A DNA stretch of 64,000 nt from Methanosphaera sp. (GCF_022768985.1 NZ_JALEKL010000011.1:62001-126000), one strand, 5' to 3'. Shown: positions 1-64,000, counted from the stretch's first letter. Notes: generated by a model not told the origin, from the letters alone. Program-made: numbers and translations.

Positions 1-85
1 TTTTGTATAATCCTAGGTATGCTTGTCCAAGTCCTGGTATTATTAAAGATAGAATCATTGATATCCACTGATTTTTTACAGCCAT
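1..85 (-). CDS. TM2-like small membrane protein, N-terminal part
   Basis: Only the first 28 codons lie in the window; the gene runs off the left edge. The start is ATG with a GGAGG ribosome-binding site upstream. The visible residues (MAVKNQWISMILSLIIPGLG and on) closely match the start of the protein at 381-659, so the two are tandem paralogues. The pattern of a hydrophobic helix followed by PGLGQAYLG resembles TM2-domain-like proteins. The function is unknown; a small integral membrane protein is inferred. Confidence 0.6.
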   Translation of the reverse strand, partial: MAVKNQWISMILSLIIPGLGQAYLGLYK

Positions 86-380
86 TGGTTTGTATCCTCC
101 CAATTGTTATTTTGTTTAAATTATAATTATTATAAAGATCTCTTATGATTTTATTTTATTTTTTTATTATATAATCATAGTATCTTTTTTTTTAAAATAT
201 AATATGTATTATTACAAACTATTTTCTAAGAATAATAAAAAGTTTCATATCCTACTTGCTAATTTTATATTAATATTTTCTAAAAATAAGAACTTATCTA
301 AAGTTTATGTAAAGTTGAATTAATTATTTAATAAAAAAAGAGGATTTAATATACAATATAAGAACTCCCTTTTTTAGGTC

Positions 381-659
381 TTATTGTATATTATGTCCAA
401 ATAATTCTGGAATAGGTTGATTTTTATTTAATGCCTCAGTACACACATATGCATCATACATTGAATATATTGTCCATATTGTATTTAATGCATTAAATAT
501 ATTAGCAACAGTTCCACCAGATATATATGCAATTATTAAAAGTATAATCATAACAACTAAAAATACTCCTAATCTATCATATAATCCAAGATATGCCTGT
601 CCTAGCCCTGAAATTAAAAGAGATAAAATTACTGCTAGCCACTTATTTTTTGCAACCAT
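381..659 (-). CDS. TM2-like small membrane protein (92 aa)
   Basis: The start is placed at the ATG preceded by GGAGGGGG; an in-frame ATG 23 codons upstream has no such site. The protein has a short basic N-terminus, a hydrophobic stretch containing SGLGQAYLGLYDR (about residues 9-29), then a second hydrophobic segment VFLVVMIILLIIAYISGG and a polar tail. This is the TM2-like arrangement of two helices joined by a short turn. It is a paralogue of the partial gene at 1-85. The function is unknown. It lies 85 bp downstream of the acidic-protein gene at 745-1014, on the same strand, so cotranscription is possible. Confidence 0.6.
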   Translation of the reverse strand: MVAKNKWLAVILSLLISGLGQAYLGLYDRLGVFLVVMIILLIIAYISGGTVANIFNALNTIWTIYSMYDAYVCTEALNKNQPIPELFGHNIQ

Positions 660-744
660 GATTCTATCCCCCTCCACTTTTTTTAGTAAAATCTTAAAAA
701 CATGTTCTCTAAAAAAAATTGTATCCACAATTATTTTATTTTTT

Positions 745-1014
745 TTATAGTCCTAATGCTTTTTTGATTTTTGAGAAGAATCCTTCATTTTCTTCTTTTT
801 TATCTTCAATGAGAGGTATTTTTTCCTCCTCTTTAGTTTCAACTTCTTTTTGAGTTTCAACTTTTTCATCTTGTATTTGTTGTTGAGTTTCAACTTCTTG
901 AGCTTCAACTTCTACTTCTTGTTTTTGTGGTTCATCAGCACATGGCTGTTGACCTATAATCCCATTTTCTTTTCTTAATTTTTGTGTAAATGATAAGTTT
1001 TCGTCGTCTGCCAT
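745..1014 (-). CDS. Acidic low-complexity protein (89 aa)
   Basis: This is an unrecognised small protein. It is rich in Glu, Gln, Lys and Val, with a repetitive middle made of VETQ- and VEVE-like units, and it ends in a short amphipathic segment FFSKIKKALGL. No signal peptide or membrane span is seen. An ATG three codons upstream (1023) is also open. AAGGAG lies 9 nt before the chosen start but only 4 nt before the upper one, so the lower is preferred. The composition suggests a disordered protein with a C-terminal membrane- or partner-binding helix (inference). Confidence 0.5.
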   Translation of the reverse strand: MADDENLSFTQKLRKENGIIGQQPCADEPQKQEVEVEAQEVETQQQIQDEKVETQKEVETKEEEKIPLIEDKKEENEGFFSKIKKALGL

Positions 1015-1456
1015 AACATCCAACTCCTTAATTTAAAATATCTTCCCCCTATAAATTTAAGGGAAAATATTTTCTTCTCTTTATTTTAAGAGAAATTTTA
1101 TATCATTTCTAAAAGCAAGTGTCATATTATATTTAATAAGTACTTAATCATATATATGCAACTTTTAAGTATTTAATTATTATTAATAATGACAAATTAT
1201 TTTCAGAGTATATAAATAAAAGATTATCACCCAGAATTTATTAAAAATTTTAAATTAATTCTAAAAATAGTATTTAAATATTAAATATATTTCATAAATT
1301 CATAATAACACCATAAATTAACACAATATATGAAAAGATGCAATTATATGAAGTTTTTAATTATTACTTTTAATAAATAAATATTATCTTATATAGAAAT
1401 AATAATATTACAATTAAAACAATAATAAATAAAGATACTTTAGGAGAATTGAAATA
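1015..1456. other. Divergent intergenic region with two leader hairpins
   Basis: This AT-rich spacer separates divergent genes and no protein is apparent. Near the minus-strand gene are two short inverted repeats: TTCCC/GGGAA (about 1043-1065) and a 7-bp TTCTCTT/AAGAGAA stem with a 6-nt loop (1075-1094). Both would lie in the 5' leader of the acidic-protein mRNA. The rest holds TATA-like stretches suitable for promoters in both directions. Confidence 0.35.
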
Positions 1457-2668
1457 ATGCTTAATGATAATAATGAACAATGGAAAGTAGACTTTTTTAA
1501 GACATATGCAACAGCACAAGAAGATAAAGACCAACTTAAAGAAGCTACAAATCTAAAATTTGAACACTTCCCACCAGTACTTGGACAATACTACCCCTCT
1601 GATGTAAGTTGTGATGAACTTAAAAATATCTTTGATGGAAAATTAAAACTTCAAAAAGCAAAGAAAATGAATGGATACAACCCATCAATTGTAGATATTG
1701 ACTATGAAAAAACAATAAAAACACAACTTAATGTACTTATGCAAAATCAGATGCAAAAACTTAATGCTGAAGATCCAAACTTCCTTAGTGATGAAGAAGA
1801 AGAAATTATTAACTCTGCAGACTTCCCATTTATTAAACTTATGACACTTGTATATACTAAAGATACACAAGATATGACAGAAGATGAACAAAAACAGTGG
1901 AAGGACTATATGAACCAGTTCATAACACAACAAATAGTATTTAGTATCATAAATATGTACTTTACAATGAATCTATTTGAAGATAATGTATTTAAATGTA
2001 ATTTCCAAACACCATACAACAAAGAAGAGCTATGGGCAAAATATACAGATAATCACAATGGAATCTGTATAACATACGACTTCAAAGAAGTATCACAGAA
2101 AATGCTCGAAATTGTAGAAAACATGTACCCACTACTTGATGTAAAAGAAAAACTAGACAAAGACGACCTAGACTATGAAATATACAACATGTACTGTGCA
2201 TCACTATTTAATGAAGATAAAAATATAGATGAATTTGACAAACAATGGACATACCTATTATATCACAAATACACATCAACAGAATACATGATGCTAGATT
2301 CACTACTAGAACCAATCTATACAATGACAATGGAAGATGAACAAATCCAGAAAATCATAAAAAACAGCTACCTTGAAATAGAAGATGGAGAACTTACATA
2401 CAACCACACAAAAATAATAGCAGATTTAGCTGCAGTACTTGAATCAAGTGAATTTGAAGCAAAAATTTCTGATAAAATAAAAGAAGTACATACAATAGTT
2501 GCAGATGAAATAGAAGTAGACTTCATTAAACCTGAAGCAGTATACTTTGCACTAAACTATCCAGATGATGAAATTGCAGAAATTAAAAAACTTGCAGATG
2601 AAGCAGACATACGTGTATTTAAAATCAAAAAAACAGAAGATAACAAACTATTCAAAGCATTAGTATAA
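1457..2668 (+). CDS. DUF2971-family protein (403 aa)
   Basis: The central segment ELWAKYTDNHNGICITYDF matches the hallmark of DUF2971 proteins (Trp, Tyr and His followed by a G-I/F-C-x-x-Y core). The biochemical role of that family is not established. The protein is acidic and cytosolic in appearance, with no signal peptide or membrane helix. The N-terminal part (FPPVLGQYYPSD) and the C-terminal segment DFIKPEAVYFALNYPDD fit family members that handle positional or addressing-like motifs. The ATG follows AGGAG with a 10-nt gap. It precedes the DNA ligase gene by 46 bp on the same strand. The family call is moderately sure; function is unknown. Confidence 0.55.
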   Translation: MLNDNNEQWKVDFFKTYATAQEDKDQLKEATNLKFEHFPPVLGQYYPSDVSCDELKNIFDGKLKLQKAKKMNGYNPSIVDIDYEKTIKTQLNVLMQNQMQKLNAEDPNFLSDEEEEIINSADFPFIKLMTLVYTKDTQDMTEDEQKQWKDYMNQFITQQIVFSIINMYFTMNLFEDNVFKCNFQTPYNKEELWAKYTDNHNGICITYDFKEVSQKMLEIVENMYPLLDVKEKLDKDDLDYEIYNMYCASLFNEDKNIDEFDKQWTYLLYHKYTSTEYMMLDSLLEPIYTMTMEDEQIQKIIKNSYLEIEDGELTYNHTKIIADLAAVLESSEFEAKISDKIKEVHTIVADEIEVDFIKPEAVYFALNYPDDEIAEIKKLADEADIRVFKIKKTEDNKLFKALV

Positions 2669-2714
2669 GACCATTTTTCTAAAAAATAAGAGAAGATGAG
2701 GGGAATAAAATAAT

Positions 2715-4391
2715 ATGACATCAACATCTTATGGAAGACTTGTTGAGATATATGAAAAGATTTCAGCAACATCAAGCAGACTAGAAAAACAGGACATTAT
2801 AGCAGATTTTCTTCGTGAAATAAAAGATACAGATCCTGACGGAGTCTATGATGTTGTACTCCTTCTTCAGGGAAAAATCTTCCCACCATGGAGTGAAAAA
2901 GAAATTGGAATATCAACACAACTCATAATTAAGGCATTATCAAAACTACTAGGTGAAAATTCTAAAACAATAGAAAAACAACTAGCAGAAGTAGGAGATA
3001 TGGGAGAAATAACACAACAACTCATATCAAATAAGAAACAACAAACATTCTTCAGCATACCACTAACTATTAAAAAAGTTATAGGAAATCTACGAAAGAT
3101 CGAAACAATCACAGGAAGCAACTCACAAAATAAGAAACTTAATCACATACTTGAACTTTACACATCAGCAAGTGGTGTTGAAGCAAAATATATTACACGT
3201 ACAATAACAGAACGCTTAAGAATTGGTGTTGGTGAAGGAACATTAGTTGATGCAATAGCACAAGCATATGATATTAAAAAAGAAATAATAGACAATGCCT
3301 ACATGCTATCAAATGATCTTGGAGAAGTTGCAAAACGTGCACAGATATCACAAAAACAGGTTGAAGAACTTTCAATAACACCAGGAAAACCAATAAAGCC
3401 AATGCTTGCACAGCTTAGTGAAGGAATAGAGGAAAGTGTAAAGGAAATTGGTGATGTAATTGTTGAAACAAAATATGATGGAATACGTATACAAATACAT
3501 CACACTGGTGGTGTAACTAAGCTTTTTACACGTAGACTTGAAAATGTAACAGAAGCACTACCTGAAATTGTAGACTATGTAAATGAGGCAATGCCTGATT
3601 GTGACTTTATAATTGAAGGTGAAATTATTGCAACACGTAATAATAAGCCAATTTCATTCCAGCATATACTTCAACGTGTAAAACGTAAATATGACATTGA
3701 AGATATGAAAAAGAAAGTTCCACTTAAATTATTTGTATTTGACATACTATACTATAAAGAAGCAACACTTATGCTACCATTGCTTAAAAGACGTAGCTTA
3801 CTTGAGGATGTAATTAAAACATCAGATGTTGTAGAACTTAGTAGTATGCGACATGTAAAAGGTGATGAATATAAAGATGCAGAAGAGCTCTTTAGATGGT
3901 CTATTGAAAACAATCATGAAGGTATTATGATAAAAGATTCAACAAGTCCATATTCTCCTGGTAAACGTGGAAAGAACATGCTTAAATATAAGCCTGTACG
4001 TGAAACACTTGACTGTGTAATAATAGGTGCAACATATGGAAAAGGAAAACGTGCAAAATTCTTTGGATCATATCTTCTTGCATTGTATGATACAGATAGT
4101 GGTGAATATAAAACACTTGTACATGCAGCAACAGGACTTGATGATGTGATGCTTGAAACACTTACAAAACGTATGTCAAAACTTGTAATAGAACAACATG
4201 AACAGACAGTTAAGATAAAACCTGAAGTTATTCTTGAAGTTGCATATAGTGAAATTGTTGAAAGTAGTGAATATGAAGCAGGATATTCATTAAGGTTCCC
4301 TGCAATAAAATCTGTTCGTGATGATCTTCGTCTTGATGAAGTTGACACAATTGATAAACTTAAAGCTATTGTTAAGGCAAGCAAAGAATAA
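2715..4391 (+). CDS. lig: ATP-dependent DNA ligase
   Basis: This seals nicks in DNA during replication and repair, using ATP and a covalent lysyl-AMP intermediate. The adenylation motif ETKYDGIR is present, with the active lysine near residue 253. Further nucleotidyltransferase motifs follow: FIIEGEI, FVFDILYY, EGIMIKD and a C-terminal MLKYKP lysine motif. The N-terminal 220 residues form the helical DNA-binding domain of archaeal/eukaryal ligase I-type enzymes, and the C-terminus forms the OB domain. The length of 558 aa is typical for archaea. The start ATG follows GAGGGG. A PCNA-binding role is likely from family knowledge but not shown here. Confidence 0.95.
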   Translation: MTSTSYGRLVEIYEKISATSSRLEKQDIIADFLREIKDTDPDGVYDVVLLLQGKIFPPWSEKEIGISTQLIIKALSKLLGENSKTIEKQLAEVGDMGEITQQLISNKKQQTFFSIPLTIKKVIGNLRKIETITGSNSQNKKLNHILELYTSASGVEAKYITRTITERLRIGVGEGTLVDAIAQAYDIKKEIIDNAYMLSNDLGEVAKRAQISQKQVEELSITPGKPIKPMLAQLSEGIEESVKEIGDVIVETKYDGIRIQIHHTGGVTKLFTRRLENVTEALPEIVDYVNEAMPDCDFIIEGEIIATRNNKPISFQHILQRVKRKYDIEDMKKKVPLKLFVFDILYYKEATLMLPLLKRRSLLEDVIKTSDVVELSSMRHVKGDEYKDAEELFRWSIENNHEGIMIKDSTSPYSPGKRGKNMLKYKPVRETLDCVIIGATYGKGKRAKFFGSYLLALYDTDSGEYKTLVHAATGLDDVMLETLTKRMSKLVIEQHEQTVKIKPEVILEVAYSEIVESSEYEAGYSLRFPAIKSVRDDLRLDEVDTIDKLKAIVKASKE

Positions 4392-4434
4392 TTAATACAA
4401 CCAACCATATATAGTATTACAAAAGATACTTGTT

Positions 4435-4800
4435 ATGAAAGATGAAAAAATATTTAAAATAGCCATAATTACAACAATAATAGGACTTATAGGTCTTATT
4501 ATTACATCAGGCTATGTTGTAGCACCACAGATAAAAATAAGTGAAATTGACAATACAAAGATTGATTCAGAAGTAGAAATAGATGCAAAAATTACAGATA
4601 TAAAGATTCTAAAATCAAATACAATGATAATTACACTAGCTGATGAAACATCAACAATAAAGCTTGTAATATTTAATTGCCAAGATTTCAAAGATATGCT
4701 TCATAAAAATATGGATGTGACAGTTACAGCAAAAGTAACACTCTATAATGGAGAGCTTGAATTAATACTTCAAAATATGAATGATCTTAAAATAAAATAA
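4435..4800 (+). CDS. Membrane-anchored OB-fold protein (121 aa)
   Basis: The first 30 residues contain one hydrophobic helix (FKIAIITTIIGLIGLIITSG), so the protein is likely anchored in the membrane. The remaining part, with VEIDAKITDIKI, MIITLADETSTIKLVIF and VTAKVTLYNGELELIL, reads as a single OB fold of the tRNA-anticodon/ExoVII type. It begins 43 bp after the ligase stop. No clear ribosome-binding site is visible, so the start is less certain. The ligand is unknown. Confidence 0.55.
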   Translation: MKDEKIFKIAIITTIIGLIGLIITSGYVVAPQIKISEIDNTKIDSEVEIDAKITDIKILKSNTMIITLADETSTIKLVIFNCQDFKDMLHKNMDVTVTAKVTLYNGELELILQNMNDLKIK

Positions 4801-4803
4801 CCA

Positions 4804-4811
4804 CCCCCCCC
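4804..4811. repeat. Run of eight C in AT-rich DNA
   Basis: Eight consecutive C residues follow the OB-fold gene, about 105 bp upstream of the next gene. C and G runs of this length are rare in this genome. It sits ahead of a T-rich stretch and may belong to a 3' end signal. Confidence 0.4.
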
Positions 4812-4915
4812 AAATCCCCTACATCATTTTCTTTTTTTTATAAAAGCTATTTTAAAAGATAAATATTAAAAATATTATCTATATAGAAAAAATTTTTATT
4901 TGAGTTGATTTTAAA

Positions 4916-6436
4916 TTGAATTATAATAATAAAAAATCATTAATTATTCCATCAATTATCTGTTTTCTTGCAGCACTACTAATAAGTGTAAAGTTTAGCT
5001 TTCCAATATCATGGGATGTATTCTATCATATTCACATGGCAAAGCTATACCAGGCAAATGGACTTATATTTTGGGATTATCTGACTGTTGCACCAGTTGG
5101 ACGACTTATAATGTATCCACCATTAATTCACTTGTTTATGGCATTTATATCAAATATTACAACACTTAATGTAGTGAGTGTTACACGATTTCTTCAGCCA
5201 TTTTTCGGATTTTTCATGATCACATCAATTACATACACATCATATCTTCTTACAGATAAAAGATGTGCATTTTTCACAGGTATACTTTCACTACTTTGTT
5301 TTGTTACATTTAACAGAGCAGTAATTACAACACCTGCAACACTTGCAATATCATTTTTCATGCTTTGTTGTAGTTTTTATTTTAAGGCATTTAATGATAA
5401 AAATATGAAATATTTACTGATATCTGCAGTACTTTTTGGTATTATTGCAAATCTTCACATGGCTACATTTATAATTACATGTGGTGTTATAGCTCTCTAT
5501 AGTCTTATAATGATAGTACGTCGAAAAGTATTATATAAGTATCTTGGAGTATTTATGCTCATTGCACTTCCTATTGCTTTTATTTGGTGGGCTTATGTTG
5601 AATTAAAGTATGGATTGTTTTTTAAATCAACAGGTGGAAGTTTCATGTTTATTGGTGAATTTCTTGTTAAATACTTTGGTATTATTCCATCAATTCTATT
5701 GATTTATGGAACATATTCACTAATAAAAGATAGGTCTGAAACATCAATATTTATACTTATTTGGATGTTATCTGTTGTTGCACTTAGTCAATGTCCACTT
5801 ATTGGTATTAATACAATATCTATAAGAATTCTTGAAGTTGCAGCATATCCTATGATTATTGTCACAGGAATTGGATTTAGTAAGTTATATGATAAGATAA
5901 AAAATGAGAAAAATCATAAAATTATTACATTGCTCTTAATTTGCTATGCATCAATTACATGTATTGTATATGCAGATAGCTATACACCAGATGTTATAGA
6001 TGATACACAAAATACTACACAGATTCTTCCAAGTGTTGTTCATGAGGTTGTTGATCCTGTAGGTTACTTTCTTAAGCCATCTATTATTACCTCACGATAT
6101 GGTGATATTTCACTTGCACATTCAAGATATCAGGTGATGGATTGGTTTTTAAATAATACTAATGGAAGTTTATGTGTATGTGAAGATTCAATTATGGATA
6201 CAATTATTGTTTCAACATCAAATACACCAGTTATTTATGGTGGATTTACAGAATCTATTCCTGATTATGTTACAGATCCTGTTCATATTGTGGGTGGATA
6301 TTCAACAGCAAGTGAAATTCATGATCTTGGCATTGGATATATACTACTTGATCATAATACTAACACACCAACATATGCAAATGTTGTATATACAAATGAA
6401 CACTACAAGATATGTACAATAAAGATGGGAGTTTGA
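4916..6436 (+). CDS. Polytopic membrane protein, GT-C glycosyltransferase-like
   Basis: The protein has 506 aa with about ten hydrophobic helices in the first 350 residues and a soluble C-terminal domain. After the first helix, the segment WDVFYHIHMAKLYQANG with an acidic residue before an aromatic resembles the first extracytoplasmic loop of GT-C enzymes (PMT/AglB-like), which use lipid-linked sugars. The start is TTG at 4916; no ATG lies near the beginning of the reading frame. It ends 6 bp before the next gene, so the two are likely cotranscribed and may act together at the cell surface. The enzymatic role is inference. Confidence 0.5.
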   Translation: MNYNNKKSLIIPSIICFLAALLISVKFSFPISWDVFYHIHMAKLYQANGLIFWDYLTVAPVGRLIMYPPLIHLFMAFISNITTLNVVSVTRFLQPFFGFFMITSITYTSYLLTDKRCAFFTGILSLLCFVTFNRAVITTPATLAISFFMLCCSFYFKAFNDKNMKYLLISAVLFGIIANLHMATFIITCGVIALYSLIMIVRRKVLYKYLGVFMLIALPIAFIWWAYVELKYGLFFKSTGGSFMFIGEFLVKYFGIIPSILLIYGTYSLIKDRSETSIFILIWMLSVVALSQCPLIGINTISIRILEVAAYPMIIVTGIGFSKLYDKIKNEKNHKIITLLLICYASITCIVYADSYTPDVIDDTQNTTQILPSVVHEVVDPVGYFLKPSIITSRYGDISLAHSRYQVMDWFLNNTNGSLCVCEDSIMDTIIVSTSNTPVIYGGFTESIPDYVTDPVHIVGGYSTASEIHDLGIGYILLDHNTNTPTYANVVYTNEHYKICTIKMGV

Positions 6437-6442
6437 TAGATT

Positions 6443-7927
6443 ATGAATAAGAAAAATATTATAATTGCAGGTATTATTATTGTTGCATTTGCTCTTATTT
6501 GTATGTTAAATCTCTACACAGATTCAATAGATGATGAGGATGATTGTCTTGTTATCTCACTTTGTACAGGTAATATGCGCTCTATTGAATCTGGTGTTAG
6601 TGTTTACTGTGCACGTTATCATATGCCACTTGTATTATCAGATAAAACTATTCCTGATCAAATTATGAACTGGCTTCCAGGATATGTTAAGGAAAATAAT
6701 ATTAAAAAAATAATAATTATAGGACCTATTGATGCATCAGAGATAATAAAGCTTGAATCACTTGGTATTAACATAAAACAAGTAAATGATAATAATATTG
6801 CATCAATTCTAACTAAAATGGCAAGAAACAATAAGGATATAAAACATGATAGTGTAATTTTCACAGCATCAGATCCACTTGCTGCACATCTTGGAAGTTA
6901 TATGAATTTGCCTGTTTTTATCACAGCAAATAATTCATCATATAACTCAGCAGATCACCTGGCAGATGAATATAGAGAGTATCTTAAAGATTATAATATT
7001 CAAAGTGTAGTTATTGTAGGATCACTTCCTGAATCTCTTAAAGATGACATTAAAAGATTAAATATTTCAATTGATGAAATAACAGGACATGATACACTGG
7101 AGTTAAGCTATAATGTAAATAATAAAATTAAAGAGATGGGCTATCTTAACAAATCAAGTAGTGCATATTATGGTTTTTATGGAGAAGTTGCATCGATCAT
7201 ACCTATTGCATATAATAAAAATGCAATGGTAATTGAGGACTCATCAAATATGGCAGGAGCATCAAATTATCTTAAAGAAAACAATATAACTGACATCTAC
7301 TTTAGCAGGAATTTAAAATCTGACTACATACTAATGGAAGAAGAAGACTATATTTCAGATAGTATAATAAAAGAACTACAAGATAACAACTTTAACATAA
7401 AAACATTTACAAAACAAAGAACACTAGATGAAGCAACAGGACTCTATGATGTACGTATAACATCAGCACAAATAATGGAAAACATAAACCAAAATATGCA
7501 AAAATATGACAAAACACCACAAAAATGTGACATGCCACCATTAATATCAATGCTAAATAACAACACTACAACATGGCAAGATTCAAACAATATAACATGC
7601 AACATAACACAAAACAATACAACAACATATACAATGAAGTGGAGCACAATACATCCATACACATTTACAAAAATCAATGATACATACATTCATGCAACAA
7701 CAAATACAGGCTATGAATATGACTGGATATATACTGGAAATAATACATACAATTGTATCTATAAACTAAATAATACACAATATCACACAACAAGATGGAC
7801 ACAACAAGACAACAAGTGGATTGAAACTCAGGATAATACAACATACACCTGGTATTATAATAATGAAACTGGATGGAGTTGTTGTGATGAAAATAATACA
7901 ATAATCTATGAAATTATAAAAAAATAG
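6443..7927 (+). CDS. Cell-wall-binding-repeat-like surface protein (494 aa)
   Basis: An N-terminal hydrophobic segment (NIIIAGIIIVAFALICML) is a signal or anchor. Two regions resemble CWB2 (putative cell wall binding repeat 2): MPLVLSDKTIPDQI followed by IKKIIIIGPIDASEI, and LPVFITANNSS followed by IQSVVIVGSLPESL. The last 130 residues are rich in Asn, Thr, Trp and Tyr, with many N-x-T sequons, consistent with an exposed and perhaps N-glycosylated domain. It follows the GT-C-like gene by 6 bp. Attachment to pseudomurein is a guess from the domain resemblance. Confidence 0.5.
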   Translation: MNKKNIIIAGIIIVAFALICMLNLYTDSIDDEDDCLVISLCTGNMRSIESGVSVYCARYHMPLVLSDKTIPDQIMNWLPGYVKENNIKKIIIIGPIDASEIIKLESLGINIKQVNDNNIASILTKMARNNKDIKHDSVIFTASDPLAAHLGSYMNLPVFITANNSSYNSADHLADEYREYLKDYNIQSVVIVGSLPESLKDDIKRLNISIDEITGHDTLELSYNVNNKIKEMGYLNKSSSAYYGFYGEVASIIPIAYNKNAMVIEDSSNMAGASNYLKENNITDIYFSRNLKSDYILMEEEDYISDSIIKELQDNNFNIKTFTKQRTLDEATGLYDVRITSAQIMENINQNMQKYDKTPQKCDMPPLISMLNNNTTTWQDSNNITCNITQNNTTTYTMKWSTIHPYTFTKINDTYIHATTNTGYEYDWIYTGNNTYNCIYKLNNTQYHTTRWTQQDNKWIETQDNTTYTWYYNNETGWSCCDENNTIIYEIIKK

Positions 7928-7993
7928 ATAATATCCAAAAATCATAAAATAAATATATAATATAAAAATTTTTTAATCTAAGGAGAACACGAT

Positions 7994-9337
7994 ATGAAAC
8001 AACTATTTGGAACATTTGGAGTAAGACGTGTTGCAAACACAGTACTTACACCTGAATTTGCATCAGAAATTGCAGCAGCATACGGTACAAAAGTTAAAGG
8101 AACAATAGCAGTAGGATCAGATCCAAGAACATCATCTGAAATGATAAAACATTCAGTAACAGCAGGACTACTTTCTGTTGGATGTGACGTTGTAGATCTT
8201 GGAACACTACCAACACCAGCACTACAATATGGAGTACGTAAATACTATGATGGTGGAATAATGATAACAGCATCACACAACCCACCAAAATACAATGGAC
8301 TTAAACTTCTTGATGCAGATGGAATAGGAACACCAGATGATCTTGAAGAAGAAATAGAAGAAATCTACTTTGGAAAAAAACAACAACGTGTAACATGGGA
8401 TAAAATAGGAAAAGCATACAAAGCAAATATTATCGATGAATACATAGATGAAGTACTCAAAAGAGTTGATACACAGGCAATACGAGATGCAAATCTTAAA
8501 GTTGTTGTAGATTGTGGATCAGGTGCTGCATGTGATACAACACCATACATTGTACGCAAACTTGGATGTGAACTTACAACACTAAACTGTCAACCAGATG
8601 GTGCATTCCCAGGACGTAATCCTGAACCTACAGAAGACAACCTTACAGATCTAATATCTGTTGTAAAAGCAACAGGTGCAGATATTGCATTTGCACACGA
8701 TGGAGATGCAGATAGAACAATATGTATAGATGAAAAAGGACAATTTGTATTTGGAGATAAATCATTTGCACTAGTTGAAAAAGCAATGCTAGAAAAAAAC
8801 AACGGTGGAAAGATCGTTACAACAGTTGCAACAAGTAATGCAATAGCAGATATTGCACGCCAAAATAATGGTGAAATTATCCTTACAAAAGTTGGAGATC
8901 TAGTAGTTGCACGTAAACTTAAAGATGTAGATGGTCTCTTTGGTGGAGAAGAAAATGGTGGACTTATCTTCCCAGACTTTGTATATGGACGTGACAGTGG
9001 ACTTGCAACAGCTATGATACTTGAAATTGTAGCAAAAACAGGAAAACCATTATCACAACTAATAGATGAGCTTCCAACATACTACTCAGAGAAAAGAAAA
9101 GTTGAATGTGCAGATGATAAAAAAGCATACGTTGCAGAAAAGATTCTTGAAGAAACAACAGACTATGAAGTTGACACAACAGATGGTGTAAAAATTATAA
9201 ATGATAAAGGATGGGTAATTATCAGACCATCAGGTACAGAGCCAATATATAGATGTTTCTCTGAGGCAAAAACACCAGAGGATGCAGAAGAACTTGTTGA
9301 ATGGGGAATGAATCTTATAAATAAATATCTAGATTAG
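7994..9337 (+). CDS. glmM: Phosphoglucosamine mutase
   Basis: This enzyme interconverts glucosamine-6-phosphate and glucosamine-1-phosphate on the way to UDP-GlcNAc for cell-wall and glycan synthesis. The phosphoserine loop ITASHNPPKYNG has the catalytic Ser near residue 94. The metal-binding loop AHDGDADR, the sugar-recognition GGEENGG and the phosphate-binding RPSGTEP near the C-terminus are all present. The length of 447 aa is normal for archaeal GlmM. A phosphomannomutase or phosphopentomutase-like activity cannot be excluded, because archaeal members of this family are close. The start follows GGAGA. Confidence 0.85.
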   Translation: MKQLFGTFGVRRVANTVLTPEFASEIAAAYGTKVKGTIAVGSDPRTSSEMIKHSVTAGLLSVGCDVVDLGTLPTPALQYGVRKYYDGGIMITASHNPPKYNGLKLLDADGIGTPDDLEEEIEEIYFGKKQQRVTWDKIGKAYKANIIDEYIDEVLKRVDTQAIRDANLKVVVDCGSGAACDTTPYIVRKLGCELTTLNCQPDGAFPGRNPEPTEDNLTDLISVVKATGADIAFAHDGDADRTICIDEKGQFVFGDKSFALVEKAMLEKNNGGKIVTTVATSNAIADIARQNNGEIILTKVGDLVVARKLKDVDGLFGGEENGGLIFPDFVYGRDSGLATAMILEIVAKTGKPLSQLIDELPTYYSEKRKVECADDKKAYVAEKILEETTDYEVDTTDGVKIINDKGWVIIRPSGTEPIYRCFSEAKTPEDAEELVEWGMNLINKYLD

Positions 9338-9545
9338 ATGTTTCATAAACTCCTTTTTTCTTTTCTTTCCTAATTTTTTTAAATTAAATTAATTTATGTT
9401 AATCTTACCTTTTTTATAACATGTTCAATATATATTAATACACTTAACATTAACATTATAACTTTATAAAATTTATCAAATTATAATTACTAAATTAACA
9501 ATTTTTACAATTTAATAGGTGAACATTTTTAAGGTGGAATTTAAG

Positions 9546-10106
9546 ATGACAATCATTCAAAAAGAAATAGCAAGTCGTGTAAAAGACATGAGAGAAGTAT
9601 GTGAAATGAGTGTACAACAACTAGCAAAAAAACTTGACGTTGACACAGAAACATACATGCAATATGAATCAGGAGATGTTGATATACCAGCAAGTATATT
9701 ATATGAAATATCAATCATCTTCAATGTAGATACAAGCCTACTTTTAACTGGTGAAGATACAAGAATGAGCAGCTTTGCTGTTACACGTAAAGATAAAGGT
9801 GTACGAGTTGACAGACGTGAAGCATACGACTATGAACTTCTTGCATCAAACTTTACACATAAGGCAATGGAGCCATTCATTGTAACTGTAATGCCACGTA
9901 ATGACAACTACATTCCAGAGCCAAACTATCATAAAGGTCATGAATTTGTATATGTAATTGAAGGACAACTTAGAATATACATAAAAGACAATGTAATTGA
10001 CCTTAATGAGGGTGACTCAATATACTTTGATTCTGTAAATAAACATTCAATGGTAGCAATAGGAGAAAAAAGAGCGAAGTTTCTCGATGTATTAAAAGGT
10101 GAATAA
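9546..10106 (+). CDS. XRE-type HTH regulator with cupin domain
   Basis: An N-terminal helix-turn-helix of the XRE type (about residues 1-65, MSVQQLAKKLDVDTETYMQY) is followed by a C-terminal cupin_2 domain (YHKGHEFVYVIEGQL, then DLNEGDSIYFDSVNKH) that would bind a small ligand. The start is the ATG at 9546, preceded by AAGGTGG; an upstream in-frame GTG at 9519 overlaps that site and is less likely. It ends 2 bp before the acyl-CoA synthetase gene, so the pair is an operon and the regulator probably senses a substrate or product of that enzyme (inference). Confidence 0.8.
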   Translation: MTIIQKEIASRVKDMREVCEMSVQQLAKKLDVDTETYMQYESGDVDIPASILYEISIIFNVDTSLLLTGEDTRMSSFAVTRKDKGVRVDRREAYDYELLASNFTHKAMEPFIVTVMPRNDNYIPEPNYHKGHEFVYVIEGQLRIYIKDNVIDLNEGDSIYFDSVNKHSMVAIGEKRAKFLDVLKGE

Positions 10107-10108
10107 AT

Positions 10109-11785
10109 TTGACATCATTAGTAAATAAATATGCAAATAGACTAGAATTTGAATCATATGAAGATTTCTATGAAAACTTTGAAATTAATGTACCAGAAAA
10201 CTTTAATTTCGCATATGATATTGTGGATGAATATGCAAAAATAGACCCAGAAAAAGTTGCACTTAAATGGTGTGATCCAAATGAGGAAAAAACATTTACA
10301 TTTGCAGATCTTAAACGTATGAGTGATAAAGCTGCAAACTTCTTCACATCAATCGGTGTAAAAAGAGGAGATCGTGTACTTCTCACACTTAAAAGTCAGT
10401 ATGACTTCTGGTATTGTATAGTAGCACTTCATAAAATCAAGGCAATTGCAATACCTGCAACACACATGCTTAAACCTGAAGATATAGAATATCGTATAGG
10501 ACATGCAGGAATTAATACTGTTGTTACAATACGTGGTGAAGGTGTACCTGAAAGATATGCTCAAGTTGAAAAAGATATGGGTATTGAAATAAACAAGGTA
10601 TATGCAGGTGATGAACCAATGGAAGGATGGTATGACTTACGCTCTGAGGTTGAAAAAGCATCAGAAGACTTCCAAAGACCAGATTATGAGAATGATTCAG
10701 CAGAAGATATATCAGTACTTTTCTTTTCATCAGGATCAACAGGTCAGCCTAAAATGATTGAACACAGCTTTGGCTATCCTCTTGCACACATTGTAACATC
10801 ATACTTCTGGCATCAAGTTGTAGAAGATGGACTTCACTACACAATAGCTGATACTGGATGGGGTAAAGCATTATGGGGTGAAATCTATGGATCATGGATT
10901 TGTGGATCAGGAATCTACATCTATGACTATGAAAGATTCCATGCATTTGATGTTCTATCACGTGCACTTGACCATAAAATTACAACACTTTGTTGTCCAC
11001 CTACAATGTATAGGTTATTTATTAAAGATGGAGATCTTGAAAGTCTTGACTACTCATCACTACAGCATGTAACAACAGCTGGTGAACCATTAAATGATGA
11101 AGTATACTATAAATTTAAAGAACTTACAAATCTTGAAATAAAAGAAGCATATGGACAGACAGAAACTGTAGCTACAATTGCAAACTTCCCAGGTATTGAT
11201 GTTAAACTTGGATCTATGGGAAAACCTGCACCACTTTTTGACATAAAACTTATCGACCTTGACGGTAATGAGGTAGATGTAGGACAAGAGGGTGAAATTG
11301 TAATTGATATTTCAAATGGATATCCACTTGGTCTTTTTAAAGGATACTACAACAACCCTGAAAAAACACAAGAAGCAATAAATGAGGGAATTTATCATAC
11401 TGGTGATTCTGCATGGATTGATGAGGAAGGATACTACTGGTATAAAGGACGTGTTGATGATGTTATTAAAAGTTCAGGATATAAAATAGGTCCTTTTGAA
11501 GTTGAAAGTGCTCTTCTTTCACATGATGCTGTACTTGACTGTGCTGTAACAGGTATTCCTGATGATATTCGTGGACAGATTGTAAAAGCATCAATTGTAC
11601 TAAATAAGGGATATGAACCATCAGATGAACTTACACGTGACATTCAAAATCACGTAAAAAGTGTAACAGCTCCATATAAATATCCAAGAGCTGTAGCTTA
11701 TGTTGATTCTCTTCCTAAGACAATTAGTGGAAAAATCATGAGAAAGAAAATTAGACTTGAAGATGAAGAAAAACTTAAAAAATAA
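10109..11785 (+). CDS. AMP-forming acyl-CoA synthetase
   Basis: This belongs to the ANL adenylating superfamily and activates a carboxylic acid to acyl-CoA via acyl-AMP. It shows the P-loop FFSSGSTGQPKM, the A5 motif EAYGQTE, the hinge motif YHTGDSAWIDEEGYYWYKGR and the C-terminal catalytic lysine in PKTISGKIMRKK. It most resembles acetyl/medium-chain synthetases of the AcsA/MACS type; the substrate cannot be read from the sequence. The start is TTG, with AGGTGA ideally placed upstream inside the preceding gene's end. The length of 558 aa is normal. Confidence 0.85.
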   Translation: MTSLVNKYANRLEFESYEDFYENFEINVPENFNFAYDIVDEYAKIDPEKVALKWCDPNEEKTFTFADLKRMSDKAANFFTSIGVKRGDRVLLTLKSQYDFWYCIVALHKIKAIAIPATHMLKPEDIEYRIGHAGINTVVTIRGEGVPERYAQVEKDMGIEINKVYAGDEPMEGWYDLRSEVEKASEDFQRPDYENDSAEDISVLFFSSGSTGQPKMIEHSFGYPLAHIVTSYFWHQVVEDGLHYTIADTGWGKALWGEIYGSWICGSGIYIYDYERFHAFDVLSRALDHKITTLCCPPTMYRLFIKDGDLESLDYSSLQHVTTAGEPLNDEVYYKFKELTNLEIKEAYGQTETVATIANFPGIDVKLGSMGKPAPLFDIKLIDLDGNEVDVGQEGEIVIDISNGYPLGLFKGYYNNPEKTQEAINEGIYHTGDSAWIDEEGYYWYKGRVDDVIKSSGYKIGPFEVESALLSHDAVLDCAVTGIPDDIRGQIVKASIVLNKGYEPSDELTRDIQNHVKSVTAPYKYPRAVAYVDSLPKTISGKIMRKKIRLEDEEKLKK

Positions 11786-11884
11786 ACTCCCCAATTTTTA
11801 TCCTTTTTTTTTACTTTTTTTAGAGAATTTTTAGAAAATTTTTAGATTAAATATATTAAAAAAAATAGATGGGTGTGGAAGGAT

Positions 11885-11901
11885 ACTCTAAAATTTAGAG
11901 T
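11885..11901 (-). terminator. Hairpin overlapping the deaminase stop codon
   Basis: ACTCTAA and TTAGAGT form a perfect 7-bp stem with a 3-nt loop that includes the stop codon of the minus-strand deaminase. A T-rich stretch follows about 30 nt downstream on that strand. It may serve as a 3' end signal. Confidence 0.4.
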
Positions 11902-13169
11902 TCTTTTGCTGCAACTTTTACATCTTTCATGATTTCTGCTTCATTTATTGTTTGAAGCTCTTTGTCTTGAAGAAGTATTTTACCATCACAAATTACTGTA
12001 TTTACATCATTTAATGATGAATAGATAATATTACTCATTACATCTATCATTGGAACCATATGTGGAACATTTGCATCAATAAGCATAATATCTGCAAGTT
12101 TTCCTTCTTTTATTTCACCAGAATTTATGCCAAGTGCATTTGCTGCATTTACTGTTGCCATGTCAAATACTTCTTTTGTATTTGCAACTTTAGGATCTAG
12201 TGTATCTACCTTTTGAAGTAGTGCTGTTAGTTTCATTTCACTAAACATGTCTAGGTTATTATTTGATGCTACTCCATCTGTTCCTATTGTTACATTAACA
12301 CCACCCTCTAAGTATTTTGCAACAGGTGCAATTCCTGATGCTAATTTCATATTACTTGATGGATTGTGTGATATTGTAACACCACGTTGTGCAAGTGTTT
12401 TTATTTCATCATCTGTTGTCCATACACCATGTGCTGCAATCATATCACTACTTAATGCATTGAGACTATCAAGATATTCAAATGGTGTCATACCATGTTG
12501 GTCTTTTATCATCTCTACTTCATCTTTTGTTTCTGCAACGTGAATGTGAAGTTTTACATTGTTATCTTTTGCAAGTTTTGCTGCATCTGATATTAATTCT
12601 CCTGAACATGTATTTGGTGCATGTGGTGTTACTGCAACTTTTATACGTCCATCTGCTGTGTTGTGTGTTGAGTCTATGAGTTTTTTTGCTTCTTTTAGTT
12701 CTTGTTTTCTTTTTTCATCATCAAATAGGTCAATCATTCCATATCCTAGTGTTGCACGCATTCCTACTTCATCTGTTGCTTTTGCAGTTTGTTCCATGTT
12801 AAAGTACATGTCATTAAACATTACTGTTCCTGTTTTTATCATTTCTGCCATTGCAAGTTTTGATCCTGCATATACTAGTTCATCTGTAAGATTTGCCTCA
12901 CGTGGCCAGATGTAGTTATTTAGCCAGTCTTGAAGATCTACATCTCCACCTACTCCACGAAGTAGTGTCATTGCAACGTGGGTGTGTGTATTTATTAGTG
13001 CTGGTGCTGCAATTTTATCTGATGCATCAATTACTACTTCTGCATCTCCATTTTCTAGGTTTGTTCCTACTTCTTGTATTTTATTGTCAACTATTAGTAT
13101 TGACTGTTTTTTTATTTCATCTGCTATTGTTATAGGATCTTTTATTAGTATTGATGTTGTTTCTGTCAT
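11895..13169 (-). CDS. dadD: Amidohydrolase, 5'-deoxyadenosine / SAH deaminase type
   Basis: This belongs to the MtaD/DadD branch of the amidohydrolase superfamily. In methanogens it deaminates 5'-deoxyadenosine, methylthioadenosine and S-adenosylhomocysteine to recycle products of SAM enzymes. Metal and catalytic motifs are intact: NTHTHVAMTLLRG, HIHVAETKDEVE, ISHNPSSNMKLASG and GTDGVASNNNLDMF. The length of 424 aa is typical. It stands alone on the minus strand between convergent and divergent neighbours. The exact substrate preference is inferred from the family. Confidence 0.8.
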   Translation of the reverse strand: MTETTSILIKDPITIADEIKKQSILIVDNKIQEVGTNLENGDAEVVIDASDKIAAPALINTHTHVAMTLLRGVGGDVDLQDWLNNYIWPREANLTDELVYAGSKLAMAEMIKTGTVMFNDMYFNMEQTAKATDEVGMRATLGYGMIDLFDDEKRKQELKEAKKLIDSTHNTADGRIKVAVTPHAPNTCSGELISDAAKLAKDNNVKLHIHVAETKDEVEMIKDQHGMTPFEYLDSLNALSSDMIAAHGVWTTDDEIKTLAQRGVTISHNPSSNMKLASGIAPVAKYLEGGVNVTIGTDGVASNNNLDMFSEMKLTALLQKVDTLDPKVANTKEVFDMATVNAANALGINSGEIKEGKLADIMLIDANVPHMVPMIDVMSNIIYSSLNDVNTVICDGKILLQDKELQTINEAEIMKDVKVAAKEL

Positions 13170-13353
13170 TGTATTATTTCCCTTTAAATATTTTTTTTTA
13201 ATTATATAGTATTTTTATTGCTTTTGATAGATTAAATTATTTAAAATACGTACTTTTACGTACATTTTGTGGTGTATTATTTTTTATTTAAATAAATCTT
13301 AAATAATATGTTATACTAATATATTAATCAACAAAATAATGGAGTGAAAATAT

Positions 13354-14856
13354 ATGAATTATAACCCACCATCAGATGTTATTATTTATGACACCACTCT
13401 TAGAGATGGTGAACAAACACCTGGTGTTACGATAACAACTGATGAAAAAATTACAATCGCAGAAAAATTAGACAAACTTGGAGTAGATGTTATCGAATTG
13501 GGTTTTCCAGCAGCATCACCTGGTGAGCAGGAAACATTCAAGCAAGTAGCAAAACTCGGATTTACATCAAAAATAAGTGGACTTGCACGTGCATTAAAGC
13601 CAGATATAGATAAGGCAATAGATGCTGATGCTGATTATATTCACACATTTATAGGAACATCACCACTTCACAGAGACTATAAACTTAAAAAATCTAAAGA
13701 AGAAATTCTAACACTTGCTGTTGATGCAGTAGATTATATTAAAGATCATGGATTAATTGCTGAATTTTCATGTGAAGATGCAACAAGAACAGAACTTGAC
13801 TACTTACTTGAAGTTTATGGTGCTGTAGAAGAAGCTAAAGTTGATAAGATCAATGTTCCTGATACTGTTGGAGTTACAATTCCAAGAAAAATGAATGAAC
13901 TTATTGGTAATATTTATGAAAATATCAATGTACCTATAAGTGTTCACTGTCACAATGACTTTGGTCTTGCTGTTGCAAATACACTTGCAGCAATTGAAGC
14001 TGGAGCAAAACAGGCACAATGTACAATTAATGGTCTTGGTGAAAGAGCAGGAAATGCTTCACTTGAAGAAATTGTTATGGCACTTGATAAGTCATATGAT
14101 ATTAAAACAAACATCAATGCACCACTTCTTGTAAATACATCAGAAACAGTATCAAGAATTACAGGTGTAAAAATGCCACCTAATAAAGCTATTGTTGGTG
14201 AAAATGCATTTGCACACGAAGCTGGTATACATGTTCAGGGAATTCTTGAAAATAGTCAAACATATGAAGCCCTAAAACCTGAAGAAGTAGGTCATAAAAG
14301 ACGTATAGTTCTTGGTAAACTTACAGGTGCTAATGCTGTACATGCAAAACTTGAAGAATATAACATTAATCTTTCAGATGAACAGTTTGATCAACTTTTC
14401 AGTAAAATCAAAGCTCTTGGTGATGCTGGTAAAGTTATCACAGATATTGATTTCAGATCAATTGCTGAGGCTATCCAGGGAAGACCTACAGATGAACGTA
14501 TTAAACTTCTCGGTATTAGTGTAATGACAGGAGATAATACTATTCCTACAGCTACTGTACAACTTGACCTTGATGGTGAAGTTAAATATCGTGCTGAAAC
14601 TGGTGTAGGTCCTGTTGATGCTGCTCTTAAAGCAATTCAATCACTTGTAAAAGAAATTGTAAATATTTCTCTTGAAGAATATCATATTGAAGCTATTACT
14701 GGTGGAACAAATGCTCTTGCTGAAGTATTTGTAATTACTGTAGATGAAGATGGTAATAAAGCTACTGGACGTTCAACTCATGAAGATATTGTAAATGCAA
14801 GTATTGATGCAATTATTTCATCAATTAATAAGCTTTTAATGCTTAGAAAAGAATAA
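13354..14856 (+). CDS. leuA: 2-isopropylmalate synthase family enzyme
   Basis: This is a DRE-TIM metallolyase that condenses acetyl-CoA with a 2-oxoacid. The segments [49 protein letters not shown] and the [11 protein letters not shown] metal site are present. A C-terminal LeuA dimerisation/regulatory domain (after about residue 390) makes the length 500 aa, as in archaeal LeuA and CimA; AksA homocitrate synthase is shorter. The residues around GFPAASPGE and [13 protein letters not shown] favour LeuA (leucine biosynthesis) over citramalate synthase, but CimA remains possible. Confidence 0.75.
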
Positions 14857-14970
14857 GTTAAAAACATCTTATTTGTTTATATAGATAACATTAAATATAT
14901 AAAAAAATAAAATGTAGAGTAGAACTATAAAATATTTCGATTATAGTTTATTTTTTACGGAGGCAAAATA

Positions 14971-15243
14971 ATGGCAGAAGAAAATATCGTATACATTGGA
15001 AACAAACCAGTAATGAACTATGTATTAGCTGTAGTAACACAAATGAACAGCGGAGTAACAGAAGTAATATTAAAAGCAAGAGGAAGAGCTATCAGCAGAG
15101 CTGTAGATGTAGCTGAAATTGTAAGAAACAGATTTATTTCAGATGTTGATGTAGAAAGCATCGACATAAGCACAGAAGAAATTGTTGGAAACGAAGGAAC
15201 CTCCTCCAACGTATCAGCAATCGAAATAAAATTAAGTAAATAG
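14971..15243 (+). CDS. albA: DNA/RNA-binding protein Alba
   Basis: Alba is a small abundant archaeal chromatin and RNA-binding protein that acts as a dimer. The 90-aa sequence shows the IF3-C-like fold pattern: a start with [19 protein letters not shown], the basic RNA/DNA-binding stretch [22 protein letters not shown], and a C-terminal SAIEIKLSK strand. The ATG follows ACGGAGG, a strong site that fits high expression. It has its own upstream region and a stem-loop downstream. Confidence 0.92.
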
Positions 15244-15270
15244 ATTTATATAAATACTATTTAAAGAGGT

Positions 15271-15315
15271 AAGATAAGTTTTTAGACTACAAACTAGTTT
15301 TTAAAAATTTATCTT
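15271..15315 (+). terminator. 13-bp stem-loop downstream of alba
   Basis: Arms at 15271-15283 and 15303-15315 form 13 pairs including one G-T pair, with a 19-nt loop. A run of T follows within 15 bp. It begins 27 bp after the alba stop and is a likely 3' end or mRNA-stability element. Confidence 0.5.
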
Positions 15316-15546
15316 CACAATTTATTTTTTTTTAAATTAAAAATTTCCTACTTTTTTTGAATATAATTAACTAACTTTTTTTTGATTAATTTAAGTAACT
15401 ACTAACCTTTTTTTTAAGAAATAGAATTTTATTTTTACATAAACTAGTTTTTATAAAAAAAAGAAAAAAATTAAAAGAAGTGGAGGTTAAGTAAACTTTT
15501 TTTTTAATCTCTGAAATTTGTATTAATTTTTTTTAGGTATTTTTTT
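15316..15546. other. T-rich convergent spacer
   Basis: No gene is seen. The stretch consists of T and A runs between the ends of alba and the PQQ-propeller gene. A 13-bp sequence containing ACTAGT (AAACTAGTTTTTA) occurs at 15291 and again at 15441; its meaning is unclear. Confidence 0.3.
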
Positions 15547-16782
15547 TTATTGTTTTTTACCTTTCATGACTTTTCTTATAACAGCTGCTGCTGCAATAAT
15601 TACAACTATTGCAACTACATAGTATGCTGTATATGGACTAAGTGGTGCTGCTTTTTCATCTGTATCAATTGAATATACATTACCATCATCTGCTGCTACA
15701 AATAATGATCCACCACTAGTTACAGGTGACATCATTGAACCTGAAACATTTGGTAAATATCCAGGATTAAATGACCATGTACCTTCTCCTGTAAATTTAT
15801 TGAATATTTCAACACTACCTGATGTTGTTGATACTGCAATATTATTACCAAATATTGATGGTGTTGAATTTACCTCAGATGCTATTGTTTTATTCCACTT
15901 TTTAAGTCCATCTCTCATATCAAGTGCAAGTAAGTCTCCATCTTCTGTACCAACATAGAGTGTTGATTGTCTTTGATCAAGTGATGGTGATGATGAAACT
16001 GAAGAACCTGCATTGTATTCCCATACTTCTGCACCATTTTGTGCATCAAGAGCATATACTTGGCTGTCATCTGATCCTACATATACTTTAGAGTCCCATA
16101 TTGCAGGGGATGATTTTATGTCATCACCAGTTGTGAATTTCCATTTTAATGATCCATCATTGATATTTATTGCATATACATTATCATCATCAGATCCTAC
16201 ATAGAGTGTGTCACCATCAATTGTTGGTGCTGATTGTACTGAATCATCTGTATGATATTTCCATTTTAATGTTCCATCGTTACGACTTATTGCATATACA
16301 TATCCATCATCTGATCCAAAGTAGATGTTTTCATCATCTGATGCTGCTGATGATCTGATACTTCCATCTGCTTTAAATTTCCAGTTTAATGATCCGGAAT
16401 TTGCATTATTTGAATACATATATCCATTGTCACTTCCTACATATACAGTGTCACCTACAACACATGGTGTTGAATATATTGATGAACCTGTATCATATGA
16501 CCATGTTGTATTTCCATCTTTTGCACTTAGAGCATAAAGTGTTCCTTTTTCTGTTCCTACATATATTTTATCTGAACTTAGTGCTGCTGGTGATTTTACA
16601 GCTCCATCTAGTGTTACAGTCCACTGGCTTGTTGAATATGATGTATCCTGGTTAACATATCCTGTGTGTCTTGGATTGTTTTGGAACATTGGCCATTCTG
16701 TAGCTGCTGCTGTTGAAACTGTAGCTAAAAGTAAGCATGCAATAAGTAATCCTATTGTTAATTTTTTACTATTTAGTTTCAT
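15547..16782 (-). CDS. Secreted, membrane-anchored PQQ-type beta-propeller protein
   Basis: A signal peptide (LTIGLLIACLLLATVSTAAAT) is followed by a run of about eight beta-propeller repeats, each with a YVGSDDGYVYAI-like core, then by a C-terminal membrane helix (YTAYYVVAIVVIIAAAAVI) and the basic tail RKVMKGKKQ. The protein is therefore probably tethered on the outer face of the membrane. The motif WPMFQNNPRHTGY near the start of the mature protein is typical of archaeal PQQ-repeat proteins. The chosen ATG follows GGAG; an in-frame ATG five codons upstream has no site. It is the last gene of the PadR/ABC operon. Confidence 0.75.
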   Translation of the reverse strand: MKLNSKKLTIGLLIACLLLATVSTAAATEWPMFQNNPRHTGYVNQDTSYSTSQWTVTLDGAVKSPAALSSDKIYVGTEKGTLYALSAKDGNTTWSYDTGSSIYSTPCVVGDTVYVGSDNGYMYSNNANSGSLNWKFKADGSIRSSAASDDENIYFGSDDGYVYAISRNDGTLKWKYHTDDSVQSAPTIDGDTLYVGSDDDNVYAININDGSLKWKFTTGDDIKSSPAIWDSKVYVGSDDSQVYALDAQNGAEVWEYNAGSSVSSSPSLDQRQSTLYVGTEDGDLLALDMRDGLKKWNKTIASEVNSTPSIFGNNIAVSTTSGSVEIFNKFTGEGTWSFNPGYLPNVSGSMMSPVTSGGSLFVAADDGNVYSIDTDEKAAPLSPYTAYYVVAIVVIIAAAAVIRKVMKGKKQ

Positions 16783-16800
16783 AATAATTCTCCTCATATC

Positions 16801-17928
16801 CTAAATATCTCTGTTGAATCTAGCTACACCAATTATGAAAAATACTAGTCCAAATGCAAGTAGTATAACAAGATCTAGTGTTATATCTCCAAGTCCTCCA
16901 CCTTGTATCATTATTGTTCTAAATGCATCGTTTGCATATGTTAGTGGTAGGAATTGTGCAATTTCTTGAAGTATAGGTGGCATTGTTTGTGTTGGGAAGA
17001 ATACTCCACATATAAACATCATTGGCATTGCAATTGGCATTACTATTTGTATGTAGTCTTCTTGTGTTCTTGCAGTTGATGAGAACATCATACCAAATCC
17101 TACAAAACAAAATAGTGATACAAGTATTACTATAAATAGTAAAATATAGCTTCCCTTAATTGTTGCATTAAATAATATTATTGCTGATAATATTAATATT
17201 ACTGCACTTATTAGTTGTCTTATTACTTGTGATGTTATTTTTCCTGCAAGTACTGATGAGATACTTGTTGGTGTCATAAATAGACGTGCAAGTTCTCCAC
17301 GTTCACGTTCTCCTGCAATGGTATTTCCCATTGTCATCATTGAGGACATAAACATTGACATTGCAAGTACACCAGGAAGTAAGAAGTCTATGTAGTCAAT
17401 ATCTCCAAAGATTTTATTTACTTGAAGTTTTATTGTTTGTGCTGTTTGTTGTAATGCATTAGGTTCTGCTGTATTTGCTGCTACTTGTTGTGTTCCAATT
17501 TTCTCAGAAAGTGATGCAAATATTTGCTGTGTTGTTGGTACAAGTGTTTGCGTTGTCAGCTGATCTGATGAGTCAATATATAACACTGCATTTTTATTGT
17601 CACTCTCTTCAAAGTTACTTGATAGTATTATTGCTGCTTTATATTTTCCATTATCTACATCTTCTTTTGCCTTATCGGCATCTGAAGTTATCTCTTTTAT
17701 ATCATATGTTTGGTCAGATTTTAGTGCATTGATTACTTGATCTGTAACATCTCCTGTTGATTGTTTTACAACTACAACTGGAGTATTTTCTACACTTCCA
17801 CCCATTCCCCATCCACATAATGCTACCATGAGTATTGGGAAAAGTAGTATGGACATGAAGTGAACTTTGTGTCTCCATAGTGTTAGTAGATCTTTTTTAA
17901 TCATCCACTTTACTTTTTTAATTTCCAT
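16801..17928 (-). CDS. ABC-2 type transporter permease
   Basis: The N-terminal MIKKDLLTLWRHKVHFMSILLFPILMVAL helix is followed by a large extracytoplasmic domain (about residues 45-170) and five hydrophobic helices in the C-terminal half, including the motif ERERGELARLFMTP. This is the usual design of ABC-2/YhgE-like exporters. Its start overlaps the ATPase gene by 11 bp, so the two are translated together as one exporter. The substrate is unknown. Confidence 0.85.
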   Translation of the reverse strand: MEIKKVKWMIKKDLLTLWRHKVHFMSILLFPILMVALCGWGMGGSVENTPVVVVKQSTGDVTDQVINALKSDQTYDIKEITSDADKAKEDVDNGKYKAAIILSSNFEESDNKNAVLYIDSSDQLTTQTLVPTTQQIFASLSEKIGTQQVAANTAEPNALQQTAQTIKLQVNKIFGDIDYIDFLLPGVLAMSMFMSSMMTMGNTIAGERERGELARLFMTPTSISSVLAGKITSQVIRQLISAVILILSAIILFNATIKGSYILLFIVILVSLFCFVGFGMMFSSTARTQEDYIQIVMPIAMPMMFICGVFFPTQTMPPILQEIAQFLPLTYANDAFRTIMIQGGGLGDITLDLVILLAFGLVFFIIGVARFNRDI

Positions 17929-18991
17929 CTTTAATTTCGCCCCGTTTTTTAGCAGTTATAGCTACAAATACATCTTCTAGTGTTGGATCATTTGTTTTAA
18001 TTGAAGCAATATTTCCACCATTTGATAGTATGGTTGTTATTACATAGTTTACTGCAGTTTCTGACCGTTTAAGTCCTATATTTAAACGTCCATTTCCCTT
18101 ATTTTCTACATGTTTTACTATGTCAAGATCATTTATTGCATCTATCATTTCATCAGTAATATTTGATACCATCACTGTTACTTCTTCATTTTCATCAGTT
18201 AATGATGCTTTAAGTTCACTGATTTGTTCTAGATTTTCTTCTGTTGCTTCTTGTTTTTGAAGTTCTGCTATTGTTTGTTTGATTCTGTTGTTGTTTTCTT
18301 CACGGTTTTGTAGTAGGTGATCTTTTAGTCCTTGTGGTGTATCATGTGCTACTACTTTTCCACTGTTAATGATATTTATTGAATCACAGATTTTATCTAC
18401 TTCATACATGTCGTGTGAACATAGAATTATTGTATTTCCATTATCATTTAACTCTACCATTAGATCCCATAGTGTTCTTTTGGTAGTTGGATCTAGTCCT
18501 ACTGTTGGTTCATCAAGAAATAGTAGCTCTGGGTTATGTATAAGACTTGCAACTACTGATGTTTTCTGTTGCATTCCACCTGATAGGTTGCGGACATATT
18601 TATCTTGTGCATAGCTTATATCTACTAAGTCTAGTAGGTCATCTATTTTTTTATCTTTTATTCTTTGATCTACATTGTAGAAGTCTGCACATAGTTCTAC
18701 ATTTTCTCGTACTGTTAGATCGTTATATAAACTTACCTTTTGTGGTACCATTCCTATTTTTTTTCTTACCTCATCAGGATGTGTTGTTACATCAAAACCT
18801 GCAACTTTTGCTTCTCCTGAGGTTTTTGGAATTAGGCATGTTAACATTTTAATTGATGTTGTTTTTCCAGCTCCATTTGGTCCTAGAATTCCACCAATTG
18901 TTCCTTTTTCTATGAATAAGTTTAGATTATCTACTGCTCTAAAATCTCCATATTGTTTTACTAAGTCGTGTGTTTCTATTGCATATTTCAA
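17918..18991 (-). CDS. ABC transporter ATP-binding protein
   Basis: The ATPase domain carries Walker A GPNGAGKTT, the signature LSGGMQQK, Walker B LLFLDEPTVGLDP and the switch His in LCSHDMYEV. After the core (about residue 215), a lysine/glutamate-rich coiled segment and a C-terminal domain of roughly 100 residues (EVTVMVSNITDEMIDAI, TLEDVFVAITAKKRGE) follow, as in drug- or daunorubicin-type ABC-2 ATPases. It overlaps the PadR gene by 4 bp and the permease gene by 11 bp. Confidence 0.9.
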   Translation of the reverse strand: MKYAIETHDLVKQYGDFRAVDNLNLFIEKGTIGGILGPNGAGKTTSIKMLTCLIPKTSGEAKVAGFDVTTHPDEVRKKIGMVPQKVSLYNDLTVRENVELCADFYNVDQRIKDKKIDDLLDLVDISYAQDKYVRNLSGGMQQKTSVVASLIHNPELLFLDEPTVGLDPTTKRTLWDLMVELNDNGNTIILCSHDMYEVDKICDSINIINSGKVVAHDTPQGLKDHLLQNREENNNRIKQTIAELQKQEATEENLEQISELKASLTDENEEVTVMVSNITDEMIDAINDLDIVKHVENKGNGRLNIGLKRSETAVNYVITTILSNGGNIASIKTNDPTLEDVFVAITAKKRGEIKDGN

Positions 18992-19419
18992 TATTCCACC
19001 CCCTTATTTTTAAAATTGTCTTCATCAAAGATCATATCTTCTACAAACATTAGCATTATATTTTCTTCAGGATCATCACGTATTAATCTTTTTATTGATT
19101 CAAGTGCGAGTAGTCCTTCTTCTGTTATGCTGTAAACTTTTACTTTCTTTTTACCATTTAATTCTTCTTCACTTTTTATTAAGCCATCTTCTTGTAGCTT
19201 GTGAAGTATTGGATAGATTGTACTTCCATGAATTTTACTTTTTTTATGTATTGAGGATGTTGCCTCATTAAGTAATGATATTAATGCATATCCATGGATT
19301 TTATGTTTACTTATTATCCAGAGTATGAATACATTTCTAACTCCTTTTAATAATGAGAATAGAAATTTATCTTGATTAAGATTTGAAACTTCAGAGATGT
19401 TTTTTTCATCTTCTTGCAC
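18988..19419 (-). CDS. PadR-family transcriptional regulator
   Basis: A winged helix-turn-helix of the PadR type is seen: FILWIISKHKIHGYALISLL, then HGSTIYPILHKLQEDGLIKSEEE and the wing KKKVKVYSITEEGLLALESI. It is the first gene of the operon with the ABC exporter, overlapping the ATPase gene by 4 bp. PadR proteins commonly repress the transporter they are encoded with, so autoregulation of this operon is likely (inference). About 30 residues precede the HTH. Confidence 0.85.
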   Translation of the reverse strand: MQEDEKNISEVSNLNQDKFLFSLLKGVRNVFILWIISKHKIHGYALISLLNEATSSIHKKSKIHGSTIYPILHKLQEDGLIKSEEELNGKKKVKVYSITEEGLLALESIKRLIRDDPEENIMLMFVEDMIFDEDNFKNKGVEY

Positions 19420-19686
19420 TGATTTAACCCCTCTAAAATTTTATTTTTTGATTAAATAATTAAATTAGTATTATGATTAATTATCTTTTTTTATTTTAAG
19501 TACAAAATAATATATGTATAATTTCTTATATATAATTTAATTTATATAACAAATTTCTTCTATAAAAATTAAGTTAATTTTACACACCTATCTATAAAAA
19601 TTTACTAAAAAACAAGATTCATAAAATAATATATTTTAAGGAAAATAAAAATTAAAAACAAGCAAAAAAAAGATAAAAGGTTTATT

Positions 19687-20718
19687 ATGACATCTAAAGT
19701 ATTTTATATGAAAACTACAAAACAAAGTCCTGATGATATGAAAAGAGATTCTATTGAAAAATTACTCAGCCAAATTAATGACACTGATATTTTTAGAAAA
19801 GATGAAAATATAGCAGTTAAAGTAAATCTGGCAGATGTGAAAAATAAAGGATGTACAGATCCAATATATGTAGAAAAGCTAGTTGAAATTCTTAAAAGTT
19901 ACGATACAAACACACATTTAATCGACTCAAAACCATTATATCAACTAGATGAATGTGAAAAATACACATATGAAAATATAGATGTATGTCAACACATACT
20001 AAATGATAGTGAAATTAAAAAAGTAGATGTTGATGGTGAAATAATAAAAACTGCAAAACTATCAAAACAAATACATAACAGTGATAAAATCATCACACTC
20101 ACACAATTTAAGCCACATCACATCTGTGGAATTGCAGGTGCAATAAAAAATATGGCAATAGATACAGCAGTAAAATCAGGAAAAATAGAACAATACAGAC
20201 AAGCTGCACCTTTCATATCAAAAATAGGATGTCTTGCATGTAAAGTATGTATAAATGAATGTCCACAAAAGGCAGTAGAATTAAATTCAATAGCACAGAT
20301 AAACTACACAAAATGTATAGCATGTAACTTATGTGTACGCATATGTCCAAAAGATACAGTGAAAATTAACAGAATCAAATCAGACTTCATAAACAAGGCA
20401 ATATGTGAATATGCAAAAGCTGCAACAGAAAACAGAAAAAATGATATAATATACATAAACTTCCTTGATGATATAAAAGCAGACTATGAAGATACAAAAC
20501 AAGATGATGCAAATGAAAAACTATCAGATGACATAGCAATACTAATAAGTAACGATCCTGTTGCAATAGATCAGGCAAGCTATGACATGCTAAATGATGC
20601 AATTGGTGAGGATATTGTTGAAAAACTATGGAGAATCATAGATGCACAGATGCAACTTAACTATGCAGATAGCATTAATGTAGGATGTAAAGACTATGAA
20701 CTAGTTGAAATAAAATAA
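19687..20718 (+). CDS. DUF362 protein with two [4Fe-4S] clusters
   Basis: The N-terminal half is a DUF362 domain (IAVKVNLADVKNKGCTDPIY, TLTQFKPHHICGIAGAIKNM). A ferredoxin insert carries two CxxCxxCxxxCP motifs, CLACKVCINECP and CIACNLCVRICP, giving two [4Fe-4S] clusters. The segment AILISNDPVAIDQASYDML completes the DUF362 domain. An electron-transfer role is likely but no reaction is known. It is followed by the MoxR gene on the same strand. The ATG follows AAAGG. Confidence 0.8.
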   Translation: MTSKVFYMKTTKQSPDDMKRDSIEKLLSQINDTDIFRKDENIAVKVNLADVKNKGCTDPIYVEKLVEILKSYDTNTHLIDSKPLYQLDECEKYTYENIDVCQHILNDSEIKKVDVDGEIIKTAKLSKQIHNSDKIITLTQFKPHHICGIAGAIKNMAIDTAVKSGKIEQYRQAAPFISKIGCLACKVCINECPQKAVELNSIAQINYTKCIACNLCVRICPKDTVKINRIKSDFINKAICEYAKAATENRKNDIIYINFLDDIKADYEDTKQDDANEKLSDDIAILISNDPVAIDQASYDMLNDAIGEDIVEKLWRIIDAQMQLNYADSINVGCKDYELVEIK

Positions 20719-20797
20719 GCTATATTATTTTATAAAAAAAGATATAGAATTATAAATATTCTTTAGTTAAAAAAAAATATTCAGAGAGATAATCAAA

Positions 20798-21640
20798 ATG
20801 AAACAAATCGAAGAGATTAATGAAAAACTAGCTAAAAATAACTACATATCAAACGACCAAATTGATACAATTCTCTTTCTTGCACAAACACTAAAAAAAC
20901 CAATTCTAGTTGAAGGACCACCAGGAACAGGTAAAACAGAACTTGCAAAGAAGATTGCTGAAAGTTTTGATCGTGACTTTTTCAGAATTCAGTGTTATGA
21001 GGGAATTACATACGAACAAATTGTAGGAGAATGGAACTACCAGAAACAATTACTATATCTTGAAGCTGCACGTGAGAAAAAAGAGGATATGACAATATTT
21101 TCTAATGAATTTTTCATAAAAAGACCACTTCTCACAGCATTTAGTAATGAAAAACCATCAGTTCTTCTTATTGATGAAATTGACAAAGCAGATGAAGAAC
21201 TTGAAAGTTTCCTTCTTCAAGCACTTGGAGAACAAGAAATTACAGTAAATGATCTTGACACATTTAAACTTAAAAACGATATTATTGTTGTGTTAACATC
21301 AAATGCACAGAGAAACCTACTTGATGAAACAAAAGATAGATGTTTATACTTATATCTTGACTATCCTGACTTTGAACGTGAAGTTGAAATTGTAAAAAGA
21401 ATTATTCCACAAACAAAAGAAGGATTTGTAGAAGAGATGGTTGATAAAACTCAGAAAATAAGAAAACTTGAACTATCAAAAAAACCATCTGTAAGAGCAA
21501 CAGTTGACTGGGTAGAATCATTAATTGCACTTGGTGAGGTACCACCTACACGTGATGCACTTGAAAATACATTGAATGTTGTTGCTAAAAATCAGGAAGA
21601 TAAAGAAAAAATTATTAATGAAATATTAAATAAGATCTAA
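20798..21640 (+). CDS. MoxR-family AAA+ ATPase
   Basis: This is a MoxR-type chaperone ATPase that usually works with a von Willebrand A protein to mature or activate other complexes. Walker A is [15 protein letters not shown], Walker B is [15 protein letters not shown], and the sensor 1 asparagine is in [13 protein letters not shown]. The length of 280 aa is normal. Such genes are generally next to a VWA/CoxE gene; here the only VWA gene in the window is at 56635-57837. The start ATG lies 3' of AGAGA. Confidence 0.85.
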
Positions 21641-21671
21641 AAAAAACTTCACCTTCACTTTTTACTTTTTT

Positions 21672-22460
21672 TTAATTATTTTTTAATATAATATCTATTA
21701 CCTCACCTATTGAATCTATTTTATAGTCTACAGATTTTAGTAGATATTCTGGAAGTTCTTCTTTTTGTTCAACTGTAAGTATTGATGTATCAGAACTCTT
21801 TAGTGCTAGTTCATCGTTTGTATTGTTTCCTACCATGTAAACATAGTTTCCCTGATTTTGTAGTGTTTCTACTATTTGTTTTTTTATTTCACGATTTGCT
21901 GTATCATATACATTTTCAGGATTTACTCCTAGTATTTGTGCTATCTTATTTAGTGATTGTTTATTATCACCTGATGCTATGTATACTTCATATGAATTTT
22001 CATTTAGAGTATTTATTGTATTTTTTGTTTCATTAAAAAATACTCCTCCTGCTGTATATACATATTCTATTACACCATTAGTTGTATCTATTATTATTGC
22101 TGATCCACTGCATATTTCTATGTCATATTTTCTAATTAGTGCTTTTGCTGTTGTTGTTATTTGGCTTATTTTTGTTGTGTCATTTTCTAGTTTTTCTATT
22201 AGTTGTTGTTTTTCAATAGATTTTTGTGAGTAGCTTATTTCAAATTTTTCAGGATTTTCTTTCATGTACTCTGCTATTGTTTTATCATGTTTTATTAGTT
22301 CTTTTGTTGGCTGTTGCATTACAACAATTATTCTTCCAGGTTTTTCATTAGCTATACCTATAGTGTTTGTTTCATAAAATATATTTGATGTTTCAAGTTG
22401 TTTTATTGCAGTTACACGTCTAAGTAAAGTTCCAGCATTGTCAAATACTACGCATTTCAT
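21672..22460 (-). CDS. HAD-superfamily P-type-ATPase-like phosphatase
   Basis: The layout resembles the soluble archaeal HAD proteins related to the P-domain of P-type ATPases (MJ0968-like). The nucleophile motif is FDNAGTLL, the motif II region is VYIASGD, the lysine lies in REIKKQIVETLQ, and the distal motif is MVGNNTNDELAL. The second Asp of the canonical DxD is Ala, as in that subgroup, and the usual GDGxND reads GNNTND, which may weaken Mg binding. The gene converges on the MoxR gene with a 31-bp gap. Phosphatase activity is inferred. Confidence 0.6.
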   Translation of the reverse strand: MKCVVFDNAGTLLRRVTAIKQLETSNIFYETNTIGIANEKPGRIIVVMQQPTKELIKHDKTIAEYMKENPEKFEISYSQKSIEKQQLIEKLENDTTKISQITTTAKALIRKYDIEICSGSAIIIDTTNGVIEYVYTAGGVFFNETKNTINTLNENSYEVYIASGDNKQSLNKIAQILGVNPENVYDTANREIKKQIVETLQNQGNYVYMVGNNTNDELALKSSDTSILTVEQKEELPEYLLKSVDYKIDSIGEVIDIILKNN

Positions 22461-22606
22461 AAGTCATTACTTCCATTATTTTAAAGATAAAAATTTTTTG
22501 TACTAAATATTTAATTTTAATTTCAGAAAAAAGAGTGAATAATTCATAGTTAAGAGAAAGAGATTGAAGTTATATTAAAAAAAAGAAAGAAAAGGAATTT
22601 TGGTAC

Positions 22607-24250
22607 TTATAATGTACTTGCATCAATTCCTTCTGTATAAAGCATTTTGTTGTAGTCAAATACTTTAGTTGGACAAATTCTTTCACATCTAAGACATGCA
22701 CTACCATTACATAAATCAGAACGTATAGTTACTTCTTTATCTACAATAACAAGTGCTTTTTCTGGACATTCATTTACACATACTTGGCATGATGTACATT
22801 CATCAAATGTAGCTGTGAGTTTTGTACCTACTTCTTCAATAATTGAAAGACCATTTACACCAAGATCAGGGATATCACTGTCAAATACTTTATGTATATC
22901 TGGTTCTTCTTCAATTTCTGGTAAGTTACCGTATCCATAGGATTCTAACCATTCATCATATTTCCAAAGTGGCATGTTTTGTTCACAAAATGCAAGTTCA
23001 AGTCCATATATTTTTTCAAATATTTCAGATGTTGCAAGTGTAATATGGTTTCCACGCATTCCATCTGCAACTTCTTGTAATTCATCAAGAAGTTCTGGAT
23101 TTTCTACAATATCACGTGCCATGAGAAGTGATGTGTTACCTATCTGGTAGATATCATATGAACATGCAGGGATTTGACCTACAGCTAATGATTTAAGTGG
23201 ATCTACATAGAATCCTGAAGCTCCTGCCATGTAAACAGCATCAATATCTTCAAGATCAATATCTGCTTCTACACATAATGTAATGTGTGCTGCACGGAAT
23301 GCTCCTAATGCTTTTCCAATTTCTGTTAAATCTTTTTCAGATAAGTAAATTCCATCTTGTAAGTTAATTTTCTGGTTTGGTGTATTAATTGTAGGTATTG
23401 AAATTACTCCTTGTTCTGTACCTACACTGTATGCTGATATTACACCAGTACCTGTAATACCTGTAGCTTTTGTGTCAACTTCTGCTTCTTTAACAGTTTC
23501 TCCTGTTTTAATGTCAACTGTGTCACAGTCATCTACTTTAAGATCAGCATTTAATACTTCATTAACCCAGTTATCTCCATCAGGTTTTATGTCACAGATT
23601 GCACCAGGGGATGCAAGCATACCACATTCAATTGCTTGTCCTTCCATAGCAGGTCCTGCTGCTGCAGAACATGAAAAGATTTCTCCATCAATTACAAGTG
23701 CAATTTCAGCGTTTGTACCGAAATCTGATACAAGGTAAATTCCTTCTTTATCAACAACACCAGATTTTACGAGCATAGCAAGTGCATCTGCCCCAATTTC
23801 GTGTTTTATTGATGGTGGTATGTATACTTCTGCATCAGGGTTAATTTCTAAATCTACATCTGCAGGTTTTACAATTTGTGCATTTCTTTTAGGAGGTTCA
23901 ATATTTAATCTTTCCATTGCATTGGTTCCCCAGTATGCAAGATCTCTTATTTCTATGTTTTGGAATAAGGATAATTGTATAGGGTTTCCACATACAGCAA
24001 ATCTTGTAATTTTAGATTTATCTACTCCTAGTTGATCTACTACTTTATTTACAGCTTCAATTAAAACTTGGTGTGCTTCTTCTCTTCCTACATTTACAGC
24101 GAAGTGAAGATGATCCATTACATTTGCACCAGGTATTGGATGTCTAAGTGTTACTGTTGTTCCTATTGTTGAGTTATCTTCAACATTTAAAGCTTGAGCA
24201 CGAATACCACTTGTTCCGATATCCATTGCTATTGCATATTCTTCTGCCAT
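22607..24250 (-). CDS. mapA: Corrinoid-protein reductive activase (MapA/RamA type)
   Basis: The protein reactivates methanol corrinoid protein whose cobalt has slipped to Co(II), using ATP and electrons from its iron-sulfur clusters. The N-terminus EYAIAMDIGTSGIRAQAL begins an ASKHA-like ATPase fold, with YLVSDFGTNAEIALV and VYMAGASGFYVDP further on. The C-terminus carries two clusters: CTSCQVCVNECP, and CNGSACLRCERICP, whose first spacing is unusual, as in RamA. The length of 547 aa matches RamA. It lies directly downstream of mtaB-mtaC on the same strand, with its own 347-bp upstream region. AGGTGAT precedes the ATG. Confidence 0.85.
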   Translation of the reverse strand: MAEEYAIAMDIGTSGIRAQALNVEDNSTIGTTVTLRHPIPGANVMDHLHFAVNVGREEAHQVLIEAVNKVVDQLGVDKSKITRFAVCGNPIQLSLFQNIEIRDLAYWGTNAMERLNIEPPKRNAQIVKPADVDLEINPDAEVYIPPSIKHEIGADALAMLVKSGVVDKEGIYLVSDFGTNAEIALVIDGEIFSCSAAAGPAMEGQAIECGMLASPGAICDIKPDGDNWVNEVLNADLKVDDCDTVDIKTGETVKEAEVDTKATGITGTGVISAYSVGTEQGVISIPTINTPNQKINLQDGIYLSEKDLTEIGKALGAFRAAHITLCVEADIDLEDIDAVYMAGASGFYVDPLKSLAVGQIPACSYDIYQIGNTSLLMARDIVENPELLDELQEVADGMRGNHITLATSEIFEKIYGLELAFCEQNMPLWKYDEWLESYGYGNLPEIEEEPDIHKVFDSDIPDLGVNGLSIIEEVGTKLTATFDECTSCQVCVNECPEKALVIVDKEVTIRSDLCNGSACLRCERICPTKVFDYNKMLYTEGIDASTL

Positions 24251-24597
24251 TTTATCATCACCTAATTACTAATTTTCTAGAAAAAAAAATATAAATTCAT
24301 TCTATTTTAATTTGATATTTTCTTAATTAATAAAATATTTCTTTTAATATCATATAAATTTAGTTAATATTTTAGATTAAATAACAGTGTTATAAAAGAA
24401 AAAATTCATAAAAATACGTGAAAATTGATAAAAATAGTAATTTAGTTATAATAATTTGAAAAAAAGCTTAATTTAAAATAAGAAGTAATTTCAGATAGTT
24501 TAAAAAATTTAAAAAAAATAAAAATTAGAAGAGTTTAAACAACTCTTCTTTAGTTTCCTAAAAACAATTAAAATTATAGGTAAACAATTTATCCAAT
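24251..24597. other. Spacer between mtaC and mapA
   Basis: No gene is seen. The end near mtaC carries the hairpin at 24527-24549. The end near mapA holds TATA-like sequence (about 24286-24294 read on the minus strand), so mapA probably has its own promoter. Confidence 0.35.
24527..24549 (-). terminator. mtaC operon terminator hairpin
   Basis: AGAAGAGTT and AACTCTTCT form a perfect 9-bp stem with a 5-nt loop. On the minus strand it lies about 48 bp after the mtaC stop and is followed by a T-rich tract, as expected for transcription termination. Confidence 0.65.
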
Positions 24598-25443
24598 CTA
24601 GGAGTATGCAGCTACGTATTCTCCTACAATGTCGGAGTATTCGTTTCTGATATCTTCCCAGGTTTTACCATCGTCTACAATTGCGTCTGCAAGTTTAGGT
24701 ACGTGGTATGCTTCTACACCGTAGAATGTTTGTGGTGATTCTTCTACGAAGTCACGACGTACAGCTCCTCCACCACATCCAACAGGTGTATCGATTCCTG
24801 CTTCTTGTAATGCTGCTACAATTTTACCGAATTCGGTCATTGTTGTTGTCATTAATGCTGTTGCTGTCATTAATACAGGTTTGTGTTCTTGTGCTTGTTT
24901 TACTACTTCTAATGTAGGAACGTCACGACCTAAATCGATTGCACCGTATCCGTTTGCGTTTAAGAACATAACGATAAGGTTTTTACCGATGTCGTGTGGG
25001 TCTCCTTCTACAGCAAAGGTCATTACAGGAGCTTTTGTATCGGATTTGTGTCCGAGTTTTGCTTCACAAAGTGCTACTCCACTCATCATTGCATCTCCTG
25101 CAAGCATGAGATCAGGTAAGAAGAATTCACCTTTGGTGTATAATGCACTTACACCATCCATACCTTTCATTAAAGCGTTGTTAATGAGGTCGATTGGGTC
25201 TTCTCCAGCTTCTAAAGCTTCTGCTACTTTAGCATCACATGCTTCTTTGTCTCCGTAGAGTACTGTTAATGCTAAGTCTCTTTTTACTCCTTCTTCTTTT
25301 GGTAAGATTTCTACAACTTCTGGGTCGTCTTCAGGTTTGAGAGCTGGACCTTCAATTTTTACATTGTATCTTATAGCAATATCTTCGTATCCGTTTCCTT
25401 CATCGAATATTGCATCATATTTAAATAATGGACTGTCAGACAT
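24598..25443 (-). CDS. mtaC: Methanol corrinoid protein MtaC (copy 1)
   Basis: MtaC carries the corrinoid that accepts the methyl group of methanol from MtaB and donates it to MtaA. A helical cap domain (about residues 60-130, GVSALYTKGEFFLPDLMLAG) precedes the B12-binding Rossmann domain. The cobalt-ligating motif is GDPHDIGKN, with His near residue 150, followed by the GCGGGAVRRDF loop. It lies 30 bp after mtaB in the same operon. The N-terminal 20 residues differ from copy 2 while much of the rest is nearly identical. AGGAAGTG precedes the ATG. Confidence 0.95.
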   Translation of the reverse strand: MSDSPLFKYDAIFDEGNGYEDIAIRYNVKIEGPALKPEDDPEVVEILPKEEGVKRDLALTVLYGDKEACDAKVAEALEAGEDPIDLINNALMKGMDGVSALYTKGEFFLPDLMLAGDAMMSGVALCEAKLGHKSDTKAPVMTFAVEGDPHDIGKNLIVMFLNANGYGAIDLGRDVPTLEVVKQAQEHKPVLMTATALMTTTMTEFGKIVAALQEAGIDTPVGCGGGAVRRDFVEESPQTFYGVEAYHVPKLADAIVDDGKTWEDIRNEYSDIVGEYVAAYS

Positions 25444-25473
25444 AATTTTACACTTCCTAATAAATATCTAAAC

Positions 25474-26865
25474 TTATAACTCATACTGTGATGGGTCGTG
25501 TTCTTTTACTTTTCTTCCGTAACGTTTAATACATGCTTTTGCAAATTTATCTTGATCTTCTGGTAATTGTTCAATTGTTTTTTGTGCTGAATCTAAGCTG
25601 TCTCTTTCGAATCTTGTTAAGTACATTCTTTTTGCGTCTACAGCTTCGTTCATAATTGCACATGCTTCAAGAGCTGCTGCACGTGCTCTGAGGTAGATGT
25701 CTTCTCCATCTGCTACAATTGCTTCACCAATTCTGTAAGCGTTATCGTAAGCAAGTATAAGTGCTTGAGGGTCTCGGTATTTATCTGCTAATGTGTACAT
25801 ATCTCTTAGGTCTTTTTCTTTACCCATTTTTGTAGCTGTGTTCATTAAAGCACATTCGTATCCGAGTGATTGTAACCATACACCTGTTGTTGGTCCACCC
25901 ATTTCTTCTCTGTTGTATACAGATTCGTTACTCCAACAGTCTACTACTGCTGCTGCTAAGTTACCCATTAAGTCTGAGTGAGCACATGTTGCGTTTTTAC
26001 CTTCTGCACATACTGGAATACCACCGATTGCTTTTACAATAGGGTTTTCGTATCCACAGTCTTTTGTAGGTCCTGTTGCACCACATTCAACTGCTACAAG
26101 GCTTCTTGCTCCTGCAATACCTCTTGCAATTGCTGCAAGTGTGTGTGATACGTTTTTGGAGGTTAATCCTCCACCTAAGAACATTGCGGTGTTAGCTTGT
26201 GCACAGTCTGTGTCTCCACCAGGTACACAGTAGTCGTATTTGCTTGCTACATCTACGATTTTTGTCCACATGTATTCCATATCGATTGAACCTAATAATC
26301 CGATACCGTATAAGATAGCACGGATATCTCCTCTAGCAATACCGTAGTCTGATACTACTTTACCACCGATGGTTTCTACACATAAAATTGATGCTCCGTT
26401 TTCAGCACATGCTTCGAAGGATTCATCCATTGTTACGTCGAAGTCAGAACCTCTTAATCCACCCATATCTTCTTCACGAATATCTGCTACTGTTGACATT
26501 AAGGATGTTTTTGTTCCGTATTTGTCGTGTAATTCTTCGAGTTGTTCGATTTGTGTAGCTGTTGTTTTTGCAGAAATTTCTGCACTTTTTGTTTGTTGTG
26601 CTACGTGTTCTTGTTCGATCTGTAATGTTGGTAGACCTATTGCAGCTGCACGGTCACATGCTGAGAAAGCAATGTTTTTACATGTAGCAACCATACCTTC
26701 TACACTTGTTTCTGATCCTTCTGCAGGAGCTACTTTAATGTTAGGTACTACTTCACCTACTCCTAATTTTACACCAAATCCGTATTCTACAGGGTTTGCT
26801 GCTTGTCCAAATACTAAATCATCTACTGATTCATTTTCCATTTTTGTAAAACGTTTTAATACCAT
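25474..26865 (-). CDS. mtaB: Methanol:corrinoid methyltransferase MtaB (copy 1)
   Basis: MtaB is the zinc enzyme that cleaves the C-O bond of methanol and methylates the corrinoid of MtaC. The zinc ligands known in Methanosarcina barkeri (Glu164, Cys220, Cys269) correspond here to Glu164 in LCVETIGG, Cys221 in GGDTDCAQAN and Cys270 in TKDCGYENP. The length of 463 aa is typical. GGTGAA precedes the ATG. The gene order is mtaB then mtaC. The sequence TATGTGGGTATA lies 40 nt before the start. Confidence 0.95.
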   Translation of the reverse strand: MVLKRFTKMENESVDDLVFGQAANPVEYGFGVKLGVGEVVPNIKVAPAEGSETSVEGMVATCKNIAFSACDRAAAIGLPTLQIEQEHVAQQTKSAEISAKTTATQIEQLEELHDKYGTKTSLMSTVADIREEDMGGLRGSDFDVTMDESFEACAENGASILCVETIGGKVVSDYGIARGDIRAILYGIGLLGSIDMEYMWTKIVDVASKYDYCVPGGDTDCAQANTAMFLGGGLTSKNVSHTLAAIARGIAGARSLVAVECGATGPTKDCGYENPIVKAIGGIPVCAEGKNATCAHSDLMGNLAAAVVDCWSNESVYNREEMGGPTTGVWLQSLGYECALMNTATKMGKEKDLRDMYTLADKYRDPQALILAYDNAYRIGEAIVADGEDIYLRARAAALEACAIMNEAVDAKRMYLTRFERDSLDSAQKTIEQLPEDQDKFAKACIKRYGRKVKEHDPSQYEL

Positions 26866-26905
26866 ATATATTCACCAATTATATAAATTCTATATAAATT
26901 GTTTA

Positions 26906-26917
26906 TATACCCACATA
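26906..26917 (-). promoter_or_regulatory. Shared element TATGTGGGTATA at mtaB copy 1
   Basis: On the minus strand this reads TATGTGGGTATA, 40 nt before the mtaB start. The same 12 bases lie 39 nt before the second mtaB, preceded in both by an AT-rich AAAATAAT context. It is a candidate operator for the nearby regulators. Confidence 0.6.
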
Positions 26918-27416
26918 ATTATTTTAAAAAATTGTATTAAATTCATATGAATATTTTATTCATAAGTTAATACTTACAGTTAATACTATTATCATATAGA
27001 ATATAAAAAGGTTTATATTTCGTCGAAAAATCGAATTTTTAAAATAAGTCTTTAATTTTAAAATAAAGTAATTTTAGTACTATTTTTATGAATTAACTAC
27101 ATTTTAACATCTTTTTTTATAAAATAAGTTTAATTTAGTTTTAATTACTTATGTAATAAATTTTAATTAAAAATAAAAATTGTTTTAAAAGTATACAAGT
27201 AAATTAGAAATAATTTTTAGAAATATTGCAAAGTAATATTTTGTTTAACAAAAATGAACCAAAGTTTATTAAAAAGTAATACTTTTGGCTATATTACATG
27301 AGTTAATTTTAGGAGTTTATCTGATTATTCTAAAAAAAAATAAAAAAATAGAATAGGGTTGAAAAATTTCATTTTCCGTATTTAAAAAAAAATAATAAAA
27401 AAAATATAACAAATAA

Positions 27417-27442
27417 GATGAATCAGTTCATCTATGGATGAA
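27417..27442 (-). terminator. Alternative hairpins after mtaC copy 2
   Basis: On the minus strand the order is TTCATC-CATA-GATGAA-CTGA-TTCATC. The middle arm can pair with either neighbour, giving two mutually exclusive 6-bp hairpins with 4-nt loops. A T-rich tract follows, so the distal hairpin looks like a terminator. Confidence 0.5.
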
Positions 27443-27502
27443 ATCTGCTCACCTTACTTTAAACTTTTATGGTATCTTTCTGGTATTATTGCGTTTAACT
27501 AC

Positions 27503-28330
27503 TTAGGAGTATGCTGCTACGTATTCGCCTACAATGTCAGCATATTCATTTCTGATGTCTTCCCATGTTTTACCATCGTCTACGATAGCATCTGCAAGTT
27601 TAGGTACGTGGTATGCTTCTACACCGTAGAATGTTTGTGGTGATTCTTCTACGAAGTCACGACGTACAGCTCCTCCACCACATCCAACAGGTGTGTCGAG
27701 TCCTGCTTCTTGCATTAATGCTACGATTTTACCGAATGCTGTCATGGTTGTTGTCATTAAAGCTGTTGCTGTTACAAGTGCTGGTTTGTTTTCTTCAACT
27801 GCTTTTACAACATCTGCGTTAGGTACGTCACGACCAAGGTCTACTGCTTCGTATCCGTTTGCGTTTAAGAACATAACAATAAGGTTTTTACCGATGTCGT
27901 GAGGGTCACCTTCTACTGCACAACTTACTACTGTTGCTTTGGAGTCTGCTTTGTGTCCAAGTTTTGCTTCACAAAGAGCTACTCCACTCATCATTGCATC
28001 TCCTGCAAGCATGAGATCAGGTAAGAAGAATTCACCTTTGGTGTATAATGCACTTACACCATCCATACCTTTCATTAAAGCGTTGTTAATGAGGTCGATT
28101 GGGTCTTCTCCAGCATCGAGTGCTGCTGCTACTTTAGCATCACAATCATCTTTATCTCCGTAAAGTACTGCTAATGCTAAGTCTCTTTTTACTCCTTCTT
28201 CTTGAGGTAAGATTTCTACAACTTCTGGGTCGTCTTCAGGTTTGAGAGCTGGACCTTCTATTTTTACGTTGTATCTTATTGCAATTTTTTCATAATCTGT
28301 TACTTTATCAAATAATTCTACTAATGACAT
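27503..28330 (-). CDS. mtaC: Methanol corrinoid protein MtaC (copy 2)
   Basis: This second MtaC has 275 aa with the same helical cap, the GDPHDIGKN cobalt-ligand motif and the GCGGGAVRRDF loop as copy 1. The short N-terminus (MSLVELFDKVTDYEKIAIRY) is different. Two DNA stretches are identical to copy 1: 104 bp (27591-27694) and 137 bp (27978-28114). It follows mtaB copy 2 by 51 bp in one operon. AAGGATGTG lies upstream of the ATG. Confidence 0.95.
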   Translation of the reverse strand: MSLVELFDKVTDYEKIAIRYNVKIEGPALKPEDDPEVVEILPQEEGVKRDLALAVLYGDKDDCDAKVAAALDAGEDPIDLINNALMKGMDGVSALYTKGEFFLPDLMLAGDAMMSGVALCEAKLGHKADSKATVVSCAVEGDPHDIGKNLIVMFLNANGYEAVDLGRDVPNADVVKAVEENKPALVTATALMTTTMTAFGKIVALMQEAGLDTPVGCGGGAVRRDFVEESPQTFYGVEAYHVPKLADAIVDDGKTWEDIRNEYADIVGEYVAAYS

Positions 28331-28381
28331 TTATACGCACATCCTTTTTAATTTTTTAATTTTCCTTAACTACACTCCACC

Positions 28382-29767
28382 TTATAATTCGTATTGTGAT
28401 GGGTCGTGTTCTTTTACTTTTCTTCCGTAACGTTTGATACAAGTTTTTACGAATTTATCTTGATCTTCTGGTAATTGTTCGTATGTTTTTTGTGTTGAAT
28501 CAAGAGTGTCTCTTTCGAATCTTGTAAGTAAGATACGTTTTTCTTCAACTGCTTCGTTGATTAATTCACAAGCTTTAAGTGCTGCTGCACGTGATCTAAG
28601 GTAGATGTCTTCTCCTTCTGCTGTGATTGCTTCACCGATTTTGTAAGCGTTATCGTATGCGAGGATTACTCCTTGAGGGTCTCGGTATTTATCTGCTAAT
28701 ACGTATGTGTCTCTTAAGTCTTTGTTTGTACCGATTTGGGTAGCTGTGTTCATTAAAGCACATTCGTATCCGAGTGATTGTAACCATACACCAGGGGTTG
28801 CTCCACCCATTTCTTCTCTGTTGTATACAGATTCGTTACTCCATACATCACATACTGCTGCTGTTAAGTTACCCATAAGGTCTGAGTGAGCACATGTTGC
28901 TGTTTTACCTTCTGCACAGATAGGTACTGATGCAATTGATTTTACAATAGGGTTTTCGTATCCACAGTCTTTTGTAGGTCCTGTTGCTCCACATTCAATA
29001 GCTACAAGGCTTCTTGCTCCTGCAATTGCTCTTGCTACTGCTGCGATTGTGTGTGATACGTTTTTGGATGTTAATCCACCTGCAAGGAACATTGCAGTGT
29101 TTGCTTGTGCACAGTCTGTATCTCCACCAGGGGTGATGTTGTTTTTGTTTGCTATGTCAACAATTTTTGTCCACATGTATTCCATATCGATTGATCCTAA
29201 TACACCGATACCGTATAAGATTGCTCTTACATCTCCTCTTGATATACCGTAGTCTGATACTACTTTACCACCGATTGTTTCTACACATAACATGGATGCT
29301 CCGTTTTCTGCACATGCTTCGAATGATTCATCCATTGCAACGTCTAAGTCTGATCCTCTTAGACCGTTTTCTTCTTCTCTCATATCTGCTACTGTAGACA
29401 TTAAAGATACTGCTGTTCCGAATTTGTCGTGTAATTCTTCGAGTTGTTCCCATTGAACTGCTGTGGTTCTTGCGGAAGCTTCTTTACTAATGGATTGTTG
29501 CTGTACGTGTTCTTGTTCTATTTGTACTGCTGGTAATCCAATTGCTGCTGCACGTTCACATGCTGCAAATGCAATGTTTTTACATGTTGCTACTAATCCA
29601 TCTACACTTGTTTCGGATCCTTCTGCTGGTGCTACTTTGATGTTAGGAATAACTACTCCGTCACCAACAACTTGATCTAATCCCATATGTACTGGGTTTT
29701 TAGTTTGTCCGAATACCATATCGTCTACGTTTTCTGTTTCCATTTTTGTATAATATTTTCTTGACAT
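28382..29767 (-). CDS. mtaB: Methanol:corrinoid methyltransferase MtaB (copy 2)
   Basis: This is a 461-aa MtaB paralogous to copy 1. The zinc-ligand segments LCVETIGGKVVSDYG, GGDTDCAQANTAMFL and GATGPTKDCGYENP are all kept, so it should be active. It is the first gene of its own mtaB-mtaC operon and is preceded by the shared TATGTGGGTATA element and a TATA-like sequence. GTGGTGAAA precedes the ATG. Two operons in tandem allow dosage or differential control of methanol use. Confidence 0.95.
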   Translation of the reverse strand: MSRKYYTKMETENVDDMVFGQTKNPVHMGLDQVVGDGVVIPNIKVAPAEGSETSVDGLVATCKNIAFAACERAAAIGLPAVQIEQEHVQQQSISKEASARTTAVQWEQLEELHDKFGTAVSLMSTVADMREEENGLRGSDLDVAMDESFEACAENGASMLCVETIGGKVVSDYGISRGDVRAILYGIGVLGSIDMEYMWTKIVDIANKNNITPGGDTDCAQANTAMFLAGGLTSKNVSHTIAAVARAIAGARSLVAIECGATGPTKDCGYENPIVKSIASVPICAEGKTATCAHSDLMGNLTAAVCDVWSNESVYNREEMGGATPGVWLQSLGYECALMNTATQIGTNKDLRDTYVLADKYRDPQGVILAYDNAYKIGEAITAEGEDIYLRSRAAALKACELINEAVEEKRILLTRFERDTLDSTQKTYEQLPEDQDKFVKTCIKRYGRKVKEHDPSQYEL

Positions 29768-29806
29768 ATAATTTCACCACTTAAATTTAGTTTTTTTGAT
29801 AAATCT

Positions 29807-29818
29807 TATACCCACATA
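29807..29818 (-). promoter_or_regulatory. Shared element TATGTGGGTATA at mtaB copy 2
   Basis: This is the same 12-base sequence as upstream of mtaB copy 1, here 39 nt before the start. It lies about 25 nt downstream of the TATA-like stretch at 29841-29853, so it would overlap the transcription start, a good place for a repressor or activator. Confidence 0.6.
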
Positions 29819-29840
29819 GTTATTATTTTAGCCCTTTTAG

Positions 29841-29853
29841 TATATAATATAAT
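29841..29853 (-). promoter_or_regulatory. Probable TATA box of mtaB copy 2
   Basis: On the minus strand this reads ATTATATTATATA. It is the best archaeal TATA-like stretch near the gene and would place the transcription start at about 29815-29818. In such AT-rich DNA this assignment is tentative. Confidence 0.4.
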
Positions 29854-30148
29854 ACCCTATTTTTTTTAATAATTCTTTATTTTCATTAAAGTAAATTGAA
29901 AATTTATTGAAAAGTTAAGTTTAATTAACAATTTTTAAACTAAATATAATCAAATAATTTAAAATTAAACTTAATTATTTGACTTTTTTTTATTAAATTA
30001 TTTGATTTTTATTAATATTTACTAAAAATAAGCTTTTTTAAGGCTTTATTTTTAATTTTAAGAGATATTTAAAAAATCATACTTTAAAATTACTTCTTAT
30101 TTTTTAGAAAATATTGCACACTAATTTAGTATTATGTAAAACAAAATA

Positions 30149-30189
30149 ATCCAAAGGGCAAAATAATCCAAATAGAAAAATGATCCAAA
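30149..30189. repeat. Three ATCCAAA direct repeats, 17-bp period
   Basis: ATCCAAA begins at 30149, 30166 and 30183, exactly 17 bp apart, in an A-rich context. They lie between the two divergent genes, about 190-230 bp before the start at 30379. Confidence 0.5.
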
Positions 30190-30378
30190 AGGAAATTCAA
30201 AATCACAAAAAAAATATCAAAAAAAAAGTTCCATAAAATTTTCATAAAAAAATATGAAAAAAATCAGCTATAACTAAAATACATTTTATAATAAAAAAAA
30301 ATAACATGGCAAAATTTTATATAATAAAATTATATATTTTATAACATAACTTTAAAATAATTTCAAGAGGCGATAAAA

Positions 30379-30981
30379 ACGACTAAACAACCAGAAGAGG
30401 TACTTCAAGAAGTTATTGATACAATAAATCCTCTAAGAGGAGTATTACATGTAGGTGTAATAAACGATGAACTTCGTAAAGGTATCACAAAACTTGAAAT
30501 GGAAAAAGCTGGAGAACTAATTCCAGTTATAAACATGGGTGTTCATGAATCATTAAATCGTGACTATACAGTTGTAATTATAAAAAATGCTTCATTTAGA
30601 CCACCTCCAACTGCAACAGTACAACTAGTAGATAACAAAGGTAACCTATTAGGAGAAGAAATAGTAAATCCTGATCAGAAAAAGAAATATAAAGAAGAAG
30701 AAGCTAACTTCATAAATCCTGATTTTGTTCTAATTAAAGATCAATCAGAAATTGAAGAAGATCTCAAAGCTGAAAATCTTGAAAAAAATCCTACAAAACA
30801 AGCATTTGTTCTTCCACCAGTACAATTTATTGAAGTTGAAGAACTTGAAGATACATGTGATGTAGTATCAAGCAGTCCAGATCCACTGGCTGATTTATTC
30901 CTTAAAACCTACTTTGAATTTGAAGATGATCCAAAACTTGCATCAATACTAGTAGGTTTCAACGTGAAAAAAGACGAATAG
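30379..30981 (+). CDS. Unknown protein in the methanol island, apparent ACG start
   Basis: The product is not recognised. The first in-frame ATG is at 30499, but the reading frame stays open upstream and encodes a plausible protein (TKQPEEVLQEVIDTINPLRG and on). No ATG, GTG or TTG occurs between the upstream stop (30358) and 30499. AGAGGCGAT, one base from the canonical AGAGGTGAT, ends 4 nt before an ACG at 30379, so ACG is the likely start, giving 200 aa. The protein is soluble and acidic, with a proline-rich FRPPPTATVQLVDNKG segment. It lies between mtaB copy 2 and mtaA, so a role in methanol metabolism is possible. Confidence 0.5.
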   Translation, partial: TTKQPEEVLQEVIDTINPLRGVLHVGVINDELRKGITKLEMEKAGELIPVINMGVHESLNRDYTVVIIKNASFRPPPTATVQLVDNKGNLLGEEIVNPDQKKKYKEEEANFINPDFVLIKDQSEIEEDLKAENLEKNPTKQAFVLPPVQFIEVEELEDTCDVVSSSPDPLADLFLKTYFEFEDDPKLASILVGFNVKKDE

Positions 30982-31231
30982 AATATAGGTAATTGATAAT
31001 TTACCTACTTTCTTTTATTTTTTTTAATAGTTAATATATCAACTCCATAAATAATTAAATCTATTTTTAAAATTTGAAATTTAAAAACATAAACTTCCAG
31101 CAAATATGCTAATTTTAACTAAAATTCTATGAAAAAGAGTGTATAATTTCTACAAAAAAGAGTCAATAAAATTTCTAAAGAAAAATTATATTACTAAAAA
31201 TTATCCTAAAAAAAGAGTATTTATTTTTATT

Positions 31232-31279
31232 TTATCTATGGATGGTTAGAAAAAATTATCTATGGATGGTTAGAAAAAA
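31232..31279. repeat. Perfect 24-bp tandem duplication
   Basis: A 24-bp unit starting TTATCTATGGATGG and ending in six A is repeated exactly once, at 31232-31255 and 31256-31279. Read from mtaA, each unit begins with six T, so the duplication doubles the T tract after the terminator hairpin. Confidence 0.85.
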
Positions 31280-31280
31280 T

Positions 31281-31303
31281 AAGTAGAAAAGAGATTTCTA
31301 CTT
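31281..31303 (-). terminator. mtaA terminator hairpin
   Basis: AAGTAGAAA and TTTCTACTT form a perfect 9-bp stem with a 5-nt loop. On the minus strand it lies 16 bp after the mtaA stop and is followed by a run of T. Confidence 0.7.
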
Positions 31304-31319
31304 ATGAAATGAAATCTAC

Positions 31320-32333
31320 TTATATTCCGTAGTATTCGTTTCTTGCTTCAACAAATGCTTGTATGTTTGCTAAAGGTGATTTAGGTGCAATACCACAACT
31401 TGGTGCTAATACGTTTGTACCTTTTTCGAGTGCTGCTTTTACTTCAGCTTTTACTTCATCTGTTGGTTTACTGAATAATGTTTGACTTGTTGAGATGTTA
31501 CCAACCATTACAGTGTCTGCTCCGATTTGTTCTCTTAATTCTTGTGCTTCTTCCATGTCAACTGCTTCTTCTACTGAAGCTCCGCTGAAACCACAGTCGA
31601 GCATACCTTCAAGAATAGGTTTTGAGTTACCACAGATGTGGATAATACTTTCCATTTCCATTTCTGCTGATAAGTCTTCTAATGCAGGTAATGCAAATTC
31701 ATTGAAGTCGTTAGGATCTAATAATTCAGGGGATGATGTAGGGTCTGCTACACAAATTACATCTACTCCACTGTCATTAAATGCTTCTACTAATTCGATT
31801 TGTGCTTCTAAAGCTACATCTACTGCATCTTCTACAATGAAACTGTCTGTTTTTAACATTTTTACTAAGTCTTCTACTCCTAAGAGGTGACCTGTTAATG
31901 TGAAAGGACCTGCCATACCTACTACTACAGGTACTTCAGGGTATTCATTTTTTAAGATTTCGATAGCTTCTAAGATTACAGGAAGTCTTCCTTGGTTTAC
32001 GAAGTCATCAGGTACTTCTAAATCTTCTGGGTCACCGTCACCGTGTGATTTGAGTGTTGGTGTGTTTTCCATGTCACCTAAATCTACTTTACAACCGAAT
32101 GCTTCTGCTTCTGCTGTTAAATCGAAAGGAATTCTAGCACATTCTAAACCTGCTTGTTCGTGTAATGCAATACCTAATTTAGCCATTTGTTCTGCATCTG
32201 TGTGTGCTTCTGGCCAGGATACTCCAGCTGCTGGGAAAGCTTCTTCTACAGCTGCTGCTGTTGCACTTATTGCTGGTACTACGTCTACTTCTTCGCCGTT
32301 TAATGCTGCTTTTAAATTATCTATAAGATCCAT
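31320..32333 (-). CDS. mtaA: Methylcobamide:coenzyme M methyltransferase MtaA
   Basis: MtaA transfers the methyl group from methyl-MtaC to coenzyme M, giving methyl-CoM for methanogenesis. It belongs to the uroporphyrinogen decarboxylase fold. The zinc ligands are His232 and Cys234 in IIHICGNSKPI, and Cys313 in APSCGIAPKSP. The length of 337 aa is typical. The chosen ATG follows AAAGGTGA; an ATG 16 codons upstream is less likely. An inverted repeat, GAGTTAT/ATAACTC, lies about 36 nt upstream. Confidence 0.93.
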   Translation of the reverse strand: MDLIDNLKAALNGEEVDVVPAISATAAAVEEAFPAAGVSWPEAHTDAEQMAKLGIALHEQAGLECARIPFDLTAEAEAFGCKVDLGDMENTPTLKSHGDGDPEDLEVPDDFVNQGRLPVILEAIEILKNEYPEVPVVVGMAGPFTLTGHLLGVEDLVKMLKTDSFIVEDAVDVALEAQIELVEAFNDSGVDVICVADPTSSPELLDPNDFNEFALPALEDLSAEMEMESIIHICGNSKPILEGMLDCGFSGASVEEAVDMEEAQELREQIGADTVMVGNISTSQTLFSKPTDEVKAEVKAALEKGTNVLAPSCGIAPKSPLANIQAFVEARNEYYGI

Positions 32334-32368
32334 TTGTTCACCTTTTATAATAATATAATATATTATCT

Positions 32369-32390
32369 GAGTTATGTACAATTATAACTC
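32369..32390. promoter_or_regulatory. Inverted repeat upstream of mtaA
   Basis: GAGTTAT and ATAACTC are perfect 7-bp inverted arms separated by 8 bp, centred about 46 nt before the mtaA start. The dyad would suit a dimeric regulator or a leader hairpin. Confidence 0.45.
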
Positions 32391-33071
32391 AAAAATTTTC
32401 AATGTTTATATATAACATTTTTTTTTGTTTTTCAATATTTCTACAAAGACTATATTATAATAGCTTAGATAGAATTAACAAAATTGCATCATCTCTTTTT
32501 ATTATAAGGATTATAATAAAAAAATAATTACATTATTAGTTAAAAGAAATAGTTTTATTATTGTGAGTATAAGACTATTCAATTTACTACATAAATGCTT
32601 AAGCAATTTGTTATTAAATTATATTATTGTTTACATTATATTTATATATTTATACTATACTCTAACCTATAACAAATAAAAGACATAGGATGCTTATTTT
32701 AGCCTAGTATATATTTAATATAGAGTATTTTTTTAAAAAAATACATATAAATTATAAAAATTAACTATTCTATCAAATTTTACTTAATATTAAGTCTTAC
32801 CTAAATTTAATAATTAAGTTATGAATCCTTTTTTTATAAAAAAAATTTCTAAATAAAGTTTTTTTTATTAAGAAAATAATTTTTCTAATATTAATTATAT
32901 TTTATGAAAAAAAGGGTTTGAAGATTACAATAATATTTTATACCCCAAAAAAAGTCATGTACTATATTTATACTAATTTCAATTTTTATTAATAATTCAT
33001 ACTATGTTATTTTTAATATATTCAACATCTTTATATAGTATATATTCATATAAAGAAATTCTATAGAATTT

Positions 33072-33211
33072 TATCATAACCACCATAATTTTATGAAATT
33101 ATCATGGTATAATAAAAATTATCATGACATAAAACTTATTATCATTACATTTATTATTATATCATACATCTTTAAATTATATCATAACTTGCTAATTTTA
33201 TTTTATATCAT
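33072..33211 (+). repeat. Phased TATCAT array (seven copies)
   Basis: TATCAT begins at 33072, 33100, 33120, 33140, 33160, 33180 and 33206. The five middle copies are exactly 20 bp apart, close to two helical turns. Flanking bases vary, with a partial consensus TATCATNACAT. It lies about 270-410 bp upstream of the second mtaA homologue and about 70 bp upstream of its probable TATA box. Confidence 0.7.
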
Positions 33212-33278
33212 AAATAATTATACAATTAGATTTTATATTATATATCCTTAATTTTTTTATCTTTTCAAACTACTTGCT

Positions 33279-33288
33279 CTTTATATAG
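33279..33288 (+). promoter_or_regulatory. Probable TATA box of the second mtaA homologue
   Basis: The sequence around TTTATATAG is the clearest TATA-like element downstream of the TATCAT array. It would place the transcription start near 33305-33315, inside a TTAACT/AGTTAA palindrome (33305-33320), and leave a leader of about 170 nt. Confidence 0.4.
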
Positions 33289-33480
33289 AACATAGAATAT
33301 ACTATTAACTAGAAAGTTAACAGGATAGTTAGAAAAAAACATTAAATTGTTTTTAAATCCGAAATAAAGCAAGAAATGTTTTTAATTACCTAAAATAAAA
33401 ATTTTAAGCAAAAATCAAATCAATTTTAATTGTCCTGTTGAGTTTCGCTATATCTTAAAAACTTAATAGGAGAAATCAAA

Positions 33481-34620
33481 ATGGATCTAATTGAAAACTT
33501 AGAAAATGCATTCGCAGGAAAAGAAGTAGAAAAAGTACCAGCTGCAAGTATTGTATCTGTAGCATTAGTTGAAGGAATGGAAAAAAGTGGTTGTGGATTC
33601 CCAATTTCACACGTTGACCCAGAAAAAATGTTAGGCTTAGGAGAAAGTGCACACAGATATGCAGGAATTGAAAGTATTAACCTTCCATTCGATTTAGCAA
33701 TTGAATCTGAAGCACTTGGATGTGAAGTTGACCTAAGAGAAGGAAACGAACACATCCCTGAAATTACAGCATCACCATTTTTTGATGACATTACAAGTGT
33801 AGAAGTAAACGATGACTTCCTAAGTAGTGGAAGAATTCCAGTAGTTGCAAAAGCATGTGAACTTGGACGTGAAAAATATCCAGACGTACCTCTTATAGGT
33901 GGACAAATTGGACCATTCACATTACTTGGACAAGTAGTAGGTATTGAATACTTAATGAAATGTCTTGCAACAGACCCTGAAGCTGTAAAAGAAGGAACAA
34001 ATGTAATGGCTGATGCAGTAATAGAAATTGTAGAAGCATACAATGACATAGGAATACAGGGAGATTGTATGTATGAACCATCTGTAGCAGCAGACTTACT
34101 ACCACCTGAAATGTTTGATGAAATTGTATCAAGACCACTTAAACGTATATCTAAAGCTGCAGACTTCAACATAGTATTACACGTATGTGGAGATACAACA
34201 CCTATCCTTAAACATACATTAAATCTTGGCTACAACGGATTCTCATTTGAAGATTCTGTAAATGCTAAAGAAGCAAACCAAATCAAATACGACCTTAAAA
34301 GTGACACCCAACTTGTAGGAAACGTAGCAACAGACACACTCTTTAAAGGTGACCTTGAAGGAGTAAGAGCAGAAACATTTAAAGCATTAGATCGTGGAAT
34401 TGACATACTAGGTTCATCCTGTTGTGTACCACCTGGAACACCACTTAAAGCAATGGAAGCAATGGTAAAAGCAAGAGATGAATACTATGAAAAAGGTATG
34501 GATATTACCAGAGAAAGAAACGAAGAAGCACTATCCTGGGAACCAGACTACAAAGAAATGATTCCACCTGTTGCAAACTTCCACCAAATGCCAAAACTTA
34601 AAAAAACACTCAAATTATAA
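33481..34620 (+). CDS. MtaA-like methylcobamide:CoM methyltransferase homologue
   Basis: This is a divergent MtaA/MtbA/CmuA-family protein. The opening MDLIENLENAFAGKEVEKVP matches MtaA. The zinc-ligand pattern is kept: His234 and Cys236 in LHVCGDTTPIL, and Cys314 or Cys315 in GSSCCVPPGTP. It has about 40 extra C-terminal residues (MDITRERNEEALSWEPDYKE and on) that MtaA lacks. It probably methylates coenzyme M or another thiol from a corrinoid protein, but its partner is unknown. It is divergent from mtaA across the 1.1-kb spacer. AGGAGA precedes the ATG. Confidence 0.75.
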   Translation: MDLIENLENAFAGKEVEKVPAASIVSVALVEGMEKSGCGFPISHVDPEKMLGLGESAHRYAGIESINLPFDLAIESEALGCEVDLREGNEHIPEITASPFFDDITSVEVNDDFLSSGRIPVVAKACELGREKYPDVPLIGGQIGPFTLLGQVVGIEYLMKCLATDPEAVKEGTNVMADAVIEIVEAYNDIGIQGDCMYEPSVAADLLPPEMFDEIVSRPLKRISKAADFNIVLHVCGDTTPILKHTLNLGYNGFSFEDSVNAKEANQIKYDLKSDTQLVGNVATDTLFKGDLEGVRAETFKALDRGIDILGSSCCVPPGTPLKAMEAMVKARDEYYEKGMDITRERNEEALSWEPDYKEMIPPVANFHQMPKLKKTLKL

Positions 34621-34934
34621 AATAATCTCACATAATTAAAAAAGGGAAGAAAACCTCAAATAGTTAGTAAAATTCTAAAAAAAGGGAAAAAGTTTAAAAC
34701 TGGGGGAAAATAACCTCTCCCCCATTATTTTAGGCAATTAAAAACAAAAATTTTATACCATATATATTAAACACATCTATATATAATAAAATCTGTATCT
34801 GTAATATAACAGGAAATCTATCTGTAAATAAAAAAAAGTTGTAATCTATATAAAATAAATCTTAAAATTAGGGGAATTTATATCTTTTTAAAATAGTTAT
34901 AAAAATGTAAACTATTAAATAATCCTAAGATAGT
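34621..34934. other. Convergent spacer
   Basis: No gene is seen. It holds the GC-rich hairpin listed separately, and AT-rich sequence between the ends of the mtaA homologue and the regulator operon. Confidence 0.3.
34701..34724 (+). terminator. GC-rich terminator hairpin of the mtaA homologue
   Basis: TGGGGGA and TCCCCCA form a perfect 7-bp stem with a 10-nt loop, followed by TTATTTTA. G/C runs like this are rare in this genome, so the structure is unlikely to be chance. Confidence 0.65.
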
Positions 34935-35756
34935 TTACATTAATAACTTAAATTTTTTTGTATAACAATCAAATATATTATCTATTTTTTTGAAATAATT
35001 TTCATCATCTGATATTAACATTGTTGCATCATCATATGAATCATCCATATAAAATAGTGATAATGAATAAAACTTATCAGTTGCAGTTAAAAACATGTTA
35101 ATTTCATTGTCATAATCAATCCATACTCTTACATATCCATCCTCACAAGCCTTGAGAAAATCATCTGCAATATCACTTTCAACTATTGCATCATACACTA
35201 TTTTTGATGTTATAAGATCCATCAGTCCATTATTTTCATAGATTGCATCAAGAAATGTTTCAAGATGGAACAATGAAAATATTGGAAGAACAACTCTAAA
35301 TCTACTTGCTGATCCACAACGTCTTAGAAGTGTATTCATTGGCTTATTATATACAAGACCTGATGATTTTACAAGTTCTGCATTTTTCCATATGTTAATG
35401 TTTCGAATAAATCTAAATGGTATATTTACAAGAGAATGTGTTTCCCAGAATTCCTCATGTTTTGATACACAAAAGAAGTTTTCAAAGAATTGATTTGTAT
35501 TACGTATTACAAGATTTCCCACAGATGTTAGAGAATACTTTTTAGCCTTTTTTTGCACAAATTTTGCTTCTTCAAGTTCTTTTAGTGTACGCAGTAGATT
35601 AGTTTTCTGAATATTTAGTTTTTCATTAAGTTCCTCTGATGTTTTATCTCCACGCATTAGTGCATAGAGTATTTCAAGTCTTAACTCTGATCTACATACA
35701 TAATCTATATGATCATAGGAATCTGAAATTAAATTTTCAATATTTTCAAATGACAC
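34935..35756 (-). CDS. ArsR-like HTH regulator with FilR1-type domain (downstream gene)
   Basis: An N-terminal winged helix (RLEILYALMRGDKTSEELNE, then NLLRTLKELEEAKFVQKKAK) is followed by a domain of about 180 residues resembling the FilR1/DUF1724 domain of methanogen regulators. Methanosarcina Msr proteins of this family control methanol methyltransferase genes. The start is GTG, immediately after the TAG stop of the upstream gene, with GGGTGAT in the end of that gene acting as ribosome-binding site. The two proteins are thus translationally linked. Control of the mta genes is inferred from location and family. Confidence 0.7.
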   Translation of the reverse strand: MSFENIENLISDSYDHIDYVCRSELRLEILYALMRGDKTSEELNEKLNIQKTNLLRTLKELEEAKFVQKKAKKYSLTSVGNLVIRNTNQFFENFFCVSKHEEFWETHSLVNIPFRFIRNINIWKNAELVKSSGLVYNKPMNTLLRRCGSASRFRVVLPIFSLFHLETFLDAIYENNGLMDLITSKIVYDAIVESDIADDFLKACEDGYVRVWIDYDNEINMFLTATDKFYSLSLFYMDDSYDDATMLISDDENYFKKIDNIFDCYTKKFKLLM

Positions 35757-36692
35757 CTAAATCACCCACTCCATATCCTCATCATATTCTTCCTCATCAT
35801 CATCTGCTTGTGCTATGCAACGTTCATCAAGTTCTTCATCTTCTTCTTGACTTAGTTTTTCAAGAATTAAATGTTGCATTGATACATATTTCTTATCATC
35901 ATTTCTTTCAAATTCCTTAAATAGGTTGTATCCCCAGTTTATTGCTGTTTGATCTGTTGATATAAAACATGAATTTTTATCTATTACTCCTTCTATTCTG
36001 TGGAAGCTTAGCACTATTTCTTTTTCAGATACTACCATTGCTATTTTTGGTTCATAGTCTAGTCTTTTTATATTAAAGTATTTATTTCGTATTTCATCAT
36101 GTTGTTGGTAGTTCATTGCACATTTTTGTATGTATTTTGCAACTTCCTTGTAAACCATTAAGTTTAGTCCTGTTTCTTGTTCCATTACAGCTGAAATTAT
36201 TCTTTTACACTCAGGATGTAGATATGAACATATTGCACATACTCGTCCTTGTCGTGTCATTGCCCTTTTATATGTATCTGTTGCCTTGAAGGGATTTAAT
36301 CTATCTGATTGTATTAGTTCTACATTTCTCATTACAGGAAGTTCTGCAAATGCTTCTTGTGGTAGTGCTTTCATATCATGATCATTTAGGAAATCTTCAT
36401 ATTCATTTAGGAATTTTAGATTTTCATTTAATGATAGAATATTTATTAGTTTGATTCTTGTTGATGTTTTAAGATAGTATTTATCTTGTTTTTTTATTAC
36501 ATATCCTTTCTCATCAAGCTTGTTTATATTTGATGTTACAGATGAATAGTTAGTATTTGTTTTTTCCTTGATTTCTTTTACTGATGCTCCTTTTTCATAG
36601 AGACAGATTAATATCTTTATTCTAACTAGGGAATTGGTTAGAAATGAGATTTCATCTTTTATCTCATGATATTCATCTCTTTTCAAGTCCAT
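35757..36692 (-). CDS. ArsR-like HTH regulator with acidic tail (upstream gene)
   Basis: The winged helix (VRIKILICLYEKGASVKEIK, then SSVTSNINKLDEKGYVIKKQ) and the following domain match the same FilR1-like family as the next gene. It has a Cys-containing segment CAICSYLHPEC in mid-protein that might bind metal or sense redox state, and a strongly acidic C-terminus (QADDDEEEYDEDMEWVI). AGGTGG precedes the ATG. The element TATGTGGGTAT lies 31 bp upstream, which suggests that the regulators and the mtaBC operons share control. Confidence 0.65.
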   Translation of the reverse strand: MDLKRDEYHEIKDEISFLTNSLVRIKILICLYEKGASVKEIKEKTNTNYSSVTSNINKLDEKGYVIKKQDKYYLKTSTRIKLINILSLNENLKFLNEYEDFLNDHDMKALPQEAFAELPVMRNVELIQSDRLNPFKATDTYKRAMTRQGRVCAICSYLHPECKRIISAVMEQETGLNLMVYKEVAKYIQKCAMNYQQHDEIRNKYFNIKRLDYEPKIAMVVSEKEIVLSFHRIEGVIDKNSCFISTDQTAINWGYNLFKEFERNDDKKYVSMQHLILEKLSQEEDEELDERCIAQADDDEEEYDEDMEWVI

Positions 36693-37079
36693 TTTTTTAT
36701 ACCACCTAATGATAGTTACGTTGTATGTGGGTATTGTTAATATTATGATTTATTTTTTAAATTTATAAATAGTATAGTTAAATAATACAGCTAAATAATA
36801 ATTGTAATACTTATTTTAAGATTAGTTGAAATATATTTATTGTAATTTGAATATTAATGTAAAAAATTAAACAAACTTGAAAATAAAAATAAGATGTAAT
36901 TTAATAAATTTCATATTGAATTTTAATAATTCCATAACATGAAAACCATAACTTTGAATATATAATATCTGAAAATATATTAATTTATTTAAATAAATAA
37001 TAAACATATAAAGATAATCTATTAATAATTAAAAGATTTATTCATTTTAAATTATTTTTTTACTAAAGGTGAACATCAA
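36693..37079. other. Divergent spacer between regulator operon and gatA
   Basis: No gene is seen. The left side holds the shared TATGTGGGTAT element and a TATA-like sequence for the regulators. The right side is AT-rich with the gatA ribosome-binding site AAAGGTGA at its end. Confidence 0.4.
36724..36734 (+). promoter_or_regulatory. Shared element TATGTGGGTAT at the regulator promoter
   Basis: This 11-bp core is identical to the element at both mtaB promoters but lies in the opposite orientation relative to the gene it precedes. It is 31 nt upstream of the regulator start and about 27 nt downstream of a TTTATAAAT sequence (36761-36770), so it would lie near the transcription start. Confidence 0.6.
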
Positions 37080-38444
37080 ATGAAAATAATAGAAAAAGTC
37101 GAAGCAATAAAACAACAAGAACTAAAAGCTACAGAAAATCTAGAAACGATGTATAATACCATAGAAGAAAAAAACGATGATATTAATGCATTTGTTGAAG
37201 TAGACATAGAAAGAGCAAGAAAAACAGCAGCAGAAGTTGATGAAAAAATAAAAAACAATGAAAAAGTAGGAAAACTTGCAGGACTTGTTATAGGAATTAA
37301 ATGTAACATAAATGTTGCAGACTACACAATATCTGCAGCATCACCAACACTAAAAGATTACATTGGAAGTTACAATGCAACAGTAATTAACAGAATTATG
37401 GCAGAAGATGGTGTAATTGTAGGACTTACAAACATGGATGAATTTGCAGCAGGAAGTTCAACTGAAACATCAATGTATGGACCTACAAACAACCCTAAAG
37501 CACCAGGTCATATTCCAGGAGGATCAAGTGGAGGATCAGCAGCAGCAATAGCAGCAGATATGTGTGATATTACACTAGGATCAGATACTGGTGGATCAAT
37601 AAGAAACCCAGCATCACACTGTGGAGTAATGGGATTTAAACCTACATATGGTATGGTATCAAGACAAGGACTACTTGACCTTGCAATGAGTCTTGACCAG
37701 ATAGGAGCATTTGGTAATGATACATCAGCAATAGCATTAATGCTTGATACAATTGTAGGATATGATCCATGTGACTGTACAACATTTAAAAAACCAACAA
37801 CAGAATTCATAGATGATATTAACACAACATCACTTGAAAATACAACAGTTGGAGTTGTAAATGAATTTACAGAAGTAACAGATGATAAAATCAATGCAGT
37901 TGTAAACAAACAGATAGATAACATGATTGATCTTGGAGCAGAAATTAAGGAGTTATCATTTAATGATGTATCTCTTGGTCTTCCAACATACTACCTTATC
38001 AACTATGTAGAATTCTTCTCAGCAACAAGAAAATATGATGGTCGTGAATATGGAGAAAGAATTGAAGAAGTATGTGGTGATGAAGTAGCAAGAAGACTTG
38101 AAATTGGATCATACATAAGTCAGAAAGAATTCAGTGGAAAATACTACAACAAAGCACAAAAAGCAAGATCACTTATACGTAATGATTTCTCAGAACTACT
38201 TAATGGTGTAGATGTAATAGCAGGACCTACAGTACCAAAACTTCCACACAAAATTGGTGAAGAAATCTCAACAATGGACATGTATGCATACGATGTACTC
38301 ACAGTACTTGCAAACATTACAGGAATACCAGCAAGTAGCATGAATGCAGGAGATGTTGATGGAATACCAGTAGGTTTACAATTACAAGCAAAACCTAAAG
38401 ATGATCATAAAATACTCGCAACAATGAGTGCACTTGAAAACTAG
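37080..38444 (+). CDS. gatA: Asp/Glu-tRNA amidotransferase subunit A
   Basis: GatA is the amidase subunit of GatCAB. It releases ammonia from glutamine to convert Asp-tRNA(Asn) or Glu-tRNA(Gln) to the amide form. The amidase signature is clear: GIKCNIN with the catalytic Lys, GGSSGGSAAAIAADMC, and GSDTGGSIRNPASHCGVMGFKP with the catalytic serines. The length of 454 aa is normal. gatB and gatC are not in the window. AAAGGTGA precedes the ATG. Confidence 0.93.
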   Translation: MKIIEKVEAIKQQELKATENLETMYNTIEEKNDDINAFVEVDIERARKTAAEVDEKIKNNEKVGKLAGLVIGIKCNINVADYTISAASPTLKDYIGSYNATVINRIMAEDGVIVGLTNMDEFAAGSSTETSMYGPTNNPKAPGHIPGGSSGGSAAAIAADMCDITLGSDTGGSIRNPASHCGVMGFKPTYGMVSRQGLLDLAMSLDQIGAFGNDTSAIALMLDTIVGYDPCDCTTFKKPTTEFIDDINTTSLENTTVGVVNEFTEVTDDKINAVVNKQIDNMIDLGAEIKELSFNDVSLGLPTYYLINYVEFFSATRKYDGREYGERIEEVCGDEVARRLEIGSYISQKEFSGKYYNKAQKARSLIRNDFSELLNGVDVIAGPTVPKLPHKIGEEISTMDMYAYDVLTVLANITGIPASSMNAGDVDGIPVGLQLQAKPKDDHKILATMSALEN

Positions 38445-38514
38445 AAAAATACTATCCATTAACACCTTAAGTAAAAAATTCTAAATAAAAAAGGGGAATT
38501 TTAAGAAAAAAAAG

Positions 38515-38551
38515 ATAATATGAGAAATCCTTTTTTATTATCTCATATTAT
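38515..38551. terminator. gatA terminator hairpin
   Basis: ATAATATGAGA and TCTCATATTAT form a perfect 11-bp stem with a 15-nt loop, 71 bp after the gatA stop and followed by a T-rich stretch. It may serve the convergent tfrA as well. Confidence 0.6.
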
Positions 38552-38649
38552 TTATTTAAACTATTTTTTTTATTTTTTTTATTTATTTTTAAAAAAAAAG
38601 AATTTTATTTTTATCTAATTTTTATAATTTTTATCTAAAAAAAGAGAGA

Positions 38650-38701
38650 GAATTTATTTTTTTCATAGTAAAAAAAAGTTACTTACTATGAAAAATAATT
38701 C
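38650..38701 (-). terminator. tfrA terminator hairpin
   Basis: TTTTTCATAGTAA and TTACTATGAAAAA form a 13-bp perfect core that extends outward with small bulges to GAATT/AATTC. On the minus strand it lies about 33 bp after the tfrA stop and ends in a run of T. Confidence 0.6.
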
Positions 38702-38733
38702 TTTATGATTTTATATTTCTACTAAATTTAATT

Positions 38734-40404
38734 TTAGTATGCATCAAATCCACGTTCTATTGTTCTGACATCTTCATCCTTATTTAAAATAAAGCTTTTA
38801 AGATATTCTTCATCATTTAACTCAGGATAGTCAGTTCTGTAGTGTGCTCCACGACTTTCTTTACGTAGTAATGCTGATTTTACAATAAGTTTTGCAAGAC
38901 GTATCATTGATTTTATTTCTAATGATGTGATAAGTTCTGCATTAAATTCATCAAATCCTGGAACTTTCATATCTTCTGTTTTCTTTTCAAGTTCATCAAG
39001 TTTACTTTGTGCTTCAAGTAATCCTTCTTCATCTCTTATAATTGCAACATGATCCCACATGATATGTTGAAGTTCACTTTTAATAGCTGATGGTTTATAT
39101 TTACCATCATGACGCATAGCTTTTATTCTTTCAATTTCACAATCTAGGTCATCCTGGCATGGTTTTTCTTCTTTTGATTCTTTTGCACATTTAGCAGATG
39201 ATATACCTGCAATATTTCCAAATACCTGAGTGTCAGCTAGTGCATTTCCACCAAGACGGTTTGCTCCATGTACACCAGAGGTTGCTTCTCCTGCTGCAAA
39301 TAATCCTTCTACATTAGTTTTACATTCAAGGTCAATTTTTATTCCACCCATAAAGTGGTGTGCTGTAGGTGCTACTTCCATTGGCTCTTTTGTTATGTCA
39401 ACACCAACATCCTTAAATTGCTGTACCATTGTATGAAGCTTTTTATGTACTTGTTCATCAGGTAAGTGTTCTACAGATAAGTATACTCCACCATTTTCTG
39501 TTCCACGTCCTTCCTGAATTTCTGTATAGATTGATCTTGCTACAATATCACGAGTTGCAAGTTCTCCACGTGGATCATACTTGGTCATGAATCTTTCACC
39601 TTCACTGTTTATGAGATGTCCACCTTCTCCACGTACAGCTTCTGTGATCAATACTCCTCTTCTTGATACAGGTGATAACATTCCTGTTGGATGGAATTGT
39701 ACCATTTCCATATCCATTACATCTGCACCAACATCGTATGCCATCATTATTCCATCACCAGTTTTCTGGAATGCATTTGATGTTACAGGATATAGCCATC
39801 CACATCCACCTGTTGCCATTACTGTTGCTTTTGTATGATATACTATGATACTACTATCTTGTAGTGATACACCTACTGCTGCTACAATCTTTGTATGATC
39901 TTCATTATAGAGTAGTTTTGTAATCATTACCTCATCATGTACTTCTATATTTTCACGTACAACTTCCTGTTTTAGTCCAAGCATCATTTCATGACCTGTT
40001 TCATCACCTTTAAAGCATGTACGTCTGTAGCTTTGTCCACCAAATGCACGTTGTGCAAGTCTTCCATCATCTTGTCTGTCAAAGAGTGATCCATATGCTT
40101 CAAGTTTTACGAGTTGTTTTGGTGATTCTGTTACAAGTTTATGAACAAGCATCATATCATTTAGGAAGGATCCACCTTTAAGTGTATCTTGAATGTGAAG
40201 TTGAAGTGAATCTTCCTCATCAACATATCCAAATACTGCATTATATCCACCTTCTGCAAGTACTGTACATCCTGATTTAAAACTTAATCCTTTAGATACA
40301 ATTATTACATCTTCTCCTTCTTCACTTGCAACAATTCCACATTTACATCCTGCTCCACCAGAACCTATTACAAGTACATCACATGAATATTCCTTAATTT
40401 TCAT
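38734..40404 (-). CDS. tfrA: Thiol:fumarate reductase subunit A / fumarate reductase flavoprotein
   Basis: This flavoprotein reduces fumarate to succinate. In Methanobacteriales, TfrA works with TfrB using coenzymes M and B as electron donors. The FAD-binding GSGGAGCKCG motif, the succinate/fumarate residues in QFHPTGMLSP, the HGANRLGGNALADTQVFG motif and the C-terminal SRGAHYRTDYPE segment are present. The length of 556 aa matches TfrA (about 555). The partner tfrB is not in the window, so the thiol-dependent type is inferred from the lineage. It is followed on the left by its own hairpin. Confidence 0.85.
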   Translation of the reverse strand: MKIKEYSCDVLVIGSGGAGCKCGIVASEEGEDVIIVSKGLSFKSGCTVLAEGGYNAVFGYVDEEDSLQLHIQDTLKGGSFLNDMMLVHKLVTESPKQLVKLEAYGSLFDRQDDGRLAQRAFGGQSYRRTCFKGDETGHEMMLGLKQEVVRENIEVHDEVMITKLLYNEDHTKIVAAVGVSLQDSSIIVYHTKATVMATGGCGWLYPVTSNAFQKTGDGIMMAYDVGADVMDMEMVQFHPTGMLSPVSRRGVLITEAVRGEGGHLINSEGERFMTKYDPRGELATRDIVARSIYTEIQEGRGTENGGVYLSVEHLPDEQVHKKLHTMVQQFKDVGVDITKEPMEVAPTAHHFMGGIKIDLECKTNVEGLFAAGEATSGVHGANRLGGNALADTQVFGNIAGISSAKCAKESKEEKPCQDDLDCEIERIKAMRHDGKYKPSAIKSELQHIMWDHVAIIRDEEGLLEAQSKLDELEKKTEDMKVPGFDEFNAELITSLEIKSMIRLAKLIVKSALLRKESRGAHYRTDYPELNDEEYLKSFILNKDEDVRTIERGFDAY

Positions 40405-40445
40405 AAATAAATCCTCATCCTCTTATCTTTTATCTTATTATTTTC

Positions 40446-41225
40446 TTATTTTTTAACTATATTTTCTAAAGTTCCAATATTCTCTATTGTTACTTTTACA
40501 ACATCACCACATTCAAGTTGTCCTACACCTGGTGGTGTTCCTGTTGCTATTACATCACCTGGATTTAATGTCATAATATTAGATATGTATTCAACAAGAT
40601 GTGATGGTGTGAAAATCATATTTTTTGTATTAGAATTTTGACGTATTTCACCATTTACTTCAAGTTTAATATCAAGATTTTCAGCATCTACATCTGTTGA
40701 AACTACAGGACCATATGGTGCAAAGCTGTCAAATGATTTTGCACGTGTCCATTGTCCATCCTTATTTTGAAGATCTCGTGCTGTAACATCATTAAATACA
40801 CTAAAACCTAAGAGGTATTCATCTTTATTATTATCTCTTGTAATCTTATCAAGAATTACTATTGCAAGTTCTCCTTCATAGTCAAGTTGTTTGACACCAT
40901 CTGGATAGATAATTTCTTCATCATTTGCAATTACTGCTGTTGATGGTTTAATAAAGAGTAATGGTTCACTTGGAAGTTGCATATCTAATTCTTTTGCATG
41001 ATCATAGTAGTTAAGTCCTACACATACAACCTTTGTTACATCAGTTGGTGGTAATATTTTAACAGAGTCTATATCATCACATACACTATCATGGTAAGAT
41101 GCTTTAATTTCATCTTCATTATGTGCTGCATCGATAATATTTGAATAGTTTAGTCTGTAGATTTTATTATCCTCTACTATTGCTGTATATATTTCATCTT
41201 CAAATTCATATCTAATATATTTCAT
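40446..41225 (-). CDS. Fumarylacetoacetate hydrolase family protein
   Basis: The FAH fold with its metal site is seen: VGLNYYDHAKELDM, DYEGELAIVI with the metal-binding acids, and ATGTPPGVGQLECGDVV. Family members are hydrolases, decarboxylases or isomerases of 2-oxo acids such as oxaloacetate; the substrate here is unknown. It starts 5 bp after the hisG stop on the same strand, so the two are cotranscribed. The length of 259 aa is normal. Confidence 0.8.
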   Translation of the reverse strand: MKYIRYEFEDEIYTAIVEDNKIYRLNYSNIIDAAHNEDEIKASYHDSVCDDIDSVKILPPTDVTKVVCVGLNYYDHAKELDMQLPSEPLLFIKPSTAVIANDEEIIYPDGVKQLDYEGELAIVILDKITRDNNKDEYLLGFSVFNDVTARDLQNKDGQWTRAKSFDSFAPYGPVVSTDVDAENLDIKLEVNGEIRQNSNTKNMIFTPSHLVEYISNIMTLNPGDVIATGTPPGVGQLECGDVVKVTIENIGTLENIVKK

Positions 41226-41230
41226 ATTAA

Positions 41231-42097
41231 TCAGTTTTCAAGTATTCTTTCAATTGGTACAACAAGTAAGTCTTTTGCACCTATTTTACGGAGTTTGTTA
41301 ATTGTTGAAAATACCTCTTTTTCTGAAATTACTGAGTGAACTGCTACCATATTATCATCACCATATACTTCAGATACTGTAGGTCCACCCATACCTGGTA
41401 TTACATCTTTTACCTTGTCAAGATCTTCTTTATGAACATTTACCATTAACAGTTTTTTACCATCTGCATGTAATACTCCAATAATTCCAGTTTTTATTTC
41501 TTCAATTTTTTCAAATTTAGTTTTGAAACTTTCCTTATTTGCAATTAAATGTACAGAACTTGTTATGATTGTGTCAACTTCACGTAGATGGTTCATTTTA
41601 AGTGTTGTTCCTGTACTTGTAAGATCTGCTATTGCATCAGCTATTCCTATAAGTGGTGCTACTTCTGTTGCTCCACTAAGTGCTAGTATTTTTGCATCTA
41701 TTCCATTTTCATCAAGATATTTTTTTGTTATTGTTGGAAATTCTGTTGCTATTGTTTTTATTTTCTTAATATCTTCTTTTGTCTTATACTCTGAATCTTC
41801 TGGTACTGCAACAACTAGTCTTGTTGCTCCAAATTTAAGATCTTCTAGCATTTCTACATCAACATCTTTTTCACAAACAAGATCATATCCTGTAATTCCT
41901 ATGTCTGCTGCTCCATCTGCAACATATTCTGGTATGTCTGCTGCACGTGTAAACATTACACTTATTTCTGGGTCAAATGTGTTTGAAAATAGTTTACGAT
42001 TTGAATTATCTGTTAGTCCGATACCTGCTTTTTCTAGAAGTTCTACAGCAGGACCACTTATACGTCCCTTGGAAGGAAGAGCTATTCGTATGTTCAT
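41231..42097 (-). CDS. hisG: ATP phosphoribosyltransferase (long form)
   Basis: HisG joins ATP and PRPP, the first step of histidine synthesis. The start of the catalytic domain IRIALPSKGRISGPAVELLEK, the segment DIGITGYDLVCE and the PRPP loop AIADLTSTGTTLKMN are typical. A C-terminal regulatory domain (after about residue 215) makes this the long, HisZ-independent form. The ATG at 42097 follows GGAGG; an in-frame ATG at 42115 has no site. It is cotranscribed with the FAH-family gene. hisB lies far away at 50796, so his genes are scattered. Confidence 0.92.
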   Translation of the reverse strand: MNIRIALPSKGRISGPAVELLEKAGIGLTDNSNRKLFSNTFDPEISVMFTRAADIPEYVADGAADIGITGYDLVCEKDVDVEMLEDLKFGATRLVVAVPEDSEYKTKEDIKKIKTIATEFPTITKKYLDENGIDAKILALSGATEVAPLIGIADAIADLTSTGTTLKMNHLREVDTIITSSVHLIANKESFKTKFEKIEEIKTGIIGVLHADGKKLLMVNVHKEDLDKVKDVIPGMGGPTVSEVYGDDNMVAVHSVISEKEVFSTINKLRKIGAKDLLVVPIERILEN

Positions 42098-42334
42098 GGT
42101 ATTATGTTCCTCCATTTTAAAAATATAGTTTTAATTTATTATTTTTTTTTAATATTGTTTTGATGATTAATTTTTCTCCACATTTTTATATCGAGAAAAT
42201 ATCATTATTATTATAATAAAATTTAATTTAATGTTTAAATTAATTATAATATATATTATATCATTGAATATAATTAAATTTTATATACTTAGGATTTTAT
42301 TTAAAAAAAATTTATATGGGGAAATAAGATATTT

Positions 42335-42733
42335 ATGCTAAATTTTGAAGGTGTTATATCTTCAGGACTACAGAAAGCTGGAGATTTTATTAAGCTTGAT
42401 GTTTATAAAAGTCAGTATGAAGAAAAGTTAGGCTTTATGCCCTTTGCTGGTACATTAAATATTAAGCTTAAAGATGATATAGAAATTGATATTGAAAATG
42501 AGCATTCAGGTAATCTTCAAAAAATTGATGGTAATGATGATTATGGTGATGTATTCTTTTTATTTGCACAGATTACTGATTTAAAAAATAATATTACAAA
42601 GTCTGGTGCAATTCTTTTTCCAATAAAAAGTGTTTATACAACTAATACTCTTGAATTTGTATGTGAGGATAATCTTCGTCAATGTATGGATCTTGAAGAT
42701 GATGATGAAGTTATTCTTGAAATAAAAAATTAA
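42335..42733 (+). CDS. ribK: CTP-dependent riboflavin kinase
   Basis: The archaeal RibK makes FMN from riboflavin with CTP rather than ATP. The 132-aa sequence shows the family pattern GVISSGLQKAGDFIKLD, YEEKLGFMPFAGTLNIKL and a C-terminal FVCEDNLRQCMDLEDDDEV. The length is close to the M. jannaschii enzyme (about 136 aa). GGGGA lies upstream of the ATG. It stands divergent from hisG. Confidence 0.88.
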   Translation: MLNFEGVISSGLQKAGDFIKLDVYKSQYEEKLGFMPFAGTLNIKLKDDIEIDIENEHSGNLQKIDGNDDYGDVFFLFAQITDLKNNITKSGAILFPIKSVYTTNTLEFVCEDNLRQCMDLEDDDEVILEIKN

Positions 42734-42878
42734 TTTAAATTTTTTGATGTATGATAAATTTTACTTTTTCTTTATAAAAACATATATTGTATAAAAATTA
42801 AAAATATATTTAATATAATTTAAAAAAGATTTACTAAAGAAGGCTTACTTTAAATATATACCTTAGGAGGATGAAGTA

Positions 42879-43301
42879 ATGGACAATGAAGACAAATTAA
42901 TAACAAATATCAATCTAGAGGAATCTTTAATTAGAAAAATAGGTGACAATACATTTCTTAAAATAATTCCATCAGAAAAGATTGTTGAAACATCAACAAT
43001 TGAACAGGAAAACATTACAAAACCTATTAGTCAGGTTGATAAGGTAATTATTAAAGCAGCACCTGTTGAACTTAACTTATATAAAAGTGGTAGTAATTTT
43101 AAGTATGAAACAAAATGGATTACCCAAGATGATGAAACCATTGAAATTCCAGCAAGTGATTTAAGAACTATTTATAACACTCTTGATGAGAAAGATTTAG
43201 TTGTTGCTGATGAAAAATTAAATTTATCTAATATTTTCAGTATGATTATTAAACAAGATACACTTAAACGTAAAATTGAAAATATTAAAGAAGAAATGTA
43301 A
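42879..43301 (+). CDS. Unknown protein (140 aa)
   Basis: This is not recognised. A strong site AGGAGGATG lies before the ATG, so it is a real gene. The protein is soluble and acidic, with a C-terminal Lys/Glu helix (DTLKRKIENIKEEM) and a middle containing YKSGSNFKYETKWITQDDET. No signal peptide or motif is seen. It follows ribK on the same strand with a 145-bp gap. Confidence 0.5.
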   Translation: MDNEDKLITNINLEESLIRKIGDNTFLKIIPSEKIVETSTIEQENITKPISQVDKVIIKAAPVELNLYKSGSNFKYETKWITQDDETIEIPASDLRTIYNTLDEKDLVVADEKLNLSNIFSMIIKQDTLKRKIENIKEEM

Positions 43302-43534
43302 ATACAACTTTTTAATTAATTTTTTTTAGAAGATAAAAAATAGAAAAAGAGATTAAATAATAAATAATTTTTTTAATAAAAAAAAAGGTAGTGGATAAAT
43401 TAGATTATCTAAAAAAAATAAATTCTCTTTTCTAATTCTACTTTTTTTAAATTAACACTAAAGTCCACTAAATTACTAGTTTTAAGTTGAAATGCACAGA
43501 TATTTATGCATATTTTTAATATTATTATATATTC

Positions 43535-45037
43535 CTAGTTTTTGTAGAGATCACATATTTCATCATATGTAAGATAGCCTCTAAATTCTGGTTTTTGTGC
43601 CATTTCATAGATTTTCATAACATCAAGATCTTTATTTACAACATCTTTTGATGCTTTTGTGAACTTTTCAAGTTGTAAGTAATCTTCTGGTACTCTACCT
43701 TTAGATTCAAACTTAGCTTTTGTTACATTCCATACATTTTCACGTTCAAGACCTGTTTTATTTGATATGAAATCAGCAACATGTCCTGCTATAGTTTCAT
43801 CATATACATTGTTTAATATTACAGCTTTTGTTGTAATATCCATCTTCTTGAGAAGTTGCATATGTGCTTCAATATCAACAGCAGCTGTTTCAATACCACC
43901 TTTACTTACACTTGAAACCATAATTACTGGAATATTACCAGCACGTGCTATTTCTGCTGTTGAATATGGAGTTTTCTCATTAAGAAGACCTGTAAATGCA
44001 CTCATTACACCTTCAACAAGTACAAGGTCATATCCCTTATTTTTAATACTCATTAGTACTTCATCAAGTGGTGTTTGTCCAATATTTCCAATCTTAATTG
44101 ATGCATAATCATGAAGCTTTTCCTTATTTACATATAGTGATGGTGATAAATCACGAATATCAGGTCCTACTTTTAGAACATATGTATGAATTCCACGTTC
44201 ACGTAGTGCTCCTACAATACCACTTGAGAGGAATGTTTTTCCAGACTCTGATCCTGTTGCCATAAGCATTATCATTGGTGGAACTTCTGGATGTTCATCT
44301 TTAAGTGGTGCAATATTTCCTGTTGAAATACCAATTTCACTAAATACTTTTGCATGAAGTTTCTTATTTCTAAGTTTAATATCTTCATATTCATCTTTTG
44401 CATCGATATAATCAAGAATATTATCAACAACAGCACTATTATTATCAAGTATTTGATGTACTGTTGTACCTAGAATGTTACCTTTCTTATTTGATACACC
44501 AGAGAGTACTTTTTCTGGCTTAAATTTATAATTTGATCTTTGAATATTTGAATAGATAAGATTTTTATCATTTGATTCTATTTCACCATATGTATGACAA
44601 TGGAATCCTCTGAGTTTTTCACCCATAAGATCTTTAGTAAAAAGTGTTGTGTCATCTGCAACTTCTGCTGTTACATAGTTTGTATTGATTTTTGGCTCAA
44701 ATTTAACATCAAGAAGTCCAAGACCTTCACGTATAATTGGAACAGGAGAATTACGTCCTACATTTGTCTGTTTTGCAAGTACCTGAAAACCTGCACACAT
44801 ACCAAGAATAAATCCATCGTTATCATTGATAAGTTTTATTTCATTTGCAAGATCTTCTGTCATTGTTTCTGATTCAAGAAGTGTACCACCTGGTATAATT
44901 ATACCATCAAGTACATCGTGAGCTTTTTCACCTGTTTGTACTTTTCCATCTGCTCCTACAATATCTGTTGGAAGATGTCCAAAGTTTTCATATAATGTTA
45001 ATATTCCTTCAACTTCTACTATTCCTATCCTACTCAT
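43535..45037 (-). CDS. CobQ/CobB-like protein with reversed domain order
   Basis: The N-terminal part (about residues 1-200) is a class I glutamine amidotransferase-like domain with the nucleophile region FILGMCAGFQVL and GLGLLDVKF. The C-terminal part (about residues 255-500) is a dethiobiotin-synthetase/CobQ-type P-loop domain with ATGSESGKTFLSSG, LVLVEGVMSAF and a VIMVSSVSKGG strand. CbiA and CbiP have the opposite order (P-loop first). The role is unknown; amidation of a tetrapyrrole or another acid is plausible from the parts. Confidence 0.65.
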   Translation of the reverse strand: MSRIGIVEVEGILTLYENFGHLPTDIVGADGKVQTGEKAHDVLDGIIIPGGTLLESETMTEDLANEIKLINDNDGFILGMCAGFQVLAKQTNVGRNSPVPIIREGLGLLDVKFEPKINTNYVTAEVADDTTLFTKDLMGEKLRGFHCHTYGEIESNDKNLIYSNIQRSNYKFKPEKVLSGVSNKKGNILGTTVHQILDNNSAVVDNILDYIDAKDEYEDIKLRNKKLHAKVFSEIGISTGNIAPLKDEHPEVPPMIMLMATGSESGKTFLSSGIVGALRERGIHTYVLKVGPDIRDLSPSLYVNKEKLHDYASIKIGNIGQTPLDEVLMSIKNKGYDLVLVEGVMSAFTGLLNEKTPYSTAEIARAGNIPVIMVSSVSKGGIETAAVDIEAHMQLLKKMDITTKAVILNNVYDETIAGHVADFISNKTGLERENVWNVTKAKFESKGRVPEDYLQLEKFTKASKDVVNKDLDVMKIYEMAQKPEFRGYLTYDEICDLYKN

Positions 45038-45185
45038 TTAAATAACCATTCCTATAATTTTTTTAAATTAGATAATAATAAGTTTAGATAAGATAGTATA
45101 AAAATAATAAGTCAAAAAATAGTATATAAATTCTAAAAAAGAGTTGATATTTATAAAAAATATATAATTTAGTAAAAAGAATTAG

Positions 45186-45257
45186 TGCCCTGACCGGGAT
45201 TTGAACCCGGGTAAAGGGATCCGCAGTCCCTCGTGATATCCGCTACACTATCAAGGC
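45186..45257 (-). tRNA. tRNA-Arg (anticodon GCG)
   Basis: On the minus strand the sequence folds as a cloverleaf. The acceptor stem pairs GCCTTGA with TCAGGGC and has discriminator A. The D arm starts GTGTAGCGGATATCAC. The anticodon stem AGGGA/TCCCT has loop CTGCGGA, so the anticodon is GCG, read as arginine (CGC/CGU). The T arm is CCGGG-TTCAAAT-CCCGG. A TATA-like TTATAAAAATT lies upstream. CCA is not encoded. Confidence 0.93.
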
Positions 45258-45426
45258 ATTTTATGCGGTATTATAAAATGTAATTTTTATAACTATTATA
45301 ATAGTTTGTAAATAACTTATAATAAACATTTCGCTTTTTTAGTTGAAAAATATTAAAAAAATAATAAATTATATAGAGAAAAGATTTTCATCTTCTCTAC
45401 ATAATAATTTTTTGGAGTTAGTTTAT

Positions 45427-48285
45427 CTATTCAAGATAAATTGCAGGTTTATATGGTGTTGCATTTGGTGCTTTATTTTGTGGATCATAACTATTATCAT
45501 TATGTACAACTACTTTTGCACCAATTTCATCTTCAAGATAATCTATTGCATCATTTATTACTGCATATTCATCAACTTTTCCTACATAGTTGATTTTATT
45601 AAATGATTTTCCTGCTTTTGTTGCAAATTTAGATAATTCTTTCTTATTATCATGTAAGTTTGCTTTCATAGATCTTTGAATTATTTCACCAACATTTGGT
45701 TTTCCAACTTCTTGTGCAATTTCATATACTTCATATTTCCAGTCTTCTGATGTGTAAAGATGTATTGTTTCTGGTTCTGATTTTGTGATTTTGATAATTT
45801 CTTTTACATCTTTTGCAAGATCTTGAATTATTTCTTCACTTTTTTCAATTTTCTCATCTATTACACTTTCATCAGCTACAGGCCATGCTACTGATGCCAT
45901 GAATATATCATCATCATTGTATTGATCCCAGATTTCTTCTGTCATATATGGTATGAATGGTGAAAGGAGACGTATCCAGGTGTTAACAATGTAGGTAAGT
46001 GTATCTTTTTCTTCTTGTGTAACTGTTGTAATACGGTTAAGGTAGTAGTCAATATCTTTTCTAAATAAGAATAAACTTGCCTGTAGTGCTTTTCTTGTCT
46101 GGAAGCCTTCAAGTGCTTCTGTAGCTTCTGCTATTTTACGGTTGATTTGACTAATAATCCATTTGTTGATTGGTTTTTCAACTTTTGGAATTGTATTTTC
46201 TAGTGGAAGTTTAAGATCTTCTCCCATAATTTTTTCTACTTTTTGTGGGAATTGACCAATAGCTTCAAGTCTTCTTTGAATACCATTTACTTCTTTTTCT
46301 CTCCAGTCAAAGTCCTGCCATGGTTCTGCTGATGACATCAAGAAGAGTCTTACTGTATCTGCACCATAGGTATCTATTGCTTCACTTAGAAGTATTACAT
46401 TACCTTTTGATGATGACATTTTCTGTCCTTCAAGAAGACCCATACCAAATACTGTTATTCCTTGTGGCCATTTTGTATCTGGGAAGATTGCAGAATGGTG
46501 GAACATACAGAATGATAAGTGGTTTCCCACTAGATCTTTTGCAGATAATCTCCAGTTAAGTGGATACCAGTAGTTGAATTCTTTTTGTATTTCATTTGTT
46601 AGCTCTTCTGGTATCTGATTTACTGATCCATCATTTGCTCCTTCCTGATTAAGGAATACTTTGTTAAAGAATGCATCGTTAAGATCATCAGGGTTGATTT
46701 GTTCCATGAATTTTGCAATTGTATAGTATGACATGTAGATTGTTGAATCTGTTAATGGTTCAATGAGCCATTTTTTATCCCATGGCATGTGTGTTCCAAG
46801 ACCTAGACGTCTTGAACATGCCCAGTCTTCTAGCCAGTCAAGGTAGTATTCAAAGTTTGATCTTACCTCTTTTGGTACTACTTCAAGTTGGTCGAGACAT
46901 TCATATGCTTTTTTAGTCCATGCTTCATCTGAGTATTTTACAAACCATTGATCATGTAATTCTTTAACTACACATTTTGCTCCACATCTACAGATAATTG
47001 GTTTTTCTGCAAATTCATATAGTTTATCTGCAATACCTTCATTTATAAGTAGTTCTACTACATCATCACGTACATCTGCAACACGTACTCCTTCAAAGTC
47101 TGTGTTTGCATTCATTATACCTTTTGCATGTTCTTTTTTGTAGCTTTCATTTGTTGCTTCTTTAAGATTTTCATCATCTTGTGATGTTACATTGAACTCA
47201 TCAAGGAAGTCTTTTGCAGGGAACTCGGAGTATCCTTTAAGATCTACAAGGCTGATAATTTGAATGTTATCAATGTGTTGTTGAAGATCGTATTTTTCTA
47301 TTGCTTCTGTATTTTTCTTAATATCTTCAAGTGCTATGTAGTCAGCCGGTGCATGTGCTGGTACTGAAAATACTACACCTGTTGCATAGTCAGGATCTAC
47401 AAATGATGCAGGGAATATTGGAAGTTCAACATCATTAATTGGGTTTTTTACAACTTTTCCTATGAAATCTTTTGGATCTACATCTGCTATGATTTCCATG
47501 TCTTCTTTTTGGTAGATTATGTTATCATATGATGCTTTGGATATGATCCATTTTTCATCGTTGTATTTTACTTGTACATATTCTTCATTATCATTAAGCC
47601 ATATGTTTGTTGCACCATAGAGTGTTTCTGGTCTGAATGTTGCAGCTACAAGGTATGAATCTTCATATGGGAATTTGATAAGTGTTAATTCATTAATTGC
47701 TACTCCTTCTCCTTCAAGAAGATCATGATCTCCTACTGGGTTGTCATCATCAGGACAGTATTTTACTGGGTGTGATCCTTTATGAATTAAATCTTTATCT
47801 TTTAGTTGTCTTATTTGCCATCTTACAAATTGTTGGTAGTGTGGGTCAATTGTTCTAAATTCACGTCTCCAGTCAATTGTATATCCCATATTTACCATGT
47901 CATTGTGGTATTCATTACTGAAGTATTTTACAATGTATTCAGGATCTGTGAACTCTTTAAGTTCATCTTCTGGTACTTTATGTACATTTTTATAGATGTC
48001 AAGTGTCCATGGATCTTGTCTTTCTATTCTTTTTGCAATTCCAACTACTGGTGCTCCTGTAACGTGCCATGCCATTGGAAATAGTACATTGTATCCTTGC
48101 ATTCTTTTAAATCTTGCATATACATCAGGTACTGTGTATGTTCTTCCGTGTCCTACGTGCATTGCTCCACTTGGGTATGGGAATGCTACTGTTAGATACA
48201 TTTTTTCTCTATCATCAGGATTTGATTCGAAAAGTTTAGCATCTTGCCATTTTTTTTGCCATTTTTTTTCAATTTCTGTTACCAT
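45427..48285 (-). CDS. leuS: Leucyl-tRNA synthetase (archaeal type)
   Basis: This charges tRNA-Leu. The class I motifs are [16 protein letters not shown] (HIGH equivalent) and [12 protein letters not shown] (KMSKS equivalent). The editing CP1 insert (YGATNIWL and on) lies between them, as in archaeal and eukaryal enzymes. The length of 952 aa is typical of archaea. The chosen ATG ([10 protein letters not shown]) follows GGAG; an in-frame ATG 15 codons upstream has no clear site. Confidence 0.93.
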
Positions 48286-48559
48286 AAATATTAAACTCCA
48301 AAAAAATTTACTATACTCAATTAATCCCAATTTGTACTTTCTTAGTTTATCATATAATGAGTTTATTTATTGTTAATGGGGATTATAAAAAGTAGTAAAT
48401 AAGGCTGTTATAATTATCTTGAAAAAATAATATTTTCACATTATATTTAATATGATTTATATTTATATTAATAGGAAATATTTTAATTTTTAGTATAAAT
48501 TATGAAAAAAATATAAAAAAAAGGGAGGTTAAAAAAGTTAATTTTATCTAATATTTTTC

Positions 48560-49366
48560 TTAGAATTTTGATATGATTGGTGCTGTTTTTCTTTTATGTT
48601 CAGCATTTTCTACCATTCTAATAATACGTTCTACTTCTGATTTTTCAATTTCAAGTTTATCTGCAATTGAAGATGCATCCTCATTGTTGTCTACATATAA
48701 GTATAATATACGATCTAGTACATCATAGGTCATTCCTATTTCATCTTCATCTGTTTGACCTTCCCATAGACCTGCTGTTGGTGCTTTTGTTATTACTGTT
48801 TCTGGAACACCTAGTGTTTGTGCTACTTTTCTTACATCTTCTTTATATAGGTCTCCTATTGGTAGAAGATCTGATCCTCCATCACCATATTTTGTGAAGT
48901 ATCCAATTTCTAGTTCTGTTTTATTTCCTGTTCCTAAAACTAGGTAATTGTGTTTTGCAGCAAAATAGTAGAGTATTGCCATACGTATTCTTGGTTTTAG
49001 GTTTGCTGATGCTATTTCATCATTTTTACCTTTTTTATTGTCATCTGATTTATCACATACATTTAGTATGTAATCATGTATATCTTCAATTGAAATGTAT
49101 GGTGAGAAGATATCTAGTTCATCTTTAACAAGTTTTGCATCGAATAGATCTTCATCTGATGTGGTTTTTGATGGTAATCTGTATGCTATTACATTATCAG
49201 ATCCTAGTGCACGTACTGCAAGACATGCAACTACTGCTGAATCTATTCCTCCACTTAAACCTAATACTACACCTTCTGAATTTGATTCTTCCACTTTTTG
49301 TTTTATAAATGAACAAGCTCTTTCAACAAAGTCTCTATCATCAAAATCAGGTAAATTTATCATATC
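48560..49366 (-). CDS. nadE: NAD+ synthase (ammonia-dependent type)
   Basis: NadE amidates deamido-NAD with ATP. The PP-loop VLGLSGGIDSAVVACLA, the segment GTGNKTELEIGYFTKYGDGG and the KAPTAGLWEGQTDEDEIGM loop are diagnostic. No glutaminase domain is present, so ammonia must come from another source. The start is placed at MINLPDF; further ATG codons lie two and five residues upstream (up to 49381) and cannot be excluded. Confidence 0.92.
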   Translation of the reverse strand, partial: DMINLPDFDDRDFVERACSFIKQKVEESNSEGVVLGLSGGIDSAVVACLAVRALGSDNVIAYRLPSKTTSDEDLFDAKLVKDELDIFSPYISIEDIHDYILNVCDKSDDNKKGKNDEIASANLKPRIRMAILYYFAAKHNYLVLGTGNKTELEIGYFTKYGDGGSDLLPIGDLYKEDVRKVAQTLGVPETVITKAPTAGLWEGQTDEDEIGMTYDVLDRILYLYVDNNEDASSIADKLEIEKSEVERIIRMVENAEHKRKTAPIISKF

Positions 49367-49603
49367 TTTTTTCATCCCCATTTAATATAAAATTATTATT
49401 GTTAATATTTTTCTAAATTTATAATAATTTATTATATAAATGATACTATTTATTATTAATTTATAAAAAAGAAGAATGATTATTATTAGATTATAAGTTA
49501 AATAAAAGTAATCTTATTTTAAATAAAACATTATATATTAATTAAATTAATATTATATAAAATAGAATAATAATTTTTATATAAATTATTTGTATAATCA
49601 TAA

Positions 49604-50656
<1,053 letters not shown>

Positions 50657-50795
50657 AAGTGCACATATATAACCACCCATCTTTTTTTTACTTTTTTTTA
50701 GATTATTTTAATTTATAGTTAATTTATTTTCAAAAAATAGTATTTATAGAAAAAATATTTTAAAAAGGGAGGGGAAGAATTTCATTACATTTTCT

Positions 50796-51374
50796 TTAAA
50801 ATGTTCCTTTTGTACTTAATATTTGATTATGTGTAATTTTTGTTGCATCATTTAATGCACGTGCAAGTGCTTTAAATATGGCCTCACAGATATGATGATC
50901 ATTTTCACCTTCTGCTTTAATATTAATATTCATAAGTGAATTGTTTGCAAATGTTTCCATGAAATGTTTAATATTTTGTGTACTAAGATCACTTATTGAC
51001 TGATATTCAAAGTCTGCCTTAAATACTGTGTAGTTACGTCCACCAATATCTACAGCTACATTTGCAAGTGCTTCATCCATTGGAACTACAGCATATGCCA
51101 TTCTATTAATTCCAACTTTATCACCAAGAGCCTCTTTAAAACATTCACCTAGTACAATTGCTGTATCTTCTACTGTATGATGATCATCAACATCAATATC
51201 TCCATCTACAATTACATCTAGGTCAAAAAATCCATGTTTTGTAAATGCTTCAAGCATATGATCAAAGAATTTAACTTTTGTATCAATATTACTTTTTCCT
51301 TCACCATCAATATTTAATCTTATTTTTATATCTGTTTCTTTTGTTTTACGAGATATTTGGGCAATTCTTTCCAT
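50796..51374 (-). CDS. hisB: Imidazoleglycerol-phosphate dehydratase
   Basis: HisB makes imidazole-acetol phosphate in histidine synthesis and binds two Mn ions through repeated His-rich motifs. They are seen as [39 protein letters not shown] and [18 protein letters not shown]. The length of 192 aa is normal and single-domain (no phosphatase part). AAGGGGA lies upstream. It follows the flippase gene on the same strand with a 55-bp gap. Confidence 0.95.
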
Positions 51375-51429
51375 TTTTCTCTTATTCCCCTTTGAATTTT
51401 TTATTTTCTTTAATATTATCTTCTAAATT

Positions 51430-52980
51430 TTACATTGAATATAGTTTATGTTTATCTATAAAATCCATGATATTTGATGTGTATCTTTTAATGTATGGAA
51501 TCTTTTCTACATAGTTTATGAAAAAGATTATATCATCTTTTGAAAGTACTCTAAATACTAGAAGTGACAGCATATATACAATGAGTGAAACTATCGAACC
51601 TATAATTAAGCCCATTATTGTTTTTGGTATTACTATACATATTAAGGCAAGTATTACATTACAAAGTAAAATCAATGCAATGTTTTTTATTGGTAATTTT
51701 ATCTTTGTTTTTCGAATTACAATAAATAATATTATACACATTAGTATTGCTGTTGTTATTGTTGTTGCAACTGCTGCACCTTCAATTCCTATATCTTTTA
51801 CAAATAATACATTTAACACTACATTTATTATTGTTCCCATTAGCAGTACATACATTGGAGTTTTTGGACTTCCTGTTCCTTGAAGTATACTACTACATAC
51901 CATGTAAATACTATAAAATGACATTCCAACAACAAGTATACTTAATACTCCTGATGCTGGAATATATATGCTTCCAAATAAAAGATGTATTACATTACTA
52001 CTAAATATGCTTATAATTAAACATAGTGGTACAACTGTAAGTATACAGTATCGTAGACAGTCAACTACATATTTTTGTAGTAAGTTTTGATCTTTTAGTG
52101 CATATGCCTCTGATGCTGCAGGAAGCATTACTGTTGCAATTGAAAGTGATATTACAAGTGGCATTCGAGCTATTGGATCGGCTGAATTATAATATCCAAC
52201 ATCACGTGATAGCATAAATATTCCAATTATAATTGTTCCAACATCATATATTACCATCTCAGATAGTGCTGTTATTGTAACAGGTATTGAAAACTTAATA
52301 AGCATATAGAGAAGTTTTAATTCCTCTTTCTTTGTTAAGTTAAGATCATCATCTGATTTGAAAATTCCACTAATATGTTTTTTGTAGAGATATACTGCAA
52401 CTATTGCTGATACTATAAATCCTACAGCTCCACCAAGAACTGCTCCCATTGCATAAAATCCACATACAACAAATAAACATGCAAATATTATTGTTGATGC
52501 TTGTTCGGCAAGTCTATTATATACTGTGTATTCATTCTTGTATACTCCCTGGTATGCTCCTCTCATTGCACCTACAATCACACTAAATGGTGGTATAAGA
52601 CTTACAGCTCTTAGTGGCCATACTACATCTGGCATGTGAAATATATTATTTGCTATGAAATCTGATGAAAAAAGAAGCAGTATACTTAAAATTAATGCCA
52701 TGAAGATCATATAACGTGTTGCAATATGCATTATTTGGCGTATTAATGCTTTTTCATCTTTTGCATTAAATTGTGCTACATACTTTGCTATTGCAGGTGG
52801 AAGTCCTCCTGCTGAAAGTATCTGGAAAACTCCCTGAAATGGTAGTGTTAAACCATAAAGTCCATATCCTTCAGGTCCTAGTAATCTTGTCATTAGAAGT
52901 CTATTTATATATCCTCCTATACGAAATAGAAGATTTCCAATAACTAGAATAAAACTATTTTTCATGAGTTTATCTGACAT
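51430..52980 (-). CDS. Oligosaccharide flippase (Wzx/MOP superfamily)
   Basis: The 516-aa protein has about 14 hydrophobic helices, as in the Wzx/MurJ branch of the MOP exporter superfamily. The N-terminal FILVIGNLLFRIGGYINRLL and RLLGPEGYGLYGLTLPFQGV, and the later SLSIATVMLPAASEAYA, are typical. It would flip a lipid-linked glycan, perhaps a pseudomurein or surface polysaccharide precursor. The neighbouring divergent genes encode a polymerase-like and a glycosyltransferase-like protein, consistent with a surface glycan locus. Confidence 0.85.
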   Translation of the reverse strand: MSDKLMKNSFILVIGNLLFRIGGYINRLLMTRLLGPEGYGLYGLTLPFQGVFQILSAGGLPPAIAKYVAQFNAKDEKALIRQIMHIATRYMIFMALILSILLLFSSDFIANNIFHMPDVVWPLRAVSLIPPFSVIVGAMRGAYQGVYKNEYTVYNRLAEQASTIIFACLFVVCGFYAMGAVLGGAVGFIVSAIVAVYLYKKHISGIFKSDDDLNLTKKEELKLLYMLIKFSIPVTITALSEMVIYDVGTIIIGIFMLSRDVGYYNSADPIARMPLVISLSIATVMLPAASEAYALKDQNLLQKYVVDCLRYCILTVVPLCLIISIFSSNVIHLLFGSIYIPASGVLSILVVGMSFYSIYMVCSSILQGTGSPKTPMYVLLMGTIINVVLNVLFVKDIGIEGAAVATTITTAILMCIILFIVIRKTKIKLPIKNIALILLCNVILALICIVIPKTIMGLIIGSIVSLIVYMLSLLVFRVLSKDDIIFFINYVEKIPYIKRYTSNIMDFIDKHKLYSM

Positions 52981-53167
52981 ATTAATTCACAACTACCTTA
53001 CTGATTTTAATACTATATTTAAGAATTATTAATATTATAAGTTTTATAATTTTATTTTGTAATGTTATTTATTTTTCTAAAAAATAAAATTGTTTATATC
53101 ACTTTTAAGAAATATTATAGTAATATATAAAAATTAATTAACAATTTTTTTAATGTGGTAGATTTAA

Positions 53168-54268
53168 ATGGATTATAAAAAACTTGACATATTTTCGCCA
53201 ATGATTTTAGTGGTACTTGTTTTAGTATACCTTATTTTTGCATATGTTGGTTTTTCCTTTAACTTAAAAAACTTGACAGGTGTGGGATTTAACACTGTCC
53301 TTGTTATATTTTTAGGACTTGTATTTTATGTTCTTGGAGTTTATATTGTTAAAGGCTTACTTAAAAATAGAGAAATTACCATTGATAAATCAAAGATTAA
53401 AAAGCTTACATCAGAGAAGTTTATTGTGATGGTTGTACTTCTTGGAATTATTCTTCAAGTTGTTAATCTTCTATATCTTGGAGGTATACCTCTTTTTAGT
53501 GGATATTTAAAAGCTAAGGCTGCAACACGTATATGGCTTTTGTCATATCTGTTATTTTTACCTTCAATTAACATATTACTTGCTAAGTATCCTAAGAAGA
53601 AGTATTTCCTACTGTTTATTGTAGGTTTAGTACTCTTTACATTTACAGGATATAGAACAACTGTTATGGCAATTGTGATAAGTATATTTATCTGTCTTTA
53701 TTATACTCGTGATCTTAAATGGACACAGCTTATAATATCAGCTGCTGCAATATTTGCACTACTACTTATTGTAGGATATGTTGCTGTAAAATCAATAGAA
53801 TGGCAAACATGGACATTAAATCCTCTTGAACTTCTATTTTACAGGGCAGGATATACTCTTCAAGTTCTTGATCATGCCGTAGCACTTCAAGGAAGTACAC
53901 ATGGACTTCTATTATACAATACATTAACAGGATTTTTAAAATCAACAGATCCAAGAGTGATTGTAGGTTCAACTACACTAGGATATGCACATTCAACAAC
54001 ATCTATGATATTTGGTCCGGCTCTACTTGACTTTGGAGCTTATGCTATGATTATTCAAATGTTACTTCTTGGAATAATTCTTGGCATACTATATCATTTA
54101 ATGAAAAATACAAAAGATAATCTCTTTGTTGCATTATATGCAATGATATTAGCACATACACTCATATGGATTGAAACAGGACCAACAGATTTAGTAGTAT
54201 TATTATTTTTTGCAATTGCAATAATACTATGTTTATACACTACAAAAATTACCAAAAAGAGAGGATGA
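53168..54268 (+). CDS. Oligosaccharide repeat-unit polymerase-like membrane protein (Wzy-like)
   Basis: The 366-aa protein has about ten hydrophobic helices and resembles O-antigen polymerase-type proteins. The segment LFTFTGYRTTVMAIVISIF, with arginine in a membrane-proximal position, matches the Wzy pattern. It is divergent from the flippase gene and ends 3 bp before the next gene. The polymerase role is inferred from topology and neighbours. GTGGT lies before the ATG. Confidence 0.6.
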   Translation: MDYKKLDIFSPMILVVLVLVYLIFAYVGFSFNLKNLTGVGFNTVLVIFLGLVFYVLGVYIVKGLLKNREITIDKSKIKKLTSEKFIVMVVLLGIILQVVNLLYLGGIPLFSGYLKAKAATRIWLLSYLLFLPSINILLAKYPKKKYFLLFIVGLVLFTFTGYRTTVMAIVISIFICLYYTRDLKWTQLIISAAAIFALLLIVGYVAVKSIEWQTWTLNPLELLFYRAGYTLQVLDHAVALQGSTHGLLLYNTLTGFLKSTDPRVIVGSTTLGYAHSTTSMIFGPALLDFGAYAMIIQMLLLGIILGILYHLMKNTKDNLFVALYAMILAHTLIWIETGPTDLVVLLFFAIAIILCLYTTKITKKRG

Positions 54269-54271
54269 AAT

Positions 54272-55348
54272 TTGAACATAGCAATAGTAGCTGAAACAGC
54301 TCCAGCAAAGACTTTAATTCCTATAATTGAGAAGTTAGATACAGATGTTAATATAACATCACTTACTCATAGTGAAGGTGCTGATCAATTACTATCAGTT
54401 TATAGTGATGAGCTAATATCAATAGGTCAATCACGGAGAAATACTCAAAAAAGACGAAGTGATATTAAGATTGCATCACTTGTTATGCGTGATGTATATA
54501 GGACTCATCGTGAACTTAAAAATAGGGATATTGATCTTGTCCTTACCTGTGGAAATGCAGGTGATGTTAGAAAAGGAATAATGGCAGCAAAAAAACTTAA
54601 AATTCCAACAATTCATATTGAACAAGATATTTACAATCCTATTGAAATGATATCTTATGCTGATATTATAACAGTACCTCATGAGGATGCAAAAAAGAAG
54701 CTTAAGAAGATGTATGGTATTACAAATACTATCAATATTCGTGGATATCCTCAGGCTGAATATGTAAGTAAGGTTCCACTTACAGATAAGAAGACATTGT
54801 ATGATTATTATAATATTGATGATTTCTATCTTCTTGTTCTTGGTGGTGATGCTAAAGCTGAGGATGTTCCAAGAATTATTCATGAGGTTGAAAAGCTTGA
54901 TAAGGACATTTTAATTGTTCCATATCGTTTTGATACAGATTATGTTCTTAAGTCTATTCGCAGAAATAATACTTATGTTATTGATGGATATGTTGATCTG
55001 TTAAGTCTTATGAATGCATCACAGGGTGTTATATACATTGCTGGTATGGGAATTACAATTGAAGCAGGTGTATTATCTACTCCTGCTGTTAAAATTAGAG
55101 GTTTCCATCGTGATCATGAAAGTAATAATCTTGCAACTCGTATTGGTATTAATGTAGTTGATGTTGAAGATATCTCATATGGTGTTGATCATATGAAGCC
55201 TGCTGTTGGTAGTCGTCTTGTTAATAATGGTATTAAGGCAAGCTGGAAGGTTGCAGATTTAATTAAACAAAGACATATGTTTAAGATGCAATCTGGTGGT
55301 GCATCATCACTTAAAAGAATTTGGAATCAACGTAAAAAGTACAGATGA
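54272..55348 (+). CDS. Glycosyltransferase/2-epimerase-like GT-B protein
   Basis: The start is TTG with GAGGATGA upstream; the preceding stop is 3 bp away. The pattern DIDLVLTCGNAGDVRKGIMAAKKLKIPTIH and IEAGVLSTPAVKIRG resembles GT-B fold enzymes such as UDP-GlcNAc 2-epimerases, although key epimerase histidines are not obvious. It is cotranscribed with the polymerase-like gene. The substrate is unknown. Confidence 0.55.
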   Translation: MNIAIVAETAPAKTLIPIIEKLDTDVNITSLTHSEGADQLLSVYSDELISIGQSRRNTQKRRSDIKIASLVMRDVYRTHRELKNRDIDLVLTCGNAGDVRKGIMAAKKLKIPTIHIEQDIYNPIEMISYADIITVPHEDAKKKLKKMYGITNTINIRGYPQAEYVSKVPLTDKKTLYDYYNIDDFYLLVLGGDAKAEDVPRIIHEVEKLDKDILIVPYRFDTDYVLKSIRRNNTYVIDGYVDLLSLMNASQGVIYIAGMGITIEAGVLSTPAVKIRGFHRDHESNNLATRIGINVVDVEDISYGVDHMKPAVGSRLVNNGIKASWKVADLIKQRHMFKMQSGGASSLKRIWNQRKKYR

Positions 55349-55356
55349 AAAAAAAG

Positions 55357-55393
55357 AGGTGTATTTTTGGATGAATTCACACCTTTCATCCAA
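55357..55393 (+). terminator. Terminator hairpin with pseudoknot potential
   Basis: TTGGATGAA (55367-55375) and TTCATCCAA (55385-55393) form a perfect 9-bp stem with a 9-nt loop, followed by TTATTTTTTTATA. The upstream AGGTGT (55357-55362) can pair with ACACCT (55379-55384) inside that loop, which gives an H-type pseudoknot layout. Confidence 0.55.
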
Positions 55394-55447
55394 TTATTTT
55401 TTTATACATTTTTTAGCTTATTTTATTTTGGTGTTTAATTTTTTATT

Positions 55448-56599
55448 TTAGAAGTCTATTTTTTCTATTGTTTCATGAAGATTTTCAAGTAATTGTTTTT
55501 GATCTATTTTTTCAACAATTTCTTTTACAAGTTCTAAGTCTGCATGTGTTTCTGGATATTTTGGTACTGCAAGACATCCCCCATCTTCAATTATTGAAAC
55601 TTCATATGAACCAATTTGCTTTGCAATAGCTTCAATTTCTATCTTATCTGAACATATAAGTGGGCTAAATATTGGCATGCGACAGTGATATCTTGTAGAT
55701 TCTATATTATTTAGTGTTTGTGATGCAACTTGTCCTATACTACTTCCATCAACTATTGCACTTGCATGTTTTATATTTGCAAGATATTCTGCAATTTGAT
55801 ACATTCCACTTTTACATAGTACACATGTCATTCTTGGTGGTGCTAGTTCTTTTACATCACCTAGGTAGTTTCCAAATTTAACAGAATATAGTTCTACTTT
55901 TTCACCTAGTGAATAACGTTGAAGATTAGATGCTTGTTGTTTTACTTTTTCCATTGTATCTTTTGTAAATGGTTCATTATCACAGTGAAGTAGTACTAGT
56001 GAACATCCACGTTTTAGCATCTGATATGCTGCAACTGGTGAATCTATTCCTGATGATATTAAACATACTACTTTTCCCTGTGATCCTACAGGTAATCCTC
56101 CAAGTGTTTTAATTTTCTTAGTGTAGAGGTATGTTATATCATCACGTACTTCTACATACAATGTAAAGTCAGGATTTGATAGATTTACCTTTGCATTTGT
56201 TAGTTTTACAACAACAGATCCACAGTATCCTGCCATTTGCTGGCTTGTAAAGTCATGATTTCCTACACGTCTACATTTAACTGCAAATGTATCAACTTCA
56301 GGATTAAATTCTCCAGCATCTATAACTTCTGGTATTACCTCATCAATTAGTTGTTTTATCTTATCATTATCTGTCACTGTTTCATACACTGGACTATATG
56401 ATACTATTCCAAATACACGATGCAGTACATCATCTACTTTTTGTTCATCTTCATCTGTTATTAGAAGAAGACGTCCTTGATTGTTTATAAATTCACATTC
56501 AAGTTCTGTTTTTATGTTTTTCATTAATTTATTTTCAAATTTACGTCTTATCTTTGGACTTTTTATTCCTATTTCTCCATATCTTACAATGTATTTCAT
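55448..56599 (-). CDS. thiI: tRNA 4-thiouridine sulfurtransferase ThiI
   Basis: ThiI uses ATP to insert sulfur at U8 of tRNA. The N-terminal ferredoxin-like and THUMP domains (to about residue 165) are followed by the PP-loop VCLISSGIDSPVAAYQMLKR. The segment MTCVLCKSGMYQIAE in the catalytic domain carries two Cys that could take part in sulfur transfer. No rhodanese domain is present, which is common in archaea. The length of 383 aa is normal. It follows the VWA gene with a 35-bp gap and has AGGAG before the ATG. Confidence 0.9.
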   Translation of the reverse strand: MKYIVRYGEIGIKSPKIRRKFENKLMKNIKTELECEFINNQGRLLLITDEDEQKVDDVLHRVFGIVSYSPVYETVTDNDKIKQLIDEVIPEVIDAGEFNPEVDTFAVKCRRVGNHDFTSQQMAGYCGSVVVKLTNAKVNLSNPDFTLYVEVRDDITYLYTKKIKTLGGLPVGSQGKVVCLISSGIDSPVAAYQMLKRGCSLVLLHCDNEPFTKDTMEKVKQQASNLQRYSLGEKVELYSVKFGNYLGDVKELAPPRMTCVLCKSGMYQIAEYLANIKHASAIVDGSSIGQVASQTLNNIESTRYHCRMPIFSPLICSDKIEIEAIAKQIGSYEVSIIEDGGCLAVPKYPETHADLELVKEIVEKIDQKQLLENLHETIEKIDF

Positions 56600-56634
56600 G
56601 TTCTCCTATTTCCTCCCTAGTTAAATTTAAATTA

Positions 56635-57837
56635 TTATAAATCCTCAATTAGTCTTGCTAAGTTTTTAAGATTTTTAACTTCATGAACTTCTGCACCAAC
56701 TTTTATGTAGTCATCAACACAGCTTGTATGTGATTTCCAGTTTTCTTTTGGTTCTGGATTAAATATCAGTACTCGTTGTGTTTTTTCAACAATTTTTCTC
56801 AGTACCACTGCACTTTCTGCCAGTCCTTCTTTTTGTCTTGATTTCCAGTCTCGACAGTCTGTTAGTATTATTACAACTGTTCTATAATTTAGTGGTGCTT
56901 GATTTAGAAATTGTTTAAATGATTGTGTCATGTCTGATTCTTCATGTCGCATCCCATGAGCTTTTCTTTTATCCATTATACTTTGATATGTCCTGTAGTA
57001 TGACTCTGTTTTTAGTTCTTCTGATATATCAATTATTTGGCTGTCAAATTCATATGTTGTTACTTTTCTAAATGATCTTTGACATCCATAGATTATTGAA
57101 AAAAACCAGCTGCTAATCCAGTCACATGATCCACTTATATCATTTAAAAATACGTGTTTTGACTTATCTAGTGGTGGTTTTGCTTTTTGTAGATCTATTA
57201 GTTTTCCACCATTTTTAAGGTTTTTACGTATTGTTTTTTGTATGCTTATCTTATTTTTATTTGCCTTTTTTTGACGTTTCATTCGTCTGTTTGCAATTTT
57301 CTTTCCTAGTTTTCTGCATACTTCTAGTGTTTTTTCATCGAATTGATTTAGTTGTGTTATGTCTGCATCTGGTATTTCTTTTTCTTTTAGTGTTTTTCTT
57401 TTCTGTAGATCTGCACTCATTTGTTTGAATATTATTTCCTCAAATGATATTTGTTTTGGTTTTGGTTTTTCTTTTGGTTTTGGTTTTTTGTTGAATTTTA
57501 TTTCATCTGTTTTTATTTTCTCTGGGTCTTGTTTTTTTTCTGGTTTTTGTTTTTGTTTGTCTTTGTCTTTTTTTGGTGGTTTTTTTGTCAGGTCGCGTGG
57601 TGGTTGTTTTAGTTTTTCTGTTTCTTTAAATAGATCATCATATATTTTATTAAATTTTGCTTCATCGTATGAATCTTTCACATATACACTTTTAAATGCG
57701 AGTTTTAGGTTTTTTGATGAGTTTGTCAATTGCATTATCTCATATACATCACATGCTAGCTTTGTAGTTCTTATACTTACATTTACTCCTTCATCTCGTA
57801 GTTTGTTTGATAGTGCAATTATTTTTTCATCTGGCAT
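56635..57837 (-). CDS. VWA-domain protein (CoxE-like)
   Basis: The C-terminal half is a von Willebrand A domain with the metal-ion-dependent adhesion site DISGS in HVFLNDISGSCDW and TVVIILTDCRDWKS. The N-terminal part is helical and is followed by a Lys/Pro-rich linker (about residues 95-150, with KPKPKEKPKPKQ). This layout matches CoxE/YehP-type proteins that pair with MoxR AAA ATPases. No MoxR gene is adjacent; the only one in the window is at 20798-21640. AGGATG lies upstream of the ATG. Confidence 0.75.
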   Translation of the reverse strand: MPDEKIIALSNKLRDEGVNVSIRTTKLACDVYEIMQLTNSSKNLKLAFKSVYVKDSYDEAKFNKIYDDLFKETEKLKQPPRDLTKKPPKKDKDKQKQKPEKKQDPEKIKTDEIKFNKKPKPKEKPKPKQISFEEIIFKQMSADLQKRKTLKEKEIPDADITQLNQFDEKTLEVCRKLGKKIANRRMKRQKKANKNKISIQKTIRKNLKNGGKLIDLQKAKPPLDKSKHVFLNDISGSCDWISSWFFSIIYGCQRSFRKVTTYEFDSQIIDISEELKTESYYRTYQSIMDKRKAHGMRHEESDMTQSFKQFLNQAPLNYRTVVIILTDCRDWKSRQKEGLAESAVVLRKIVEKTQRVLIFNPEPKENWKSHTSCVDDYIKVGAEVHEVKNLKNLARLIEDL

Positions 57838-58006
57838 TAAAAAAAAACATCCTATTACTTTTTATTATTATTGTGTCTTGTTTGGTGTTATTTTTATTTT
57901 TATTTATTCATGTAGTTCTCTATTAACATTGTTATATTTTTATATTCTCTTATATAAATGATTATATAAAATAAATAAATAACCACAATAAAAAGGAATA
58001 TTTATC

Positions 58007-58666
58007 ATGAAAACTAGAAATAAAATCCTGATAATCATAGCATTAGTTGCAATAATAGGCATCTATTCACAACTTATTGCACAAAATCATGAACACTTCG
58101 CAGATGATAATACAGGATATATTATAAAACATACATACGACTATTATAATTCAGATAAATGTATCATTCTAATTGCAGGAATTCATCCACGAGAAAAACT
58201 AGCAATAGATCCTGAAATTAAAGCAGCAGATGAATTTGCAAAAACAAACAACATAAAAATGATAGTCTATGAAGTTCACATAACAAAAGATGCAGATGAC
58301 TACTCAAAAAGTCGATACAATGGTGAACATATCATAGCAAAATATGTAAATAGTGATGTTAGAAAATATCCAAATGCACCTGTTATAATATCACATTCAC
58401 ATAAACCAGGCTATGGTGAAGGATTTTATGTTGCAACACCTGCAATGGATGAAAAATCTGTTGAAATTGCAAATCATATAAAAGATAATGGATTTAACTA
58501 CTATCCAGTACTTGGAAATGAGGAATATAATAGTACATCAGCAAAGCTTGTATCAAAACCAATAGCAAATAGTGGAAATCCAACACTGGTTTATGAAATT
58601 CCCGAAAATATCACAGAGTATGAATCAACAAAAAAAGCATGCAAATTATTTAAATTATGTAATTAA
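58007..58666 (+). CDS. Membrane-anchored M14-like zinc peptidase/amidase
   Basis: An N-terminal membrane helix (KILIIIALVAIIGIYSQLIA) anchors an external domain. That domain shows the zinc carboxypeptidase pattern: HxxE in IAGIHPREKLAID, a further His in VIISHSHKPGYGEGF, and a possible catalytic Glu in TLVYEIPENI. At 219 aa it is short for the M14 family. A role in trimming peptides or the cell wall is only a guess. AAGGA precedes the ATG. Confidence 0.5.
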   Translation: MKTRNKILIIIALVAIIGIYSQLIAQNHEHFADDNTGYIIKHTYDYYNSDKCIILIAGIHPREKLAIDPEIKAADEFAKTNNIKMIVYEVHITKDADDYSKSRYNGEHIIAKYVNSDVRKYPNAPVIISHSHKPGYGEGFYVATPAMDEKSVEIANHIKDNGFNYYPVLGNEEYNSTSAKLVSKPIANSGNPTLVYEIPENITEYESTKKACKLFKLCN

Positions 58667-58775
58667 ATTGGGTTTTTATAAAAAAAGTTAAAAAAAGAAT
58701 TAAAAAGTAAAATACGTTTTTTTAATTAAAAGTTTATAGAAAAATCCATATATTTTCTCTTTTTTTAATTAAAAA

Positions 58776-59081
58776 TTATATATCCAGATCCAATACTGAT
58801 GATTTTGTCATCTCTTTTGAAATCTGATATAATTCTTCGGCTTCTTCTTCCTTAGAATAATATACCTTTTCGTTTTGAGGATTATAATATGGATAATTTT
58901 CACGTACACATACTTTAATTCCTTTGTATGTAGTTTCTACATAATCCCCTGCTTCTTCATTCTGATAAATCTTTATATCAGAGCTCATATTTGATCCTAA
59001 GGTTCTTTTCTGGACTGTCGAAGTGCTATTTTCTGTTTTATTATAGTTGCCTGTAATAATACATTTAATTTTTGACTTCAT
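58776..59081 (-). CDS. Small unknown protein (101 aa)
   Basis: This is not recognised. The chosen ATG (MKSKIKCIITGNYN) has AAGGAGATG upstream; an ATG ten codons earlier has none. The protein is soluble, with a Ser/Thr-rich N-terminal part, a middle YVETTYKGIKVCVRENYPYY and an acidic helical end. It is divergent from two other small genes of similar size. Confidence 0.45.
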   Translation of the reverse strand: MKSKIKCIITGNYNKTENSTSTVQKRTLGSNMSSDIKIYQNEEAGDYVETTYKGIKVCVRENYPYYNPQNEKVYYSKEEEAEELYQISKEMTKSSVLDLDI

Positions 59082-59337
59082 TACATCTCCTTCTTTAAAA
59101 AATATTTTCATAAATTGTTTTATTTAAAAAGTTATAAAATTTATCAAAATTATTTTTAGTACATACTACTATTTATTAAAAATATTATATAAATCTAAGT
59201 TAGTTTTAATAATAATAACTATTAAAAGTATTACAAATTTAATATTATAAAATAATATAATTAAAGAAAATCAAAAACTATTAACTATCTAAAAAAAATT
59301 ACAAAAAGATAATATAATTAATTATAAAATAAAATCA

Positions 59338-59676
59338 ATGGATGTGAAAATTGTGAAAGTAAAAAATCAATACATAATAGAAGATATAGATGATGCAAAA
59401 TACAACATTAAATGCTGTGTAGAATCAAATCCTGAAAATAGCTATGATACAACATACTACTTCCATGATGGAGACAGATGGATAAAAGACTTCATAGACA
59501 TAACAAAACTTTCACCAGAAGATAGAGATGAAAAAGATAAATTTGATGAATTCATAACACACCTTCATGACTACATTGTACATGACCATTTCTGGGAAGA
59601 TCTTGCAGAAATAAAAGTTGGAGAATCATTAAAATCTGAAGAATATAAAGTTGTAATTAGAAACAACACACAATAA
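59338..59676 (+). CDS. Small unknown protein (112 aa)
   Basis: This is not recognised. It is acidic and soluble, rich in Asp, Tyr and His, with YYFHDGDRWIKDFIDITKL and HLHDYIVHDHFWEDLAEIKVGE. The ATG at 59338 has no clear ribosome-binding site. A GTG at 59353 with GGATGTGA before it is an alternative start. It lies 44 bp before another small gene of similar design. Confidence 0.45.
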   Translation: MDVKIVKVKNQYIIEDIDDAKYNIKCCVESNPENSYDTTYYFHDGDRWIKDFIDITKLSPEDRDEKDKFDEFITHLHDYIVHDHFWEDLAEIKVGESLKSEEYKVVIRNNTQ

Positions 59677-59720
59677 AAAGAAAATATAAAAAAAATATTA
59701 CTGTAGTGGGGGATATTTTT

Positions 59721-60041
59721 ATGCCAATTCATGAAATAAAATGTAGAATTATTGACAATACTTATGAAGATGATGATTTTGATATATTAACAAAAATAGT
59801 TCTTGATCATAGAAAAAAGGAAATTTATGCATGGGATGGCATTGAATGGAATAAGGATGGATTTAAGAGAATTTATTCTAGCAAAAAACAGATTGAATAT
59901 AATGAATTTTACAATCGTATTGCAAAACTTGTTAATAGTGGACTTTTATTTGAAATAGCAAATGACTTAAATGAAGATGAAAGCTACTTATTTGAAAATG
60001 AAAGAATCTACATCTATATTGAAGAAAGAAAAGATCTCTAA
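59721..60041 (+). CDS. Small unknown protein (106 aa)
   Basis: This is not recognised. The ATG at 59721 follows GGGGGAT with a 5-nt gap, a strong site. The protein is soluble, with ILTKIVLDHRKKEIYAWDGI and an acidic C-terminal half. Its length, charge and a central tryptophan segment (AWDGIEWNKDGFKRIYS compared with HDGDRWIKDFIDITK) recall the preceding gene, so the two may be distant paralogues. Confidence 0.45.
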   Translation: MPIHEIKCRIIDNTYEDDDFDILTKIVLDHRKKEIYAWDGIEWNKDGFKRIYSSKKQIEYNEFYNRIAKLVNSGLLFEIANDLNEDESYLFENERIYIYIEERKDL

Positions 60042-60139
60042 AAAAAATACTTCCCCTCCCCTTACTTTATTTTATTACTACATCTAAACTTATTTTAAAA
60101 AAAAAGAATTTAAAAAAAAAGAGAATTTATACTCCTTTT

Positions 60140-61357
60140 CTATATTATGTCTGCAAGGTGTTGTCCTAATCTTTTTGCAATTGCAAGTATTGCATAAATT
60201 GGTGGTATTCCTTCTGCTTTTGGAAGTACTGATCCATCTGCAACATAGAGGTTTTCTATTTCTGTTTGAAGATTACTATCTACAACTTCTCCTACTGGTG
60301 ATGTTGCAATTAGATGTGCTCCTCTTGTGTGTGTTGATGAGATACTTTCCATGTCAACACCTGCTTGTTTTAGTATTGCTCCTGCTATTGCTGATGCTTG
60401 TGCAATGTATGCTACATCATCATAGTCTATTGATTTTTCTACCTTATTTGCATATACTTTTCCTTTCCTGTTATCTGGGATTTTTATCATGAAGCTTAAT
60501 ACATCATCAGCTGTTGCATCAGGATGTGTTTGTTTTATTCCATCAAGTACATACTGGCTTGTATGTGGTGATATTACAGCATATGGAAGTTTTATGAATT
60601 TGTTCATTTCTATTTGTTTTGTCTGATTTGCTCCTTTATAGTATCCTCCTATTGTTATGAATGGATCTACTGCAAATGTTTCACCTGCTGTATTTATTCC
60701 TGCAAGTCTTAATAATTTTGGTGTTACAACTCCTCCTGCTGCAACTACTACTATATCAGCTGTATATGTATTTGCCTTGTTTGTAACTACCCCTTTAATT
60801 TTTGAATCTTCAACTAATAATTTTACTACTTCTTCATCTGTTATTAGTTTTGCACCGTTTTGTTGTGCTATTTTAAGGTCTTCAAGACTGCTCCATTTTG
60901 CTCCATGTGGACATCCCCATGCACATTTTCCACATTGCTTACATTTTGTTGCATCTATTGCTTTTGGCATTGGTTGCATGTCAAATCCAAGTTCTTCTGC
61001 TGCTTTTTGAAGAATATGATCAGCATCTCCTATGTGTGATTCTGGCATTGGTGCAATTTTTAGTTCATCTTTTAGTTCATCAAGTTGTTTTGTTATGTCT
61101 ATGTCATATTTTTTTAATTCTTCAACAAATGATGGTATGAAATTTCCAGCAATTACTGTGGATGATCCTCCAACTAGTGTTGTTTTTATGATCTCCATTT
61201 CATTTCTATCCCATGTATCATAGTATTTATATGCATCTTTTGTATCAGCTAGTGGTCCTTTTTCAATTATTAGAACTTCTGCATCCTTATTTTTTGAAAG
61301 TTCTTTTGCAACACTTAGTCCCCCAGTTCCTGCACCTATTATAATTACTTTTGTCAT
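60140..61357 (-). CDS. GMC-type flavin oxidoreductase with ferredoxin motif
   Basis: The FAD-binding VIIIGAGTGGLSVAKEL at the N-terminus, the segment TTLVGGSSTVIAGNF and the C-terminal LYVADGSVLPKAEGIPPIYAI place it in the GMC oxidoreductase family. An inserted CKQCGKCAWGCP (about residues 138-149) would bind one [4Fe-4S] cluster, as in a group of archaeal dehydrogenases of unknown substrate. It lies 7 bp downstream of the membrane-protein gene at 61365-62090 on the same strand. Confidence 0.75.
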   Translation of the reverse strand: MTKVIIIGAGTGGLSVAKELSKNKDAEVLIIEKGPLADTKDAYKYYDTWDRNEMEIIKTTLVGGSSTVIAGNFIPSFVEELKKYDIDITKQLDELKDELKIAPMPESHIGDADHILQKAAEELGFDMQPMPKAIDATKCKQCGKCAWGCPHGAKWSSLEDLKIAQQNGAKLITDEEVVKLLVEDSKIKGVVTNKANTYTADIVVVAAGGVVTPKLLRLAGINTAGETFAVDPFITIGGYYKGANQTKQIEMNKFIKLPYAVISPHTSQYVLDGIKQTHPDATADDVLSFMIKIPDNRKGKVYANKVEKSIDYDDVAYIAQASAIAGAILKQAGVDMESISSTHTRGAHLIATSPVGEVVDSNLQTEIENLYVADGSVLPKAEGIPPIYAILAIAKRLGQHLADII

Positions 61358-61364
61358 TTAAGTT

Positions 61365-62090
61365 CTATTCTCCTTTTTTTGATTTTTTATAGTTTGTTAT
61401 AGGATCATGATATATTATTTCTTGTTTTTCTTTTTTGGTTTTTCTAGATTTGGATTTTCTATTAGATTTTTTATTATTTGTTGTTTGTTTTGTTTGTTTT
61501 GGCTGTATTGGTATTTGTGATGTTAGTGGATCTTGTTGTGTTTGTTGATATTGTTGTGGTGGTATTTCTGGTTGTGGTTGTATGTATTCATCTGGCTGTT
61601 GTGGTTGTTGTGGTTGTTGTTGATTGAAGTATACTTCTTTTTGTGGTATTTGTTTTGGTGGTTTTTGGAAGTATACTTCATCTTTTTGTTGTGTTTTTTG
61701 TTTTTTATTGCCTCCAAGTAGGTTTAGTATGAATATTACAGCTGATGATACTACTGTTGTTATTATGATTGCTATTATTATTGGTATTGCAACTCCTATT
61801 GCTTGATTTATTATTGTATCTGTTAGTGTTATGCTTACTGGTATTGGTGTTTCTGGTGTAAATTGTGCAAAAAACATTCCAGCAGGATATGATATTACAT
61901 AGCCTATGATTGTATAGAGTACTGCTGCTATTATTGCATCTTTTCTTCTTTTTGATATTAGTGTTGTTATTAAACCTATTAGTGCTAAGATGATTATGTA
62001 GCTTATTGATAGTCTTGTTAGTATTAAAGCCGCTATTGCTACAACTACTATTTCTATTGATCTTAGTATTTTTGAATCCAATTTTATCAT
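61365..62090 (-). CDS. Membrane protein with Gln/Pro-rich tail (241 aa)
   Basis: About four hydrophobic helices lie in the first 130 residues (for example SIEIVVVAIAALILTRLSIS). They are followed by a Gln/Pro-rich low-complexity tail with repeated YFQKPPKQIPQKEVYFN-like units and a strongly basic end (NRKSKSRKTKKEK). The chosen ATG follows AGGGA; an ATG 11 codons earlier is less likely. The product is not recognised. The basic tail may face the cytoplasm or bind nucleic acid. Confidence 0.5.
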   Translation of the reverse strand: MIKLDSKILRSIEIVVVAIAALILTRLSISYIIILALIGLITTLISKRRKDAIIAAVLYTIIGYVISYPAGMFFAQFTPETPIPVSITLTDTIINQAIGVAIPIIIAIIITTVVSSAVIFILNLLGGNKKQKTQQKDEVYFQKPPKQIPQKEVYFNQQQPQQPQQPDEYIQPQPEIPPQQYQQTQQDPLTSQIPIQPKQTKQTTNNKKSNRKSKSRKTKKEKQEIIYHDPITNYKKSKKGE

Positions 62091-62270
62091 TTCCCTATCA
62101 TGTATTATATTTATAATCAACAAACAATATATAACAATTGTTATATTATTATTAGATTATTAAAAAATTATTAAATTTATATTAATATATATTATAATAG
62201 CAATTAAAATTTTATGAAAAAAAATATGAAAATCCACTAATAAAAAAAAATACAAAAGGAGAAATCAACA

Positions 62271-63023
62271 ATTAAATACAAAACAATAGAACATCCAAAC
62301 AAACAAGAAGCATACAAACTAATAGATGATGGATTTAATAAAAAAAGTATGATAATAATCCTTGCAAAATGTCACGTAGAATATGAAGGAAGAGCAAGAA
62401 GTAAACTAGATACAGGTGACAGACTCATACTAATAAAAAAAGATGGAACATTTACAATACACCAACAACTAAATCTAGACCCAGTAAATTGGCAAGCACC
62501 AGGATGTAAAAACACAGTAGAATATAAAAATGGAAACCTAACTCTGAAAAGTAAGAAAACAAAGCCAAATGAAGAAATAATAGTATATCTTGATGAAGTA
62601 TACACAGCAACATACTACAACTGTGTTGATACAAAAGATCTTGAAATAAGAGGATATGAAAAACACATGGTAGATCTTGCATGGGAAAATCCAGACCTAC
62701 TTGAAAAGGGATTTAGACCAACAAGACGAGAATACCAGACAGACAATGGATTCATAGATCTAATGGGAAAAGATAAAAATGGAACATTAATGATTCTAGA
62801 ATTTAAAAGTAGAAAAGCAGGAACAAATGCAGTAAAACAACTAAAAGGATACATAGACTGCTTTGCTGATAATAAAGACTTTGTACGAGGAATAATAGTA
62901 GCACCAGACATAACAGACAATGCACAAGAAATGCTTGATGAACTACAAATGGAATTCATAGCAATGGATCCACCACTAGATCTTCTAAAACATAAAACAT
63001 CAACACTAGATTCATTCTTCTAG
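62271..63023 (+). CDS. nucS: Endonuclease NucS, apparent ATT start
   Basis: NucS is an archaeal mismatch/branched-DNA endonuclease. The N-terminal DNA-binding domain (CHVEYEGRARSKLDTGDRLI, FTIHQQLNLDPVNWQAPG) and the C-terminal RecB-like nuclease domain (GFIDLMGKDKNGTLMILEFK with the catalytic D-E-K) are clear. The first ATG (62349) would cut off the family's usual N-terminus. The frame upstream encodes the expected KYKTIEHPNKQEAYKLI segment and begins at ATT (62271), 9 nt after GGAG. With that start the length is 250 aa, as in homologues. Confidence 0.85.
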   Translation: MKYKTIEHPNKQEAYKLIDDGFNKKSMIIILAKCHVEYEGRARSKLDTGDRLILIKKDGTFTIHQQLNLDPVNWQAPGCKNTVEYKNGNLTLKSKKTKPNEEIIVYLDEVYTATYYNCVDTKDLEIRGYEKHMVDLAWENPDLLEKGFRPTRREYQTDNGFIDLMGKDKNGTLMILEFKSRKAGTNAVKQLKGYIDCFADNKDFVRGIIVAPDITDNAQEMLDELQMEFIAMDPPLDLLKHKTSTLDSFF

Positions 63024-63062
63024 ATACAAATTAAAAAAAAAGAGAAAAAGAAAAGAAAATAA

Positions 63063-63473
63063 TTACAATATACATTCATCATATTCAACATCTAAACTTT
63101 GAAGAATAGCCTCAACAATACATGCAGTATTCCATCCAATAATCTTAGTTGCAACCTCTTCAAGTTCATCTGGAACTTCCTCAACACCATATGGACGTAT
63201 TAATATAATAGGCTTACTAAAGCTTTGAGCATACCTAATATGCTCTTCTATTTTTTCTCTATCATCATCCCAAAGACCTGATAGAACAATTAATACATCA
63301 CAATCAGCAATTGCTTCAGCATAATTATCACAATCTGTAGTGTCAGTCCACTTAAATGCTTCTGTAGCATCAGAAAGTCTTTTTATGAAAACATTATAAT
63401 CTTGACAATCCTTTGGATATGATATAAATACATTATAATCTCCTAAATCATTTTCTGGAAATAAATCTAACAT
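63063..63473 (-). CDS. TIR-like (MTH538/ThsB-type) domain protein
   Basis: The protein starts its fold with YNVFISYPKDCQDYNVFIKRL and contains CDVLIVLSGLWDDDREKIEEHI, SKPIILIRPYG and IIGWNTACIVEAI, the pattern of the TIR-like DUF1863 family typified by MTH538 and used in Thoeris ThsB proteins. It has 136 aa. TIR-type proteins can make NAD-derived signals or act in defence. No ThsA-like partner is visible here, so a defence role is a guess. It lies 24 bp after a ferredoxin gene on the same strand. Confidence 0.7.
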   Translation of the reverse strand: MLDLFPENDLGDYNVFISYPKDCQDYNVFIKRLSDATEAFKWTDTTDCDNYAEAIADCDVLIVLSGLWDDDREKIEEHIRYAQSFSKPIILIRPYGVEEVPDELEEVATKIIGWNTACIVEAILQSLDVEYDECIL

Positions 63474-63497
63474 CCTATTTCTACCTCTTATTTAATT

Positions 63498-63758
63498 TTA
63501 TATTAATGAATTACGTTCAATTTCAATCTCATCACCAGTATCATCATCATAAATAATAAAACAATCCTCAGGACAGATACTAGCTGCTGTTTCTACTTCA
63601 TAGAGTGATTTAATAACTTTTGATGCAATGTTATCTGAATCAATAAATCCACCTTCTATTGCAACAAGATTATCATCATCTAATATGAGAATTTGTGATG
63701 TTTTAATACATGCACCACAACCTCGACATTTATTTCTATTAATTTCTACTTCATACAT
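63498..63758 (-). CDS. Small ferredoxin-like protein (single cluster)
   Basis: The 86-aa protein has CRGCGACIKTSQ near the N-terminus and AASICPEDCF near residue 65. Together they give the four Cys of one [4Fe-4S] cluster (CxxCxxC plus CP). The C-terminus is acidic. GTAGGTGAT lies upstream of the ATG. It is the first gene of a two-gene unit with the TIR-like gene. Confidence 0.75.
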   Translation of the reverse strand: MYEVEINRNKCRGCGACIKTSQILILDDDNLVAIEGGFIDSDNIASKVIKSLYEVETAASICPEDCFIIYDDDTGDEIEIERNSLI

Positions 63759-63900
63759 ACCTAAATCACCTACTATTTAAGGGCTATGATAATTTTAAAT
63801 AATTCTAATTTCTATTTATTTTTTTTAGTAATTGTATAAATTATATTAAATTAATAACTAATAAACAATACTATCATATTTATTGGAGGGAATAAAACAA

Positions 63901-64000
63901 ATGCAGGATTTTAAAATAGCAACATGTCAGATGGATGTATGTGAAAATAAAGATGAAAATATAGAACATGCAATACAATTAATAAAAAAAGCATCAGCTA
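63901..64000 (+). CDS. Nitrilase / carbon-nitrogen hydrolase family, N-terminal part
   Basis: Only the first 33 codons are inside the window. The start FKIATCQMDVCENKDENIEH is the typical opening of the nitrilase superfamily (amidases, N-carbamoylputrescine amidase and similar). GGAGGGAA precedes the ATG. The exact enzyme cannot be told from this part. Confidence 0.7.
   Translation, partial: MQDFKIATCQMDVCENKDENIEHAIQLIKKASA

Follow-up and report, generated by a model that had tools for sequence, protein, structure and literature searches.

In bacteria, small RNAs that are derived from the 3'UTRs of mRNAs and act in trans form a general class, and we know of no archaeal chaperone context for RNAs of this kind. 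In methanogens, the nearest case is sRNA162 of Methanosarcina mazei, a separately transcribed antisense RNA that covers the ribosome-binding site on the mRNA of a transcription factor and has methyltransferase genes as indirect targets (PMC3510493). Regarding nickel regulation, NikS (HPnc4160) of Helicobacter pylori is encoded by a separate small RNA gene, the transcription of which is controlled by NikR, and its loop pairs with several 5'UTRs (PMC8035401). In the present study, we describe a short element in the leaders of the mtaB genes of Methanosphaera, the reverse complement of which lies 3' of nikR. Similar to sRNA162, this arrangement points to an antisense RNA in a methanogen with altered methyltransferase gene expression as the predicted outcome; however, the mtaB leaders would themselves be targeted, with the nikR 3'UTR as the partner, and the two systems are not homologous. 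It shares with NikS the link to NikR and a putative RNA loop complementary to the 5'UTRs of several mRNAs, whereas the complementary loop is attached here to the nikR gene itself, such that the resemblance is an analogy of logic without homology. As in bacterial 3'UTR-derived small RNAs, an mRNA 3'UTR is predicted to carry a loop that is complementary to the leaders of other mRNAs.

In Methanosarcina, the control of mtaCB is exerted by Msr regulators. FilR1 has been described as a regulator of methanogenesis genes (PMC3991700). The present locus resembles these systems in that regulators with a FilR1 domain adjoin the mta genes; however, the element and these regulators are distributed differently among genomes, and relatives do not share the copy at the regulator promoter. 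Neither an archaeal precedent linking nikR to methanol genes nor a published report of the element was found in the open-licence PMC literature.

The window, which is the whole stretch of 64,000 nucleotides of Methanosphaera sp. that was analyzed, contains two mtaB genes on the minus strand, each followed by mtaC. The a-type mtaB (28382..29767, minus strand; PF12176, 698.4 bits; NF040651, 739.3 bits with a cut-off of 720) precedes mtaC at 27503..28330 (minus strand; NF040669, 472.1 bits with a cut-off of 450), and the b-type mtaB (25474..26865, minus strand; PF12176, 691.8 bits; NF040651, 734.4 bits with a cut-off of 720) precedes mtaC at 24598..25443 (minus strand; NF040669, 468.3 bits with a cut-off of 450). 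Family searches also revealed mtaA-like genes in the window and two adjacent regulators that both possess a FilR1_middle domain, namely, FilR1-type regulator 1 (35757..36692, minus strand; PF08350, 48.1 bits) and FilR1-type regulator 2 (34935..35756, minus strand; PF08350, 46.7 bits). Homologues were detected in 11 of 20 genomes for regulator 1 and in 12 for regulator 2.

The sequence TATGTGGGTAT occurs in three exact copies in the window, in which 0.03 are expected, and none of 100 shuffles reached three. These copies are located at 26907-26917 and 29808-29818 on the minus strand and at 36724-36734 on the plus strand, as reported in a preliminary description of this DNA; its statements that the window holds no other copy and that the distances to the start codons are 40 and 39 nt for mtaB and 31 nt for the regulator were reproduced by an exact search and by re-measurement. 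The extension by one base that it noted at the two mtaB copies is also real: both share the twelfth base and read TATGTGGGTATA, at 26906..26917 (minus strand) for the b-type and at 29807..29818 (minus strand) for the a-type gene, while the third copy, which is inverted relative to the regulator operon, has no such extension. A genome-wide scan (1.61 Mb, 15 contigs), which had been proposed with one mismatch allowed, was informative in its exact part only. It yielded four exact copies, the fourth of which (contig C9:248411-248421) lies directly 3' of a nikR gene. The number of one-mismatch copies (37) was not above that of the reversed-pattern control (52), which indicates that only exact matches carry signal, and these near-matches were rejected as further sites. 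Chance copies of the element were estimated from the reversed-pattern control at approximately 1.4 per genome.

The element was detected in all 20 Methanosphaera genomes, in which it stands in front of each of the 30 readable mtaB starts in a single orientation, with its first base 36-54 nt before the ATG. All of these elements were exact 12-mers except for one, which begins with CATG. Both copies in the window are exact; the position of the a-type copy is shared by every a-type mtaB gene of the genus, and the b-type copy is conserved among the b-type genes. The earlier proposal of a real element at both mtaB genes thus receives strong support from the 30 of 30 starts in the genus. Additional copies were noted at contig ends or before truncated or masked genes, outside the 30 readable starts. 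A GTDB-wide scan found the same arrangement in records of Methanosphaera and Methanobacteriaceae, and single matches in unrelated groups elsewhere. In mtaB-carrying genera elsewhere in the family, the near-complete genes of which are 59-63% identical, the element was absent from the mtaB leader wherever this was readable. TATGTGGGTATA most likely belongs to the 5' leader of every mtaB mRNA throughout the genus Methanosphaera.

When anchored on the element, the mtaB promoters form two classes, which correspond to the a-type and b-type genes. In nearly all a-type promoters, 30-31 nt separate the beginning of the TATA box (mostly ATTATATA) from the element, with no indels in between, and the distance from the element to the Shine-Dalgarno sequence (SD) varies between 27 and 40 nt; in the window, the beginning of the predicted box ATTATATA at 29841..29848 (minus strand) is 30 nt upstream of the element. 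For the b-type class, a clear TATA-like match is mostly located 72-106 nt upstream of the element and the spacing is not fixed; the predicted box TTTATATT at 27000..27007 (minus strand) begins 90 nt before it. Archaeal TATA boxes lie approximately 28 nt before the transcription start (PMC8553660). Together with the a-type spacing, this suggests that a-type transcription should begin at the element, which would then form the 5' end of the mRNA, and that the b-type element would reside inside a longer leader. According to the TATA positions in both classes, the predicted transcription start coincides with the element or precedes it, and the feature common to both would be the mRNA leader. The transcription of the element is thus predicted from the TATA boxes, and the element is most likely part of the mRNA leader rather than an upstream operator. 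We also considered the element itself as a BRE/TATA box (GTGGGTATAA), which is unlikely because a better-placed TATA box exists upstream and because, with the SD only 27-43 nt from the first base of the element, a start approximately 25 nt beyond this presumed TATA box would reach or pass the SD in the shortest leaders.

The gene beside the fourth exact copy was assigned to nikR by NF002169 (230.9 bits, cut-off 111) and NF003381 (135.9 bits, cut-off 105). In 19 of the 20 genomes, the mtaB element recurs as its reverse complement, TATACCCAC(ATA), 8-41 nt after the nikR stop codon, and this complement is on the nikR strand at all 19 sites; in the window's own genome, the site reads ATACCCACATA, which corresponds to 11 of 12 bases. 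The sole exception is genome G013, which keeps the mtaB element and in which the nikR element is absent, while genomes G002 and G003 each carry two copies after nikR. Conservation extends over 12 nt on the mtaB side and over a 9-nt core on the nikR side, the former being stricter. In a complete genome (G016), the core TGTGGGTATA is present six times, comprising four mtaB leaders, the nikR site, and one coding site. In relatives with element-free mtaB genes, the nikR element was also absent wherever the 3' end of nikR was readable. An Rfam search of the nikR 3' region and the mtaB leaders returned tRNAs only, with no match to a curated family.

Other roles for the nikR site were considered and rejected. 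An antisense promoter found no support in the flanks, in which no consistent TATA box was recognized by eye on that strand. A site for the gene after nikR (a putative methyltransferase, followed by hycI) was dismissed because the distance from the element to that gene, which ranges between approximately 110 and more than 300 nt, is not conserved; the spacer has otherwise largely diverged. A larger regulon was also rejected since the other exact copies are mostly in coding sequences, such as an argB-like gene in several genomes. The few intergenic copies left over (L104, L111, L152, L153, and L162) had no place in common except in the near-identical G002 and G003, and a significant enclosing stem was found among them at L162 only.

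Regarding the structural context of the nikR element, the duplex energy of its left flank against its right flank was compared with that of dinucleotide shuffles. On the nikR-sense strand, the mean z was -1.74 and 11 of the 19 sites were significant (p<0.05); the stem was not significant at the other eight, and the 19 genomes include close relatives. The opposite strand at the same sites gave a mean z of -1.35 (6/19, p<0.05). The corresponding values were -0.03 (6/152) for 152 other 3' ends of the genus, which served as the control, and -0.24 (1/29) for the mtaB leaders. The stem sequences around the nikR element differ between species, while the loop motif is constant; the element thus tends to be displayed in the loop of a predicted hairpin with a species-specific stem. 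Hairpins lacking the motif are also present 3' of some outgroup nikR genes, which suggests that the nikR hairpin may be merely a transcript-end structure or may have begun as one.

The explanation that we favor over all others, although at no more than even chances, is that the nikR 3'UTR, or an RNA derived from it, engages in antisense pairing with the mtaB leaders. In the proposed mechanism, the 3'UTR of nikR mRNA would carry UAUACCCAC(AUA), the complement of the mtaB leader element, and either this region itself or a small RNA released from it by cleavage would form 9-12 bp with the mtaB leaders at or near the 5' ends of their mRNAs. This pairing would alter the stability of mtaB mRNA or the access of ribosomes to it, and methyltransferase output for methanol would thereby be tied to the nickel regulator. 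Nickel is required by methyl-CoM reductase and hydrogenases. The two RNAs would need to be present together and to pair in the cell, and we infer that nikR acts on mtaB and not the reverse. The duplex predicted between the two leaders of the window and the nikR 3' region of this genome has approximately -22 kcal/mol, around the 11-bp match. The first base of the element lies 27-43 nt before the SD in the mtaB leaders of the genus, a distance too great for direct SD masking, such that the pairing would more likely affect ribosome standby or the stability of the 5' end. No covariation between the mtaB and nikR elements was seen across the 20 genomes because the mtaB side is nearly invariant. A broader reading, which is plausible but falls somewhat short of an even chance, gives nikR mRNA a dual role: besides encoding the nickel regulator, it would act through its 3'UTR, or through a small RNA derived from this region, to control all mtaB mRNAs via their leaders and couple nickel status to methanol use.

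The complementarity of the two sites, their conservation, and the hairpin bias at nikR are observations that also need to be weighed against other explanations. One of these, which we regard as unlikely, is an operator in double-stranded DNA, namely, that TATGTGGGTATA, located at the mtaB transcription start or immediately beyond it, and the inverted site after nikR are bound by a protein that is conserved in the genus and is neither of the two FilR1-type regulators. An asymmetric site can act either way round, so that the inverted copies at nikR and at the regulator are permitted, and the spacing from the a-type TATA box is fixed as it would be for a promoter element; however, this spacing is not fixed in the b-type class, the orientation is uniform at all 30 mtaB starts and reversed at all 19 nikR sites, and the nikR site keeps its place relative to a stop codon and not to any promoter. 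Moreover, an enclosing hairpin is not predicted by a DNA site, and the neighboring regulators are undetectable in several genomes that possess the element. The preliminary description had termed the element an operator, a designation that does not agree with TATA boxes located approximately 30 nt (a-type) or farther (b-type) upstream, which place the element at or after the transcription start, or with the nikR 3'UTR as its other conserved genomic partner, in the antisense orientation. The fixed orientation at mtaB, the opposite orientation at nikR, the attachment to the stop codon, and the display in a loop are better accommodated by RNA pairing than by a double-stranded operator.

The pairing may also operate in the reverse direction, in which abundant mtaB leaders would act on nikR mRNA through its 3'UTR and change its stability, such that the expression of methanol genes sets the level of NikR. 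The same complementarity applies to this explanation, the mtaB side is more strictly conserved, and a catabolic mRNA is generally expected to be more abundant than a regulator mRNA; however, the retention of the element by every mtaB paralogue is easier to explain with mtaB mRNAs as the targets, and we view the reverse direction as improbable. It is slightly more doubtful still that the two sites have independent roles, the mtaB element acting locally, as an initiator or on the stability or translation of the mRNA, and the match at nikR being a separate feature, such as a transcript-end signal. The unequal conservation of 12 nt and a 9-nt core and the motif-free 3' hairpins of some outgroup nikR genes are consistent with this separation, whereas the same complementary 10-mer, restricted to the genus at both places, is difficult to attribute to chance, and each genome holds few further copies of the core, those examined being mostly in coding sequences.

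The regulator-promoter copy (36724-36734) has no counterpart in front of the regulator ortholog (66% identical) of the nearest syntenic genome, G001, or in the remaining genomes with more distant regulator homologues. Regulators 1 and 2 had no homologue at E <= 0.001 in several genomes that carry the element, including the 99%-complete G004 and G008; the element, present in 20 of 20 genomes, and the regulators are thus not co-distributed. An operator of the neighboring regulators was rejected on these grounds of conservation, and the earlier suggestion that one of the two controls mtaBC and its own operon fails on the same two points. Although three exact copies lie within one window and FilR1-domain regulators adjoin the mta genes, a model in which one adjacent FilR1-type regulator binds both the mtaB copies and the copy in front of its own operon is very improbable given the non-conserved promoter copy, the undetectable regulators, and the approximately 1.4 chance copies expected per genome from the control pattern. 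In comparative terms, the autoregulation model of the FilR1-type regulators is without support in these sequences. The third copy is probably coincidental or lineage-specific, and a role confined to this lineage may exist.

The gut methanogens of the genus Methanosphaera depend on methanol, which enters their energy metabolism through MtaB. The proposed pairing between the nikR 3'UTR and the mtaB leaders predicts specific pairs of compensatory mutations and is, thus, directly testable; if the leader and pairing view is true, the start of a-type mtaB mRNA is also expected within approximately 3 nt of UAUGUGGG. The search for the controller of mtaB would shift from the neighboring FilR1-type proteins to another part of the genome, and nikR would, if the pairing is true, represent an archaeal example of a regulator mRNA with a 3'UTR that acts in trans.

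The fourth exact copy of the 11-base mtaB element in the window's own genome lies 3' of nikR (within contig C9:248411-248893; loci L001 and L185), and it was from this copy that the main finding, the conserved nikR copy, arose: TATACCCAC is retained 3' of nikR in 19 of the 20 Methanosphaera genomes compared (nikR loci of the other genomes, L175-L194). The genes after nikR have nickel-enzyme functions, and encode a small methyltransferase-like protein (L001:555-1313, minus strand) and a hycI-type hydrogenase maturation peptidase (L001:86-595, minus strand).

G013, the sole genome without the nikR copy, carries an intergenic copy elsewhere (L152, G013:C46:2652); another intergenic copy (L162, G017:C100:8853) is located inside a significant hairpin (p=0.023). 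A one-mismatch copy, TATGTGGATATAAGATTTAGG, was found at C6:34172-34182 of G000 (L172, G000:C6:30000-38000), where the likeness to the a-type mtaB leader extends past the motif and no ORF of at least 90 aa is present nearby.

The element is absent from both mtaA-like methylcobamide:CoM methyltransferase genes of the window (31320-32381, minus strand; 33481-34620, plus strand). The second of these may have another substrate or role because its NF040654 score of 296.9 is below the cut-off of 400.

Further sequences are shared among the mtaB promoters. A repeated AGTATTAA-like sequence (GTATTAAnTGtAAGTATTAA) 3' of the upstream TATA box is common to b-type promoters (L053, L048, L039, L060, and others; window about 26945-27000, minus strand), and TTTCAAGTATT upstream of the TATA box is common to many a-type promoters. 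Both shared sequences may serve as activator sites or as signals of the start region.
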